DNA of 64,000 bases, taken from the NCBI GenBank assembly GCA_024641025.1, contig JAHEDW010000132.1, positions 1 to 64,000 of the forward strand, read 5' to 3'. Each line of letters opens with the position of its first letter. The first letter of the stretch is position 1. This DNA comes from Gallionella sp. (GTDB taxonomy: Bacteria > Pseudomonadota > Gammaproteobacteria > Burkholderiales > Gallionellaceae). Under the pieces are notes generated by a model. That model did no database searches, had not been told where the DNA came from, and saw only the letters and a list, made by a program, of their open reading frames with translations. Made by a program: the position numbers and the translations under genes. Shown here piece by piece: positions 1-64,000 of this stretch.

Positions 1-222
1 TTATTATTTTTATCGGGAATAACTTTAGCACGATTTTTCGATGTCGCAAAACTTCGCGAGCTGAATTTGACGATGTTCCGCTTTCAGACAGAGTAATTTT
101 AAGGTCACATGACTGCTGTGGGCACACTACAGACTGATCAAGTTAGATTTACATTGAGTCTGCAATGGTTGGTGGAGCAGACATACGAGTAACGGCAGAT
201 CCGTCCCACGAGATTCTATGGT

Positions 223-1186
223 TCAGGTCAAGCATTTCGTGAGACGCACAGGATCGAATTCCGTTCTATAGGTGTACATCGACCAGGCAGTCCGAGCGAT
301 GCGCCGAGCCTAGATGACAACTGCTTCCGTGCCAGACAGTCCCTTTCCACGATAGTGATCAAACAGCGGTTTCCATGTTTCCGTCTTCTTGGCAGCCATC
401 GCAGCCAGATATAGCAGGCGGCGCAATTCTGATGGACCCCGTTTGGAAATACGCCGCCTACCCCGATGTTGCCCCGAGTCATCCGCCCGTGGGTCCAAGC
501 CTGTGAACGCGACGAAGCTATCTGCGCATTTTAGGGGAATGCGCTCCAGGGTGTTAACCAGTGCAACGCTGACAAGCGCACCGACACCGTTGATCGTTCG
601 CAGCTGTGTGATATGTTCTTTTCGATCAGGATTTGAATCGACCAATGCTTTGATGCGCTGGTCGATGTGTGCAATGAGCTGGTTGAAACGCTTTCTGGTC
701 GCCTTGAGCTCGCTGTTGAACCCGTCCATATCCTTGAGGGACATGCCCAATGCCTCACGCAGTGAAACCAGCTTGGAACGACGCTTGATCAGCTGGTCAA
801 TCTCGCGCTGCTCCGGTGAAGGCGGTATCCACATGTACAGACTGGCATGTTCACGCTCGATCATGCAGGCAATAACTTCAGCGTCCACACGATCGGTCTT
901 GCTGCGCAGTCCGACCCCCCCTCGCGTAGTTGCGTGCGTCCTTGGGGTTGAGCACATAGACAATAAAGCCGAGCTGGTGTGCAAGATTGGCCAGCAGCTC
1001 GTGATAGATTCCTGTTGATTCCATGCCGATACGACTGCCCGTAGGCAGGCTCTTCAGTAAGGATCGCAAGGAAGCGCGATTGTTGGCATGTTTACGAACA
1101 GGGAAACTTCCGTCCGAGCAGGCCACGACGATTTCGTCCTTGGCTACATCGGCACCGATATTGAGTACTTGGGTTGGGGTTTGCAT
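223..1186 (-). pseudogene. IS110-family transposase, disrupted by a frameshift in a G7 run (~914-920) and an in-frame TAG (310-312)
   Basis: N-terminal ORF 878..1186 (MQTPTQVLNIGADVAKDEIVVAC..GMESTGIYHELLANLAHQLGFIVYVLNPKDARNYARG) continues in ORF 310..984 (VGLRSKTDRVDAEVIACMIE..TINGVGALVSVALVNTL..FVAFTGLDPRADDSGQHRGRRRISKRGPSELRRLLYLAAMAA). After the TAG the frame continues ARRIARTAWSMYTYRTEFDPVRLTKCLT* to 223, the expected type of IS110 C-terminus. Confidence 0.88.
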
Positions 1187-1501
1187 GATGTGTCTCCCAT
1201 GATTAGACTAAGGGTGCTGGGGTGGACACACCTGCGTGAGCTTGCGGACAAATCGGCGGTCGTAGCCGCTAGATTCCTCATCGACGCTGTGTGGTGTGGG
1301 TGGGGGGATTCTTTTGGCGACTGTCTCTCGGCAGGGAGAGCAGATGCGGACTTTGGCCCCTCCACCCCGGCGACATTACTGTTACACAAGTCAGCCGTTT
1401 CCACCAACCGAACCATACAAGCGGACTGTGAAGCGTTTTCTTCATTGCAGTCATTCATGACAGTATTTTCCATCTACACTCCCCAATGTCATGGAGTAAT
1501 A

Positions 1502-2578
1502 ATGCTGAATCGACAGATTGACCTTATATCGTTAGGTTGGAACAAGTGGTTCGAAGCGCAGGCCGACCTTTGCGCCAGCCACGAAAATACTTTCGCTCGG
1601 GTTGCTGCCGTTGATCGAGACCAGTTCTTGCTCATCAATCAGACCGGCCAATTCCGGGCAAAAATGTCTGGCCACTTTTTTTACCAACATGAACAGTCGC
1701 ACGAATTCCCCTGCGTAGGGGATTGGGTGTGCGTCACGAAGAATCCAACTGACGACTTCGCTCTGATTCGCTCTCTTTTGGATCGCAAGACTAGCCTGCG
1801 CCGTCGGTCGGTCGGAGACGGACATGGATACCAGATGATTGCGGCGAACGTTGATTACATCGTAATCGTTCAATCTTGCCACTACGATTTCAATCTGAAA
1901 CGTCTGGAACGTTACCTTGTCATGGTAACCGAGGGTGGTGCTGAGCCTTGGGTGCTGCTGACGAAGACGGATCTGGTTAAACCAGCCATCCTCGATTCCC
2001 AGTTGTCAGAGCTCCGTGCATCAGGAATTGCGGCACCGGTGTTCCCTTTGAGCAATATGACGCGAGAAGGCGTTGACGAGTTTATTAGGATGCTTCTTCC
2101 TGGAAAGACGTATTGCTTCGTCGGGTCATCCGGGGTCGGCAAGAGCACTCTCATCAATGGCTTGATTGGTAGAGACATGCTCGAGACTAATAACGTCAGT
2201 GGCACGGGCGAGGGACGGCATACGACGGTCCGTAGGGAACTCATCCTCCTTGAGGGTGGAGCGCTAGTTATCGACAACCCGGGGATGCGTGAGTTCGGAA
2301 TACTTGGCGCAGATAGCGGACTCGGCGGAAGCTTTTCCGATATCACTTCTCTCGCTGCTGCTTGTCGATACAGGAATTGCAGTCATACCAACGAACCTGG
2401 CTGTGCTGTAATCAAGGCACTTGAGGCTGGTGAAATTGGGGTAGAGCACTATGACAATTACTTCAAGCTCAGCGAAGAGTCCGCGTTCAGCCAAATGTCC
2501 TACGCTGAGAAGAGAAAGAAAGATCGCGATTTTGGTAAATACATAAAGTTAGCGAAAAAGGACCTGAAACATGACTAG
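1502..2578 (+). CDS. rsgA: Ribosome small-subunit-dependent GTPase A (RsgA/YjeQ-like)
   Basis: Circularly permuted GTPase motifs: LTKTD, GSSGVGKSTLINGLIG, DNPGMRE; C-terminal zinc-binding CRYRNCSHTNEPGC. The upstream ORF extension (1088-1501) runs into the IS110 element, so the start is set at MLNRQIDLISLGW. Confidence 0.88.
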   Translation: MLNRQIDLISLGWNKWFEAQADLCASHENTFARVAAVDRDQFLLINQTGQFRAKMSGHFFYQHEQSHEFPCVGDWVCVTKNPTDDFALIRSLLDRKTSLRRRSVGDGHGYQMIAANVDYIVIVQSCHYDFNLKRLERYLVMVTEGGAEPWVLLTKTDLVKPAILDSQLSELRASGIAAPVFPLSNMTREGVDEFIRMLLPGKTYCFVGSSGVGKSTLINGLIGRDMLETNNVSGTGEGRHTTVRRELILLEGGALVIDNPGMREFGILGADSGLGGSFSDITSLAAACRYRNCSHTNEPGCAVIKALEAGEIGVEHYDNYFKLSEESAFSQMSYAEKRKKDRDFGKYIKLAKKDLKHD

Positions 2579-2624
2579 GTGTGCGCGGCGAATTGACTTG
2601 AAGGTCCGCTTTCTCTGAGTGGCT

Positions 2625-2652
2625 ACTTCCGCTTAGGGCAAAAAGCGGAAGT
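2625..2652. terminator. 10-bp perfect inverted repeat (ACTTCCGCTT..AAGCGGAAGT), possible terminator after rsgA
   Basis: Inverted repeat read directly; no clear U-tract. Confidence 0.35.
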
Positions 2653-2872
2653 TAGGGTTGGTGTAGGGTAGGTCCGCTCCCCAGCGTAAAGCCGACATAC
2701 AATTGATCAGCCGTTAATTTCGGCATAGGCGGAGAAGCCGACGCTTTGAAGGGACTTTGAAGGAACTGAATTGTAAAAAGCACTATAAGACAGTCGTTGA
2801 AGGGGATGTGGGATTGGTTAATAAATCATTTAAAACATAGTGTTGTATACAAACAATCAAATCGACATCCAA

Positions 2873-2906
2873 GGGGTCGTTGGTTCGAGTCCAATCGTGC
2901 CTTCCA
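2873..2906 (+). repeat. tRNA 3'-end fragment (T-arm + acceptor + CCA), possible att-site remnant
   Basis: GGGGTCGTTGGTTCGAGTCCAATCGTGCCTTCCA: T-stem GTTGG/CCAAT around loop TTCGAGT, then acceptor CGTGCCT, T, CCA. There is no matching 5' half upstream. Confidence 0.7.
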
Positions 2907-2912
2907 AAAATA

Positions 2913-2956
2913 CAATGGGTTAAATCAGAAACGGTCTAGCCCATTTTTCTTTTAAG
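2913..2956 (+). terminator. Possible terminator hairpin downstream of the tRNA fragment
   Basis: ATGGGTT..AGCCCAT followed by TTTTCTTTT. Confidence 0.35.
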
Positions 2957-3323
2957 GGACTCAAATATTTTGAGACAATCCCAACTATCGCAATGTGTCC
3001 GAATCAGTGCTTGGCAAACGATTTATTTCGGGTTATGAGGTCAGCGAGTTTTAGTTCCGATTGGTGCCAATAACAGACTTTGCGATCGGCAGCTTTGCGG
3101 TTGTGAATATTGGGAAGTAGGCAGTCGATTTGTCCCAGAAGTGGACAGCAGGAGTATTATTAATACCACGTTGGATATTTAACTATTTACTGTCTGCCCA
3201 GGCCAATGAACTAGTGCCAGTATTGCCGAAACATAGCAAGAATGGATTCTTTCATCTTGTGTTGATGATACTGATTCCGTATACATTGATTTTCTAGACG
3301 AAAAAGTGATTTAACCTGACTTC

Positions 3324-3917
3324 ATGTCCAATAATTATCAATCCTTAAAGACAAATCATTCTCAGTCAGCAAGATGGTTGCTAGCGATATTGACTGTCTC
3401 CGCATTTCTAATTGAACTACTGGTTCTGCTTCTTTCGGGCATATTGCCGGACATGCCAAAGATAGCCAGGTATCTATTGGACTCAATTATTTCGGCTACA
3501 TTACTTTTTCCAATATTCTACTTTATGGTTTTCCGCCCCATGTTGAAGAACATTACCAAGCTCAAGCAAGCAGAGGAAAATTTACGCATTATCTCTGTAG
3601 CTTTTGAGAGCAAAGATCCTATCCTGATTACGGATGCGAACTCAAATATCCTCCGAGCCAACAATATGTTTTTACGAATCACTGGCTATACTGCAGAAGA
3701 AATAGTCGGGAAAAACTCCCGCATCTTCAAATCGGAACGATATAACTCGGATTTACACAAAAACATGTGGGAAAAGTTGTTACACGCTGGTTCATGGCGA
3801 GGGGAAATTCGTATTAAGGGGAGTGATGGTCGTGAAGTTCCTGCAGGTGTTGTGATCACCGCAGTAAAAGATGAACGGCAAGAAACTACCCATTATGTGG
3901 CAATATACAATCTATAG
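3324..3917 (+). CDS. Membrane-anchored PAS-domain protein, ends right after the PAS domain (possibly truncated)
   Basis: Two N-terminal hydrophobic segments, then NLRIISVAFESKDPILITDANSNILRANNMFLRITGYTAEEIVGKNSRIFKS..GSWRGEIRIKGSDG. Stops at HYVAIYNL with no output domain. Confidence 0.75.
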   Translation: MSNNYQSLKTNHSQSARWLLAILTVSAFLIELLVLLLSGILPDMPKIARYLLDSIISATLLFPIFYFMVFRPMLKNITKLKQAEENLRIISVAFESKDPILITDANSNILRANNMFLRITGYTAEEIVGKNSRIFKSERYNSDLHKNMWEKLLHAGSWRGEIRIKGSDGREVPAGVVITAVKDERQETTHYVAIYNL

Positions 3918-4120
3918 GCAGGACGAATTCTGATTTGAGGAAGCAAGATTAAGGGATGTCTGTAGATATGTATTGAGAGTTGCATACAGTGGTTCTGCTA
4001 TACGGCGATCTGAATCATGGAAAAGCGTGCGACGGCATTCAGGCCGAGTCTATGGCTTGACCTGATATGGCAGGCAATCACTTCGTGCAAAATCCGACTG
4101 TTATTGAGTAGGAAATAATT

Positions 4121-4939
4121 ATGGCTAGTCTGGAAGCACACTATTCGGCGCGCGACATTGAGGCTAGAATCATGTCTGCAATCCGCGCGGCCGGTTTGAA
4201 TCCCGAGCAACGCCTTTCCCCGGAGGAACTGGGGGGGCTTGACCATTTCCACACGGGCGGATTCCGAGCTTCACTCCAGTTGTTGGAACTAGCGAAAATC
4301 CTGGCCGAAGATCGCGTTCTCGATATTGGCGCTGGTCTTGCAGGAGCCGCCCGGATGCTAGCTTTCACAACAGGTTGCAGAGTCGATTGCATTGAATTGT
4401 CACCCGATTATTGCGCTGGGGCGATATTGCTGAATCGGTTGACCGGCCTTGATGAAAGAATCACAGTACATAATGGCAGCGCTTTCGACCTGACTTTTCC
4501 CGAAAATTCGTTTGATGCAGTATGGATGCAAAATGTAGGCATGAACATCTCCGACAAGCGGAAGCTCTATGAGGAGGTTTGTCGGGTCCTCAAGCCTGGC
4601 GGGCGGTTTGCTTTCCAAGAAATGACCTCCGGTGAGCAAGCGGCTTCGTTCCATTTTCCACTACCGTGGGCCACCGATCCTGGGGACAACTTCCTAATTT
4701 CTTCCGAGGAGATGCATTCGGTTCTTGTCGAGAGTGGATTCATCGCTGAATCCTTCGAGGATGCAAGCGACGAAATATTGAATGGACCTCATGTGAGTGT
4801 GACTCCCGAAGTCACCGCGCAGATTCAACTCGGCTTGTCGGTATTCGTCGATAATCTTGCGGAAAAAGCCGGGAATGCAAGGCGCAGTCTTCAGGAGCGT
4901 CAGATCCGCTTTGTAAGAGGTGTCTTCCGGGTGGAATGA
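4121..4939 (+). CDS. Class I SAM-dependent methyltransferase (sarcosine/dimethylglycine methyltransferase-like)
   Basis: VLDIGAGLAGAARMLA, CIELS, FDAVWMQNVGMNI, RVLKPGGRFAFQE motifs. Confidence 0.8.
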   Translation: MASLEAHYSARDIEARIMSAIRAAGLNPEQRLSPEELGGLDHFHTGGFRASLQLLELAKILAEDRVLDIGAGLAGAARMLAFTTGCRVDCIELSPDYCAGAILLNRLTGLDERITVHNGSAFDLTFPENSFDAVWMQNVGMNISDKRKLYEEVCRVLKPGGRFAFQEMTSGEQAASFHFPLPWATDPGDNFLISSEEMHSVLVESGFIAESFEDASDEILNGPHVSVTPEVTAQIQLGLSVFVDNLAEKAGNARRSLQERQIRFVRGVFRVE

Positions 4940-5129
4940 GCAACCGCACTGTTGCAACTTCTGAAACACAATTATTGATCGTGGCACTAAATTTCGTTTA
5001 GTGCCATTGATGGCTTTAAGATGGAATGAAGTTCTGCTCTTTGCAAATAGTTTCTGCACAAATAACCATCTTGTGATTAGAGAAAAACATATTATTTAAT
5101 ATTTAAAAGTAGAAGATTCACTATAAAAA

Positions 5130-5984
5130 TTACTGCGGTTTGCTAGAGTTGAATGACTGCAGATATTTTTGAGTCGAATTCGCTTCGATCACATTTCTTT
5201 GTTCAAGGATTAATAAACATCTATATACCAAATCGAATGACTTGTAACATGAGTGCGCTATCAAGCACAGATGTTTTATTTGAAGGTCATCAAAGTCGTC
5301 TGGGTAGTGAAAATCCTTCACATAAACCATATCTGCCTCGAGTAGTTGGTGTAGAGGTTGTCTCGGGTCATTGTTTATTACAAATGGGGATATAATTCCT
5401 CGTTTTATCGCTGCAAATCGATGCGGAATAAATCCTTGTTTTCGCAATTCAATGTCGACTTCTCCAAACGAAGGTTGGTTCTCATACAAATTAACAAACG
5501 AAACTTCTGTTTGTATCACAACTGAATTTGAAAGTTTATTGTTTGCGTTTTGAAATACCTCTAGCTCACCACCTTGAATATCAATTTTAAGAAAATCAAT
5601 ATATTTAACCTCATCTATATCATCTAATCTTCTGGTGACTAGGGGGATCTGATTAATGATTTGGGCATTTTTCTTATAAATACTGTAAACATCAAGGGAC
5701 GCGGCACTTGGCATTAGCGTGCTAGTCCAACCTGAATAGTTGCATATATTTAACGTCTTGGATGAGCCATTACCAACAGCATAAGGAAGATAGGTTTCAT
5801 TTGCTGACTTAGCGTTATTAAGCTTGGACAAGGCTTCATTCTGTGGCTCAAAACCGGTGACTTTGCACATACCATTAATGAGTAACTCCTTGTATGGCGG
5901 ATCTCCTTCGATTGGATTAGCCCCGATATCAACAACTTCAGTAACGCGCTCTAAATTTAATATTTCATGAAGTTGCTTAGGCAT
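5130..5984 (-). CDS. FkbM-family methyltransferase
   Basis: VVDIGANPIEGDPPYKELL, VTGFEPQ, RLDDI..YIDFLKIDIQGGELEVFQNA..VVIQTEVSF. Confidence 0.8.
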   Translation of the reverse strand: MPKQLHEILNLERVTEVVDIGANPIEGDPPYKELLINGMCKVTGFEPQNEALSKLNNAKSANETYLPYAVGNGSSKTLNICNYSGWTSTLMPSAASLDVYSIYKKNAQIINQIPLVTRRLDDIDEVKYIDFLKIDIQGGELEVFQNANNKLSNSVVIQTEVSFVNLYENQPSFGEVDIELRKQGFIPHRFAAIKRGIISPFVINNDPRQPLHQLLEADMVYVKDFHYPDDFDDLQIKHLCLIAHSCYKSFDLVYRCLLILEQRNVIEANSTQKYLQSFNSSKPQ

Positions 5985-6386
5985 AGAAAATTTGTTCGTC
6001 CTTGTTCATTTAGTGATTTCCTGGGATTTCTTAGAGAGTGTACTTCACACGATTTGATTATATATGTATCAGCAAGAATTCCTTTGAAATTTAGCATACC
6101 TACTTGAATAAATAGGTCCAGAAGATCCATGTCCTTGATAAGTATATTCAATATCCGACAGGAGCGAAAAGCAGATACTTTAATTATCTATAATTATAAA
6201 TATTTTGTATTGAAGTTTTGAGAAGAATATATTCCCCTAATGCTATTCCGTATTTTGCCTCAACTTTGAAAGCCCTTTTTATATGAATGCCGAAGTCTGT
6301 TATTAATTCGGAAGTGGAATTTGGCGAAAATCCACTATATTGCTAAATTAGAATCAGTTGCTGGCCATATTAATCTAGCCTCTCAA

Positions 6387-7328
6387 TCACAATGTGAAGA
6401 TCAGATCTTCCATGATGTAACGATAAATATAGTTCGGGCCATGAAACTCTGCTGACTTGCTGTAACCTAATCGGGTCCTGAAAAATATCATTCCAGCGAA
6501 CGGACTAGTGGCTGCAAACTCCAGAAGCTGAGTGGTAGTATTCGGGCCTTGATCTATCTGTTGTTGCCCTAATCCTGCCGTTCCGTTTAGATTCCAACCT
6601 GCTAGGCGCCGCCTAATGCCAAGCGCCAACATGACCTGGGAATATCTGTTCGGGTTGAAATAATAATTGTTTTGCTTTGTGTTATTGCTGCTGTGATATT
6701 GACGATACCTTAACTGTGTGGTCACGCCATACTCGGGTAATAAATTGTAGATGATATTTAATCTCATCAGGACACGTGTATTGGTATCAGAGAAAAATAT
6801 TTTTCCACCCATGCCGACAAGGGTAATGCGTTCTAATAGTTGTTGCTCAATGCTCGCTCCAGCGAGAGTGTAGTGGATACCATTCATAAGTGAGTTTTGC
6901 GTTTCGACGCGATCTCGGTTAACAAGTATTTCTCCTGTCGTGCTATTCGTGAGCCTGGTTCCATATTGGCTGTCAGTAGTGAAAAGCTTGTAACCATTTT
7001 CAACGTTAAAGCCCAAATTCAAGTTGTATCCCAAGGCGGTTCGTGGATTGATTGCTATGGTTTTCAATGTGACCTGATTGGCGGACGAACTCCAGCTACC
7101 TTGAGTAAATTGATTATGCAGATATTCAATTCCAGTATATTTATCACCATGTTCATAAAGGGGATAGAATCCCGCCCGGTACCTGTATGTACTAAATCTT
7201 TCACTATCTGTTGATGCGAAGAAATCAGGAATCGAAATCGCTTGTTTCCATTTGAATTCGTCTGCCAAACACGCATTGCTTAAAGCAAAGAAAGTAGTCA
7301 ATAAAGTTATCAATATCGTGTGTTTCAC
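6387..7328 (-). CDS. Secreted outer-membrane beta-barrel-like protein coupled to the glycosyltransferase gene
   Basis: Signal peptide (MKHTILITLLTTFFALSNACLA), alternating amphipathic aromatic strands, terminal F-T-L; start overlaps the stop of the GT2 gene (7325-7328). Confidence 0.6.
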   Translation of the reverse strand: MKHTILITLLTTFFALSNACLADEFKWKQAISIPDFFASTDSERFSTYRYRAGFYPLYEHGDKYTGIEYLHNQFTQGSWSSSANQVTLKTIAINPRTALGYNLNLGFNVENGYKLFTTDSQYGTRLTNSTTGEILVNRDRVETQNSLMNGIHYTLAGASIEQQLLERITLVGMGGKIFFSDTNTRVLMRLNIIYNLLPEYGVTTQLRYRQYHSSNNTKQNNYYFNPNRYSQVMLALGIRRRLAGWNLNGTAGLGQQQIDQGPNTTTQLLEFAATSPFAGMIFFRTRLGYSKSAEFHGPNYIYRYIMEDLIFTL

Positions 7329-8680
7329 TTGGTACCCCAGATCTTTCGCATGCCCGTAAATTCTGATAGGTAGCCGAGTAGGCAGGCTGGCTGAAGAATT
7401 ATTCCGTAAAACAAGGCGTAAAACCCGAATGCGAAAGGGTTCTTTCGGACTTTCAGGCCTTGTTCAGTAAACATCTTTGACTGCAGGAAATACATAATAT
7501 AGTTGACCAGCATTGAGAGTGGAAGTACCAGTAGAGTCATTGGTCCTGCAATCCAGTAGTATCCAAAAATTGCCAAAATTATTCCGGGTAGGAAGAAAAA
7601 CGTATAAATAAAATCCATGAATGGGAATAGTAGGTTCCACCAGATGAAGATTGTTATCAAACGTAAGTGGAACAGGAGTTGCCAGTGATGTTTGAAAGCC
7701 TCAATTAAACCACGTGACCAACGCTGACGCTGTCTTATGAAATTCTTGAACGTAATTGGTGCATTAGTGAATGAACACGCATCTTCGCAATATCCAACAC
7801 GATAGCCGCGTTTGAGAATCGCCCAAGTGAGGACAATGTCCTCGCCCAAGCATTCGGGCCATCCACCAAGCTCATGCAATATGTCAGTACGATAAATGGA
7901 GAAGGCTCCCTGAGCTACCAACGTTCCTTGAAACAAACTCTGCAAGCGCTTTATGGCGGCAATCCCATGGAAATAATCCCATTCCTGGATTTTTGTCACA
8001 AAATTATGGCGCGAGTTGCGCACAAGTACTGCACCTGCAACTGCACCTGTATTATGGGGGTCACTGAGAAAGCGTCCAACAAGGTTCGGTAGGGCGTTCG
8101 CATAGAGATAAGAATCTGCATCGAGAGTAATCGTCAGCGCAAAAGTGGCCTGTTTAAGTCCTACATTGAGTGCGTTTGCCTTGCCACCGTTTTTCGGAAG
8201 ATCAATTACTCGCAGCCATGGATAGGAGATATTAGCGAGCTTCTCAATCGTTCCATCGGTCGAGCCATCATTGATGACGATAACCTCAATCTGTCCTGAG
8301 TATTTTTGAAGCGCAATGCTCTCTAGCGTGTTAACAATCGAACTTTCCTCATTGTAGGCTGCTACAAGGATAGTGACATCAGGATAAATTAAAATAGGCT
8401 TACGCTTTGGACGACGATCAAGCAAGAGTCCAGTAACAAGGAAAGCGTTCATGAAGCCGGGCAGGATGGCGATGCCCAAGATGACAATGTTAGCGATCGG
8501 TGCGCCGACGAGTCCCGAAAGATCAGATATCCACCGCCGTGCGATCCAATAAGAAAATATCGCCCATGCCGACGCAATTGTCAGCGCTAGCGCAAACTTG
8601 ACTCGTACTGACCAGTATCCTTTTCTGGACATACCAAGGTCATTCGCAGTATCAAGCTGCTTGGGTGATGTTTCTACCAA
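7325..8680 (-). CDS. Membrane glycosyltransferase family 2 (PgaC/BcsA-like, processive)
   Basis: VTILVAAYNEESSIVNTLESI, VINDGSTDGT, LDADSYL, GEDIVLTWAILKRG, QRQRWSRG, plus several TM helices. Confidence 0.88.
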   Translation of the reverse strand: MVETSPKQLDTANDLGMSRKGYWSVRVKFALALTIASAWAIFSYWIARRWISDLSGLVGAPIANIVILGIAILPGFMNAFLVTGLLLDRRPKRKPILIYPDVTILVAAYNEESSIVNTLESIALQKYSGQIEVIVINDGSTDGTIEKLANISYPWLRVIDLPKNGGKANALNVGLKQATFALTITLDADSYLYANALPNLVGRFLSDPHNTGAVAGAVLVRNSRHNFVTKIQEWDYFHGIAAIKRLQSLFQGTLVAQGAFSIYRTDILHELGGWPECLGEDIVLTWAILKRGYRVGYCEDACSFTNAPITFKNFIRQRQRWSRGLIEAFKHHWQLLFHLRLITIFIWWNLLFPFMDFIYTFFFLPGIILAIFGYYWIAGPMTLLVLPLSMLVNYIMYFLQSKMFTEQGLKVRKNPFAFGFYALFYGIILQPACLLGYLSEFTGMRKIWGTK

Positions 8681-9102
8681 TTGTATATCCCAAGCTATTA
8701 ACAGCGGATTAAGGAATAGATTACATTTTGTCCATTTTTTACATTTATGCTGCTGCGGGCATATCTATGTCAATATTCCAGCTAAATGAATTTTAAAATG
8801 TTAACCACGTAAGCCTCAGTCGCGCTGATTGATGCAATTACTGTTTATATGTATAACCGTTTTAAGTCTCTTTTACAGCGGCAAATATGCCACAACAAAC
8901 GCAAATTAGATAGCACATAAAGTGACATTATGGAAGCATTTCGAGGTAAATCAACTGTTAACAAATACTAACCGCAATTAATTATTCTGGAATTCTAGAG
9001 TTCACACTGATACCAATTAACGTCTGTTTGGAAACGCTCTAAGCATCGTATTGCTGCCAAAGATTTTTCAGTATGCAGAATCTTTTGCAGTTATTCTCGC
9101 TC

Positions 9103-9783
9103 TTAGCGCGGGGAAAGTCTCATCTTCAAGTATGCCTTTGGATTTGTTTGTTGTTGGTAATGTTTGTAGGACTTAATTGCGAAGTAGTGAGGATTTAGTG
9201 CGTAGTAGAGTTCAGTAATTTCAGAGTCATTCTCAAAGGCATCAAGATTAGGGTGTGTGTCGAGAATTCTTGAGCGGTACTGCTCTGGCAAAACGGAAAA
9301 TTGTGCTACAGCGGCAACGTATTCATGAATTGCTCTCGATGGGCAGGCCTGGTCACAACCCTCATGGATTGCAGCATGAGCGAGTTCATGAACAATGTAA
9401 CTTTTCCAAAACGGAAGCGAATCTATCGACCACAAATTGGTTTCAGACTCCTTTGATTGAGATGTCGTAGGGCCATAATTCTTTATAACAATCGTTCGTA
9501 ATCGTGCGTTGTAATGACCAATTTCGTTGCTATGAACTAACGGTGATGTTTCATTCTCAAGCAGAATAACTAATTTGCTTGGCATTGGCAGGCCTGCTGA
9601 TTGAAAGAAATGGGCAGCGTCTTTTACTGCGTCGCAGACATAAATGAAATTTTCGCTGCTGGAGCTTTCAATCAGGATTTCATTGCTAGTGCATTGAACT
9701 TGATCCGCGCGGAGGGATTTAGACCACATGCCAAACATAAGCAGCGTGATAGAGGCCGCAATATTAATGTAGTGTGTTCGCAT
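9103..9783 (-). CDS. Secreted hypothetical protein with HExxH-type motif (putative metallopeptidase-like)
   Basis: N-terminal signal region; YIVHELAHAAIHEGCDQACPSRAIHEYVA. Confidence 0.5.
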   Translation of the reverse strand: MRTHYINIAASITLLMFGMWSKSLRADQVQCTSNEILIESSSSENFIYVCDAVKDAAHFFQSAGLPMPSKLVILLENETSPLVHSNEIGHYNARLRTIVIKNYGPTTSQSKESETNLWSIDSLPFWKSYIVHELAHAAIHEGCDQACPSRAIHEYVAAVAQFSVLPEQYRSRILDTHPNLDAFENDSEITELYYALNPHYFAIKSYKHYQQQTNPKAYLKMRLSPR

Positions 9784-10149
9784 ATTGGGGTAATCGGGAG
9801 CGGTTATTCGTGATTACTACAACACAATACGACAAATTGTGTTACTCGGCTATCAATAATATATTGTTACAACAGATTGGTTACCAGAATCACAGATCAA
9901 ACTGCCGTGGTGGATGAGGGGTTGTGTGAGGCGCGAATTGCCGGTATTTTGGCGTGCTGTCTTATGATCCCGAGCCAACTGGAGATGAAACGACCTTAGT
10001 CATCAAAAGGTGACAATCGTCATCGCGATGGAAGAGGTATGGCTAGACAATATCCACTGTGACATGGAATCAGAGATCATTGGTATATCCACTCCATCGG
10101 GACGGACAGATTTCTTTGTTCCCCTTAGGCTAAGGTTTTAAATGAAAAC

Positions 10150-10437
10150 CTAGTTTTTACATTCCACAACCATATTACGTTCGATGATTGTTGTTCTTGT
10201 TCCTTCAAACTCTTTGTGATATTCATTCCTGTTAGATGAATCGTATTTGCCATTGCAGACTTTTTTTGCGGCATCATAACAATAATTCCAATCTAATCCG
10301 TTACATTGAATATAGTATCCTTGATTACCGTTAGGCAATTTTACTTCCTTTACCCTTGCTTTTGCTGCGCAACCGCAAAGAAGAACTGCTGCAATAGTTC
10401 CGATTATAAAGTTGCTCATAATATTATTAGACTTCAT
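10150..10437 (-). CDS. Small putative lipoprotein
   Basis: Lipobox AAVLLCGCAA near the N-terminus; 95 aa. Confidence 0.55.
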   Translation of the reverse strand: MKSNNIMSNFIIGTIAAVLLCGCAAKARVKEVKLPNGNQGYYIQCNGLDWNYCYDAAKKVCNGKYDSSNRNEYHKEFEGTRTTIIERNMVVECKN

Positions 10438-10670
10438 TTGGATTCTCCCTTTTAAGTATGATTACATTATCATAAACTTAATATTACCCAAATTGGATAT
10501 TTTACTGTGTTGTTCAATCTGGTGAGATGTGTGTCATCATTTCAATTCAAAAATTGGTAGTACGGGCTACTTCTTTTCTGTATTAAGCTAAACTTGGTGA
10601 ATGACCGATTCGCAGTGATAACTCTGAAAGTTTGGGTTAAGCTTTTTGACTTTTCTAGCAGCTAGAGAAT

Positions 10671-11060
10671 ATGGAGGACATTTTGACAACGGTACGTGAC
10701 ATCATGACAAGGAAGGTTGTGTCGATCGATCGTGAGATGCTTGTGTGCGAACTCGAAGGCTTGTTTGTATCTCGAAAGATCAGTGCAGCACCATTGGTAG
10801 ATAAGTCTGGAGAGATCACCGGCTTCGTTACGAAGTCTGACATAAATCGCTTTCATTTTACCAATGGAGATCCCTATTACACACGCGCTTGGGAAATCGC
10901 GAACCCAAAAGTGTTCACTATTGATGTGTCTGCATCGATTAAAGATGCAGCAAACTTGATGATTGAAAAACATCTCCATCACCTTTTGGTGGTCAATTCA
11001 TCTGGGATAGCAGGAGTCTTGTCCTCCTTTGATTTCATAAAGCTTGTGGCAGGGGAGTAG
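10671..11060 (+). CDS. Tandem CBS-domain protein
   Basis: VRDIMTRKVVSIDREM..ISAAPLVDKSGEITGFVTKSDI and ASIKDAANLMIEKHLHHLLVVNSSGIAGVLSSFDFIKLV. Confidence 0.85.
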   Translation: MEDILTTVRDIMTRKVVSIDREMLVCELEGLFVSRKISAAPLVDKSGEITGFVTKSDINRFHFTNGDPYYTRAWEIANPKVFTIDVSASIKDAANLMIEKHLHHLLVVNSSGIAGVLSSFDFIKLVAGE

Positions 11061-11115
11061 TGAACTTGGCACGACTAGTGGACTAGTGAGTTATCGATGG
11101 GTTTTGGGTCCTTCT

Positions 11116-11526
11116 TTACTTCTTGTCGCAGGCAACTCTCCATATATCGCTTTCAAATGAATGTGCATTTACTAATTGCCACGCAGCATTGTCCAAATTT
11201 GAGTCACCAATGATTATGTGACCTTTGCCCATGGAATCACTGTAGTAATTGTATGCAATCATTCGATACTGTGCTTTTTTGCAGTCGAATTCGAATTGTT
11301 TTGAGATGGACTTATAAAACATTGGGTTAGAAGATTCTTCAATCTGCTGGTGCCGATTGAAATCAACAAGGCACGAAATTATTACGCCTTGGTTTTTCCT
11401 TAGAATTGATTGATTATCGATATATACAGTTTCAAATCCATCACTACTGCTATGTAATTTGTTCCAATCCGCAAATGCATTACTGCTCAATGTTGCTATC
11501 AGCGCCATGAAGGTAAGTCTATGCAT
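11116..11526 (-). CDS. Secreted protein, surface-adhesin E-like
   Basis: Signal peptide MHRLTFMALIATLSSNAFA; DWNKLHSSSDGFETVYIDNQSILRKNQ..RVACDKK pattern. Confidence 0.5.
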   Translation of the reverse strand: MHRLTFMALIATLSSNAFADWNKLHSSSDGFETVYIDNQSILRKNQGVIISCLVDFNRHQQIEESSNPMFYKSISKQFEFDCKKAQYRMIAYNYYSDSMGKGHIIIGDSNLDNAAWQLVNAHSFESDIWRVACDKK

Positions 11527-11570
11527 TGAAATTCCTTCGGTTAAAGCTCCAGGGGAATTTGATAAGCAGT

Positions 11571-12170
11571 TTAATCGCAACCCTTGTAACGGTTTGCCGA
11601 ACAGTCTGCCGTCATTTTTTCGGCATCTGCGATTTGCTGCGTAGTCATTAGGCTTGTCAGTTTGTTCCTTGGTCCAATGGATTCTTCAGCTACGAATTGA
11701 TCTTCTGAGGATGCTGCGAGACCAAACCACATATATGCGCGTACATAATCTTTTGAAACGCCTAAACCATTTTCATACATATGTCCAAGATTGGCCTGCG
11801 CGTAACCATTACCTTGCTCTGCGGCGAGTCGATACCATTTTACGGATTCTGCGTAATCTTGTTGTACGCCTTGGCCTTGGTAATACATCAGTCCCAAGTT
11901 GAATTGGGCTTCAGCATTACCCAGTTCTGCGGCAAGCCGATATCTCCTTCCTGCTTCCTTCTCGTCCTTAGCTAATCCTTTACCTTCTTTGTACATAAGA
12001 CCCAGATAGATCTGTGCTTCAGCATTACCACTTTCTGCGGCTTTTTGAAAATAATCGGCTGCTACAACATAGTCACCACGAAGCGCTGCAGCAAGCCCAT
12101 CCTCGAAGTCATCTGCCCAAGTAATATTGCTAACAGCTGCAAGAATAACTATCAAAAAAGTATTGCGCAT
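11571..12170 (-). CDS. Secreted Sel1-like (TPR) repeat protein
   Basis: Repeats AQIYLGLMYKEGKGLAKDEKEAGRRYRLAAELGNAEAQFNLGLMYYQGQGVQQDYAESVKWYRLAAEQGN. Confidence 0.85.
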   Translation of the reverse strand: MRNTFLIVILAAVSNITWADDFEDGLAAALRGDYVVAADYFQKAAESGNAEAQIYLGLMYKEGKGLAKDEKEAGRRYRLAAELGNAEAQFNLGLMYYQGQGVQQDYAESVKWYRLAAEQGNGYAQANLGHMYENGLGVSKDYVRAYMWFGLAASSEDQFVAEESIGPRNKLTSLMTTQQIADAEKMTADCSANRYKGCD

Positions 12171-12254
12171 AACATCCTTTGTTAAGTAGGTTGAACTATT
12201 AGTAAATTTAGACCAAATTACATCGCTTAGTTCTTCAGGGCCGCAAGGTTTGGA

Positions 12255-12788
12255 CTATTCATTCGAACCTTTAACCTGTAATTTTTCATCGGCAGGGGTG
12301 TAATGGAACCTTCGAGACTCAGAGCTGCCAGCAGGTATCAGCAGCACTATTGCGCCATCTAGTGATACTTCTACTTCCAGTGAGTCATTTCCATAGCCAA
12401 TGAGACCTTCTCTGTTAATGAATCCTTCATGTTGTTCGGGAGGTATAGTCAATTTCGGTGTCCCTCACTTGCCCGTGATTGTTCGTGAGGCAATTACGGT
12501 TCCCGATGATTCTGCAATAAACTCGAAAGAGTTCACGCCATTCTTTGTAACACGGATATTTGTCGCAGGTCTGACTTCTTTAAAAAGTAGCGATGTAAGC
12601 GTAGGAGCATCATACCCTTGAACACCAGCTTCGCCGTTATTCTTGTAGTTTCCAGGTAGTGAGGTACAGATTTCAGAGTTGCTACCAACCGTAGCCAATT
12701 TGTCTGGATAGGACGGATTGGAATAGAAAATGCAACCAGTTTGCGTAGCTACAATTGACCAATATATTGGTAATAGGCATTTCTGCAT
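12255..12788 (-). pseudogene. Hypothetical lipoprotein gene interrupted by an in-frame TGA (12465-12467)
   Basis: ORFs 12465..12947 and 12255..12452 are in the same frame with only a TGA and four codons between them: ..ASRTITGK*GTPKLTIPPEQHEGFINREGLIGYG.. Start at MQKCLLPIYW; Cys in ATQTGC may be a lipobox. Confidence 0.6.
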
Positions 12789-12858
12789 TATTGCCCTAAT
12801 AATTTGGAAATGGTGGTTTTGATGAATAATATTGACAAATCGGGTGTATAAATCATAG

Positions 12859-14160
12859 CTATGATTCGCGTTGCCTATAGGAAAATACCAAACCTTTGAC
12901 CCCACTGCGGTTTCTGAGTGTAATCGTTCCCTTGAACTGATCTGCAATGCTGCGTGCGATTGCTAGACCAAGACCACTTCCGACTTGAGAATTGTTGGGC
13001 AAACGGAAAAATGCTTCGAAAACACGATCAAGTTCTGTAACCGGAATTCCAGGGCCATTGTCGATTACTTCCAGTATGGCATAGCCATTATCCCTACTAA
13101 TTCTGACAGTTACTTCGCCACCTTCTGGAGAATATCGGATCGCATTATCTACGGCATTACGCAGCATCAACTGAATTGCAGAGGCATCGGCATCAATCTT
13201 CGCATCCGCTTCTTTGGATAGACCAAGATCGATATTTTTTGCTTCGGCTATCGGCATCATCTCCTCGATAACACCTAGTGCAACCGATGCTAAATCAACA
13301 ACATCCAACTTGGTTGAGCTTGCTTGCTGCCGTACCAGATCTAGTAATTGATTTAGAAGGTGTCGCGATCTCTCAAGTCCGTCTTTCAGGGGTACCAGAC
13401 GCTCTTTGCTGATGGCAAATGAACCGGTTTTTTCTATATTTTGTGCTTGCAAAGAAAGTGCGGTTAGCGGTGAACGTAATTCATGTGCAGCATCGGCAAT
13501 AAAACGACGTTGCGATTCATTCATCAGGTTAATACGTTGCAATAGTCGATTGATGGCATGTATGAAAGGGGCGACTTCGTCGGGAACTCGACCAGTAGGC
13601 AAAATGGAAAGTCGCTCCTCATTCTGTGTATCAATGATCTCTGCAAGGGTGCGCAATGAGGACATCTCGGACTTGATGATTCTCCGTGAGACAAGAATCA
13701 ATATCGGAATCAATACCAGCAATGGCAATAAAGTAAGCAAAGCGCTGTCTTGAGCCATGGATTTTCTTGCGGCAGACTCCTGGGCTACAGCAACGCGCCT
13801 TCCTAGAATGGTGGCGTAAATGTAGATACGCCAGTCTAAACCATCAATCTTGACTGTATGATATCCCGTAGACAAATTCGCGGGAAGTTTAAGCAATGGT
13901 GGAAGTTCGTTTGGTGATGCGATGACCGGTTGTACAACTATTCGCTTTGGGTCACTATCAATTGATTCTAATATCCTTTCATCTTCAAGCGGAGTTTTGT
14001 AGGTATCGACCAACAGGGCGATTTGACGAAGTTTATCGTCCTGAAAGTCCTGCGCTTCGCTATAAGATAGCCAGAATGAAAAGCCGGAAGCAAGCAGACT
14101 GATAATTAATATGGCGATACTGAGCCAGATGAACAATTTGTTTTGGAGAGAATTATTCAT
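12859..14160 (-). CDS. Sensor histidine kinase (QseC/TctE-like)
   Basis: FIADAAHELRSPLTALSLQ (H-box), NAVDNAIRYSPEGG, DNGPGIP, GSGLGLAI; start overlaps the regulator stop. Confidence 0.9.
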   Translation of the reverse strand: MNNSLQNKLFIWLSIAILIISLLASGFSFWLSYSEAQDFQDDKLRQIALLVDTYKTPLEDERILESIDSDPKRIVVQPVIASPNELPPLLKLPANLSTGYHTVKIDGLDWRIYIYATILGRRVAVAQESAARKSMAQDSALLTLLPLLVLIPILILVSRRIIKSEMSSLRTLAEIIDTQNEERLSILPTGRVPDEVAPFIHAINRLLQRINLMNESQRRFIADAAHELRSPLTALSLQAQNIEKTGSFAISKERLVPLKDGLERSRHLLNQLLDLVRQQASSTKLDVVDLASVALGVIEEMMPIAEAKNIDLGLSKEADAKIDADASAIQLMLRNAVDNAIRYSPEGGEVTVRISRDNGYAILEVIDNGPGIPVTELDRVFEAFFRLPNNSQVGSGLGLAIARSIADQFKGTITLRNRSGVKGLVFSYRQRES

Positions 14161-14819
14161 TTATTTCGCGCCACCATCCAACCTGCACCACGAACATTCT
14201 TTATCGCATCTATACCAAGTTTTTTTCTGATGCCATGTATCAAGAAATCAACTGCGTTGCTTTCTACTTCCTCATTCCATCCGTAGATACTCTCTTCCAA
14301 TTGTGCTCGTGTAAGTATCGTACCAGGGCGAATCAACAAAGCTTGTAATAAGGAAAATTCACGTGCACTTAATAGGCATACCACACCACCTTTGCTTGCT
14401 TCGCGGGTTGCTGGATCAAGGTTAATGATTCCGTTGCTAAGTAAAGGAGTTGCCTGCCCGCCTTGGCGACGAAGTGTGGCTCTTAAGCGAGCGAGCAGTT
14501 CGTCAATATCGAATGGTTTGGTTAAATAGTCATCGGCACCCAGATCAAGGCCTTTGACTCGATCTTCGATGCCGTCTCTTGCAGTGATGATTATTACGGG
14601 TAATGTTGTACCATTAGTACGCAGTTTTTTTAGGACTTCAAGTCCGTCACGGCGAGGCAAACCCAGGTCAAGTAATACAGCATCATGTTCGTGATTATCC
14701 AGAACCCTTAAGGCTGTCTCTCCGTCTTTAACCCAGTCAACTGCATATGCGGCATCGCGCAACGCCACGCACAACGCGTCGCCAATCATCTGGTCATCTT
14801 CAACTAGCAAAATACGCAT
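14157..14819 (-). CDS. OmpR-family response regulator (QseB-like)
   Basis: MRILLVEDDQMIGDAL..VLLDLGLPRRDGLEVL..TKPFDIDELLARLRA..winged-helix C-terminus. Confidence 0.92.
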   Translation of the reverse strand: MRILLVEDDQMIGDALCVALRDAAYAVDWVKDGETALRVLDNHEHDAVLLDLGLPRRDGLEVLKKLRTNGTTLPVIIITARDGIEDRVKGLDLGADDYLTKPFDIDELLARLRATLRRQGGQATPLLSNGIINLDPATREASKGGVVCLLSAREFSLLQALLIRPGTILTRAQLEESIYGWNEEVESNAVDFLIHGIRKKLGIDAIKNVRGAGWMVARNK

Positions 14820-14891
14820 GCATTGATTCCTCTGCTTGACTCAAATAATAGTATTTTCTTCACCCAAGTAACTTCAAAGATTTCATGTCCA

Positions 14892-17054
14892 TCAGAAATC
14901 CCAGCGGTATCCTAAATTAAAGTATTTTTTCCGCGATTTGTCATCCTGTTCTGGGGTGATGGTATGTGAAAGTACAAGTCCGGCACCAACCTCAAAATTA
15001 AATGCTTTGTTCATACGATAGCTTATTCTGAAAGAAGGGCTGATGCGAGTTAGATTTACACTCATATTGTTGTTCTCATCGTAAAGCTGAACTGAAATAT
15101 TGAATTGAAGCTTTTCACGGAATGTGGCAACTTGGCTATATGATAGTGCTCTCCCGTTGTAGGTGCTTGCATTGGTATAACTTGCACTTATAACGCCCAA
15201 GTCATTGCTGAACAGTAAATTACTGCCAATTACTTGGGCAGAATAGATATAAGCCCATATTCTTGGATAAATTTCCCTTGCATTTATTAAAGGATCAGCA
15301 TTGAATGCTTCATAACTTGTCGTGTTAGTGGCCCTGAAATCACCCCCAAGTTTTATGTGGGAAGATAAGGGTTGTGTCATTCCAAACATGAACTGGTTGT
15401 ATATTGGACTTGCCAGAAGCGCATTGCTACGCAGGTACTCTGGAGTAGCACCCGAAGTGATCATTCCTTCTATCGATTCGCCTGGTTGTTCAAGCCTCAA
15501 AGCGTTTGTGATTTCCAGGTTTCTACGTTGTTCAATCAACAAGGTATAGTTGGCTCCACCCATGGTTGTCCAGTTTCCCTGGATCAAACCTATGTTGAGT
15601 TTTTTGAACAGCGTGTCATATTCAAATAAACCCATGTGGTTGTTTTGCTTGTTGAAATAATGCGTTTCAAGGCCAACCGCGCGTTTATCCATGACTTTTC
15701 CAACGCGCTGGCCAATTAGGTAGGTATTGCCGCTCCACTGTCCTGGTAATCTTGAAAGATCTACGCTGATGGCAGAAAATATCTTTGATTCTTCGGTGCT
15801 TCCTGGAGCAAGAACGGGTACTCCCAATGCGCCATTTACCCTCCACCTGGAGCTAAATTTTCGATTCAGCCAAGCTCCGTCAAAGCGGCTTGGCAATCCT
15901 CCTGACGCTCCCGTTTGTCTGCCTAAGCCGTAGATGTATCTTTCGTCACTTGTTCCTTGCTCAAAATAAGCTGCGGTCAGGAAATTATTGTCTCCTGCGT
16001 ATGGTAAGAAATTAGCCGTGAAAGTGTCACGAAAGACCAAGCGAGTATCAGTAGTCTCAGTTCGCTTTTGTCCAGTCAGGTCCAAGGAGGATAAAAGCTG
16101 GTATTGGTCGTTACTGATTGAAGTGACAACCTCGGAAGTGGGAAGTAGCGTACTGTCAGTTTGCACAAAGCCTTTGGTGAAATATTGTGAGAACCCACCA
16201 AAATAGTTCATGCTGTCCGAAATTGCCAATTTCTCAGGAACTGATTTTTCTTCCTCGTATGCAGGCATGAATACACGTGCCAAACTAGCCTTGGCCTGAT
16301 TCAGGTTGCTTGCCTTGGGATATTGATTAATGTACAAACTATAGCTGTTTCTGGCTTTGACAAACTCCTTGTTTCTTTCATAAGCCTGACCAATCATGTA
16401 GTTGGCAGTTTGAGTCTGTTGATTTGGAGGCAATCCGAGCAACTTGGTCAGTATGTCGATTGCTTCTTGGTTTGAGTTGTTATTCAAGGCGATACCCGCT
16501 TGATAGATCAACTGCTTGGCTTCTGCTTCATTAGCCGCTATTTCCTCAGATCCTTGAAGTACCACTATTTTGGCTGGAGAGGAGGCAGTCACTGATGGAG
16601 TGAGCGCAGGAATCCCTTGAGGTTTGCCGGACAGTTTTGTGATTGGCGTATAGATGCTTATGCTTCGGCCATCATTCCCCGGGCGAATATGGTAATCAAC
16701 CGGCCTTCCGAAGCTGATGGAAAGGGATGAATCGATCTCCGGGTAGGTGACAGTGAAATGCGGGGCAATGTTAGAAGGCGGAGAGTCTCTTTTTTGCCAT
16801 GTCAATCTCGGATCTGCAGCATCTATTTCAAGGAGGTTGAAATAAATTCTGACATCGCCGTTTTTCAGCATTACCTGCCGCACATACTGGATGCGTGTAA
16901 CAAAACGTATCCTGATTTCGGCCTCATTGCCCGCTTGAAAGATCTGAATCCGATCAATGACTTCAGCGTGTACTGGTTTGACTGCAATACCGAAAAGGCA
17001 CAATATGCCTAGCAAGTATGCGCCTATTAACTTTATTAATAAATTGGACTTCAA
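14892..17054 (-). CDS. TPR-containing secreted protein with C-terminal beta-barrel-like region
   Basis: Signal peptide; TPR-like AKQLIYQAGIALNNNSNQEAIDILTKLLGLPPNQQTQTANYMIGQAYERNKEFVKARNSYSLYINQYP; C-terminus ends in ..KYFNLGYRWDF. Confidence 0.55.
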   Translation of the reverse strand: MKSNLLIKLIGAYLLGILCLFGIAVKPVHAEVIDRIQIFQAGNEAEIRIRFVTRIQYVRQVMLKNGDVRIYFNLLEIDAADPRLTWQKRDSPPSNIAPHFTVTYPEIDSSLSISFGRPVDYHIRPGNDGRSISIYTPITKLSGKPQGIPALTPSVTASSPAKIVVLQGSEEIAANEAEAKQLIYQAGIALNNNSNQEAIDILTKLLGLPPNQQTQTANYMIGQAYERNKEFVKARNSYSLYINQYPKASNLNQAKASLARVFMPAYEEEKSVPEKLAISDSMNYFGGFSQYFTKGFVQTDSTLLPTSEVVTSISNDQYQLLSSLDLTGQKRTETTDTRLVFRDTFTANFLPYAGDNNFLTAAYFEQGTSDERYIYGLGRQTGASGGLPSRFDGAWLNRKFSSRWRVNGALGVPVLAPGSTEESKIFSAISVDLSRLPGQWSGNTYLIGQRVGKVMDKRAVGLETHYFNKQNNHMGLFEYDTLFKKLNIGLIQGNWTTMGGANYTLLIEQRRNLEITNALRLEQPGESIEGMITSGATPEYLRSNALLASPIYNQFMFGMTQPLSSHIKLGGDFRATNTTSYEAFNADPLINAREIYPRIWAYIYSAQVIGSNLLFSNDLGVISASYTNASTYNGRALSYSQVATFREKLQFNISVQLYDENNNMSVNLTRISPSFRISYRMNKAFNFEVGAGLVLSHTITPEQDDKSRKKYFNLGYRWDF

Positions 17055-17320
17055 ATCGATCCCGGCTTTAAGCTTTGATTCATTATGAATTATCCTTCAG
17101 GCAATTAACCTATAGATGTACATTTGCATTCGACGTGTCTCGATAAAGAGTCTGCAGTCGAGCCGAATGTCACGACGAAGGTTAAGGGCAAAGCATTACT
17201 GCATCGAACTTAAATTGAAACTCAGTAATTTGTTATTGCTTTATTGACCATACCATCAAGTGAACTATGCGATTTCAAGCGTAATCTGCTAATGCATAAT
17301 TATGGCTTGAAAAAATTAAA

Positions 17321-17350
17321 AAATCCCCATCGATATTTCGATGGGGATTT
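17321..17350 (-). terminator. Strong rho-independent terminator for the CxxCH protein gene
   Basis: Perfect 13-bp stem AAATCCCCATCGA/TCGATGGGGATTT with T-rich tract on the minus strand (ATGGGGATTTTTTAATTTTTTC). Confidence 0.85.
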
Positions 17351-17371
17351 GCGTCACCAAATGCTTACATA

Positions 17372-17938
17372 TTAGTCATCGTGGCTTTTGCTACTATTAC
17401 GGCCACTGCGGCGGTGAGTGCTGCTGCGACTATACGATGATTCACGAACTGCGACTTGATGATCATCATCAGATTCCCTGCTCATGCTTGTCTCGCGACT
17501 GGAGCTGCTGGATGCGACTGTTGAAGAGCTGCTTGAATGACATGTTGAACAAGCTGTACCGGTAGAATTCACATTTTTGTGGGCAGAAACGCTGCTTGGA
17601 GCAGTTCCCAATTGACAAGCACCACAACTCTCAGAGGTCCTTCGTAAGGTAATGCTTGCAGTAGTTGTAGTCTGTACGGGAACTTGGTTTGTGGCCTGTG
17701 TTGTTGTCTGCGTTGTTGTCTGCGTTGTTGTCTGCGTTGTTGTCTGCGTTGGCGTAGTCGCAGCAGTGTGGCAGGTTGTACAAACAGTACTTGAGTTAAC
17801 AAATGTATGGGAAGCGGGTTGTGCACCGACCACGCAGGAACCGCAGGAAGGAATCGCAAACGCATTACCTGCAAACATTGCTGGCAATGCCAAGGCGGAC
17901 GCTAAAACAAGGGCTTTTACGGTATTCATTGACTTCAT
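17372..17938 (-). CDS. Secreted protein with two CGxC..CxxCH units, TQTT-repeat linker and Ser/Arg-rich tail (putative small c-type cytochrome-like)
   Basis: MKSMNTVKALVLASALALPAMFAGNAFA signal; CGSCVVGAQPASHTFVNSSTVCTTCH and CGACQLGTAPSSVSAHKNVNSTGTACSTCH; RBS GGAGGC upstream of 17938. Confidence 0.65.
   Translation of the reverse strand: MKSMNTVKALVLASALALPAMFAGNAFAIPSCGSCVVGAQPASHTFVNSSTVCTTCHTAATTPTQTTTQTTTQTTTQTTTQATNQVPVQTTTTASITLRRTSESCGACQLGTAPSSVSAHKNVNSTGTACSTCHSSSSSTVASSSSSRETSMSRESDDDHQVAVRESSYSRSSTHRRSGRNSSKSHDD
17700..17752. repeat. 12-bp tandem repeat encoding (TQTT)n
   Basis: Repeated tgttgtctgcgt units, about four copies. Confidence 0.85.
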
Positions 17939-18173
17939 GCTGCCTCCTAAGAGATTAATGATCATGTGCACTTTGATATGCAGCTCATTTCGTTCGAGCA
18001 CGCGCACATTAACAAGCAACAATTAGCCGTCTATTAGCAAGAAAAAATTATTTGCTTTGATCGGTATATTCACCCGCATCAAGAATGCCGATATCAAAAA
18101 TGGCAACATTCACTTGAATCGGAAATTGTAGATCAGGACTATTGCAGATCAATCGAGAAATACAGAGGGTAAT

Positions 18174-18578
18174 TTATCGACGACGTTTATCTTCCGGCAT
18201 TTCGACTCTCTTGACGATACCACCTTCCAATAATAGTACATAGCTCTTGTGTACCTCCTTGACGGTGACACCGGGCACGACTACTTCGCCTGTATTGATG
18301 GCTTTGGCGGGTTTACCGTTAACCGCCAGGATGGCAACACTTTCCGAAGGATTGCTTGCAACCACGACACCGGTTAACTGATAGTTGCTGGCAACCGCAA
18401 TAGACGAACGCCCACCAAACAGACTCGATGCCGCATCCAAAGGAACAGGGTGGTCGGATTTTAAAGGTGCAGCGATGGCACGAAGCGGAGGTTTGTATAT
18501 CTGCATTGCCCAGTATGCAATTGACATGCATACAGCAACGAACATAATAAAACCTGTAATCAGGGGCCAGCGTTTCAT
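18174..18578 (-). CDS. gspC: Type II secretion protein C (short GspC, no PDZ domain)
   Basis: N-terminal TM; SSLFGGRSSIAVASNYQLTGVVVASNPSESVAILAVNGKPAKAINTGEVVVPGVTVKEVHKSYVLLLEGG; last gene of the gsp cluster. Confidence 0.78.
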   Translation of the reverse strand: MKRWPLITGFIMFVAVCMSIAYWAMQIYKPPLRAIAAPLKSDHPVPLDAASSLFGGRSSIAVASNYQLTGVVVASNPSESVAILAVNGKPAKAINTGEVVVPGVTVKEVHKSYVLLLEGGIVKRVEMPEDKRRR

Positions 18579-18610
18579 TGAATTCCTTATTTCACTTTCT
18601 GGAAATACCG

Positions 18611-19831
18611 TCAGCGCACCAGTTGGTTGATCTCGATAATCGGCATCAGTACGGCAAGCACGATCAATAACACCACTACCCCCATTGCTAGGATCAATGC
18701 CGGTTCGAGTAACCCGGCCATTGTCATTGCGCGTCGTTCCAAATCTTGTTCCTGAGCATTGGCGGCACGCTCCAGCATCGCTGGTAATTCACCCGTCATT
18801 TCGCCGGATCGAATCATGTGTATCAACATTGCGGGGAAATGTTTGCTAGTTGACAGTGAATGCGCCAGGCTCGCACCCTCGCGTACGCTGGTAGTTGCTG
18901 CATCGACCTGGGCGCGCATTGCGACATTGGTCAAGGTATCGCGGCTAGTTTGCAGCGCACGCAATATGGGAACGCCTGAGCTTGTTGTTATTGCCAGTGT
19001 GCTAGCGAAGCGAGCTGTATTGAGGCTTCTCTCGAATCTTCCGTAAATTGGTGCAGTCAGCAACCATGAATGCCAACGCATCCTGATTGAAGGATTGCTC
19101 AATGCGCGTCGCCATGCAAAAGACAATGCGAGGGTTGCCAAGAAAACGATCCAGCCGTAATTTCGTACGAAATTCGAAATATTAAGCATGACCTTGGTAA
19201 GCAACGGCAGTTGCTGTTTTGTGTTAGCGAAGACGGAAACGATTTGTGGTACCACATAAGTAAGCAGGAAAATCACGATCAGGAACGCAACTACAGTTAC
19301 GATAGCCGGATAAGTGAATGCGAGCTTGATTTTTTGTACCAAGGCATTTCGACGCTCGATATAGTCAGCTAGTCGCGATAATACTCTTGCAAGTTGGCCA
19401 ATCTGCTCGCCAGATGCAATCAACGCACGATAGATGTCTGTAAAATCACGTGGATGATTTGCTAGAGCTTCCGATAGTGATGCTCCTGAAATTATCTCTG
19501 AGCGGATGGATGCGACCAGATCTCGGACATATGCACGCTCTGCTTGCTCCTGTAATGCAGAAAATGCTTGTTCTAGTGGCAAGCTTGCTTCAAGAAGACT
19601 TGCCAGTTGGCGTGTGAACAGCGCCAGTTCCAACGTGGAGAGACGATTGATGAACCCGCTGCGTTTTGCCATACCTGTCTCATCGATCTGGCTGGCTACC
19701 TGATTAACAGTTATTGGAACCAACCCCAGGCCGCGTAATTCTGAGCGTGCAGCACGTGCGCTATCTGCGTTGAGCACCCCCTTGTTGGTTGCACCAACTT
19801 TGTCAACGGCTTCATAACTGAATGCAGGCAC
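18611..19831 (-). CDS. gspF: Type II secretion inner-membrane protein GspF
   Basis: PAFSYEAVDKVGATNKGVLNADSARAARSELRGLGLVP..LALFTRQLASLLEASLPLEQAF; GTG start at 19829-19831 overlapping region of gspE. Confidence 0.93.
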   Translation of the reverse strand: MPAFSYEAVDKVGATNKGVLNADSARAARSELRGLGLVPITVNQVASQIDETGMAKRSGFINRLSTLELALFTRQLASLLEASLPLEQAFSALQEQAERAYVRDLVASIRSEIISGASLSEALANHPRDFTDIYRALIASGEQIGQLARVLSRLADYIERRNALVQKIKLAFTYPAIVTVVAFLIVIFLLTYVVPQIVSVFANTKQQLPLLTKVMLNISNFVRNYGWIVFLATLALSFAWRRALSNPSIRMRWHSWLLTAPIYGRFERSLNTARFASTLAITTSSGVPILRALQTSRDTLTNVAMRAQVDAATTSVREGASLAHSLSTSKHFPAMLIHMIRSGEMTGELPAMLERAANAQEQDLERRAMTMAGLLEPALILAMGVVVLLIVLAVLMPIIEINQLVR

Positions 19832-19832
19832 G

Positions 19833-21269
19833 TCAGTCCCTCGTGACGCGCAGAAGTTCTGCGCGTGTAGTTGTTCCGTCAACAAGCCAGCGTTCACCAT
19901 CTTCGCGCATCGTGCGCATTCCGTCCCGCAAAGCGGTAGCTCGGATATCTGCTTCAGATGCCCTGTTGTGTATCTGCGCGCGAATCTGGTCGGTTGCTAA
20001 TAACAGTTCATAGACGCCAACACGCCCTTGATAGCCGGTGTGTGCACATTTGTCGCATCCGGTTTCTTTCCAGAATTGACCATCATGTTGCTTGCAATGT
20101 GGACACAGTTTCCTCACTAGTCGCTGCGCGACCACGCCAAGCAGAGATGATGAAAGGAGAAAAGGTTCTATGCCCATGTCCAGTAGGCGTGTAACCGCTG
20201 CTGCCGAATCATTGGTATGCAGGGTTGCCAATACCAGATGGCCTGTCAGTGAAGCCTGCACCGCGATCTGAGCTGTTTCCAGATCGCGGATCTCTCCGAT
20301 CATTATAATGTCCGGATCCTGCCGAAGTATTGCACGCAGGGCTTTGGCGAATGTCATGTCGATACGTGGGTTGACCTGAGTCTGGCCGACACCGCTTAAT
20401 TCATACTCTATCGGGTCTTCTACTGTCAGAATATTAGTACGTGTGTCATTCAGTCGCGAAAGTGCAGCATAAAGTGTGGTGGTCTTTCCAGAACCGGTTG
20501 GACCGGTTACCAGAATGATCCCGTGGGGCTGCGCAATCAACTTGTCAAATTGTGCAAGCACGTCCTGGTTCATGCCGAGATGATGTAAATCGAGCTTGCC
20601 TGATTCCTTGTCGAGCAGACGCAATACTGCACGTTCGCCATGCCCCGTAGGAAGCGTTGAGACCCTTACATCGACAGCTTTTCCACCCACGCGTAATGTT
20701 ATGCGTCCATCCTGTGGCAGGCGTTTCTCAGCTATGTCAAGTTGTGCCATGATCTTGATGCGAGAAATCAGCGAGGCATGGATCGCCTTTTTTGGTTTAA
20801 CCACATCTCGTAAATTACCGTCGATCCGGAAGCGCACCACAGAGGTTTGCTCGAATGGTTCGATATGAATATCCGATGCACCTTCACGCAATGCCTGCGT
20901 CAACAGCGCATTGATCATGCGTATCACGGGCGCGTCATCGGTGGATGCCAGCAAATCCTCTACGGCAGGTATATCCTGCATCAGTTTTGCCAGATCAAGA
21001 TCCGCCTCATATTCGTCGATGACTTGAGCCGCATCACTGCCCGAACTGGCATATGCTTTTGAAATTTCAGCCGTTAGGGAATCCCGTGGAATCGATTTCA
21101 ACTTGATGCTGCCAAAATTGCGACTTACCTCAGCGATCGCATTGGGTGAAGTTGCATCAGATATCAAGACTTCAACCGTGCTGTCAAGGCTGTCGTTACG
21201 CAGTGCCAGCAAACCGTTGTCACGGGCGAAGGCATAGGGGAGCAGGCGGTTATCCATCTTGCTCATCAT
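19833..21269 (-). CDS. gspE: Type II secretion ATPase GspE
   Basis: GPTGSGKTTTLYAAL, Asp boxes, GEIRDLETAQIAVQASLTGHLVLATLHTND, CPHCKQ..GCDKC zinc site. Confidence 0.95.
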   Translation of the reverse strand: MMSKMDNRLLPYAFARDNGLLALRNDSLDSTVEVLISDATSPNAIAEVSRNFGSIKLKSIPRDSLTAEISKAYASSGSDAAQVIDEYEADLDLAKLMQDIPAVEDLLASTDDAPVIRMINALLTQALREGASDIHIEPFEQTSVVRFRIDGNLRDVVKPKKAIHASLISRIKIMAQLDIAEKRLPQDGRITLRVGGKAVDVRVSTLPTGHGERAVLRLLDKESGKLDLHHLGMNQDVLAQFDKLIAQPHGIILVTGPTGSGKTTTLYAALSRLNDTRTNILTVEDPIEYELSGVGQTQVNPRIDMTFAKALRAILRQDPDIIMIGEIRDLETAQIAVQASLTGHLVLATLHTNDSAAAVTRLLDMGIEPFLLSSSLLGVVAQRLVRKLCPHCKQHDGQFWKETGCDKCAHTGYQGRVGVYELLLATDQIRAQIHNRASEADIRATALRDGMRTMREDGERWLVDGTTTRAELLRVTRD

Positions 21270-21272
21270 GCA

Positions 21273-23456
21273 TTATTGTTGCGGCTCGGGTGTCGCAGCC
21301 GGTAGTTCTGTAGTGGCGTCCAATGTTGTAGCTGGCTTCGGTGCGCTCGACGGTGTTAAGGGCTGTTCCTGTTGATACAATGGTCCTCCGACAAAACGAC
21401 CATCCTGCAAGGGTGGCAATTTAGGCGCATCCATGTTTGGCAGCACGATTGTCCGTTCGGGTTGCCCGGCAATTTCTGCATTACGAATATATTGGTATCG
21501 ATCAGCGGCAAGATTCAAGCTCTGCTCGTTGCTGCGAATGATGGTTGGACGCAAAAACACCATCAGGTTGCGCTTTACGTGGCTACGCTTCTTATACTGG
21601 AATAATCCTCCGATGAGCGGTATGTCACCGAGTCCGGGCACTTTCTCGATTCCATCCTGCATAGTGTCATCGATCAAACCGCCGAGCACAATAATCTGCC
21701 CGTCATCTACTAGAACGTTGGTGTCGAGTGAACGCTTGGTGGTGGCGAGCCCGGCGCCCTCAGTGCTTACGGTATTATCAATACTCGAATTTTCCTGATA
21801 GATTGCCATCTTGACCGTGCCGCCCTCAGAAATCTGGGGTTTCACGCGTAACGTCAATCCGATATCCTTGCGTTCGACTGTCTGGAATGGGTTGACGCCT
21901 GCGGCACCAGCAGAAGCTGTGGTGGTGTATTGGCCGGTGATGAAAGGCACATTCTGTCCGACGATGATTTTCGCTTCTTCATTGTCAAGTGTGATCAGGT
22001 TGGGCATCGAAAGAATGTTGGTATTGCTGTCGGATTCAAGCGCATGCGCCAAAGCTCCCAGGCCAGACTGGTTAAGTATGCCCAAGGTCAAACCGTTGCC
22101 AGGGGGTAGAGGTATACCTGCGGCAGTTCTTGCGACAGCTTGGTTGATCAGGTTGTCGCCTTTTGTGCTGAAACCGGTTACTCCCCCGACCCTAACCGTG
22201 CTACTGGCATTTCCAGAAAGTCCGGCCCATTGGATTCCCAATTCGGCTGCTTTGCTTGCAGATACTTCAACAATCAAAGACTCGATGTAAACCTGCGCAC
22301 GGCGTGCATCAAGCTGGTCGATGATGCCGCGTAGATTACGGTATACCGTATCACTTGCAGTTATGATCAGGGTGTTAGTCGATGCGTCTGCCTGGATAAA
22401 TCCGGCTGGCCCTCCGCTTGGAAGCTGTGTTTGGGCAGGCGGCGGTGTATTCTGGGGCGTTGAAACGGGTGTTGTCGTAGAAAGGGAGGCGGCATCCAAC
22501 GAAACCACTGCGCGTAAGGTTTGAGCAAGCTTGGTAGCTTCAGCATTTCTTAAGTAAACAACGTGTACATTACCCGGTGTCGTAGTCGGTTGATCAAGTT
22601 TAGCGATGAGCGATTTTGCTTGGTTTGTTCGAGCCTCTGACTGTGAGCGTACGATGATGCTGTTGTTACGCGGATCCGCCAAAAGGTTGGTTCGACCCGT
22701 ATCGCCGCCGGGTATCGAGGCGCCGGATTCTAGAAGGCGACTTACCATGGCGGCGACATCGCTTGCGATGCCATGCCTGATAGGTACCACATCCACTTCG
22801 CTGCTCACCGGGCCGTCCAGTGCCTTGATGATTTTTCCAAGTCGCAAAAGGTTGTCAGCGTAATCCGTGATGATCAATGTGTTATTTCCCAGATTGGCAT
22901 TGATAGTGTTGTTGGGAGAGATTAGCGGGCGCAATACCGCCACTAGATTGTTTGCAGATTCGAAATCCAAATGAAAAATCTGGGTTACGATCTGGTCCCC
23001 CCGAACAGCACCCGCCTGGATCGGACCGCCCTGTAACTTGGCATCGGCTTCCGGGACTACTTTTGTATATCCGTTGCTAACGACTACCGTGTAGCCCCGC
23101 AAACGCAAAACCGAAGTCAATAGCTGGAATGCCTGAGTCTTAGTGAGTGGTTTCTCTGAAACAAGGGTGACCGTCCCTTTGACTCGGGGATCGAGAATGA
23201 ATGTAGTATTGGTGTAATCACCAACAGCTGCGATCACCGACTCGATATCAGCATCTACGAAATTGAGGGTCCCCTTGCCAGAGCCTGTTATTGCATTTGT
23301 TCCCGTGGTTTCAATCGAACCGGGTTCCTCTGCCTGAACTGGTTGCATGCTTGCCACAGTGCAAAGAATGATCAACGTCGCATAGATGGCTTTGCCAATT
23401 TCTCGATATGAATAAAGGGCTAGAACTGTTTCCGCAGTAAATCGACTATTTTTCAT
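21273..23456 (-). CDS. gspD: Type II secretion secretin GspD
   Basis: N0/N1 repeats (LNFVDADIESVIAAVGDYTNTTFILDPRVKGTVTLVS) and secretin domain (VPGLGDIPLIGGLFQYKKRSHVKRNLMVFLRPTII). Confidence 0.95.
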   Translation of the reverse strand: MKNSRFTAETVLALYSYREIGKAIYATLIILCTVASMQPVQAEEPGSIETTGTNAITGSGKGTLNFVDADIESVIAAVGDYTNTTFILDPRVKGTVTLVSEKPLTKTQAFQLLTSVLRLRGYTVVVSNGYTKVVPEADAKLQGGPIQAGAVRGDQIVTQIFHLDFESANNLVAVLRPLISPNNTINANLGNNTLIITDYADNLLRLGKIIKALDGPVSSEVDVVPIRHGIASDVAAMVSRLLESGASIPGGDTGRTNLLADPRNNSIIVRSQSEARTNQAKSLIAKLDQPTTTPGNVHVVYLRNAEATKLAQTLRAVVSLDAASLSTTTPVSTPQNTPPPAQTQLPSGGPAGFIQADASTNTLIITASDTVYRNLRGIIDQLDARRAQVYIESLIVEVSASKAAELGIQWAGLSGNASSTVRVGGVTGFSTKGDNLINQAVARTAAGIPLPPGNGLTLGILNQSGLGALAHALESDSNTNILSMPNLITLDNEEAKIIVGQNVPFITGQYTTTASAGAAGVNPFQTVERKDIGLTLRVKPQISEGGTVKMAIYQENSSIDNTVSTEGAGLATTKRSLDTNVLVDDGQIIVLGGLIDDTMQDGIEKVPGLGDIPLIGGLFQYKKRSHVKRNLMVFLRPTIIRSNEQSLNLAADRYQYIRNAEIAGQPERTIVLPNMDAPKLPPLQDGRFVGGPLYQQEQPLTPSSAPKPATTLDATTELPAATPEPQQ

Positions 23457-24229
23457 TTGAATTCCAGCGCGATGACTTCTGTGCCGCCAAGTATGCGGCG
23501 CTGCCCCAGCAAATTCAATAAGTTTGCCAGTTTTCTCTCATGCCCGGTTTCAGCTTCGGCTTTACCTGCGAACTGCAAGCGACCATTGTTGATACTCCCC
23601 GAACCACTTAACAGCAAAGGGCCTTTGATTGTCTTTAGCGTAACCGACGCATGAAGCTTTCGCCAATCGATTGCTAGATCATAGCTTCCCAATGGCTTGA
23701 TGGGGGATAACCGAGAGGCGATTTCATCCAGTTCAAGCTTCATCGATCCGATCAATTCGATATTCCCTTTCATTTGTGACAATTGTAGTAGTTGCCATGA
23801 TAGGCGCATCCTGCCAGACGGTTGAATGGTGTTCAACGGTGCCCCTAGTGCGGATAATCGTTCCGCTGGTAGTTCAATAGCTGATGGACTCACTTGTACT
23901 TGATGCCAACTGCCTGTTACGCTTACCGGCACTGATAGTGCTGCAGGGTTCTCCAGTTCAACAGCAATCCGGCCCAGCAAAATCGATGGCGATACTCGCC
24001 AGGAAAAGCGTCCAGGTAACAAAGGTGTAACCGGATCATTGTCCCCTGGTGAGGCACCTATAAAGGCTGATCCACGCCACAATGTGCCTTGTGCATCCCC
24101 CAGTGTCAAGCGTCCCGCCGACTGTGTTTCGAGCATGGGCACCAACCATGCTGCCGGAAAGAATGCCAGAACGGTGAGGGTGACACTGACAATACCCGCC
24201 AGTGACCATGTTAAGAACCGAAGCATCAT
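23453..24229 (-). CDS. gspN: Type II secretion protein N
   Basis: FPAAWLVPMLETQSAGRLTLGDAQGTLWRGSA; position between gspM and gspD. Confidence 0.85.
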   Translation of the reverse strand: MMLRFLTWSLAGIVSVTLTVLAFFPAAWLVPMLETQSAGRLTLGDAQGTLWRGSAFIGASPGDNDPVTPLLPGRFSWRVSPSILLGRIAVELENPAALSVPVSVTGSWHQVQVSPSAIELPAERLSALGAPLNTIQPSGRMRLSWQLLQLSQMKGNIELIGSMKLELDEIASRLSPIKPLGSYDLAIDWRKLHASVTLKTIKGPLLLSGSGSINNGRLQFAGKAEAETGHERKLANLLNLLGQRRILGGTEVIALEFK

Positions 24230-24738
24230 TCATTCCTGACTTGGCGAAGCGTCAATGCCGCATTGACATTATCAGGCTGATTCAGTGAGGAGATATTGGC
24301 ATCAACCACTGAAAGTCTGAAAGTCTTCTGGATATCATCCAGCCAAGTTACCATGCCGGCAAATGAGACCGCATCAAGTTGAACCTTTAGATAGTCGCCC
24401 GTAATGAGCAGATCGTGTAACTTTAAGCCGTTGCGCGAGAGAGAAGACTCGATTTGATTTTTATTAATGGGGGCCAAAGCAATCTGGGGTTTGTCGCCAA
24501 GTTCAGCTGCCTCCTTCGATAATGCCTGCATCAGCGCGACTTGCTGTCGAAGCAGCGGAAGTTCCTCGCTCAACTGTTTTCTTCCTGATAGTGCTGGATA
24601 GATAAGCAAAGCGTATATCAAACCGAAGCTAACGAAGGCAAATACAACAATGAGTAACAGGCGTTCACGAGCTTCGCGTAATGCCCAGAAGCTTGAAAAG
24701 GACTGGTTGTATTCCTTCAACAGATCAGTCAGTTTCAT
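24226..24738 (-). CDS. gspM: Type II secretion protein M
   Basis: MKLTDLLKEYNQSFSSFWALREARERLLL + TM; ATGA overlap with gspL. Confidence 0.85.
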   Translation of the reverse strand: MKLTDLLKEYNQSFSSFWALREARERLLLIVVFAFVSFGLIYALLIYPALSGRKQLSEELPLLRQQVALMQALSKEAAELGDKPQIALAPINKNQIESSLSRNGLKLHDLLITGDYLKVQLDAVSFAGMVTWLDDIQKTFRLSVVDANISSLNQPDNVNAALTLRQVRNE

Positions 24739-26003
24739 TTCACGCTCCGGATTTGCCATATGACATCTGTTTGCGATGGGATGCTTTCCAGTGCCAGACC
24801 TCGCTCGGTCAGCGCAGCCTTCATTTGTTGAGTCGGAGGATCCGCGTCAGGCTTCAAGCGCACCAACAGTCCCCGATCGTGATATTCCAGTCCTGTAATG
24901 GAAGGAGGGGAAGCAAGCGATGCCTTGACGCTGGCCCATGCTTCCCCGAATGAAGCTGCGATTGCGGGAAAGTCATCTGCAACGCTCATACCAGAGTTGC
25001 GTTTTCCAATCGAGATCTTTTGTTGCATTTGGGCAAGTGGGTCAATGATCACCGACTCGTTCGGGAATGTCGATTTAAAGATCTGGGTCATCGCTGAGCG
25101 TAGTGCATCCCGATCACTCTTCATGTGCCACCAGTCGATGTTCAAGGCACTGATGTTAATTAGCAGAACGGCGCTGCCCAGTACAAGTGGCCAACGCCAG
25201 GCATGCCAGTCGAAAGCAGAACGTGTGTTCATGCTATTTCCTGTCATCAGGTCGGGTATCGTGCTCTTTGTTCCTGGTATCCAATCTGACCAGTTGCCTG
25301 CGGATATCATCACGCGCTCATTCAGTCCGTGCTTATCCGCCAGATACTCGCGGTATTTGTGGATTTCACCTTGGGTAACGTAAATTTTGATGGATCCTTT
25401 AGGCACCACTGCGGATAGCGCCTGAATGACTTCTTGGGGTGCTGTTTGACTTGATTCTGCCTTTATTGAAATGCCGAAGCCATCTAGTTCATTCAGGCGT
25501 AGCGTCAAGTCTACATACGAATCATGCTCGGAAATCGTGGCAGTTACAACATCCGGGATATATGCAAGACATGACTGAGAGGGAAGTGCTGAGACATGAC
25601 GGGCGCCGAGCGTGATGAATGTCTTCGCAATCAGGCTGATCCAGTCGCGCTGTGCAACCCCAATTGTGCGTGAACCATTTGAGTAGCCGCCAGCGACGAT
25701 GACACAATCAGAAGGATCACAAAGCAAATACTCTTCGACCAAATTGGGTAATGCAGCTTTCAGCCTTGCAACCGAAAGGGGTGGGCTCTCAATACGCAGC
25801 AGATTAACGTCGCCCCCAGAAAGCAGCAACACGACTCGGCTCGCTTTTGATATCAATTCAGCAAGATTTGAAAGTAACGTAACTCCCTCACGTTCAATCG
25901 TGCCAGGATGCGATACCAGCGCAAACGAACACGATAGCGCGATCAATTGCTGAGCATTGCCCGCAATTGCTTTGGATGGAAGGCGAATGTAGAGTGTACT
26001 CAA
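24735..26003 (-). CDS. gspL: Type II secretion protein L
   Basis: Actin-like N-terminal region followed by TM and periplasmic domain; operon position upstream of gspM. Confidence 0.85.
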   Translation of the reverse strand: MSTLYIRLPSKAIAGNAQQLIALSCSFALVSHPGTIEREGVTLLSNLAELISKASRVVLLLSGGDVNLLRIESPPLSVARLKAALPNLVEEYLLCDPSDCVIVAGGYSNGSRTIGVAQRDWISLIAKTFITLGARHVSALPSQSCLAYIPDVVTATISEHDSYVDLTLRLNELDGFGISIKAESSQTAPQEVIQALSAVVPKGSIKIYVTQGEIHKYREYLADKHGLNERVMISAGNWSDWIPGTKSTIPDLMTGNSMNTRSAFDWHAWRWPLVLGSAVLLINISALNIDWWHMKSDRDALRSAMTQIFKSTFPNESVIIDPLAQMQQKISIGKRNSGMSVADDFPAIAASFGEAWASVKASLASPPSITGLEYHDRGLLVRLKPDADPPTQQMKAALTERGLALESIPSQTDVIWQIRSVK

Positions 26004-26166
26004 GGCTAATTGATCGTTTTACTCATCAGAAAATCCGGAAAGCAGAAGTTAGTTATGCTCACTAGCAATCTTAACATCACATGAGTGCAAATTACTGAAC
26101 CAAAAGCTATTGCCATTCAGCATAATACGCTATGCTTGTTGCAGTTTTAACAATAATTCTCACTGA

Positions 26167-27105
26167 ATGATAGTCAAGAAGCTGTACAACGCAAAAATTT
26201 GCATTTCTGGGGGCGTCGCATTTTTGTTACTTCTCGCCGCTCTTCCCGACGCATCGGCGGGCGTTGATATATCCAAGGAGTTATCACTAAGTGTCAACCA
26301 AAGAAATGATAATTTGAACTGGAACATCGCGGGCAGTTCGGTAAACGTTCTGTCCGAGCTCAAGTGGGAAAATATGTCGATTACACAGCTTCAGGCTGTA
26401 GGAGATATACGCTTCAAGGGTGATCTTAAAATCCGCGGCAAACTCGGTTATGGCATGGTTGGTTCGGGCAGCAGCCAGGATTCGGATTATAACGGCGACA
26501 ACCGTACCCAGGAATATTCACGTTCTATTAGCAACGTAAGTGGTGATGTATTTGATGCCAGTATAAGTCTGGGGAAAATATTTTATCTTTCTGGCCTGCA
26601 GGCGGGGCAATTTTTCACCTTATCTCCCTTTGTAGGACTTTCAGTGCACCAGCAAAACCTGACGATGAAAGATGGAGTTCAGATCATTCCCGCATCCGGA
26701 CCTTTTCCTGGCTTGGACAGCAGTTATGACGCTCAATGGATAGGGCCATGGTGGGGTGCGGAAGCCGCAATCGAAACAAAGAGAGGATGGGTTATAAAGG
26801 CAAATTTTGAATATCATCTGCTCGATTATTCCGCTAGTGCGAATTGGAATCTGCGTACAGATATGGCACATCCCGTCAGTTTTATACATGATGCTAATGG
26901 CGATGGCATTTTTATTTCTCTTGGAACAACAGTTCCTGTTCGAAAACACTGGAGAATGGAATTCTTTCTGGAGTATGGCAATTGGAGTACCGGCGCTGGT
27001 AGCGACCAGGTCTTTTTGGCCGACGGCACTGTAGGTTATACCCGTCTCAATGAGGTGAGCTGGGACTCATCAGCCTATCGCTTCGGTATAGTCCGAGAAT
27101 TTTAG
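26167..27105 (+). CDS. Outer-membrane beta-barrel protein (omptin-like fold possible) inserted in the gsp cluster
   Basis: Signal peptide, alternating beta strands, terminal ..SSAYRFGIVREF; omptin assignment is a weak impression only. Confidence 0.55.
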   Translation: MIVKKLYNAKICISGGVAFLLLLAALPDASAGVDISKELSLSVNQRNDNLNWNIAGSSVNVLSELKWENMSITQLQAVGDIRFKGDLKIRGKLGYGMVGSGSSQDSDYNGDNRTQEYSRSISNVSGDVFDASISLGKIFYLSGLQAGQFFTLSPFVGLSVHQQNLTMKDGVQIIPASGPFPGLDSSYDAQWIGPWWGAEAAIETKRGWVIKANFEYHLLDYSASANWNLRTDMAHPVSFIHDANGDGIFISLGTTVPVRKHWRMEFFLEYGNWSTGAGSDQVFLADGTVGYTRLNEVSWDSSAYRFGIVREF

Positions 27106-27165
27106 GAGTCTGCATCGTACTTGAATTCACTTGGAAAAGTGATCCGTAATCAACTGAATGTGCAA

Positions 27166-28119
27166 TTAATCCTGCCTGATCCATATCAATTTGGTGTTTG
27201 ATCCATTGCGTTCAATTAGCGCCTGCATATCCAGTTCTGCACGGGACATGCGCACTTTACCTTTTACCAGAAAGTAATTGGTCGTGACTGATTCCCTCCC
27301 GGGGGACACTGAAAAATGTTTGCCAGGTAATCGATTGGTAAAATCAGCAAGGTCACGATAACTTGCAGTATTGCGGCTTTTTAGCAGCGTCTCGATATCC
27401 TCGGGCGAGAGGGTGCCAATCCTTGCAGACAACACTTCAGACGACGCAGTGTTGATATTCACTGGTGTGGCACGCGGCAAAAAAATCACTAAGTCGCTAA
27501 GCTTGCTGAGTATTTCCGGGGAAAACCCAGGTACTGCTAGCAAATCATCCACATGTGCCAGTTTCATGAGGCGTGGTCCATTAAAACGATCTCCGGCAGC
27601 CGCATCGGATTCCGGCTTGATCAGCGTAAGCGACATCGCAACAGCGGTTGCCTGAGCCAGTGCCGAATCCAGTTTTTTATTCTCTAGCAACCGAGCGAAA
27701 ACTGCTACTTCCACTGGGTTGATGATGCCATTAGGGCAAAGATTGGTTAGGTTATAACGCGCCTGTGCATCGCTAATGCTGCCTGATAATGTAGCATCTA
27801 CGACGTCGGTATCAGCACGAACGCTTTCAATATATTGATCAAGCCGCGTTTCCCCAAGTGGGACCGCCCAAGGTTCATCTAGGTCATCGACACTCGAATA
27901 CTTGCCATCCTCGCGCAGAATCAATCCAGCCCAATCCAGCGCGCCGCGCAGTATCCATTGTTGTTGCAATTGCAGTCTCTGGTTTTCGATCGAACGCACC
28001 TGTACCTGCTGTTGCCAGAACAGACTTGCGACAATCGTGATCGCAAGTGTGGTCAACAAAAGGGCCGTTATTACTGCGACACCGTGTTGCCTAGCGTATA
28101 TGCAAGGAACAATTCTCAT
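27166..28119 (-). CDS. gspK: Type II secretion minor pseudopilin GspK
   Basis: RQHGVAVITALLLTTLAITIVASLFWQQQVQVRSIENQR; helix-hairpin region NINTASSEVL. Confidence 0.92.
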   Translation of the reverse strand: MRIVPCIYARQHGVAVITALLLTTLAITIVASLFWQQQVQVRSIENQRLQLQQQWILRGALDWAGLILREDGKYSSVDDLDEPWAVPLGETRLDQYIESVRADTDVVDATLSGSISDAQARYNLTNLCPNGIINPVEVAVFARLLENKKLDSALAQATAVAMSLTLIKPESDAAAGDRFNGPRLMKLAHVDDLLAVPGFSPEILSKLSDLVIFLPRATPVNINTASSEVLSARIGTLSPEDIETLLKSRNTASYRDLADFTNRLPGKHFSVSPGRESVTTNYFLVKGKVRMSRAELDMQALIERNGSNTKLIWIRQD

Positions 28120-28760
28120 ACTGCACCCAGCAGAAATATCTTGAGCAGGCTGGTGTCCCTTCCGCGAAGTTGGAGCTTGACTTCCAGCCCTGTTGGCAGC
28201 AACGGGTTCGTTGCCGGTCCGACTGATGGGACTGGTGCCAGAACGTTGTCAGGTGTGTGCCAACCTCCCACGCCCCACAGTCGCATAGTCAGTGCTGTCA
28301 CATCAGGTTGAAGTGCTACGACCGGGATCGAAGCGTCGCTTGCATCAGCTTGCCACATCGCGTCCAGTTCATTCAAATCGCGCGTTACGGCGGATTCCTG
28401 TCGTGTTAATACACCATCACTGACTGCGTAAGTGACTACTTGAAGTCGTGACGGTTGGTTGTCGGCAAATACTGTTCGAACCAGTTTCAACCTACCTGCT
28501 GCAATGGCCAATGGCACTCGGTCAGGCAGATTGTTTGTCGCAAGATGTGCGCAATCACTTTGTAGTTGCGCTAAGGCAAGTTGCATCCCGCGAGTATTTT
28601 CCAGGTCATTCGTAAGTGTGATGCGTGCTCTTACGATACTGTCAAGGCCCTGCCAGCCAATTACCGCGACAAAAGCGAGGACGGTGATTGCGACCAGGAG
28701 TTCAATCAGGGTCAAGCCCTTGTATCGCAGAAGCAGCATTGCCGAATTGCTATTGCGCAT
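28116..28760 (-). CDS. gspJ: Type II secretion minor pseudopilin GspJ
   Basis: KGLTLIELLVAITVLAFVAVIGWQGLDSIVRAR. Confidence 0.9.
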   Translation of the reverse strand: MRNSNSAMLLLRYKGLTLIELLVAITVLAFVAVIGWQGLDSIVRARITLTNDLENTRGMQLALAQLQSDCAHLATNNLPDRVPLAIAAGRLKLVRTVFADNQPSRLQVVTYAVSDGVLTRQESAVTRDLNELDAMWQADASDASIPVVALQPDVTALTMRLWGVGGWHTPDNVLAPVPSVGPATNPLLPTGLEVKLQLRGRDTSLLKIFLLGAV

Positions 28761-29142
28761 TTGGCACCACCTGAGCAAGTTTCAGGATGCTCCTCTGAGG
28801 ATCCTGTAAATTGAAGACGCTGACCTCAACACGGCGAAAATAGGGATTGGGAGTGGCATAGACAAATTCTTCACAGATCAGGGGCAAATCGTCTTGCGGA
28901 CAATCGAATCTGCGTTGCCCTAGCGGGGGCCACTCGCTCGAAAGCCGTATTTGTGCCAAACGGTTCTCAGCCGACCAGGTCGCCATCATGGAGGCACGTA
29001 GGTCGCTGCTGTTTTGAGTCAAGCTGCCGATTGCCCGAAGACTGGCTCCCAAAGCTGTACCGACTATTACCAAAGCTACCATTACTTCAAGCAAGGTGAA
29101 GCCGGCGCTGCGATGAAGGAAAGGGCACATAGGGGATCGCAT
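28750..29142 (-). CDS. gspI: Type II secretion minor pseudopilin GspI
   Basis: SAGFTLLEVMVALVIVGTALGASLRAIGSLTQN. Confidence 0.9.
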   Translation of the reverse strand: MRSPMCPFLHRSAGFTLLEVMVALVIVGTALGASLRAIGSLTQNSSDLRASMMATWSAENRLAQIRLSSEWPPLGQRRFDCPQDDLPLICEEFVYATPNPYFRRVEVSVFNLQDPQRSILKLAQVVPNAQ

Positions 29143-29143
29143 A

Positions 29144-29668
29144 TCATTCCACCGAGAAATGACCGATGCCATCTGCGCGGATTGTGGTCCGTAAATCACC
29201 AAACGCTAGTGTCAGGACAAATGGCTTACTTACCGGCTCGCGACCGAAAATGATGCGCGTTGGAATGGATTGGTCTGGTTGCTGTGGCATTATTGATAAG
29301 GTGATAGGAGAACGTTTGAATTCTCTTTCATGCAGCAGTTCATCACGATCGAGTTTCTGCCAGGTATTTTGTTCGCGTAACAGGAATCGATAACGATCTG
29401 CTTCCGCTTCGAACGCGATCGGACGATTGCGCACGATTGCCTCATCCCGCGCGAGTTGCATCAGCAAGGCAATTCGCTGTGCATCGCGTTGCAATATTTG
29501 GTGGTCGTCAGGCATCGCATTGAATGAAACCATGCCAAGTGTGATGCCTACAATTACCATCACGATCAGCAGTTCAAGTAGAGTGAAACCATGCGGCATC
29601 GACCTTGTCTGTCTGCTCTGGCAAGGTCGAGCCGATCTAGCCTGGGAAGATGTGCTTACAGATCCCAC
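29144..29668 (-). CDS. gspH: Type II secretion minor pseudopilin GspH (start may be at 29599, MPHGFTLLELL)
   Basis: PHGFTLLELLIVMVIVGITLGMVSF. Confidence 0.88.
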   Translation of the reverse strand: MGSVSTSSQARSARPCQSRQTRSMPHGFTLLELLIVMVIVGITLGMVSFNAMPDDHQILQRDAQRIALLMQLARDEAIVRNRPIAFEAEADRYRFLLREQNTWQKLDRDELLHEREFKRSPITLSIMPQQPDQSIPTRIIFGREPVSKPFVLTLAFGDLRTTIRADGIGHFSVE

Positions 29669-30111
29669 GAACCGATGTCGGCATCAATGCCGGTTCCTCC
29701 CGGTTGTCCATCAGCACCCAACGAAACCACATCGACCTCACCCCTGATTCCCGGGGAAAGAAACTGATAGGCATTTCCCCAGGGGTCTTTGGGAAGCTTA
29801 TCGAGATAACCACCAGTCTTCCAGCCATTGGCAGCAGGGCCGGTGGTGGGTTTGACGATGAGAGCCTGCAAGCCTTGGTCGGTAGTGGGGTAACGTTGAT
29901 TGTCCAACTTGTATAGCTTCAGGGCCTGCATGATGGTGGCGATATCCTGTTTGGCTGCGATGATGCGTGCATCATCGGTTCGGCCCATCAGTTTGGGTAC
30001 GACCAGAGCAGCTAGAATTCCCATGATAACTACCACCACCATGATTTCTATCAGGGTAAAGCCGCGCTTTGCCTTAGAAAAGTGTAATGAAACAGTTCGA
30101 TTGTTTTGCAT
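29656..30111 (-). CDS. gspG: Type II secretion major pseudopilin GspG
   Basis: KRGFTLIEIMVVVVIMGILAALVVPKLMGRTDDAR..KLYKLDNQRYPTTDQGLQALI..GYLDKLPKDPWGNAYQF. Confidence 0.96.
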   Translation of the reverse strand: MQNNRTVSLHFSKAKRGFTLIEIMVVVVIMGILAALVVPKLMGRTDDARIIAAKQDIATIMQALKLYKLDNQRYPTTDQGLQALIVKPTTGPAANGWKTGGYLDKLPKDPWGNAYQFLSPGIRGEVDVVSLGADGQPGGTGIDADIGSWDL

Positions 30112-30269
30112 GAGACTTTAATTTCAAGGGAAGTTGAATGAAATGCTAGTATAAATCCGAAGCAGGCTTCAAGTGTTGTCTACAGGCGGATGGATTTAGC
30201 ATATGCAGCAGAATGCAGCAGAACGGTCGTTAGGCTTTGATTCTTAATGAGCCCTGTGACGACAATTCG

Positions 30270-30297
30270 TTGTAAATTCTGCCAAGAACACTATAAT
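30270..30297 (+). promoter_or_regulatory. Sigma-70-like promoter for thrS
   Basis: TTGTAA, 16-bp spacer, TATAAT. Confidence 0.6.
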
Positions 30298-30353
30298 ACG
30301 CGGGCTTGGACAGTATCTTATAACAATTAGGATTATGTCCCGTTTTATTTAAA

Positions 30354-30382
30354 GTGCGGCCTCGCCGCATTTTGTATTTTTT
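30354..30382 (+). promoter_or_regulatory. Candidate attenuator hairpin in the thrS leader
   Basis: GTGCGGC CTC GCCGCAT followed by TTTGTATTTTTT, between promoter and thrS ATG. Confidence 0.55.
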
Positions 30383-30395
30383 GCGGAACAAATTT

Positions 30396-32300
30396 ATGCC
30401 GGTTATTACTTTGCCAGATGGATCGCAACGCAGTTATGCGCAGCCAGTGACAGTTGCGGATATCGCCATGAGCATCGGTGCAGGCCTTGCCCGTGCAGCC
30501 CTGGCTGGCAAGGTTGATGGTCAGTTGGTAGATACTTCTCATCTGATTGAAAAGGATGCCGTTCTGGCTATCGTCACCGAAAAGGATGCAGAAGGCGTTG
30601 AGATCATTCGCCATTCGACCGCTCATTTGCTGGCTTACGCGGTGAAGGAATTATTCCCGGATGCTCAAGTGACAATTGGTCCGGTCATCGAAAACGGCTT
30701 CTATTACGATTTTTCATATAACCGCCCGTTTACACCAGAAGACCTCGCTGCCATCGAAAAGCGCATGGCAGAGTTGGCTAAGCGCGACATTCCTGTGACA
30801 CGCAAGGTGCTGCCACGTGACGAGGCGGTGAGCTATTTCAAGGGCATCAATGAGCATTACAAAGCGGAAATCATAGCCTCCATTCCTGCAAATGAGGATG
30901 TATCACTCTATAGCGAGGGTGATTTTACTGATCTATGTCGTGGTCCTCACGTTCCATCCACCGGCAAGCTGAAAGCCTTCAAGCTGATGAAGCTGGCAGG
31001 CGCATATTGGCGCGGCGACTCCAAAAATGAAATGTTGCAGCGAATTTATGGCACTGCTTGGGCGAAGAAGGATGAACTGGAAGCCTACCTACATCAACTC
31101 GAAGAAGCGGAGAAGCGCGATCACCGCAAATTGGGCAAGCAACTGGAACTGTTCCATATGCAGGATTCGTCTCCCGGTATGGTTTTCTGGCATCCCAAGG
31201 GTTGGACGCTGTGGCAAGAAGTCGAGCAATATATGCGGCGAAAGTTCATCGAGCACAATTATCAGGAAGTGCGCACCCCGACCATCATGGATCGCGTGCT
31301 GTGGGAGAAATCTGGCCATTGGGAAAATTATCACGACAATATGTTCACCACTGCGTCAGAAAACCGTGACTATGCGGTTAAGCCGATGAACTGTCCTGGG
31401 CATGTGCAAATTTTCAACCATGGCCTTCATAGCTATCGTGACTTGCCGCTGCGTCTGGCAGAGTTTGGCTCCTGTCACCGCAACGAAACTTCCGGTTCGC
31501 TGCATGGGTTGATGCGGGTCCGCGGCTTCACCCAGGACGATGCGCATATATTTTGTACCGAAGCTCAGGTGCAGTCAGAAGTGTCGCAGTTCATCGTGAT
31601 GCTGAACGAAGTTTATCGGGATTTCGGATTCGACGAGGTGCTCGTCAAGTTATCCACGCGTCCAGAGAAACGTGTTGGTGCTGACGAAACCTGGGACAAG
31701 GCAGAAGCGGGGCTTGCATCAGCTTTGAAGCAAAACGGCCTGAACTATGATGTGTTGCCAGGGGAGGGTGCCTTCTACGGCCCCAAGGTCGAGTTTACTC
31801 TCAAAGATAGTCTTGGTCGGATGTGGCAATGCGGCACGATACAACTTGATTTCAATTTGCCGGTTCGCTTGGGGGCGGAGTTTGTTGATGAGGATAATAG
31901 CCGCAAACCCCCAGTGATGCTACATCGCGCGATTCTGGGATCGATGGAGCGCTTCATCGGCATCCTGATCGAACATCACGCAGGCGCGTTCCCTTTGTGG
32001 CTATCTCCGATACAGGTAGTTCTGATGAATATTTCGCAAGCCCAGGAGCAGTATGTGAGCCAGGTGGCTAATTCACTCCGTGCGTCCGGACTGCGTGTTC
32101 AACTGGATTTGCGCAATGAGAAGATTACCTATAAAATACGAGAACATAGCTTGCAAAAATTGCCTTATCAGTTGATTATAGGTGACAAGGAAGTTGCAGG
32201 AAATTTGGTGGCCGTGCGTACCCGCAGTGGCGAAGATCTTGGTCAGATGACGCTGGAAGCTTTACTGCAGCGTTTGCAGAGCGAGATCAGGAACGGGTAG
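30396..32300 (+). CDS. thrS: Threonyl-tRNA synthetase
   Basis: [14 protein letters not shown] (TGS), [26 protein letters not shown], class II motifs, anticodon-binding domain. Confidence 0.97.
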
Positions 32301-32335
32301 CACGGCTTACATATTGTTTAAGTGGAGATATTGCA

Positions 32336-32881
32336 ATAGCACAAGATAAAACGCAGCGCATGAATGAGATGATCACGGCACCCCAGGTGCGACTCATTGG
32401 TGTCGAAAAGGAGCCCCTCGGGATTGTTGCCATCGCAGAAGCGTTGCGAATGGCGGATGAAGCAGAGTTGGATTTGGTCGAGATTTCGCCGCTGGCGGAT
32501 CCACCCGTTTGTCGCATTATGGACATCGGCAAATTCAAATATGCCGAAAGCAAGAAGCTCCATGAAGCCAAGCTCAAACAAAAGCAGATCCAGATCAAGG
32601 AGATCAAGTTTCGACCGGGTACGGATGAAGGTGATTACAACATCAAACTGCGGAATTTAATCAAGTTTCTGGACGATGGCAACAAGACCAAGATTACGCT
32701 TCGCTTTCGCGGTAGAGAAATGGCGCACCAGGAGATTGGAATGCGCTTAATCGAGAGGGTCAGGGCGGATCTTGAGGAGCATGGCGTGGTCGAACAGTTT
32801 CCAAAGATGGAAGGACGCCAGATGGTGATGGTTTTGTCACCAAAATCGAAGAAGAAAGAAAAGGAAGCCAAAAAGGCATAG
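32336..32881 (+). CDS. infC: Translation initiation factor IF-3, probable non-AUG start (ATA 32336 or ATT 32330)
   Basis: [60 protein letters not shown]; in-frame upstream ATT GCA ATA GCA CAA GAT AAA after GTGGAG. Confidence 0.93.
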
Positions 32882-33026
32882 GTAGTAGCTGTTGTAACGG
32901 CAGCGAGGATTTCGACAGAAAGGGACGGTCGAGATGCTGCAGTAAAAAGGTCCCGATAAAAAGTGGTGTATGGGTTCCAAGATTTTCCACAGGAAAACAC
33001 CTATCACCATAACTTAAGGAGCAGTC

Positions 33027-33224
33027 ATGCCAAAAATGAAAACCAAGAGCGGAGCGGCCAAGCGATTCAAAGTCCGTGCCGGCGGAAGCGTTAAGCGCTC
33101 GCAAGCATTCAAACGTCACATCCTGACCAAGAAGACCACCAAAAACAAACGTCAGCTACGCGGTACTGCTGAAGTCCACGCAACCAACAAGGCATCGATA
33201 CATGCGATGATGCCTTACGCATAA
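33027..33224 (+). CDS. rpmI: 50S ribosomal protein L35
   Basis: [36 protein letters not shown]. Confidence 0.97.
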
Positions 33225-33234
33225 GGAGTAGATC

Positions 33235-33594
33235 ATGCCAAGAGTTAAACGTGGAGTCATAGCACGCGCCAGTCACAAGAAGGTTCTTGAACTTGCAAAA
33301 GGTTATCGTGGCCGTCGCAAGAACGTCTATCGTATCGCCAAGCAGGCGGTAATGAAGGCCGGGCAATATGCCTATCGTGATCGTCGTCAGAAGAAGCGCC
33401 AGTTCCGCACATTGTGGATAGCTCGCATCAATGCTGCTGCGAGAGAGCAAGGTATGAGCTATAGCGTGTTCATGAACGGTCTCAAGAAAGCTTCGATCCA
33501 GATCGACCGCAAGGTATTGTCGGACATCGCTGTGTTCGATAAGGCGGCGTTTGCACAATTCGTGGTGCAGGCAAAAGCCAGCCTTGGCGTTTAA
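33235..33594 (+). CDS. rplT: 50S ribosomal protein L20
   Basis: [58 protein letters not shown]. Confidence 0.98.
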
Positions 33595-33610
33595 GCAGGA
33601 TCGTATAAAT

Positions 33611-33638
33611 AAAAAGGAGGCGGTATGCCTCCTTTTTT
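33611..33638 (+). terminator. Rho-independent terminator after rplT
   Basis: AAAAAGGAGGC GGTAT GCCTCCTTTTTT. Confidence 0.9.
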
Positions 33639-33656
33639 GTTTCTGATGTTCCGTAA

Positions 33657-34673
<1,017 letters not shown>

Positions 34674-34683
34674 AGATAATGCG

Positions 34684-37041
34684 ATGAAATTTTCCGAGAA
34701 TTGGTTAAGAACCTGGGTCGATCCAGACATGAACAGCGAAGCGTTGGCGCATGCGCTGACAATGTCTGGTCTGGAGGTGGAATCCCTTGAATCAGTAGCA
34801 GCTGAGTTCAGTAACGTGGTCGTTGCTGAAGTGCTGGAAGTGGTCAAGCATCCAAATGCAGACAGGCTCAATGTATGTCAGGTCAATGTCGGCGAACCAC
34901 AGTCGTTGACTATCGTATGCGGCGCAGCTAATGTGTCGGTAGGTATAAAGGTACCATGCGCACTTGTCGGTGCGATGTTGCCTGGAAACTTTGCCATCAA
35001 GCAAGCCAAGGTTCGTAGTGTCGAGTCTTATGGCATGTTGTGCTCCAAGAAAGAACTTGGCCTAGCCGATGAAAGTGATGGTTTGCTAGTGTTGCCCATT
35101 GATGCTCCAGTAGGGAAGTCGATTCGCGAATTTCTGGAACTGGATGACAAACTGTTCACCTTGAAGCTGACGCCGAACCGAAGCGACTGCTCAAGTGTTG
35201 GTGGCATCGCACGGGAAGTCGCTGCCCTGACCGGCAGCGCAATAAAGCCATTGGAAATCTCCTCCCAGCCTACAGCGCTGACTGAACAGTTGTCTGTCAA
35301 GGTGGATGATGTAACTGGTTGCCCGTTGTATTGTGGAAGGTTGGTGCGCGACGTAAATGCAGCTGCAGCCACGCCAGCATGGATGATTCGACGGTTGGAG
35401 CGCAGCGGGTTGCGTGCAATCAATGCTGTGGTCGACATTACCAATTATGTGATGTTGGAGATGGGGCAACCGATGCATGCCTTCGATATGTCAAAATTGT
35501 CGGGGGGAATCGTCGTACGCAAGGCGCGCCAAGGTGAAACGCTAGACTTGCTCAACGAGCAGAAAGTGTTGCTAGATGAGGATCTTTTGGTCATTGCTGA
35601 CGAATCACATGTTCTTGCATTAGCTGGCATCATGGGTGGTATTGGAAGCGGTGTTGAAACGAGTTCTCGTGACGTATTCCTTGAGAGTGCATTCTTTCAT
35701 CCCGACATTATTGCCGGTAAAGCGCGGCGTTTTGGCTTGGCGACTGATTCTTCTTTCCGATTTGAACGAGGCGTGGATTTTGCTGCGACTCGGATGGCCT
35801 TGGAGCGCGCAACACAACTACTATTGCAGATCTGTGGTGGAAAAGCGGGAATTATTAGCGAGGTTAGAGGTGCGTTGCCGAAACGCGAAGCAATCATGCT
35901 GCGCAGTTCACGTGTCAGCAGAGTTCTGGGAATCACTCTGGAAAGTAAGCAGATCTCAGTACTTCTGGCACGGCTTGGATTTGAAGTAGGTGAGAAGGGT
36001 GAAAATTTCCTCGTGACGCCGCCTAGTTTCCGATTCGATCTTTCCATTGAGGCTGATCTGATCGAGGAAATTGCTCGGCTTCATGGTTATGACAACATAC
36101 CTGCAAAGGCACCTCATGCTGATTTAACGATGCTGCCCTCTATTGAGCAGCATCGTCCGCTAGAACGCATCCACCAGATGCTGGTGGCACGCGACTATCA
36201 GGAGATCGTAAGCTATTCCTTTGTCGAAGAACTTGGGGAACGCGAGCTTTGTGGAAATGTTGACCCAGTGCATTTGCAAAATCCGATTGCTAGCAATCTG
36301 GCGGTGATGCGAAGCAGTCTGCTGACAGGCCTGATCGGCGCATTACGCTTCAATCTTAATCGCAAACAAGCCAGAGTGCGTTTGTATGAAGTCGGATCAT
36401 GTTTTGCAAGAGCAGGCGGGAAATACGTGCAAAGTCAGCGCTTGTCTGGCATTTCATATGGAGAGAGCCTGCCGGAGCAATGGGGGGTAACTGCAAAACC
36501 TGTCGATTTCTATGATGTCAAGGCAGATGTCGAAGCTTTGTTTGCGCCGAACCGTTTGAGTTTCGTCGGAGCTTCCCATCCAGCCCTCCACCCTGGGCGA
36601 ACTGCCAGGATCGAGAGTGCCGGGAAAGCAGTCGGTTGGATCGGTGAATTGCACCCGAAGTTGCTGCAGCGCTACGATATGGCTCAGGCGGGTGTTTGGT
36701 TCGAAGTGGAACTAGATAATCTTACTAAGATCAGCTTGCCACGCTTCAGTGAGATCGCCAAGTTCCTCCCGGTAAGGCGCGATCTGGCGGTATTGGTAGA
36801 CGAGTCTGTTACCGTTCAGGCCCTCATTGATTCCATGCAAAATGCATCGGTGCCTTATGTTCAGGAAATCACGGTCTTCGACGTGTATCGAGGAAAAGGC
36901 CAGGAGATTGGTAAAAAAAGCCTTGCATTCCGAGTGTTATTGCAAGATACTCAAAAGACGCTCACCGATCCTGAAATCGAATCTAGTATTTTGAAGTTGG
37001 TGGGAGTAATGAATGAACATGGTGCGAAATTGCGTATGTAG
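34684..37041 (+). CDS. pheT: Phenylalanyl-tRNA synthetase beta subunit
   Basis: MKFSENWLRTWVDPDMNSEALAHALTMSGLEVES; tRNA-binding domain; B3/B4 and FDX-ACB domains. Confidence 0.97.
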   Translation: MKFSENWLRTWVDPDMNSEALAHALTMSGLEVESLESVAAEFSNVVVAEVLEVVKHPNADRLNVCQVNVGEPQSLTIVCGAANVSVGIKVPCALVGAMLPGNFAIKQAKVRSVESYGMLCSKKELGLADESDGLLVLPIDAPVGKSIREFLELDDKLFTLKLTPNRSDCSSVGGIAREVAALTGSAIKPLEISSQPTALTEQLSVKVDDVTGCPLYCGRLVRDVNAAAATPAWMIRRLERSGLRAINAVVDITNYVMLEMGQPMHAFDMSKLSGGIVVRKARQGETLDLLNEQKVLLDEDLLVIADESHVLALAGIMGGIGSGVETSSRDVFLESAFFHPDIIAGKARRFGLATDSSFRFERGVDFAATRMALERATQLLLQICGGKAGIISEVRGALPKREAIMLRSSRVSRVLGITLESKQISVLLARLGFEVGEKGENFLVTPPSFRFDLSIEADLIEEIARLHGYDNIPAKAPHADLTMLPSIEQHRPLERIHQMLVARDYQEIVSYSFVEELGERELCGNVDPVHLQNPIASNLAVMRSSLLTGLIGALRFNLNRKQARVRLYEVGSCFARAGGKYVQSQRLSGISYGESLPEQWGVTAKPVDFYDVKADVEALFAPNRLSFVGASHPALHPGRTARIESAGKAVGWIGELHPKLLQRYDMAQAGVWFEVELDNLTKISLPRFSEIAKFLPVRRDLAVLVDESVTVQALIDSMQNASVPYVQEITVFDVYRGKGQEIGKKSLAFRVLLQDTQKTLTDPEIESSILKLVGVMNEHGAKLRM

Positions 37042-37050
37042 GGGATTGAT

Positions 37051-37362
37051 ATGACAACGACATTGACCAAGGCTGAATTGGCCGATTTGCTATTCGATAA
37101 GGTAGGGCTTAATAAGCGCGAAGCTAAGGATATGGTAGAAGCCTTTTTTGAGGAGATACGCGCACAACTTGAGAAGGGTGAGAGCGTAAAACTGTCCGGC
37201 TTCGGGAATTTCCAATTGCGGGACAAACCCCAGCGTCCTGGGCGAAATCCCAAGACCGGCGAAGAAATTCCCATTACTGCACGTCGTGTGGTAACTTTTC
37301 ACCCTAGTCAGAAGCTAAAGACCATGGTGGAAAAGACCTATCATGGAAAACCACAAGCCTAA
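37051..37362 (+). CDS. ihfA: Integration host factor subunit alpha
   Basis: [72 protein letters not shown]. Confidence 0.96.
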
Positions 37363-37708
37363 TTCTGAACTTCCCCCGATTCCTGCGAAGCGCTACTTCA
37401 CGATTGGTGAGGTAAGCGAGTTGTGCGGGGTCAAAGCACATGTACTGCGCTATTGGGAGCAGGAATTCACTCAATTAAAACCGGTCAAGCGAAGCGGCAA
37501 TCGCCGCTATTATCAACACCATGAAGTGTTGCTGATACGCCGAATTCGAGAGTTGCTGTATGGTGAAGGATTCACCATCAGTGGTGCACGACACCGCTTG
37601 GAAGATGACAGCCATCCTGAACTTCGATCCAACGCACCTTCGGAATCGATGAATATCGCTGGCCTTCGCCACGAGATTAAAGAAATAATCACTTTGCTCA
37701 GCATTTAA
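37343..37708 (+). CDS. MerR-family transcriptional regulator
   Basis: [42 protein letters not shown]; overlaps ihfA 3' end. Confidence 0.93.
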
Positions 37709-37808
37709 TTCTCGAATCTATCTCGAGGGATTGGTCTTTTCCTCAATGCTCCATCAGGCATGTATTTAACTGCCGCATTCATTGTTTCAGTAGTCAATTG
37801 GGTGATGA

Positions 37809-38756
37809 TCAAGGTGCTGGTTTTGCGATATCCCCGACTTGGAAGCCTGATCCGGACACTATAGTTGCTGAAGACAGGTTTTCATTCTGATGGCTGGCGA
37901 TTTTGATGACGCCGATCTTGCTTTCCCTGTAACCGAGAATCTGGCCGTTATCTGGATCAATCAATGCTTCGCCAATGTGATATACGGACAGTTGCGTCCC
38001 TTCCTTTAATTGGGAACGGCGCCCGGCTTTCAAGATCAAAGTAGAGCCGTCTACGGCCAGTACTTTGCCTTGGAACGGCATGCTGCCAAGCTTGCGGATT
38101 ACTTTTTCGGTAGCCTTGGCAAGCGCGTCACGCAACGCACCGTCACGCAAGTTGGGATCGAATGAGGATTTCGCGCCTAAACCCAAAGCACCGGTGGTGG
38201 TCTTGCGATATTCTCCAGCGCCAGATTCCGCCACTAAAGGTTTGCCAGTGGCGATATCGACCAGGGCATAATCTACAGTGATTCGTGCCACCCTGGATTT
38301 CTGCTGGTATACGATGGCGTCCACGCCTTCTTCAACTTCCGAGTATGCGGTGATTGCGCCAGACAAACGGTAATCGAGCGCATCAAAGCCGCTGTCAGCA
38401 TCCTTCTTCCCCATTTTTAGTACGCCGGAACGCTGTAATGCTTTGAACTTATCAGCTTCCTTCAGCGCATTTTCATCCAGTAAGATTGTCTTGAGCCCGG
38501 CAGTTTCCAATTGAGTTCTGAGGATGGTTGCTGCAGCTTCGCCTACTCCGGACACCCTTGATGGTGCCTTGTTATCGAATTGGACAATCCCAATGGTGTA
38601 TTGGGGACCGGTATATGCGGCCCCGGTACTTTCCAGTTGCTTTGTTTGACCAGACAAGGTGCTGTCATCTTTTGCTACACCAGTCATATGAGTGGTGCAG
38701 GCGCTGATGAAGGAAATCATTGATAAGAGTGTGAGAGTGGCGATATTACGTAACAT
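37809..38756 (-). CDS. CsgG/HfaB-family lipoprotein
   Basis: Lipobox FISACTT; IGIVQFDNKAPSRVSGVGEAAATILRTQLETAGLKTILLD; DYALVDIATGKPLVAESGAGEY. Confidence 0.85.
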   Translation of the reverse strand: MLRNIATLTLLSMISFISACTTHMTGVAKDDSTLSGQTKQLESTGAAYTGPQYTIGIVQFDNKAPSRVSGVGEAAATILRTQLETAGLKTILLDENALKEADKFKALQRSGVLKMGKKDADSGFDALDYRLSGAITAYSEVEEGVDAIVYQQKSRVARITVDYALVDIATGKPLVAESGAGEYRKTTTGALGLGAKSSFDPNLRDGALRDALAKATEKVIRKLGSMPFQGKVLAVDGSTLILKAGRRSQLKEGTQLSVYHIGEALIDPDNGQILGYRESKIGVIKIASHQNENLSSATIVSGSGFQVGDIAKPAP

Positions 38757-38767
38757 GTTTGTGCTCC

Positions 38768-39385
38768 TTAGTGAAGATTCTTCCAACCTGGCGGGAGAGT
38801 TATTTGAAGACGATTATAATACTCGGAAACTGCTCCTTGCATTGGCTTGCCAACAGATCTTTCCAAGACACTTCCAACCAGTCCTCCGATAAGTTGCGTG
38901 CCGATTGATTCGCTACGAAGCGGAGAAAAAGGAACGCTAGCAGTGCCGTCATAGTGCCAAACCGGTAGCCATTCATCGCCTTCGTACATCGTAAAACTGG
39001 CGGCGACTTCGTTATAGGATAATAGTACAGAACTGAAATTTTTCAATGTGCCGGTCATGATCGCATCAACCTTAAGACCGGCTGCAATTTTAGAGAGATC
39101 CGCTTCTGTTACCTGTCCGCCAAGTGAAATCCCGAACATGTTGGAAAGTTGCTGGTTGGTTTGTTCGATAGGGATTGGTGCATATCCCTTTAACTTTAGT
39201 AATTCAAACATTTCTTCACGCATGTACAATGCACCGGCTACCGAGTTTGATTGGTTATCTAAGGGCATTACGGCAATCGTTTTGCCGTTGGCATTAACCT
39301 CGGGTTGTGTATCGGATGTGCTCGCACAACCGCTGAGCAAAGTAAGGATGCCCGCCCATAGCAGAGAAGTAAATCTGAACATCAT
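38768..39385 (-). CDS. DUF799 / GNA1162-like putative lipoprotein
   Basis: LLSGCAST; KTIAVMPLDNQSNSVAGALYMREEMFELLKLKGYAPIPIEQTNQQL; LPPGWK. Confidence 0.75.
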   Translation of the reverse strand: MMFRFTSLLWAGILTLLSGCASTSDTQPEVNANGKTIAVMPLDNQSNSVAGALYMREEMFELLKLKGYAPIPIEQTNQQLSNMFGISLGGQVTEADLSKIAAGLKVDAIMTGTLKNFSSVLLSYNEVAASFTMYEGDEWLPVWHYDGTASVPFSPLRSESIGTQLIGGLVGSVLERSVGKPMQGAVSEYYNRLQITLPPGWKNLH

Positions 39386-39414
39386 CTTGGTGAGATTCCC
39401 GATGTCGGGAGTGT

Positions 39415-40092
39415 TCAAGAGCGCAGAGAAGTGTCATCGCTATTCTGAGCTTGCTGTTCAACTGTGAACAACACTGCTGCTTTAACCCTTGATGACAGGT
39501 TGAGTTTTGTCAGTATGTGTCTGACATGTTGCTTTACTGTGTCATAACTGATCGACAATGTTTGAGCGATAGCCTTGTTGCTTTCACCGCGAGATAGCAG
39601 TTGAAGTATTTCACGTTCCCGATCTGTCAGCAGTTTGAGGGAATGTTTCGGCTCATCTCCTGGTTGATCGCCGCGTAAAATCTCGATCATTTTGATGGTC
39701 ATCGCTGGAGCAACAACCAGTTCTCCCGCCGCAACCCGCCGAATGGCATCAACCACATCGTCGGGCGCCATGTCTTTGAGCAAATAACCGCGCACACCAG
39801 CACGTATCGCTTTCGCCAGGTCCGCTTCAGAATCGCTCATCGTCAATACAACAGCAGGTGTTGAGCAACCTTCCTTCCGGATTTCTTCGAGCATTGACAA
39901 ACCATCCATCGGCTTCATGCGCAGGTCCATGATCAGCAAGTCGGGTTGTTCACGCAATAGCTCGCGCAATCCCTCGACGCTACCGGTTGCGCCGAGCACA
40001 GCAAAACCATAACAGTTCGCTAGCAACTCGCTTAGTCCGGTTCTGCAAAGATTCTGATCATCAACCAGAACAACTTTTAAACTATCACCCAT
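39415..40092 (-). CDS. NarL/LuxR-family response regulator
   Basis: VVLVDDQNLCRTGLSELLANCYG..LLIMDLRMKPMDGLSML..LLTDREREILQLLSRGESNKAIAQTLSISYDTVKQHVRHIL. Confidence 0.93.
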   Translation of the reverse strand: MGDSLKVVLVDDQNLCRTGLSELLANCYGFAVLGATGSVEGLRELLREQPDLLIMDLRMKPMDGLSMLEEIRKEGCSTPAVVLTMSDSEADLAKAIRAGVRGYLLKDMAPDDVVDAIRRVAAGELVVAPAMTIKMIEILRGDQPGDEPKHSLKLLTDREREILQLLSRGESNKAIAQTLSISYDTVKQHVRHILTKLNLSSRVKAAVLFTVEQQAQNSDDTSLRS

Positions 40093-41317
40093 TAACTGCT
40101 CTCCAATTTGATCCTGGTTCAGGAAAGATCAATTGTACCCGAGTGCCTGAGCCTTTCGAGCTCTCAACTTTGATCTCGCCACTGATGCGTTCTGCACGTT
40201 CGCGCATTATTGTCATGCCGTAATGTCCTTCAACAGGGGTAGAAGTGCAACCACCACTGCCGTTATCCTCAATGGTAAAGACATAGTTATTCCCAGAAAA
40301 TTCCGTTATGAGACGAGCATGGGTTGCTTCTGAATGTGAGGCAATATTCGCGAGCGCCTCTTGAACGATGTGATATACCTGGATCTCGTATTCAAGGGGC
40401 AATTCAAGATTGGAGACCCGGTTGAGATATTCTAGTTCGATCTTGTTGCGATGAGAAAACTGTATGGTCAAGGTTTTCAGGGCATGAAGTAACCCCGATG
40501 GATCCATCGAACAACGAAAATCAGTAATCAGTTCCCGGACAGTTTTTTGACTGCTCTCAAGGGCTTCATCGATATCATACGCATACTTGGATACCATCAG
40601 TTCATTGCGGGTCCGTATGGCTTCGAGCAACAAACTCGTCCGCATCCTTGTATAGACCAAGGTTTGGGCCAATGAATCATGGATCTCGTTTGCAATCGCT
40701 TGACGCTCTGCAATCAGGTCGGCACGTTTTGAATCCCGATTTGATTTGTTATTGTCGATGACTGAGCCGAGTATGCCTGCAAATGCCAAAATAGTCTTGG
40801 AGGATTTTTCGTGTTGCTTCTCATCATCGACCATGAACAGCGTTAATTTTCCTATGGGTTCTTTCGGTGTGGTATGACTTTCAATTGAGGCTGAGATCAG
40901 TGAGCGAATTTGACTTCCTGCATAACGACAATCTTGGGGTGACTTGCATGCTTGAAGATTTGCTGTATGTATGCCACGGACATTAAATCCCTTGATGCAG
41001 GTTGCACAATTTGATTCAGTGGTTCTTTCAGCTTCCAGAAGGTCTGCTGGAAAGGATGCAGAACTGATCAATTGTAGTGTATGCCCTTGCGGAGAAAATA
41101 ATCTTATTATTCCGAAGCTTGCATTGACACAAACTATGACGCTTTCAAGCATTTCTGCCAGTAGGGATTTCACGCTACCGGATTGTGGTGCTGAGGCAGC
41201 AAGCATATCGAGCATGCCTGAAATCTCCCCATTACTCGTGTGAGAAGTGACAGAATCCTTTGTCCAAGAATAATTCGTGGATAGTGTTTTATTTGCGGAA
41301 CTGGTTTTCTTGCCCAT
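40085..41317 (-). CDS. NarX-like sensor histidine kinase (GAF-like region + HisKA_3)
   Basis: AERQAIANEIHDSLAQTLVYTRMR; EALANIASHSEATHA; Cys cluster CATC..C..C in the N-terminal sensing region; no obvious TM helices. Confidence 0.88.
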   Translation of the reverse strand: MGKKTSSANKTLSTNYSWTKDSVTSHTSNGEISGMLDMLAASAPQSGSVKSLLAEMLESVIVCVNASFGIIRLFSPQGHTLQLISSASFPADLLEAERTTESNCATCIKGFNVRGIHTANLQACKSPQDCRYAGSQIRSLISASIESHTTPKEPIGKLTLFMVDDEKQHEKSSKTILAFAGILGSVIDNNKSNRDSKRADLIAERQAIANEIHDSLAQTLVYTRMRTSLLLEAIRTRNELMVSKYAYDIDEALESSQKTVRELITDFRCSMDPSGLLHALKTLTIQFSHRNKIELEYLNRVSNLELPLEYEIQVYHIVQEALANIASHSEATHARLITEFSGNNYVFTIEDNGSGGCTSTPVEGHYGMTIMRERAERISGEIKVESSKGSGTRVQLIFPEPGSNWRAVNG

Positions 41318-41624
41318 AACTGACTCAATTTGAAAAATATCAAGATAAATACAGGATTTGAATACGAAGGTTGAGCTAATTTGGGCTAGTTGCTTAACCA
41401 CCGATCCGGATGTATTGATACAGCATCCATTGCAACTTGATGGGGAAGTCGAATTGAATTCAAACTTTCACTAGGATAAGTATACCCCTCTTTCGGGTTA
41501 TATTGTTGCTCCCCCATTATAGTTATAGGCATCAATTCTGCCAATTGTGCCCAATATATAATGGACTTGAAAAATTGGTTTTGATGGTCAATGCAGGATT
41601 TTCCTAGGAAATGACCTCACTTTC

Positions 41625-41960
41625 AAAATCTGCATCGTATCCGATAGCCATGATCGTGCAGAGCCGCTTGCAGCTGCTGTTGATCTAGCAAAGGCAGTTG
41701 GAGCAAAAGCGTAATACATTGTGGCGACCTTGTCGGAGCCAATACGCTGTGAGCTTCCCTAAAAATCAACGTACCCCATCACATCGTGCATGGCAATAAT
41801 CTTGGCGATGCCATGATCTTGCATAAGATGATGGCCAAATCCGCGGGTCTGATGACCTATCATGGTCAGGATGCTGAATTTGAAACAGTCCGGCTTGGAT
41901 GGTTACGTCATTCAGCTAGAAACACTGCAGCAGATAGCTAATATAATACCGCTACCTGTT
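41625..41960 (+). pseudogene. Decayed YfcE/MJ0936-type metallophosphoesterase
   Basis: KICIVSDSHDRAEPLAAAVDLAKAVGAKA, then after one missing base VIHCGDLVGANTL, in-frame TGA, then HHIVHGNNLGDAMILHKMMAKSAGLMTYHGQDAEFE; degenerate C-terminus. Confidence 0.75.
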
Positions 41961-42085
41961 ATTCCACTTATACCTCGAGGGGAGTATATCCTCTCAATGT
42001 GAACTCTCCGCTGGACTGCTGGCCCTGCCCGGGTCTATCATCACACCATTCATTATTCGAACCAGTCCGGTTTTTGGAGCGCGAC

Positions 42086-42472
42086 ATGCAACATTTGACA
42101 CCCAGACAAGCTTTTGATTTCCTGAAGGATAATCCCGAGGCGGTATTCGTAGACGTGCGTAGCGAAATGGAGCACATGTTTGTGGGCCATCCCGAAGGTT
42201 CTATCCTGATTCCATGGGTCGACGGACCTGAATGGGATATCAACCCGCATTTCGTCTCACATGTAAAAAAGGCAGCTAGTGTTAATCGACCTGTTGTGCT
42301 GATATGTCGTTCAGGCCGCCGCTCGGTGGATGCGGGACTGGCATTGGAAAAAGCTGGTCTTACAGAAGTTTACAATGTATTGCACGGATTTGAAGGTGAT
42401 CTTGATGATGTGCATCACCGAAATTCTCACAACGGTTGGCGTTTTGAAGGCCTACCTTGGGCGCAAACATAA
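42086..42472 (+). CDS. Rhodanese-like domain protein
   Basis: AVFVDVRSEMEHMFVGHPEGSILIPW..VVLICRSGRRSVDAGLALEKAGLTEVYNVLHGFEGD. Confidence 0.92.
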   Translation: MQHLTPRQAFDFLKDNPEAVFVDVRSEMEHMFVGHPEGSILIPWVDGPEWDINPHFVSHVKKAASVNRPVVLICRSGRRSVDAGLALEKAGLTEVYNVLHGFEGDLDDVHHRNSHNGWRFEGLPWAQT

Positions 42473-42721
42473 TGAACCCTCCGCTAGGGGGCTATAACTG
42501 GCAACTTAGTATCTCCAAATGAAAGCAACGAATCCTGACTTCAGTGGTACTGAACAAAATTCGTCTCCGCCATGCCTTTTGAGCGCTATGGAAGTTGGTG
42601 GCCTTTCAACTTGCTTCAGGTTCAATCAGATCACGAATGCCAGTTGGCAAACGTTTCCTCAGGTGTTACTCGAGCAGAAATCGATGATGATTATCACGGC
42701 CCGATGATGATCTGACCTGGG

Positions 42722-43231
42722 TCAGGCTGCCACCGCAGCAATGCGTCCGATCAGTTTTCTTGGATTAAACCAATTGGGAAGCACTTCGGCATCAATTCTT
42801 GTCGAGTTTCTATGGCTACCTATGACGAAGGCATCAAACCCTACCTGGTGTCGATATGTCAGCAAATCGTTTGGCACATCCCCGATTGCCCGCAACTCTC
42901 CTGAGTAGCGATGTTGCTCACGTAATTTGAGTGCAGTCATGTAGCTCTTGCCATCGCTGAATTTGTCGAACTTTACCGCTATTACCGTGAAGTCATCGAT
43001 GTCATGCTCGATCAATTCAGGGCCTTCTTCAGCAGCCAACCAGATCCCAAGCGGCCAGCCGTGTTCATATTCTCTGTGTATCAGTTCTGTACGACGTGTC
43101 TTCCATACCGATAAAGGTACCAATACTGGTCCGACAGGGAGTTTGACGCTTTGCGGCGACTCTCCATCTGCGAGAGTCAGCGTCTTCCATTCATCGGATA
43201 CGATGCGACCATTCTTGATTAGCTTAGGCAT
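42722..43231 (-). CDS. DUF934 family protein
   Basis: MPKLIKNGRIVSDEWKTL..GPVLVPLSVW..IAVKFDKFSDGKSYMTALKLREQHRYSGELRAIGDVPNDLLTYRHQVGFDAF. Confidence 0.82.
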   Translation of the reverse strand: MPKLIKNGRIVSDEWKTLTLADGESPQSVKLPVGPVLVPLSVWKTRRTELIHREYEHGWPLGIWLAAEEGPELIEHDIDDFTVIAVKFDKFSDGKSYMTALKLREQHRYSGELRAIGDVPNDLLTYRHQVGFDAFVIGSHRNSTRIDAEVLPNWFNPRKLIGRIAAVAA

Positions 43232-43536
43232 ATGATTATCTCCTTTGGAATTCATAATAATTGTTTGATCAAATGATCAATCCCGATTTGATGTTGTGCA
43301 GTCTAGTGGCAATGCATATACCAGTAAAATACTTAATGGTTACATTGTTATAAAAAATAGTAATATAGATGCTGTAGATGAACAACATCGTCAAATGGTG
43401 TTTGAGAAGGCTGTCAATGGGCCATCTATGAACATAGAATGTTTGGTAAACACTGATAAATGCTTTCAATTGCGCAGGGAGAATGCTAGCGTTTAACTAC
43501 GCACTGTTCTCAAATTTTGCTGTTGGGGAGAAATTA

Positions 43537-43959
43537 ATGTCTTGGAAAATTCTTGCAGTAGGATCGGCGTTTTTCGCGGGGTTAACAGCTATTTTTGGAA
43601 AACTGGGTGTAGAAGGGCTCAATTCAAATCTGGCAACATTGATCCGCACTATCGTCATTTTGATGATAACTGCGGCAATTGTTAGTTTTCAGGGAGAATG
43701 GCGCTTCCCAAGCAAGCCTTTGGAATTTCGACCGGTTATGTTTTTGGTACTTTCTGGAATTGCGACCGGATTCTCATGGTTGCTGTATTACAGGGCACTA
43801 CAGTTGGCTCCAGCCTCACTAGTTGCACCGGTTGACAAGTTGAGTGTTGCTTTTGCAATGGTGTTGGGCGTATTAATTCTAGGAGAACCTGTAACTTACA
43901 AGCTGATAATCGGCGGGATTCTCATTGTCGCTGGGACAATAGTATTAATCTTGCCCTAA
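43537..43959 (+). CDS. EamA-family half-size membrane transporter
   Basis: MSWKILAVGSAFFAGLTAIFGKLGVEGLNSNLATLIRT..GIATGFSWLLYYRALQLAPASLVAPVDKLSV..LGVLILGEP. Confidence 0.88.
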   Translation: MSWKILAVGSAFFAGLTAIFGKLGVEGLNSNLATLIRTIVILMITAAIVSFQGEWRFPSKPLEFRPVMFLVLSGIATGFSWLLYYRALQLAPASLVAPVDKLSVAFAMVLGVLILGEPVTYKLIIGGILIVAGTIVLILP

Positions 43960-44076
43960 TTATTTATTTGTATCCCCAGAGTTGCTTTGAATTTGATTTC
44001 CGGAACAAAACTTACTATTTTGTTTCGAATAAGCAAACATTACAATCGCACTAGTTGGACTGGATAGGGACTCGCC

Positions 44077-44592
44077 ATGAAAATCTTTGCTTCGGTGTTA
44101 TTGTTCATGCTCTGCATTGGGACTGTGTTTGCTGAAACCCGTGATGCAGAGCAACACTTCTTTGATATGAAAATGGGAGACTTCAAGGAAGAGTTGGCTA
44201 CTGCCAAGAAAGATGGCAAAGCAGGTATTCTGATCATGTTCGAGCAGGAGGGTTGTCCCTTCTGTTTACGCATGAAAAACACGATCCTCAACCAGAGCGA
44301 AGTGCAAGACTACTTTCACAAGCACTTCCTGATTTTCCTACTCGATATTCGCGGCAGTATTCCTATGGTAGATTTCACTGGCAATGAAACTACCGAAAAA
44401 GCCTTTAGCGTAGAGCATCGTGTATACGGAACACCTGTATTTGATTTTTTTGATCTGGATGGAAATCTGGTTACACGCTTTCCAGGAACGGCTAAGAACG
44501 TAGATGAATTCATGTTGCTTGGTAAATGTGTCGTTGATGGCGCATGTAAAAGCACTTCATTTGCTGTGTACAAGAAAAATCTAGCGAAATGA
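44077..44592 (+). CDS. Secreted thioredoxin-fold protein (SoxW-like)
   Basis: Signal peptide; GILIMFEQEGCPFCLRMKNTILNQSEVQDYFHKHF; YGTPVFDFFDLDG. Confidence 0.82.
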   Translation: MKIFASVLLFMLCIGTVFAETRDAEQHFFDMKMGDFKEELATAKKDGKAGILIMFEQEGCPFCLRMKNTILNQSEVQDYFHKHFLIFLLDIRGSIPMVDFTGNETTEKAFSVEHRVYGTPVFDFFDLDGNLVTRFPGTAKNVDEFMLLGKCVVDGACKSTSFAVYKKNLAK

Positions 44593-45899
44593 GATGTGTT
44601 CTGCGCAAGCTATATTTGAAGCTTTTTTGCTGCTTGTTATACCTTTCAGCAACATCTGTTTCAGGGTATGCCAATCCGTTGACACTTGAGGCTGCCTTAG
44701 CTACAGCAGAATCTTCGCATCCTGATTTGATGCTGGCTCAGGCTGATCGAGAAAGAGCACTCGCAGACCAGGATATCGCAAATTCGCGTCAAGATGCCAG
44801 CATCAATTTTGAAGGGATATTGCGCAGTGGACACCCGACCTTTGGTGGTCCAGCCATTGCCAGCGACAATAGCGTTCGTCTTACAGCACGTAAAACACTC
44901 TATGATTTCGGGCGCAGCAGCAATGCCGAGCTTGCTGCTCAATATGAGTTGAATGCACGCGAAGCCGATCTTACCACCATGCTTAGCAGCCGACGGTTGG
45001 ACATCATGACTCGCTATTTCGACGTACTGCTGGCAGACATGAGGAACACCGTGGAGAGCGAATTGACATCGGTGTATTACACCAGTTACCAACAGGGGTT
45101 AGATCGATTTGAGCTAGGGCAGATATCCAGCATTGAACTGGCAGAGCTTGATACACGCTATCGGGACACTGTTGAAAAACGCAATGCCAGTGCCCAGAGT
45201 CAGCGCCTTACTCGAGCTTTACTGGCTAATGCCATGAATCGTCCTAACGATTTACCTCGTGAACTCCAAGACCCATTGCTTTCTGGCAATCAGCGTACAT
45301 TGCCTGATTATGAGACGCTGCTCCCCATTTTGTTGAGCAATAATTCTCGCCTTAACGCTCAACAGGATATGTTGTCAGCCTCGCAAAAGCGTATCGAATC
45401 GCTGCGTGCAGAAAATGGTCCCATTCTAGATGCCGAATTACAAGCCGCCGATTACAGTCGCATTGCCGCTACTAGAGATAACTTGAGTGCAGGCCTCATA
45501 TTGTCTTGGTCGTTGTACCAGGGCAAACGTTCGGATTCACGCGTTGCGCGTGAAGTGGCACAGTTCAATAAGCTGCAGGCAGGTACTGAAAAGCTGAAAT
45601 TGGAACTGACTCAGGCTTTGTTGGAGAGCTACCTGGAAATTACCCAGTTGCAGAGTGCTGCACGTAATGCTGCAAGTAAATTTGTTGATTATCGCGACCT
45701 GCTACTTGAGCGCAGTCGCGGACTCTATGAACTTGAACTCAAGAGTAATCTGGGTACCTCCATGGCAGGAACCGCAGAAGCTCATATGCGTTCTCGCCAA
45801 ATCGAATACCAACTTGCATTGAGCTTCGCGCGTTTGGAGGCATTGTTGGGAGTGCCTTTGGGTGAGCACGAAAAATATAAAGGGAATGGAAATGAATAA
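44589..45899 (+). CDS. TolC-family outer-membrane protein
   Basis: LTLEAALATAESSHPDLMLAQADRERALADQDIANSRQDA; coiled-coil repeats. Confidence 0.82.
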   Translation: MRCVLRKLYLKLFCCLLYLSATSVSGYANPLTLEAALATAESSHPDLMLAQADRERALADQDIANSRQDASINFEGILRSGHPTFGGPAIASDNSVRLTARKTLYDFGRSSNAELAAQYELNAREADLTTMLSSRRLDIMTRYFDVLLADMRNTVESELTSVYYTSYQQGLDRFELGQISSIELAELDTRYRDTVEKRNASAQSQRLTRALLANAMNRPNDLPRELQDPLLSGNQRTLPDYETLLPILLSNNSRLNAQQDMLSASQKRIESLRAENGPILDAELQAADYSRIAATRDNLSAGLILSWSLYQGKRSDSRVAREVAQFNKLQAGTEKLKLELTQALLESYLEITQLQSAARNAASKFVDYRDLLLERSRGLYELELKSNLGTSMAGTAEAHMRSRQIEYQLALSFARLEALLGVPLGEHEKYKGNGNE

Positions 45900-46647
45900 A
45901 TGGATATTTTTCTGCTTTATAGCATTTGCAACACAAGCAGTTTGGGCTGCAGATATTCAGGCGACATTGGAATGGTCTCATAGAGTTGAGCTCTCTACCC
46001 CAGTATCAGGTGTAATAAAGTCAGTCAATGTTGAGGTCGGCGGCAAGGTAAAAAGGGGTGAGGTTTTGCTGTCATTGGACACTACTACTTTTCGTGCCAA
46101 AGTCGCCGAGAGTCAATCTGAATTAACCAGAATGGAAGCAGAATTGGCTGAAGCAGAAAAAGAGTTGGGTCGCGTGAAGGAACTGTACGAGCGGACCATT
46201 GTTTCAACAACTGACTTGGATCAGGCCAAGCTAAGGCTAGCAATAAGCCAATCCACGCTTTCCGAGGCGAAAGCTCGTTTGTTACAGAATCAGAAAATTC
46301 TGGCGGACGCCTCTTTACGTGCACCTTTTGATGCTGTTGTTGTTCTTCGCCAGGCTGAGCCTGGTCAAAGTGTTGCGGTCGGCTTGCAACCACAGATGCT
46401 GCTGACACTTGCAAAATCAGGTGAAATGATTGCGCGAATGCATCTTTCATTATCCCAGCTTGAAAAGTTGACAAAAGGCCAGAAGGTGGCATTGACGGCT
46501 GCTGGAGCAAGTTATACAGGGAATATCAAAACTCTAGGCCTAGAGCCAATCAAGATCAATGACGCATTTGCCTATCCTGTCGATGTGCTTTTCACAAGCA
46601 CGTCGCCTTTGCGCGCCGGCGTTCCAGCTCAGGTGACGCTGCCATGA
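45892..46647 (+). CDS. HlyD/MFP-family periplasmic adaptor
   Basis: VELSTPVSGVIKSVNVEVGGKVKRGEVLLSLDTTTFRAKVAES..ASLRAPFDAVVVLRQAEPGQSVA; overlaps the tolC-like stop. Confidence 0.82.
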   Translation: MNKWIFFCFIAFATQAVWAADIQATLEWSHRVELSTPVSGVIKSVNVEVGGKVKRGEVLLSLDTTTFRAKVAESQSELTRMEAELAEAEKELGRVKELYERTIVSTTDLDQAKLRLAISQSTLSEAKARLLQNQKILADASLRAPFDAVVVLRQAEPGQSVAVGLQPQMLLTLAKSGEMIARMHLSLSQLEKLTKGQKVALTAAGASYTGNIKTLGLEPIKINDAFAYPVDVLFTSTSPLRAGVPAQVTLP

Positions 46648-47247
46648 AGGTTGTTACATGACAGTTTATTCGTCCAATGTTGAATTGATGTGAGCGGCAA
46701 TACCAAATGAGCGTGACAAAATCTCCCTGTATTTCAAACCCATCAATTGAACCTATACAAACTAGCTAGCGATAGATTATCGAATTGCCACGTATTATTA
46801 AGATCGATGAGTATGGCCTCCCGAGTAAAAATTGATGTTGATCGTAATTTTTGCCGCTTGAAATCCTAAAGTTAGCAAAAGATTTTGGTAAATGAAATAC
46901 ATCTTACTGGCAAAATCAAGAGCCACAATTTTCCCTTGAAAATAACTTCCAACGTAGAGATCAGGGTGTTAGAGAATTCACCGATCACTGCTTTATTGAT
47001 TTCGTTCTGATTTATATCAGATGACGACTAGACTTCATTTGTGTCAGAAGACATACTAGGCTCAGTTGAAATGGTACAGGGATGTAACTGACAGCGAAGC
47101 TGCTTGATTTTGGCTTAATACTTTTGTCCGCACCGATTTCAAGATTCGCTGTAATGAGACCTGATTAGCAGTAATATTCTTCAAGTATTAGTTAGTTAAC
47201 CCGATTTGGTAAGTTCATCTACCAGATGCGCCTCATGGAGATAGCGG

Positions 47248-48087
47248 ATGGAAATATTCACGCGATGGAGTGACGCGCTAGCTGGCGTTCTTAACCAGAC
47301 AGTTGAGCGGCTTGCGCTCTATCTGCCGAACGTTCTCGGCGCATTCCTTTTGTTGCTGGTGGGTTGGCTCATTGCACATGTATTGCGTGCGACCGCAGTA
47401 CGTTTAACACTGCTAGGCGAGCGGGCGTTGGCTCGTATTTCAACCGGCCGCGGCGCATTGGCAGTTCACATACCGAGTGCTTCCGCGAAAATTTTTGGAA
47501 GCGTGGTTTTTTGGGTTGTGGTGTTGTTCTTTCTAACTGCGGCAACTCAAGTCTTGGGACTGAATACCTTTACAGCATGGCTTTCCCGCGTAGTCGACTA
47601 TCTGCCGACAGTTTTTGTCGGCGCACTCATCATCATTGCTGGATTTTTGGTAAGCAGGTTGGCACGCGAGGTGGTGGAGGCTGCAGCTGCGAGTGCTGGT
47701 GAACGCCAGCGAGCATTGATTGGTCGTGTGGTGCAGGCAGGAATCCTCATTACAGCCATCCTCGTCGGGGCAGAGCAGGTCGGCATCAAGGTGACCTTCC
47801 TTGTCATTTTAGCTGCTGTAGCTGGAATATCTCTCGTAGGAGCCGTTGCTCTTGCGCTCAGTATCGGTGCGCGTGAGTATGTTGCCAACCTGATCGGAGC
47901 GCACTACTTGCGTCAGCGTTATAGCATCGGGCAACATGTTCGTGTTGCTGGGAACGAGGGGAGGATACTTGAACTGACCGAAACTGCGGTTGTGATCGAA
48001 ACTGCTGAAGGACGTGCGAGTATTCCAGCGAAGTCATTCAATGAGCAGACTATCGTTCTGTTAATGAACGGGAAGCGTGATGGCTAG
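47248..48087 (+). CDS. MscS-like mechanosensitive ion channel family protein
   Basis: LPNVLGAFLLLLVGWLIAHVLRATAVRL; repeated TM units; GQHVRVAGNEGRILELTETAVVIETAEGRASIPAKSFNEQ. Confidence 0.78.
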   Translation: MEIFTRWSDALAGVLNQTVERLALYLPNVLGAFLLLLVGWLIAHVLRATAVRLTLLGERALARISTGRGALAVHIPSASAKIFGSVVFWVVVLFFLTAATQVLGLNTFTAWLSRVVDYLPTVFVGALIIIAGFLVSRLAREVVEAAAASAGERQRALIGRVVQAGILITAILVGAEQVGIKVTFLVILAAVAGISLVGAVALALSIGAREYVANLIGAHYLRQRYSIGQHVRVAGNEGRILELTETAVVIETAEGRASIPAKSFNEQTIVLLMNGKRDG

Positions 48088-48922
48088 CACCGAAGCACTT
48101 AGCTACGCATTTCTGGAGGCACATCCGGCAGATGCGGCGAGGGTTCTTGAACGTCTCGCTGCCACTGAGGCAGGTGCGCTATTGAAGTCTGTACCGGTAC
48201 GACTCGCATCCCCCGTTCTGCGCCAGATGCTTCCATTCGCTGGTGCGCGCTGCCTCGAGCAATTAGATGATGTCGAGATAGCTGGACTTTTGCGTGGTAC
48301 CGGTGCGCAATCTGGGGTCGCGCTGATCCGTTACTTTGGTGCCGAACGCAGGGCACTATTACTGGCACAGTTGCCGACCACACTTACCCTCGCTTACGAG
48401 TTACTGCTCGGCTATCCGGAAGACACCGTCGGTGCCTGGATGGATCCGCGCGCGCTTGCATTGCCAGCCGATATGACGGTAGGCGAATCTCTTGAACGTG
48501 TTCGCCGAACTGACGAGGCGATGATTGCAGACCCCTTTGTTATCGACCGCAACCAGTGTCTGCTCGGCTATGTCGAGCTTGCTGACTTGTTACGCGCAAA
48601 TCCTAGGAGTTCTTTGGGAAGACAGGTCAGGCCATGCAGGCATCGGCTGCCAGCACAGTCTCCTCTTAATGGGCTAACTGATCATCAGGGTTGGCTCTCT
48701 GCTTCGACTCTGCCTGTCGTCGAGCATGACGACAGGTTCGTTGGCGCATTTACACACGCTGCGTTATTGAGGGCGCTTTCACTAGAACGGTCTACCCTGA
48801 CATCGGACAAATCTGAGGACACGCTCGTAAGTATCACAAGTGCCTATTGGCTAAGTGTATCTGCCTTGATCCAGGCACTGGTTGGAATGCTTCCGGTAAA
48901 ACGACACGAGGGCGAATCATGA
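48080..48922 (+). CDS. MgtE-like N-domain/CBS protein lacking the transport domain, single C-terminal hydrophobic helix
   Basis: HPADAARVLERLAATEAGALLKSVP..GYPEDTVGAWMDPRALALPADMTVGESLERVRR; no multi-TM C-terminus. Confidence 0.65.
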   Translation: MASTEALSYAFLEAHPADAARVLERLAATEAGALLKSVPVRLASPVLRQMLPFAGARCLEQLDDVEIAGLLRGTGAQSGVALIRYFGAERRALLLAQLPTTLTLAYELLLGYPEDTVGAWMDPRALALPADMTVGESLERVRRTDEAMIADPFVIDRNQCLLGYVELADLLRANPRSSLGRQVRPCRHRLPAQSPLNGLTDHQGWLSASTLPVVEHDDRFVGAFTHAALLRALSLERSTLTSDKSEDTLVSITSAYWLSVSALIQALVGMLPVKRHEGES

Positions 48923-50226
48923 ACACCGATGCCCAAGCGGCAGTCTCTGCCCTCAATTTGCGCTTTATGCTCGACTATCCGCGCGAGGCTGCACAGCGCA
49001 TCGAAGCGATGCTGCCACATGAAGCGAGTGTATTGCTTGCGATGCAACCGTTACAGGCTATGGTGCCGGTATGGCTCAGTCTTGCCACCGATGTGGAGCA
49101 GGCCGTGTTCACCCTATTGCCCGAACAGCGCGCCGCAGAGCTTCTTGCCGAGTTGGAGCCGTCGCGAAGCGCAGCGCTGCTTAATCGACTCGATGAGGCT
49201 GAACGAGAGCATTACAAGGGGATGCTGAGTACGCAAGTCGCAGCAGAAATTCGCACATTGATGGAGTATCTGCCCGACTCTGCCGGCCAGTTGATGGATC
49301 CTCGCGTACTAGCATTCCGGGGCGAGTTGACTGTACACGAAGCCTTGGTTCGGTTGCGCCAGACACAACGGAGAGGACTGCGTGAGTTGTATCTGGTTGA
49401 TGATGATGGTCGCCTAGAAGGCCGTGTTGACATCCAAGATCTGGCACTCGCTGACCCAGATGAGATGCTTACGCGAATCGCGCATAGGATTACGGACGCT
49501 GTAAAGGATACTGATCCCCGCGAAGATGTGGTGGAAAAAATGCAACAGGACACGACATCCGACCTGCCAGTGGTCGACTTCGATGGTCGACTGGTTGGTT
49601 TCATCCGCCAATCTAAGTTTGCAAATGCAGTGCAGCAAGAGACTACGCTGGATATTCAGACTATGGTTGGCGCGAGCCGTGATGAACGCGCTCTTTCGTC
49701 TGCTACTTTTTCGGTGGCTAAGCGGCTGCCCTGGTTGCAGATTAATCTCCTTACCGCCTTTCTCGCAGCGTCCGTTGTTGGTCTGTTCGAAGGTACGATT
49801 GCCAAGTACACCGCACTTGCGGTGCTGCTTCCTGTAGTCGCTGGCCAGTCTGGGAATGCAGGCGCACAGGCACTTGCAGTGACGATGCGTGGACTTGTGT
49901 TACGAGAAATCAGCTTGCGCCATTGGCCGAAAGTCGTATTCAAGGAAGTTAATGTCGGGTTGATGAATGGACTCGCGGTAGCCGCAACTACTGCAATTGG
50001 TGTGTTCATCTGGAGCCGGTCTATTGGGTTGGTGATGGTGATTGCTGCCGCAATGGTTATTTCAATGGTTGCCGCGGGTTTTGCGGGAGCGCTCGTTCCG
50101 ATATTGCTGCAGCGATTTGGCCAGGACCCTGCACAGTCTTCCTCAATCATTCTGACCACAGTCACTGATGTCGTCGGATTCTTTTCCTTTTTGGGTATTG
50201 CGACACTTTTTTCTTCAATGCTCTGA
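48919..50226 (+). CDS. mgtE: MgtE-family magnesium transporter
   Basis: DSAGQLMDPRVLAFRGELTVHEALVRLRQTQRRG; CBS pair; LPWLQINLLTAFLAASVVGLFEGTIAKYTALAVLLPVVAGQSGNAGAQALAVTMRG. Confidence 0.9.
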   Translation: MNTDAQAAVSALNLRFMLDYPREAAQRIEAMLPHEASVLLAMQPLQAMVPVWLSLATDVEQAVFTLLPEQRAAELLAELEPSRSAALLNRLDEAEREHYKGMLSTQVAAEIRTLMEYLPDSAGQLMDPRVLAFRGELTVHEALVRLRQTQRRGLRELYLVDDDGRLEGRVDIQDLALADPDEMLTRIAHRITDAVKDTDPREDVVEKMQQDTTSDLPVVDFDGRLVGFIRQSKFANAVQQETTLDIQTMVGASRDERALSSATFSVAKRLPWLQINLLTAFLAASVVGLFEGTIAKYTALAVLLPVVAGQSGNAGAQALAVTMRGLVLREISLRHWPKVVFKEVNVGLMNGLAVAATTAIGVFIWSRSIGLVMVIAAAMVISMVAAGFAGALVPILLQRFGQDPAQSSSIILTTVTDVVGFFSFLGIATLFSSML

Positions 50227-50410
50227 TTCGCTTTACGCAAATCAACTTAGATTATAAGAAAACTGAATGTCTCCTTTCAGGAATTCAATAGATAAACGCC
50301 TTTGTTGTTGTAAGCGAAGAACAGTCATTGGCTCCAGAACGTATTATCATCCATATTTGGTAAGCAAAATGCATGATTAGGTAGAAGGCCATTATTGGAC
50401 AAAACAAAGC

Positions 50411-51001
50411 ATGACTAAAAGATTAATCAACTCCAAGCTAATGAATATTTGTTGTTTGTGCCTGCTATACACACAGATACAAGCAGCAGAAGTCACCCTA
50501 CACGAAAACAATATAAGTGGCCTGGTGACGTGGATTTCAAAGGACAACGGATTTAGCATAGAACTCATTCAACTGATACCTGACTTTGTTCGTGCTATAT
50601 ATAGCAATCATGGTTTCCCTCCGGAGGAGGTAGAGAGAATCGCTGATTACTGTATTTTTGGTAGTATTATCCAGAACACTTCACAGCAGCATTTAAGTTA
50701 TCGTGTGGCTGACTGGCGTTATATCGATAAAAACGGTAAAACTTATCCTGTCAAAACTAAAGCTCAGTGGCTCGAAGAATGGCGTAAAGTGGGCATAAAT
50801 TTTTCTTGGACTTTGCTTCCAGAAAGTGGTGACTTTGGAGTTGGTGACTGGCAGCAGGGTTTTACCACCATACAATTGGACAGAAATGAAAAATTTGATT
50901 TTATTTACACTTGGACACTAGACGGCATTCAACACCAAGGGATAATTGAAAACATGAGCTGCGCACCTGCTAACCTTTCAACAAACCTGAACGCACAATG
51001 A
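50411..51001 (+). CDS. Secreted hypothetical protein
   Basis: Signal-like N-terminus (LMNICCLCLLYTQIQA); ATGA coupling with the downstream redoxin. Confidence 0.5.
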   Translation: MTKRLINSKLMNICCLCLLYTQIQAAEVTLHENNISGLVTWISKDNGFSIELIQLIPDFVRAIYSNHGFPPEEVERIADYCIFGSIIQNTSQQHLSYRVADWRYIDKNGKTYPVKTKAQWLEEWRKVGINFSWTLLPESGDFGVGDWQQGFTTIQLDRNEKFDFIYTWTLDGIQHQGIIENMSCAPANLSTNLNAQ

Positions 51002-51567
51002 CAGTTCCCAGTACGACAACACAAATCTTTATGCGACTAAAATTCCTAACATTGTTTATATGCTGCTTGACGATGTTTTCAGCACAAGCTGCTGAACGTC
51101 AACAACCTAAGTTGGGCTACATGTTAACCGCCATATCAAAACCCACGCTTGCGCCAGACTTTACGCTTGAAGACATGGATGCAAGAAAATTCAGTTTAAA
51201 GGACTATCGCGGCAAGGTAATATTGTTGAATTTCTGGGCTACTTGGTGCCCGCCTTGCCGAAGAGAAATGCCCTCAATGGAACGCCTGCACCAAAACTTC
51301 AAAGGCAGAGATTTTGTCGTGCTTGCAGTTAATCAAATGGAAGACGGTGACCATGTATTTGCGTTCACAGGTGAGCTAGAAGTGGACCCAACATTCACCA
51401 TTTTATTCGATAAGGACAGTGCCGTATCTCGTGCTTTTCAGGTACAGGGCTTGCCAACTACTTATCTTATAGACAAGAAGGGAAACATTCGCTTTCGTGC
51501 TATCGGTGGGCGTGAATTTGATCATCCCGAAGTTGCAATGCAGATTCAGCAGCTAATGCAGGAGTAA
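50998..51567 (+). CDS. TlpA-like thiol:disulfide redoxin
   Basis: LAPDFTLEDMDARKFSLKDYRGKVILLNFWATWCPPCRREMPSMERL; GLPTTYLIDKKGNI. Confidence 0.92.
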   Translation: MTVPSTTTQIFMRLKFLTLFICCLTMFSAQAAERQQPKLGYMLTAISKPTLAPDFTLEDMDARKFSLKDYRGKVILLNFWATWCPPCRREMPSMERLHQNFKGRDFVVLAVNQMEDGDHVFAFTGELEVDPTFTILFDKDSAVSRAFQVQGLPTTYLIDKKGNIRFRAIGGREFDHPEVAMQIQQLMQE

Positions 51568-51609
51568 TTGCAACCCTAAAGATATTCATACCCGCACTGG
51601 GTTTGTTTT

Positions 51610-52029
51610 TTGAACAGGAGATTTCTTGTGAAAAATATAGTTTGGAGTGACGTATTAAGTGTTGCTGTCGATGAAATCGATGAGGATCACCGTAAGCTAT
51701 TGAATATTTTCAATACACTTAATCATTCTGTAACTACTGGTGAATCTCCGGATTATCTGGCAGCGGTTTTGGAAGAGTTAATTAATTGTACTGTCTGGCA
51801 CTTTAGTCATGAGGAGCGCTTAATGCTAAAGCACGGTTATGAGGGACAAAAAGAACACAAGGCGGAGCACCAGGAGCTAATTAATACCGCTAAAAATCTC
51901 CAAAAGGAAATTCTCCAAGCAGACAAACCTGTGTCGGATAAAGATATTGTGTTTCTGGAGCGTTGGTTAACTGAGCATATCCTTACTGCTGACATGAGAT
52001 TGGGCTCTTACCTTTCACAAATGATGTAG
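51610..52029 (+). CDS. Bacteriohemerythrin
   Basis: DEIDEDHRKLLNIFNTL..HFSHEERLMLKHGYEGQKEHKAEHQEL..WLTEHILTADMRLGSYL. Confidence 0.93.
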   Translation: MNRRFLVKNIVWSDVLSVAVDEIDEDHRKLLNIFNTLNHSVTTGESPDYLAAVLEELINCTVWHFSHEERLMLKHGYEGQKEHKAEHQELINTAKNLQKEILQADKPVSDKDIVFLERWLTEHILTADMRLGSYLSQMM

Positions 52030-52413
52030 AAGTTTCTCACAAAATCATATGATCTTTATTGATTTAAATCGTAACTTGTAAATATTCGCTTAATTTTCAT
52101 TAGACCAAGACTGAATAATGGTTTCAAAATGAGTGACTGACAGGTAGGCGTCTAGTGCTTTACAACTGGCTGATTTATGGGGTTAATCTAAGAACATGAC
52201 GTCCGGGTTTGTGTCTAATGAGGCTATAAGTGATAAGTCATCTGAGATGGTTGACCCTAATTAACGTCTGGTCCTCCCGGAGTTGCATGCGGTTTGCAAA
52301 TATGGCGGTAGATAAGCCAGAAATTCTGCAGCACAAAGATCCCGCGGTCCGTGGTATTGTTAGCCTGCCGGTGTCGGCTGATTTGCGTCGCGCAATGTTC
52401 GCTTGGAGGAGCT

Positions 52414-52782
52414 ATGAGCATAAGGTTTCGCAGCACAGAACTATCTTCAGCTGAAGCGTCGTTCTTAAAATGGCAGTACGGTTTTGACGAAGAGGATGAA
52501 CCATTCGAGAGAGCATTGTGGCAGGCTATCATGCGTGCTTGGGAGGCTGATAACGCCTCTGGTATAGGCACACACTATCTCGAACGCCTTGGGTGTCGCG
52601 GCGCCTTTCCTGAGGAAGTGGCATTGTATGTACGCTTCAGGTCAGAAGAGAGCGACGTTGTTTGGAATGAATTGATCAGCCGTGCTGGTCTGTCTGATCG
52701 TCGCACAGCCAAAGTCGAAACAACAATCAATCGTCGTCGCGCTGATCGTGCTTTGGGTCGAACTGAGAAGACTGCGCAGTAG
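52414..52782 (+). CDS. Hypothetical protein (122 aa)
   Basis: Open frame with a Met start; no recognised domain. Confidence 0.4.
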   Translation: MSIRFRSTELSSAEASFLKWQYGFDEEDEPFERALWQAIMRAWEADNASGIGTHYLERLGCRGAFPEEVALYVRFRSEESDVVWNELISRAGLSDRRTAKVETTINRRRADRALGRTEKTAQ

Positions 52783-53045
52783 TTGGGAGTCAACCAATAA
52801 CCGACTGTCGATCGGCTACGCCCGAAGTCCAATGTAATACAGCCTGACAGCTACGAGATTTGGGACACCGGCGTCGGAAATTCAGTACGTTCATCAGGGT
52901 TCGCAGAATTGAAGGGCGTCTTTTGGCATGAAGCAGCATGTATATACGGCGTTACATTAGCCGGAAAGTAGTCGTTCAATATTCCTTGATACAGATTGTT
53001 GCATAAAGCACTTCTTGCCTTACTCAAGGTCTGATTGTGAAAAGA

Positions 53046-53076
53046 ATGGACGGCCGAAGCCGTCCATTTTTGCATA
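53046..53076. terminator. Hairpin terminator at the 3' end of the binding-protein gene
   Basis: AATGGACGGC CGAA GCCGTCCATTTTT. Confidence 0.8.
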
Positions 53077-53086
53077 ACACGTGAAA

Positions 53087-54094
53087 TCAAGGTATGGACT
53101 TTGTTTCAAGATCGTCCTTGGATGCGTTGATGAATCCGAATTTCGCATAGGCATTCTGGCCGCTGTCGGATTGGAGGAAAGACAAGTACTTTTTCGCAGC
53201 TTCCTTATGCGTGCTGGATGTCAGTGTGCCGATAGCGTAGGACACTTCGTTGATCAGGCTGTCTTCTGGGGGCAATTTGATCGCGTCGATTGCATGACCC
53301 TCTTTAAGGGCGTTCATGGTCTCGGTCGCCCAAACGATGCCGACATCCACCGTGCCGGCTTTAAGGCCGTCTGGAATCTCGCGGTGATGCACTGAAGTGA
53401 AGTGCACATTGGGTGTCGGGTCGCAGGACTTGCATTCCTTACCGCCTGAAAGCTTGTCCCAAAGGTTGTGATTCTGCAGCACCTTCTTAGCGTAGAACTT
53501 CATGATGCCTTCAGTAAGAGGGTTTGGAAGCATGATCTTCAGGTCTTCTCTCGCCATGTCATCGATGCCCTTGATGTTCTTGGGATTGCCTTTTGCCACC
53601 ATCAGTTCCAATGCGTTATGGATATATATCATGTATGTATCCATCGTACCCTTTCCCTTGAGGGTCTTAAGGTGCCCTAGATCAACCGAGGCGTAGATAT
53701 CAGGCTGCATCGCGTAGTCCTTGCCTTCATAATTCCACCCACCTTTATTAATCGCGTTAAGGATGATGCCAGGGGGTAATGTAATCACCGCGATGTTGCC
53801 AACTTCGGGCTGTGCTTTCTGAAATGCGTTGATTACATCTTCCATTGCAAAAAACTGGTTGCCCGCGAGCCACAAGGTAAGGCTTGCATCACTGTTCATC
53901 TTCTCTAGAGCAGGAGTGCCATTGACAATCTTGCCATCTGCATAAAATATGCGGAGGTCACTGTCTTTATTGGGTGGTATCACCTCGAACGCAGATGCTG
54001 AAGCTGCTTGCTGTGGAGCATCCGCTGCGTAGCCCAGAGAGGTGAACAGTCCCAAAGTGATAAGTGCAAATAGTGCAAAACGTCTTATATACAT
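53087..54094 (-). CDS. Periplasmic substrate-binding protein (ModA/AcfC-like)
   Basis: Signal peptide; LTLWLAGNQFFAMEDVINAFQKAQPEVGNIAVITLPPGIILNAI; DVGIVWATETMNAL; FLQSDSGQNAYAKFGF. Confidence 0.75.
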   Translation of the reverse strand: MYIRRFALFALITLGLFTSLGYAADAPQQAASASAFEVIPPNKDSDLRIFYADGKIVNGTPALEKMNSDASLTLWLAGNQFFAMEDVINAFQKAQPEVGNIAVITLPPGIILNAINKGGWNYEGKDYAMQPDIYASVDLGHLKTLKGKGTMDTYMIYIHNALELMVAKGNPKNIKGIDDMAREDLKIMLPNPLTEGIMKFYAKKVLQNHNLWDKLSGGKECKSCDPTPNVHFTSVHHREIPDGLKAGTVDVGIVWATETMNALKEGHAIDAIKLPPEDSLINEVSYAIGTLTSSTHKEAAKKYLSFLQSDSGQNAYAKFGFINASKDDLETKSIP

Positions 54095-54419
54095 ACTCTC
54101 CTCCATCGCAATGAATTAGCAATAATTTTTCGCAATTCGGAATCTAAGGTTATAGCCTGGCCTGTGCGCCATCACAACTTACACATACAATAACACCATT
54201 TGACATATATGCCAGATTGAGCTCCCTAATAGTGAAAATTGATATCAAGCTAAGTTTGTTCTACTTATCTACTAAATCAACCACTGGCACGAAGTAGAAT
54301 GTCATTTCGCCCAATTGGCAGCCGGAAATTAGTCGGTAGCTGTTCCATGATTCATATCGCTGCATAGCAGAAATTTACGATATGCAGGCCACGTAACTTT
54401 GCGGATGGTTGATGGTTCG

Positions 54420-54779
54420 TCAAGCTGTCTTCGGCTTTGGCACTACTTTTTTGTTAGCAGGTTTAGCTGCATTTTTGCCAGTATTTTTTACATTCTTAGT
54501 AGAGGTAGCCACTTTTTTGGAAGTGGTGACAACGTTGCTGGCGGCCTTACTTATCTTCTTCTTGGCAGTTGCAATCGCTTTTTTAGCGGATTTTTCAACT
54601 TTCTTTTCAGTTGCGGATACTCCTTTGGCGGCCTTACTTATCTTCTTCTTGGCAGTTGCAATCGCTTTTTTAGCGGATTTTTCAACTTTTTTTTCAGTGG
54701 AGGACACTCCTTTGGCGGTCTTACTTATTTTGCGTCCGGCATTTTTTACGCTACCCTTGATACTTTTCAATGTTCCCAT
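54420..54779 (-). CDS. Lys/Ala-rich histone-H1-like protein with 29-aa repeats
   Basis: Repeats KGVS(S/A)TEKKVEKSAKKAIATAKKKISKAA; strongly basic PKPKTA tail. Confidence 0.7.
   Translation of the reverse strand: MGTLKSIKGSVKNAGRKISKTAKGVSSTEKKVEKSAKKAIATAKKKISKAAKGVSATEKKVEKSAKKAIATAKKKISKAASNVVTTSKKVATSTKNVKNTGKNAAKPANKKVVPKPKTA
54541..54740. repeat. 87-bp tandem repeat (two full units plus a partial third) inside the H1-like gene
   Basis: gcggccttacttatcttcttcttggcag at 54541 and 54628, gcggtcttacttat at 54715. Confidence 0.9.
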
Positions 54780-55157
54780 GATTTCCCCCTTAGATAGTGA
54801 TTAAACAGACCTTGCGGTACAAAAACAAAATACTTGTTACACAATGCGCTTTTTCAGCATTATGGTCAATATGCTAAACGGTCTAGATATTTGAAGATTG
54901 ACTGGATATAAACTAACCTCAACCGCCCGATTTTGGCACCAAGAAGTCGCCTGACATGGGGGAATACTTCTTCAATATATTCTTGAATTTATCCGAAATT
55001 AAGCGTATAAAATACGTGTAGTTTTGTTAATAGGACCTGAGAAGCTAGTTGTTAATGGGAGACGCCTATCGACCATTCAATGATTAATTCACTATGATTC
55101 ATTACCCGCGTCAGTATTCTATGACTGGCCTATGCGGCATCCCTTATGCCGACACAA

Positions 55158-55179
55158 GACGCCACATTTATGTGGCGTC
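55158..55179. terminator. Hairpin downstream of the lipoprotein gene
   Basis: GACGCCACA TTTA TGTGGCGTC. Confidence 0.5.
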
Positions 55180-55248
55180 GCTATTTTCAATAATCGATAT
55201 GGATAACTAAACAACCAAAGCGTGATAATCGGATGACTCTGATCAACT

Positions 55249-56565
55249 CTACTCTGGCGTGTTGAAGACATAGTAGCCAAGCAGCATGTCGGATGAGTAG
55301 CAGCCGCTTTGACGCATCCAGCGTGTGACCATAATCTGGCCATCGACTACAAATCGCGCGCGCACTGACCAGTAATAACGGCTGGCAGGGGAGAGTGCGA
55401 TTTCCAGAGCGTGCTGCGGGGCCGCAAGGCTTGTGCGCTCATAGATGAGCCGGTTTCGCCATTGCAGATGCCAAGGGCGATTCCGCTGATCAACGTCCTC
55501 GTCCCAGATCCTAAGGTCATAGGTTACGTTACTGATCTTTTGCAGTACCTCGGGAACGAGTTTCTGTTGGATAATTTCGCTTGGGAATCTGGTCCAGTAT
55601 AGCGTCGGCTGTAGTGTGTTGGTGCGTGATGGTGAGAGCGGCTCTATCCAACACCTTTCTTCCCAGATATTAGAGACAATAGGCAGCGCGATTGGGGTGA
55701 TAAGAAACGCTTCGTCGTAGATTCGCTCGGCGAGATCGCGATATGCCTGCTCGATTTCCTCGCCTAGCACCCGACCGCCGTCAGCTAGCCACTTAGTTAG
55801 CTCGTGTGGCCCACTCTTGTAATCAAGCTGCCACTCGAAAGGTGTTGTTCCTTCCGCTACGCGCACCAGCCGTGCATGCGCATTCATGAAGAAGTGGAGT
55901 GTATGCGGAGGACGACATTCCCAGTTGTTCATTATGCAACCGTCTAAGCCGATTTCTTTGATGGCGACCTCGATGACGGTGTCTATCCCATCGTCGCGCA
56001 GTTGTGCGTAGTCGGGATGTTCTTCCGGCTTATCAGGCCCTGCCTGATCTACGATTATGAACCGCCTCCTTGTATCCTTGTTGAGCATTGACGAGAGATG
56101 TTCGGCAAATGTTTTCTGCACATCTAGTCCGGTGACCGCCTTACTGATGGCGGACTCTATATCCAATGCCGTAGTGGCAGACACTGTACCCTTGGATGTA
56201 CGCTCGGCGTCCACTACAGCCATGGCTCCCGATCCGATAATGCCGGTCAGAATTATGACTGGAGCCGCTATGGGTGAGGCGGCCGCAGCAACAAACGTAG
56301 TGGTCGCCGTTCCTCCACCCGCTGTTAGTGCGGCCTGTTTTACGCTGGCACCCGACTTGTGGCGCCAGTTGATGAGGAAATTTGACTGAGGAATATAGCG
56401 CACAGGAACAATAGCCAGTTCGCCGAACTTATCGCGTTCCGACTGAGATGGCACGGGCAGTGCCACGGTGTTGGCGCAACCGCACTGCAGAACTAGAAGG
56501 GAGGCCATTAACCAAGGCAACGCACATCGCCATACGCTTTGATCTTTGCGGGTGGGTATGGCCAT
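55249..56565 (-). CDS. Hypothetical lipoprotein (438 aa)
   Basis: Lipobox VLQCGCAN; alternating hydrophobic helix region GGGTATTTFVAAAASPIAAPVIILTGIIGSGAMAVVD. Confidence 0.6.
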   Translation of the reverse strand: MAIPTRKDQSVWRCALPWLMASLLVLQCGCANTVALPVPSQSERDKFGELAIVPVRYIPQSNFLINWRHKSGASVKQAALTAGGGTATTTFVAAAASPIAAPVIILTGIIGSGAMAVVDAERTSKGTVSATTALDIESAISKAVTGLDVQKTFAEHLSSMLNKDTRRRFIIVDQAGPDKPEEHPDYAQLRDDGIDTVIEVAIKEIGLDGCIMNNWECRPPHTLHFFMNAHARLVRVAEGTTPFEWQLDYKSGPHELTKWLADGGRVLGEEIEQAYRDLAERIYDEAFLITPIALPIVSNIWEERCWIEPLSPSRTNTLQPTLYWTRFPSEIIQQKLVPEVLQKISNVTYDLRIWDEDVDQRNRPWHLQWRNRLIYERTSLAAPQHALEIALSPASRYYWSVRARFVVDGQIMVTRWMRQSGCYSSDMLLGYYVFNTPE

Positions 56566-56899
56566 TAGGAACCTAACAATTATGCATATGACAGATCCGT
56601 TCAGACATGATTTTATAACACTGATAATCCAAAAGGATCTATATCTGAAGTTCAGATTCTGGCATCGAGTGGTACTTCAATATACGCAATAGATTACCTG
56701 AAAGCGTGAATTGGTGCTTTGCAATCAAATTGGATAATCAGATTTCCGGAAAGCGGATACTGGTGACGTGGAGCTGACGACATATTGTTTTCGGTAGCGC
56801 GTGGTCGACTTCTAACTTTCAATCTCGCTAGGTAAAGTTCTCTAAAGTCGTTCTGCCAAGATAATCCGCTGAGGTCTAAGGGTCGATTTAATCTCTTCT

Positions 56900-57442
56900 T
56901 CAGAACAGCATAATTTCAGAAGCTAAAGCTGATGTCTTGATTTCAAAATTACCCATAATTTGTTGCCATTCTTCTCCGTGGCGAGTCCCGATATATTCAA
57001 GGAACGATGCGTCTGGATCATTCAGAAGAATACCCATAGCATATCCATCAACATTGTCTGTGATCTTCATCAGAACGTCGTATTTGGAACCGGTCGCCAT
57101 CGCATCATCAATCACGACTGGGGCCGGATCGAAGAACACCCTTGGAACCTCATAGCGTAGTGCTTCAGTAAAATCGGATTGAATGGCTGATTTTGCTTCG
57201 GCAAAGCTGCGAGAATCAGAGTAGTGCCCGAAGGCGCGTATCTCAAAATACTGCTGCACAGGGGGCGAAAGCTCTTGTTCATGTGCCGCCTCAAAAGCCG
57301 CGTCTATCTCAGTTCTGTTACCCCCCTTCATGTGTATCCGGATGATGAGCGCCTCGGACATACCTGCAAACCCATTGGCCTGGAAATAGCGAACGATGCG
57401 CTTTGCTGCCTCATTAGCCTGAAGATTAAGATTGTTTTTCAT
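56900..57442 (-). CDS. Hypothetical protein (180 aa)
   Basis: Open frame, ATG start, no recognised domain. Confidence 0.45.
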   Translation of the reverse strand: MKNNLNLQANEAAKRIVRYFQANGFAGMSEALIIRIHMKGGNRTEIDAAFEAAHEQELSPPVQQYFEIRAFGHYSDSRSFAEAKSAIQSDFTEALRYEVPRVFFDPAPVVIDDAMATGSKYDVLMKITDNVDGYAMGILLNDPDASFLEYIGTRHGEEWQQIMGNFEIKTSALASEIMLF

Positions 57443-57596
57443 GGTAACCCGATTTATAAGTAGGCAAACATTTTACCTAAAGCGGACAAGGAAAGCACTC
57501 ACCAGAAGTCACTGTGAAATGCATAACTCAAATTTCTTCGCGCAAGAATTTCCCTCGGCAAGGTAGAATCACGAAACAAATTCGATCATATCAGCC

Positions 57597-58592
57597 GTGA
57601 GTATCTCAATCGAAACTATCCAGGGATATCTTGTCCACCCATCGACCCTGCTTGTATTGTTCTTGGCAGCAAGCTTGATGATGATCTGGCGTCTACATTC
57701 GATGGAGAGCAAGGGTTTCGAAGGTACTGTCTTAGGTACGCTGATAATGCCATACTGCTCTGGATTCGCGAATCTCGTCTTTGCCTTTGTCATGAGCAGT
57801 GCACCAAGTAATGGCGGATTTGTCATCGAGAACAGCCTCGTCAACAATGCCACCAACCTGACGTTGATCCTTGGCGTGGCCGCCATCTTTGCTTCGGCTG
57901 CTGTGATTCAAAAAGGCTCCTCAAGGCGGCAAGCCAAGTTACATGCGGAATTTCAGCGTATCAACCGGCTGAATCTGCTGTTCACCCTGATCGCATTGTT
58001 CATGTTCACCGGGACGCTCTGGGCCTTGGCCAAAGACGGAGTACTGGACTTCTATGATGGTCTGGTGTTGGTCGGACTGTTCATGTTCTGGCAGGTGTTG
58101 CACGTGTTCGAAGTGCTCAAGGACAACATCCGCAAGGAAAAATCGTTCCACTGGTCGCTCCTGATCGATATCTTACTGCTCGGAGCTAGTGCCTACTGCA
58201 TCTACTTCTCGGTCGACCATCTTGTGGAGTGGGTCACAACTAGCAATAGTCCGTATCTGAGCTTTGCCAAGCTGGGTTGGTTCAGCGGTCTGTTGATGGT
58301 CGTACCCAATGCCTTCCTAGCGATATATTACACACGTATCGGCAGGCAGGATATCGTCATAAGTTCACAAATTGGTGATGGACATATCTGCATCCCGATG
58401 AGCATAGGTCTGTTCGCAGTATTCAATCCCATTCAGGTTCCTGATTTCTTTCAAATGGGAGCCTTTGTCATATTGGGTGCCGGGGCAGTACATTTCCTGT
58501 CTATCACCATTTTTGGAAGAGTTCCACGCATGGTCGGCTTTGGCCTTATCGGTGTCTATTCCTTGTTCTTGTATAAAGGACTCATACAGTAG
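57597..58592 (+). CDS. Sodium/calcium exchanger (CaCA)-family membrane protein
   Basis: Two alpha-repeat-like segments: GFANLVFAFVMSSAPSNGGFVIENSLVNNATNLTLILG and VPNAFLAIYYTRIGRQDIVISSQIGDGHICIPMSIGL; GTG start. Confidence 0.65.
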   Translation: MSISIETIQGYLVHPSTLLVLFLAASLMMIWRLHSMESKGFEGTVLGTLIMPYCSGFANLVFAFVMSSAPSNGGFVIENSLVNNATNLTLILGVAAIFASAAVIQKGSSRRQAKLHAEFQRINRLNLLFTLIALFMFTGTLWALAKDGVLDFYDGLVLVGLFMFWQVLHVFEVLKDNIRKEKSFHWSLLIDILLLGASAYCIYFSVDHLVEWVTTSNSPYLSFAKLGWFSGLLMVVPNAFLAIYYTRIGRQDIVISSQIGDGHICIPMSIGLFAVFNPIQVPDFFQMGAFVILGAGAVHFLSITIFGRVPRMVGFGLIGVYSLFLYKGLIQ

Positions 58593-58764
58593 GTTCGACG
58601 TTTCAGTCGACTGTTTCTGGCAAAAAATGAGCTACAACCAACTCAATTCATCGCCCGGAAGCAGTCGTTCACCAAGTGCGACTCCCGACACATAGCGGCC
58701 GTTCGATTTTCTAGAAAAGGGCGCTCAACGTTTGAACTACCGCACACTGACGAATCCAAGGATT

Positions 58765-59247
58765 TCAATATGGTGTTCCATCTTTGCGGACGAACTGCCA
58801 GTTACCGTCGCTGCCAAGAACGGCTTTCAAGTCGTCGTCAGGATAAGTGACGGAATCTCCTGCCGAACGGTCGCCAATTTCTAGATAGAGGACATCTTCG
58901 TTTGTTCGGTTGACGAGTTGATGAGCATTTCCGCTACCGGCTTTTAATCCCGCGCACATGCCCGGAGTAAGGGATGTCTCGCCTTGATCGGTAATAAGTA
59001 CAGGGTAACCCTCCAAGACGTAGAGAAACTCATCTTGTTTGGAATGCGCGTGACGAAGGGCGGAACCGGCTCCTGAAACAAGGCGAGTGAGGTTGACGCC
59101 GAAATTCGACAAACCAAACAAGTCGCCAAGCGGTCGCTTTTCTCTCCCGGCCATGCGGGAGGCATACGGCACTGGGTAATTTGAAGGCTGGGTTCGAGGT
59201 GGAGCGTTCAGCGCGACAATTGCGACAGGTATTTCTGGATCGGGCAT
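58765..59247 (-). CDS. Cupin-domain protein
   Basis: FGVNLTRLVSGAGSALRHAHSKQDEFLYVLEGYPVLITDQGETSLTPGMCAGLKAGSGNAHQLVNRT. Confidence 0.87.
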   Translation of the reverse strand: MPDPEIPVAIVALNAPPRTQPSNYPVPYASRMAGREKRPLGDLFGLSNFGVNLTRLVSGAGSALRHAHSKQDEFLYVLEGYPVLITDQGETSLTPGMCAGLKAGSGNAHQLVNRTNEDVLYLEIGDRSAGDSVTYPDDDLKAVLGSDGNWQFVRKDGTPY

Positions 59248-59333
59248 GGTGAATCCAAGGGTGAATGAATGGGCACTAACGTAAAAGTAAGGGGCGAAGC
59301 CATGCAGTGGCGGAGTTCCGCTTGACTGCCAGG

Positions 59334-59654
59334 TTAGGGCTCGACTGGACGGCCATTTTTATACACCGCCGATATAGGAGTGCCACAAGAATAACATTTT
59401 CCTTCTGGCCATCTTAGATCGAACACCGAGTACCCACGAAACACCTGCATTTTGCGGCAGCCAGTATTTTGACACCGCAACGAGAAAGCATAAAGGACAA
59501 CAAAGACGCCGAACCACAACGCAAGCCAGAAGTGAAAAGGCGAAGTAAAAGCACCCTCATTAACTTCTTGCGGTTCGCGTAATGCAACATGGACTAATGT
59601 TAATACCAGCTGAATGAGCAGCAAGTAGATAAGGCGTCTTTTATATTTACTCAT
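59334..59654 (-). CDS. Small membrane protein with Cys pairs
   Basis: Two hydrophobic helices; CQNTGC and CYSC motifs. Confidence 0.4.
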   Translation of the reverse strand: MSKYKRRLIYLLLIQLVLTLVHVALREPQEVNEGAFTSPFHFWLALWFGVFVVLYAFSLRCQNTGCRKMQVFRGYSVFDLRWPEGKCYSCGTPISAVYKNGRPVEP

Positions 59655-60325
59655 GTCCCTCTCTTGAGCACTAACATTTATAAGACAGACCCGCCGGTCA
59701 GTACTTTTAAAAATAGTAAGGCGTGCTTATTTTTAGCAACTGATTCATCCATTGGATACCCCTTTGTTTTGCCTGTCCTCTTATGCATTAATAGTACGGA
59801 AAGAAGCCGCAACGGAAATCTATCACTAAATTCATTATTGGGGGGAGTTACTGAGGGACTGCTTATAGCACGTAGGGTGAATTCATTACTGCGAACTGCC
59901 TGCCGTAAACCGGTCACTGATAATTATAACTTTGATATGTGAAAATCTTGGTAATTCAATAACTCTCGAAAATGGGATTCCAGACACAAAATACTTCCCT
60001 GATTCTGAGGAAATGGGAAGGCTCATGCAAAGCATCTATATATAAAACAATAACTTAATGGTTGGCACGTAATATGCTTACAATTAGTAGGGGTTATGTC
60101 CAAAGGTCAATTATGCACCTAATGTTTAATAAATTTAGAAGAGCTTTGAAACAGTTAACGAGGTTACACGCTAAGCTTTTACCAACTATATCAATGGTCA
60201 CCAGCACTACATTATCGCCATCCGCGCATACTGGTGGTTCGACTGTCCAGAATGACAGATTCACCAATAAAACGGGTGGTGATATTTTTAGTTTCGTTTA
60301 TGGTTCTTGTTTTATTCGAGCGGTT

Positions 60326-60781
60326 ATGGTTCGCCTTGGTTTATTGTTCGTGCTCGTTGGGTTAGCGACTATGGCGCAAGCCGCAGAGACTGAAGAGGGC
60401 TTTTTTGCACCAAAGCTTAATTTGCTAAAAACCCAGTTCAACCAATCCGGCACCGATTTTCTGCCCCCTTACCAGCTTGGCGCAAGTGTTGTAATTGCTC
60501 CACCACTGGATAGCGCACCCATAGGATTAGGGCTCGGCAGATCCTTCCAGTTACCCTCTGATTCCAAACCGCAACAAGAAACCGACCGTGCAATGAACAC
60601 GCACTGGCAACGGACTTATGATGACATCCGCGATACCGCGCTAGATCTTGTACGTTTCGAGCTTAAGGGGGAAAGGACAAATATTTCATTCCAACCCGGC
60701 TTGGTTTCGATTGAGGTAGATCAGCTTGATATCTTGCTTCAGTCACACTCGGTATCGATGTTGTGGAGCTCAGCATTTTGA
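60326..60781 (+). CDS. Secreted hypothetical protein (start reset to MVRLGLLFVLVGLATMAQA)
   Basis: Clear signal peptide from the internal Met; the upstream extension to 60062 lacks protein-like character. Confidence 0.5.
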   Translation: MVRLGLLFVLVGLATMAQAAETEEGFFAPKLNLLKTQFNQSGTDFLPPYQLGASVVIAPPLDSAPIGLGLGRSFQLPSDSKPQQETDRAMNTHWQRTYDDIRDTALDLVRFELKGERTNISFQPGLVSIEVDQLDILLQSHSVSMLWSSAF

Positions 60782-61183
60782 AATGGCTAGTCACTCATCA
60801 AAGATTAGACTATGTGTTGACGGCCAACATAAGCCATTTCCCATCGAGAAAACTCTGATATCTGAATTCACTATTTTTTAATCCGCTATGTGTCGTTACG
60901 AATCAGTGTGAACAGAGTAAATCCAGTTACTTGATATATCCAAGTCAGCGAATGGCTGCTGATGGTACGAAACGCTTACGTCACATGTCAATATTACCTG
61001 CCACAAAACCATCATTCGTAGAAAGACACAGTGACGTAAACCTACAAGTCGATTTCCCCTTAGCTTTAGTTCAACTGAGTGTCGGAAAAATAATCCAGAT
61101 ACTATAAGGCTGTCATGCTAACTTGGCGTTTTGCTTTCAGCTAGCCCACTACTGCTGGTATGGGGAATCGATCATATCGACTC

Positions 61184-61840
61184 TTACCGAGAGCTGCTAT
61201 CTGCCAATGCCTGATCAACAAGTGCCTTCAACTGTTCAAAGCCAAAACTCGGCAGCGGCTTGCCGTTAACGAAAAATTCTGGTGTCATGGTGACGTTAAG
61301 CGTCTTCGCATCAGCAAGGTCTTGTGCGATAACGCTGGCAGTCTCCGTAGAGTTCATGTCTATGTTCATCTGATCCATATTCAAACCGATGCCGCTGAGA
61401 ATCCGCCATGCCGCCTCCACGTTGGCCGTGTGATGCTGCGTCCAGTCAGGCTGATAATCCAGTAAGGTTTCGAGTGCTACCCACAATTTCCCCTGACGAC
61501 GTGCACCTTCAAGCATCGCAACCACCTTATCAGAACCGGGGTGAAAGGGAGCGTACCGCAGCACGATGCGTATCTTCTCAGGGTTGGCAGCCATGATCTG
61601 CTTGACCATCGGGTAGAACTCTCTGCAGGTTTCGCAGGCCGGATCGAGAAATTCAACGATGGTCACCGGTGCATCGATCTTGCCCGAAATGGGCGAGTTC
61701 ATGCGCACCAGCGCGGCACGATTGGCTTCGGCAAGCTGCTTGGCTGCTTCCTCTTTCTGACCGGTATAGAACAGTGCACCCGCGACAAAGGCCAGTAGCA
61801 GAATGATCGCGGTAACGATGAAGATGGTTTTTTGTTTCAT
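61184..61840 (-). CDS. DsbA-family thiol:disulfide oxidoreductase (BdbD-like)
   Basis: ITPVTIVEFLDPACETCREFYPMVKQIMA-type active site (CETC); FFVNGKPLPSFGFEQLKALVDQAL. Confidence 0.9.
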   Translation of the reverse strand: MKQKTIFIVTAIILLLAFVAGALFYTGQKEEAAKQLAEANRAALVRMNSPISGKIDAPVTIVEFLDPACETCREFYPMVKQIMAANPEKIRIVLRYAPFHPGSDKVVAMLEGARRQGKLWVALETLLDYQPDWTQHHTANVEAAWRILSGIGLNMDQMNIDMNSTETASVIAQDLADAKTLNVTMTPEFFVNGKPLPSFGFEQLKALVDQALADSSSR

Positions 61841-62265
61841 TTGGAGCCTTTAAGGTGGGCAGCCAGTAGCAAGCCTGTGATGAATGAGAACGAAAGCACG
61901 GAAAGGAGCGGTATGGTCACGAAGCCGAACCAGATTACCGGGATGTTGGAACATGGCACGCCCTGCTGGCAGGGCTTAAGGTTCTCAGGTATCCATCCAG
62001 CGGTGAGCGCCAGATGAAACAGAGCCAGTCCCAAGCCCGTCATCGCCAGCGGCAAGGCATACCTTACCACACGCGGGTCTAAGGGGAACAGCCCGGCGGC
62101 GAGCACCATCACCAGTGGGAACATCGCGATGCGCTGGTACCAGCAAAGTATGCAGGGAGTGTAGCCCATCACCTCGCCGAGAAACAGCGCGCCCAGGGTC
62201 GACACCGTAACGATTAGCCAAGCGCTAAAGATCAGAGTCCATACGATGGGTGTGGTGTTGGGCAT
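61837..62265 (-). CDS. dsbB: Disulfide bond formation protein DsbB-like
   Basis: TM helices; YTPCILCWYQRIAMFPL; CQQGVPC; coupled to the DsbA-like gene. Confidence 0.88.
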   Translation of the reverse strand: MPNTTPIVWTLIFSAWLIVTVSTLGALFLGEVMGYTPCILCWYQRIAMFPLVMVLAAGLFPLDPRVVRYALPLAMTGLGLALFHLALTAGWIPENLKPCQQGVPCSNIPVIWFGFVTIPLLSVLSFSFITGLLLAAHLKGSK

Positions 62266-62458
62266 GGAATAAAAACTTCGGGTATATATTTTGACTAATG
62301 AGCTAAGTCAGTTCCGACTTAATTTTATTCTAAAATAGAGATGCACAAGCCGAAACATTTGGGGAATTCTACCTATACGCATTTTCGATGCGTTGTGCTT
62401 AGTATCTGTTATTGGCACATAGCTGCGATTAGCATGAGTTCCCAGTTTTATACTAAAT

Positions 62459-62535
62459 TGGTGCGCCCGGAGCGATTCGAACGCCCGACCGCCTGGTTCG
62501 AAGCCAGGTGCTCTATCCAGCTGAGCTACGGACGC
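62459..62535 (-). tRNA. tRNA-Arg(TCG)
   Basis: GCGTCCGTAGCTCAGCTGGATAGAGCACCTGGCTTCGAACCAGGCGGTCGGGCGTTCGAATCGCTCCGGGCGCACCA; cloverleaf arms pair, anticodon loop CTTCGAA. Confidence 0.97.
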
Positions 62536-62751
62536 ATTTATTAGGTAACAAGGGAGAAATCAACACCCATGCCATATTGTTCATCCAGCAGACTGATTGT
62601 AATCAATTTCCAGAAATTTATGCACTATAATAATTAAAGCAGAATGCAAACACGCTATCCGAGGTAAAGGTAGGGACGGCGCATTTGCCGCATTTTTGCT
62701 ATACGCTATAATCTTTCGTCCTATTTACAATCAATTGATGAGGGTAACAAC

Positions 62752-63168
62752 TTGGCACCGAATAAAGCACGCGCCCACTTCACACTAAGCGGTTATCATT
62801 TTAATCCTGATGACATCACGCTTCTACTTGGCATCGAACCTACCTCGGTTGATGCATCCGGCGCGCGCAGTGCTCTCGATAAACCCGTGATCAGTTCATG
62901 GGAGCTATCAACGGAAACGATGACGGACAATGTTGACGTTTATAAAATGACGGAAATCATCATTAAAAAAATAGAACCGGCCAAGGAAAAAATCCTGCAA
63001 GTAATTAAAAGCCACAACTTATCCCCCAGAATCGTCGTAGAACTGGTGCTGTCTGTTGATAAAGGCGAAACATGTCCAGATGTGGGTTTCGGCGCCAGAA
63101 CGATTCGGTTTTTGGCAGATATTGGCGCTTTTATTAATGTGGATTACCAGCTTTCTGAGCGTAATTAA
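62752..63168 (+). CDS. DUF4279-like protein (TTG start)
   Basis: ARAHFTLSGYHFNPDDITLLLGIEPTSVDASGARSALDKPVISSWELSTE. Confidence 0.6.
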   Translation: MAPNKARAHFTLSGYHFNPDDITLLLGIEPTSVDASGARSALDKPVISSWELSTETMTDNVDVYKMTEIIIKKIEPAKEKILQVIKSHNLSPRIVVELVLSVDKGETCPDVGFGARTIRFLADIGAFINVDYQLSERN

Positions 63169-63195
63169 GCTTTTAATAGTACAGTATTTTAAAAA

Positions 63196-63218
63196 AAGCA
63201 CGCTATAAAAGCGTGCTT
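63196..63218 (-). terminator. Rho-independent terminator (minus strand)
   Basis: AAGCACGCT/AGCGTGCTT stem with T-tract on the minus strand. Confidence 0.75.
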
Positions 63219-63317
63219 ACCATAAATTATATTCAGACTTGAGTTGTTTAGAGTAATCCGCGCGGCCTTCGACTATCTATCAAAGTGCCGCGCAGCTCAT
63301 TGCATTAAATACTCTAG

Positions 63318-63488
63318 TTAGGGCTTCTTAGGAGTGGTGTATGGAACTTCTTTCTGGTGTGGTTCCCAGGTAGTTTCATAGCCAACAAAAAATTGTCCTG
63401 GCGTAATCTCTTTCTGACGAGTTGTCACGTGGAATGCGTGACCATCTGGAACCTTGGGACGGGTAAAAGGCTTCTTGTCATCACTCAT
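63318..63488 (-). CDS. Small hypothetical protein (56 aa), not in the ORF track
   Basis: MSDDKKPFTRPKVPDGHAFHVTTRQKEITPGQFFVGYETTWEPHQKEVPYTTPKKP*; AGGAG upstream; lies between the HIT gene and a minus-strand terminator. Confidence 0.6.
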   Translation of the reverse strand: MSDDKKPFTRPKVPDGHAFHVTTRQKEITPGQFFVGYETTWEPHQKEVPYTTPKKP

Positions 63489-63573
63489 AATCATTTCTCC
63501 TTACTGGTTGAAAACGGGAGGAATTTCAACAGCGTTGCCAGCCCCTCCCACTTAACTGACGAAATTATACTAT

Positions 63574-63987
63574 CTAGCGCGTGTAGTGTCCTTTCTTTGG
63601 AATCACATGGCGCACGCCCCCTTGTGGATTCTCGACATCACCCTGGTAGCGCGGAATGATGTGTATATGGACATGGAATACACTTTGCCCGGCCGCCGGT
63701 CCTACGTTAACGCCGATGTTGTAACCATCAGGCTTGAATTCCTCGTCCAGTCGCATACGTTCCTCGGTGATCAGCCTCATGCAGGCATTGACCTCTTCAG
63801 GCGTCAGGTCGAAAAAGCTTGCTACATGGCGACGTGGGATAACCAGGGTATGGCCCGGGCTCACCGCGTAGGTATCACGCGCGCTGTACGCCAGTTCATG
63901 CTCCAGTGATACACCACGCGGGTCTTTGCAGAACAGGCATGGATTGTTCGGATCTCGCTTTTTTTCTGCTTTTTCTATAGCCGACAA
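63574..63987 (-). CDS. HIT-family protein (TTG start within window)
   Basis: CLFCKDP; SPGHTLVIPRRHVASFFDLTPEE; GQSVFHVHIHIIPRYQGD. Confidence 0.93.
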   Translation of the reverse strand: MSAIEKAEKKRDPNNPCLFCKDPRGVSLEHELAYSARDTYAVSPGHTLVIPRRHVASFFDLTPEEVNACMRLITEERMRLDEEFKPDGYNIGVNVGPAAGQSVFHVHIHIIPRYQGDVENPQGGVRHVIPKKGHYTR

Positions 63988-64000
63988 ACTTAAACTCCCA

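Follow-up and report, generated by a model that had tools for sequence, protein, structure and literature searches.

A small exported protein and its neighbors

We analyzed a window of 64,000 nucleotides (64 kb) from a 2.5-Mb Gallionellaceae genome (G000). Its minus strand carries a short gene, hereafter the unit gene, whose product had been described in the original prediction as a secreted protein with duplicated CGxC..H..CxxCH units, a description borne out by the sequence and by the Cys/His pattern kept in its relatives (Table 1). The open reading frame, whose coordinates include the stop codon, encodes 188 aa when counted from MKSMNTVK. An AGGAGG motif lies just 5' of this ATG, and an alternative longer frame starting from TTG is possible. 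By inspection, the signal sequence ends with ..FAGNAFA and is followed directly by IPSCGSC. The two units follow the patterns CGSC-x8-H-x8-CTTCH and CGAC-x11-H-x9-CSTCH and contain all eight cysteines of the protein. The TQTT linker is encoded by a 12-bp tandem repeat, as had been claimed, and the tail expected to be rich in Ser, Arg and His is present as a charged Ser/Arg/His/Asp tail. The AlphaFold model of the 188-aa protein was uninformative (pLDDT 47), and predicted disorder suggests that the protein is largely unstructured.

The next gene encodes an outer-membrane porin and is followed by genes for a response regulator and a sensor histidine kinase. Directly upstream of the unit gene, and on the same strand, lie the type II secretion genes GspC/F/E/D/N. 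Elsewhere in the window, an 87-bp tandem repeat (54539-54728, 2.2 copies) apparently encodes a Lys/Ala-rich (histone-H1-like) sequence on its minus strand.

Table 1. Features of the unit gene and its neighbors (positions in the window)
Feature	Positions	Strand	Description
Sensor histidine kinase	12859..14160	-	75-77% identical orthologues, confined to genomes that have the unit-porin block
OmpR-family response regulator	14157..14819	-	84-85% identical in other unit loci
PCC3-type porin homologue	14892..17054	-	Next gene after the unit gene; N-terminal beta domain, TPR domain, 22-strand barrel
Intrinsic terminator of the unit gene	17321..17350	-	13-bp stem, T run
Unit gene	17372..17938	-	188-aa exported protein; two CGxC..H..CxxCH units, TQTT linker, Ser/Arg/His/Asp tail
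Unit 2 (SCGACQLGTAPSSVSAHKNVNSTGTACSTCHSS)	17531..17632	-	Profile match E 7.8e-15; the profile itself includes the window sequence
12-bp tandem repeat	17696..17751	-	Encodes the (TQTT)n linker; 4.7 copies, 97% matches
Unit 1 (IPSCGSCVVGAQPASHTFVNSSTVCTTCHTA)	17762..17854	-	Profile match E 7e-13; the profile itself includes the window sequence
Short inverted repeat/hairpin	17983..17999	-	GCTCGAA..GAGC; between the box and the Shine-Dalgarno sequence; present in most unit genes
Conserved box	18010..18037	-	CTAA-N7-CTAA-N-T-N-T-N7-TA upstream of the unit gene; 11-bp direct repeats, half-sites GCTAAT

A rare family with an invariant Cys/His pattern

The unit family is rare: relatives of the unit gene were detected in 5 of 158 Gallionellaceae genomes (G000, G033, G036, G087, and G089), and no convincing member was found in the 399 genomes sampled from the order, 369 from the class and 399 from the phylum. 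Two matches in G405 and G747 (near E 7e-4) were partial and look spurious, and two others (L010 and L003) had only CxxCH in common with the family; all four were discarded. The family comprises nine proteins with one, two or three units each. Across their 16 units the residues C, G, C, H, C, C, and H are invariant while the remainder diverges, which indicates that the pattern is beyond chance and answers the check on Cys/His conservation that had been suggested. The first cysteine pair has the form CGxC or CGxxC. Because His never comes immediately after it, it does not constitute a haem motif; the last motif is always CxxCH. The linkers are low in complexity and dissimilar between proteins (TQTT, PTVTT, DPVVK, TPTP, GGTT). 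The tails of all nine proteins contain His and Asp, and most end with DD, ND or DN.

A conserved block of unit, porin and regulators

The order unit-porin-response regulator-histidine kinase is found on a single strand in the window and in loci L008 and L009, as well as in L088, where one extra gene encoding a DUF4382 lipoprotein separates the unit and porin genes. Orthologues of the histidine kinase with at least 75% identity are restricted to the four genomes that carry this block, the next best match being 47% identical. In G087, two unit genes lie on one short contig, which stops before a porin would be seen, and the unit genes of L086 and L089 are orphans with no adjoining porin.

A DUF4382 lipoprotein gene lies directly 3' of three unit genes (57-64% identical; L123 638-1855 (-), L088 9924-11144 (-), and L089 from 1713 (+)). 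This lipoprotein follows the orphan unit genes of G000:C117 and G036:C3. Since DUF4382 is shared by the L088 block and these orphan genes, the ancestral block may have been unit-DUF4382-porin-response regulator-histidine kinase.

The type II secretion genes suggested another reading, in which the protein is a substrate or accessory of that system. The adjacency reported in the original prediction is real in the window, but it is not conserved: in none of L008, L009, L088, L086 and L089 do type II secretion genes adjoin the unit gene, which makes this neighbor incidental. The conserved box and terminator further define an independent transcription unit, and we regard a role in type II secretion as highly improbable.

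The unit gene resembles a self-contained expression cassette

The conserved box precedes all nine unit genes exactly, including the two orphan copies distant from the regulator, and its exact core GCTAAT-N5-GCTAATT occurs once in the window. Across the five genomes the box pattern yielded 16 matches, nine of them before unit genes, against two for the reversed control. Half-sites spaced by 11 bp are typical of OmpR/PmrA-type direct repeats. The candidate half-site here, GCTAAT, resembles the published PmrA half-sites YTTAAK and CTTAAT/CCTAAG without being identical to them (PMC10927774). More exact copies of the box are found in G000 shortly before genes for envelope or secreted proteins (G000:C105:29956-29983 (-), G000:C16:1318-1345 (-), and G000:C117:34642-34669 (-)); we make no claim for these copies because the reversed control also yielded two matches in G000.

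Covariation in the hairpin of the 5'-UTR is weak and involves one closing pair, which is either G-C or A-T. The gene had been described as short and strongly terminated, in agreement with the stem-loop at its 3' end: the 76-nt stretch containing the terminator folds at -21.9 kcal/mol (z = -3.6). Similar stem-loops are found 3' of other unit genes, and a search of Rfam returned no match. With its conserved box, inverted repeat and 3' stem-loops, the unit gene looks like a self-contained expression cassette, and it is probably under the control of the neighboring regulator.

The porin falls within the PCC3 family

The AlphaFold model of the 720-aa porin (pLDDT 80) shows 22 strands along with a TPR domain and an N-terminal beta domain, and Foldseek recovered only generic outer-membrane barrels with this model. 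Homologues of the porin were found in 73 of the 158 genomes of the family. In the 14 porin loci that we read, the gene immediately before the porin encodes a cytochrome with many CxxCH motifs (11-36 where complete), which is mostly preceded by another with 21-24 CxxCH. In complete clusters, a further gene product carries SGxxG and two copies of WX3HX13H, the motifs of the PCC3 inner-membrane protein. PCC3 is composed of a porin, extracellular and periplasmic multihaem cytochromes and an inner-membrane protein, and is a proposed conduit (PMC5566968, 2017; PMC10734462, 2023). Because the gene content of these complete clusters equals that of the published PCC3 cluster, we consider them to be PCC3.

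With the nearer PCC3 porins, the porin of the window shares 38-48% identity. In the porin tree, the four porins associated with unit genes formed one clade (100/100) nested inside the PCC3 porins. This topology suggests that a PCC3-type porin was recruited once.

The gene immediately before the porin is cytochrome-like, as in PCC3, where this slot belongs to the giant extracellular cytochrome; here it is taken by the small unit gene. Whereas this slot encodes 10-36 CxxCH in PCC3, it holds one to three in the unit loci and two in the window, short of the extracellular cytochrome with at least 10 CxxCH that defines PCC3. No other ORF of at least 90 aa in the 64-kb window contains CxxCH, and the periplasmic multihaem cytochrome (about 21-27 CxxCH) is therefore missing. 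The inner-membrane protein, recognized by its two WX3HX13H motifs and its SGxxG, is absent from the window, L008, L009 and L088, whereas its motifs are present in L085, L090, L091, L097, L098, L101, L102 and L104. Instead of these components, a response regulator and histidine kinase pair follows the porin. The PCC3-family porin is present and the other three of the four defining features fail, and we consequently do not file the locus as PCC3. We propose to call it a "mini-PCC3" by position rather than by membership.

The genome of the window also contains a full PCC3 cluster on contig C117 (L085, G000:C117:10000-24000, 1545-9491), with cytochromes of 21 and 27 CxxCH, a porin and the inner-membrane motifs; an orphan one-unit gene is located 13 kb from it on the same contig. 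A second PCC3-like porin of this genome is found on C105 with an 11-CxxCH protein (L087, G000:C105:15000-30000, 6168-9513). At this locus, and likewise at L092, only a cytochrome with 11-14 CxxCH precedes the porin and no multihaem periplasmic partner was seen. Porins of this type form a separate deep clade in the tree.

The shared position immediately before a PCC3-type porin, together with the similar CxxC..H..CxxCH layout, raises the alternative that the unit protein is a degraded PCC3 extracellular multihaem cytochrome, the leading haem motif of every pair having turned from CxxCH into CGxC by loss of its His. We consider this quite improbable. When scored against the profile of the extracellular repeats, the unit did no better than shuffled sequences keeping its Cys and His (161 of 400 shuffles scored as well), and we found no similarity beyond the Cys/His pattern; a degenerate copy of this repeat was accordingly rejected. 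Decay is also at odds with a CG pair that is strictly conserved and with a number of units that varies from one to three whole copies. Against the PCC3 periplasmic repeats, 13 of 400 shuffles scored as well, a slight excess in one among several tests.

Do the units bind haem?

The features of a c-type cytochrome are present: the protein has an export signal (by inspection), and CxxCH and the candidate distal His are invariant in all 16 units. No curated cytochrome c family of Pfam or NCBIfam matched the unit protein at cut-off; the closest models, all below it, were cytochrome c (PF00034, E 0.012) and cytochrome c7 (PF14522, E 0.014). The unit resembles cytochrome c7 and doubled-CXXCH domains (PF14522, PF09699) in its short repeats and in combining CxxCH with a nearby distal His. 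It differs from them in its scores below cut-off, in a CGxC pair that lacks the His and in carrying one haem motif per ~30-aa unit. The view that CxxCH represents haem c attachment is therefore upheld as probable by the sequence and the conserved Cys/His, although not by any cytochrome model at cut-off. The suggestion that the CGxC pairs could indicate Fe-S binding found no family match and was abandoned. The architecture had been called unrecognised, which is true of the protein, for which no Pfam or NCBIfam model reached cut-off; the adjoining PCC3-type porin and the conserved block had been overlooked. We also rejected a bufferin-like modified peptide, as no processing enzyme was noticed among the neighboring genes.

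The main rival to a cytochrome is metal sensing for the kinase. The unit gene would then encode a secreted, haem-free protein in which the four Cys and two His of each unit, together with the His/Asp tail, hold iron, zinc or copper or switch between thiol and disulfide states, feeding the adjacent histidine kinase or scavenging metal, with the porin as a passage. The CGxC pair that is never followed by His, the His/Asp tails of all members, the co-inherited kinase and a locus lacking an electron-transfer partner are all in line with such a role. Nevertheless, a bis-His haem c site requires precisely a CxxCH and a separate invariant His, haem is normally attached to exported CxxCH proteins when the genome is rich in cytochromes, and the porin descends from within a family of cytochrome-associated porins. 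Overall, we judge metal or redox sensing to be unlikely.

It is also conceivable, but improbable, that the protein is a low-complexity extracellular structural or matrix component, for example of a sheath or binding minerals, whose units serve as disulfide cross-links and whose association with porin and regulators is incidental. Linkers rich in Thr, Gly, Pro and Ser, the His/Asp tails, a short mRNA with a strong terminator, predicted disorder and the DUF4382 lipoprotein adjoining three unit genes would suit such a protein. Cross-linking, however, requires neither an invariant CxxCH nor an intervening His, and the linkage to the porin and regulators is conserved.

A possible mini-cytochrome and porin module

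Our preferred reading, to which we give somewhat less than even credence, is a small exported c-type cytochrome that works with the adjacent PCC3-derived porin and is regulated through the box by the adjacent kinase and response regulator. Each CGxC..H..CxxCH unit would bind one haem c, hence two in the protein of the window: CxxCH would attach the haem covalently and provide its proximal His, the invariant His between the two motifs would act as distal ligand, and a disulfide formed by CGxC would hold the unit together. At the 22-strand porin, this mini-cytochrome would replace the giant extracellular multihaem cytochrome and pass electrons on, either at the outer membrane or just beyond it, while the His/Asp tail may bind iron or mineral. 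The histidine kinase and response regulator would set expression through the 11-bp direct-repeat box, and the terminator would yield a separate short mRNA. Any inward route from the porin would need components from other loci, for example the full PCC3 cluster of contig C117. Since no periplasmic partner is encoded at the locus, the module must borrow other periplasmic carriers or do something other than transmembrane conduction. Several observations weigh against a cytochrome working with the porin: the lack of a cytochrome model at cut-off, the uninformative structure prediction, the absence of similarity to PCC3 extracellular repeats beyond Cys/His, the missing periplasmic and inner-membrane components, the orphan unit genes and the rarity of the family.

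The combination of a single-haem domain with an outer-membrane barrel is reminiscent of Cyc2 of iron oxidisers (PMC8406198). In contrast to the fused 16-strand barrel of Cyc2, the unit loci have separate genes, a 22-strand porin with a TPR domain and a different Cys/His layout; the Cyc2 motif AXPXFAR is absent from the window and the unit loci, which thus do not encode the single polypeptide of Cyc2.

One to three haems on floppy linkers could not form a fixed wire. A bolder interpretation, which we consider somewhat unlikely, is a previously undescribed redox module made of a repurposed PCC3 porin, a floppy mini-cytochrome with one to three units and a metal-binding tail, and its own two-component system, acting as a tethered shuttle in place of a rigid wire. 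A limited literature search returned no earlier description of a unit-porin-regulator module.

How electrons cross the outer membrane of neutrophilic iron oxidisers is an open question on which this locus bears, and PCC3 itself has not been tested functionally (PMC12442390). A natural PCC3-type porin associated with a regulator and a putative one-to-three-haem protein, and missing the giant haem wires, constitutes a small expressible system in which the role of the porin and the number of haems needed can be asked. The porin clade, the unit and the regulator box together provide a marker for loci that are easily overlooked by searches for proteins with many haem motifs. In this iron-oxidising family, such loci may represent a slimmed-down or altered PCC3-type electron-transfer machinery.
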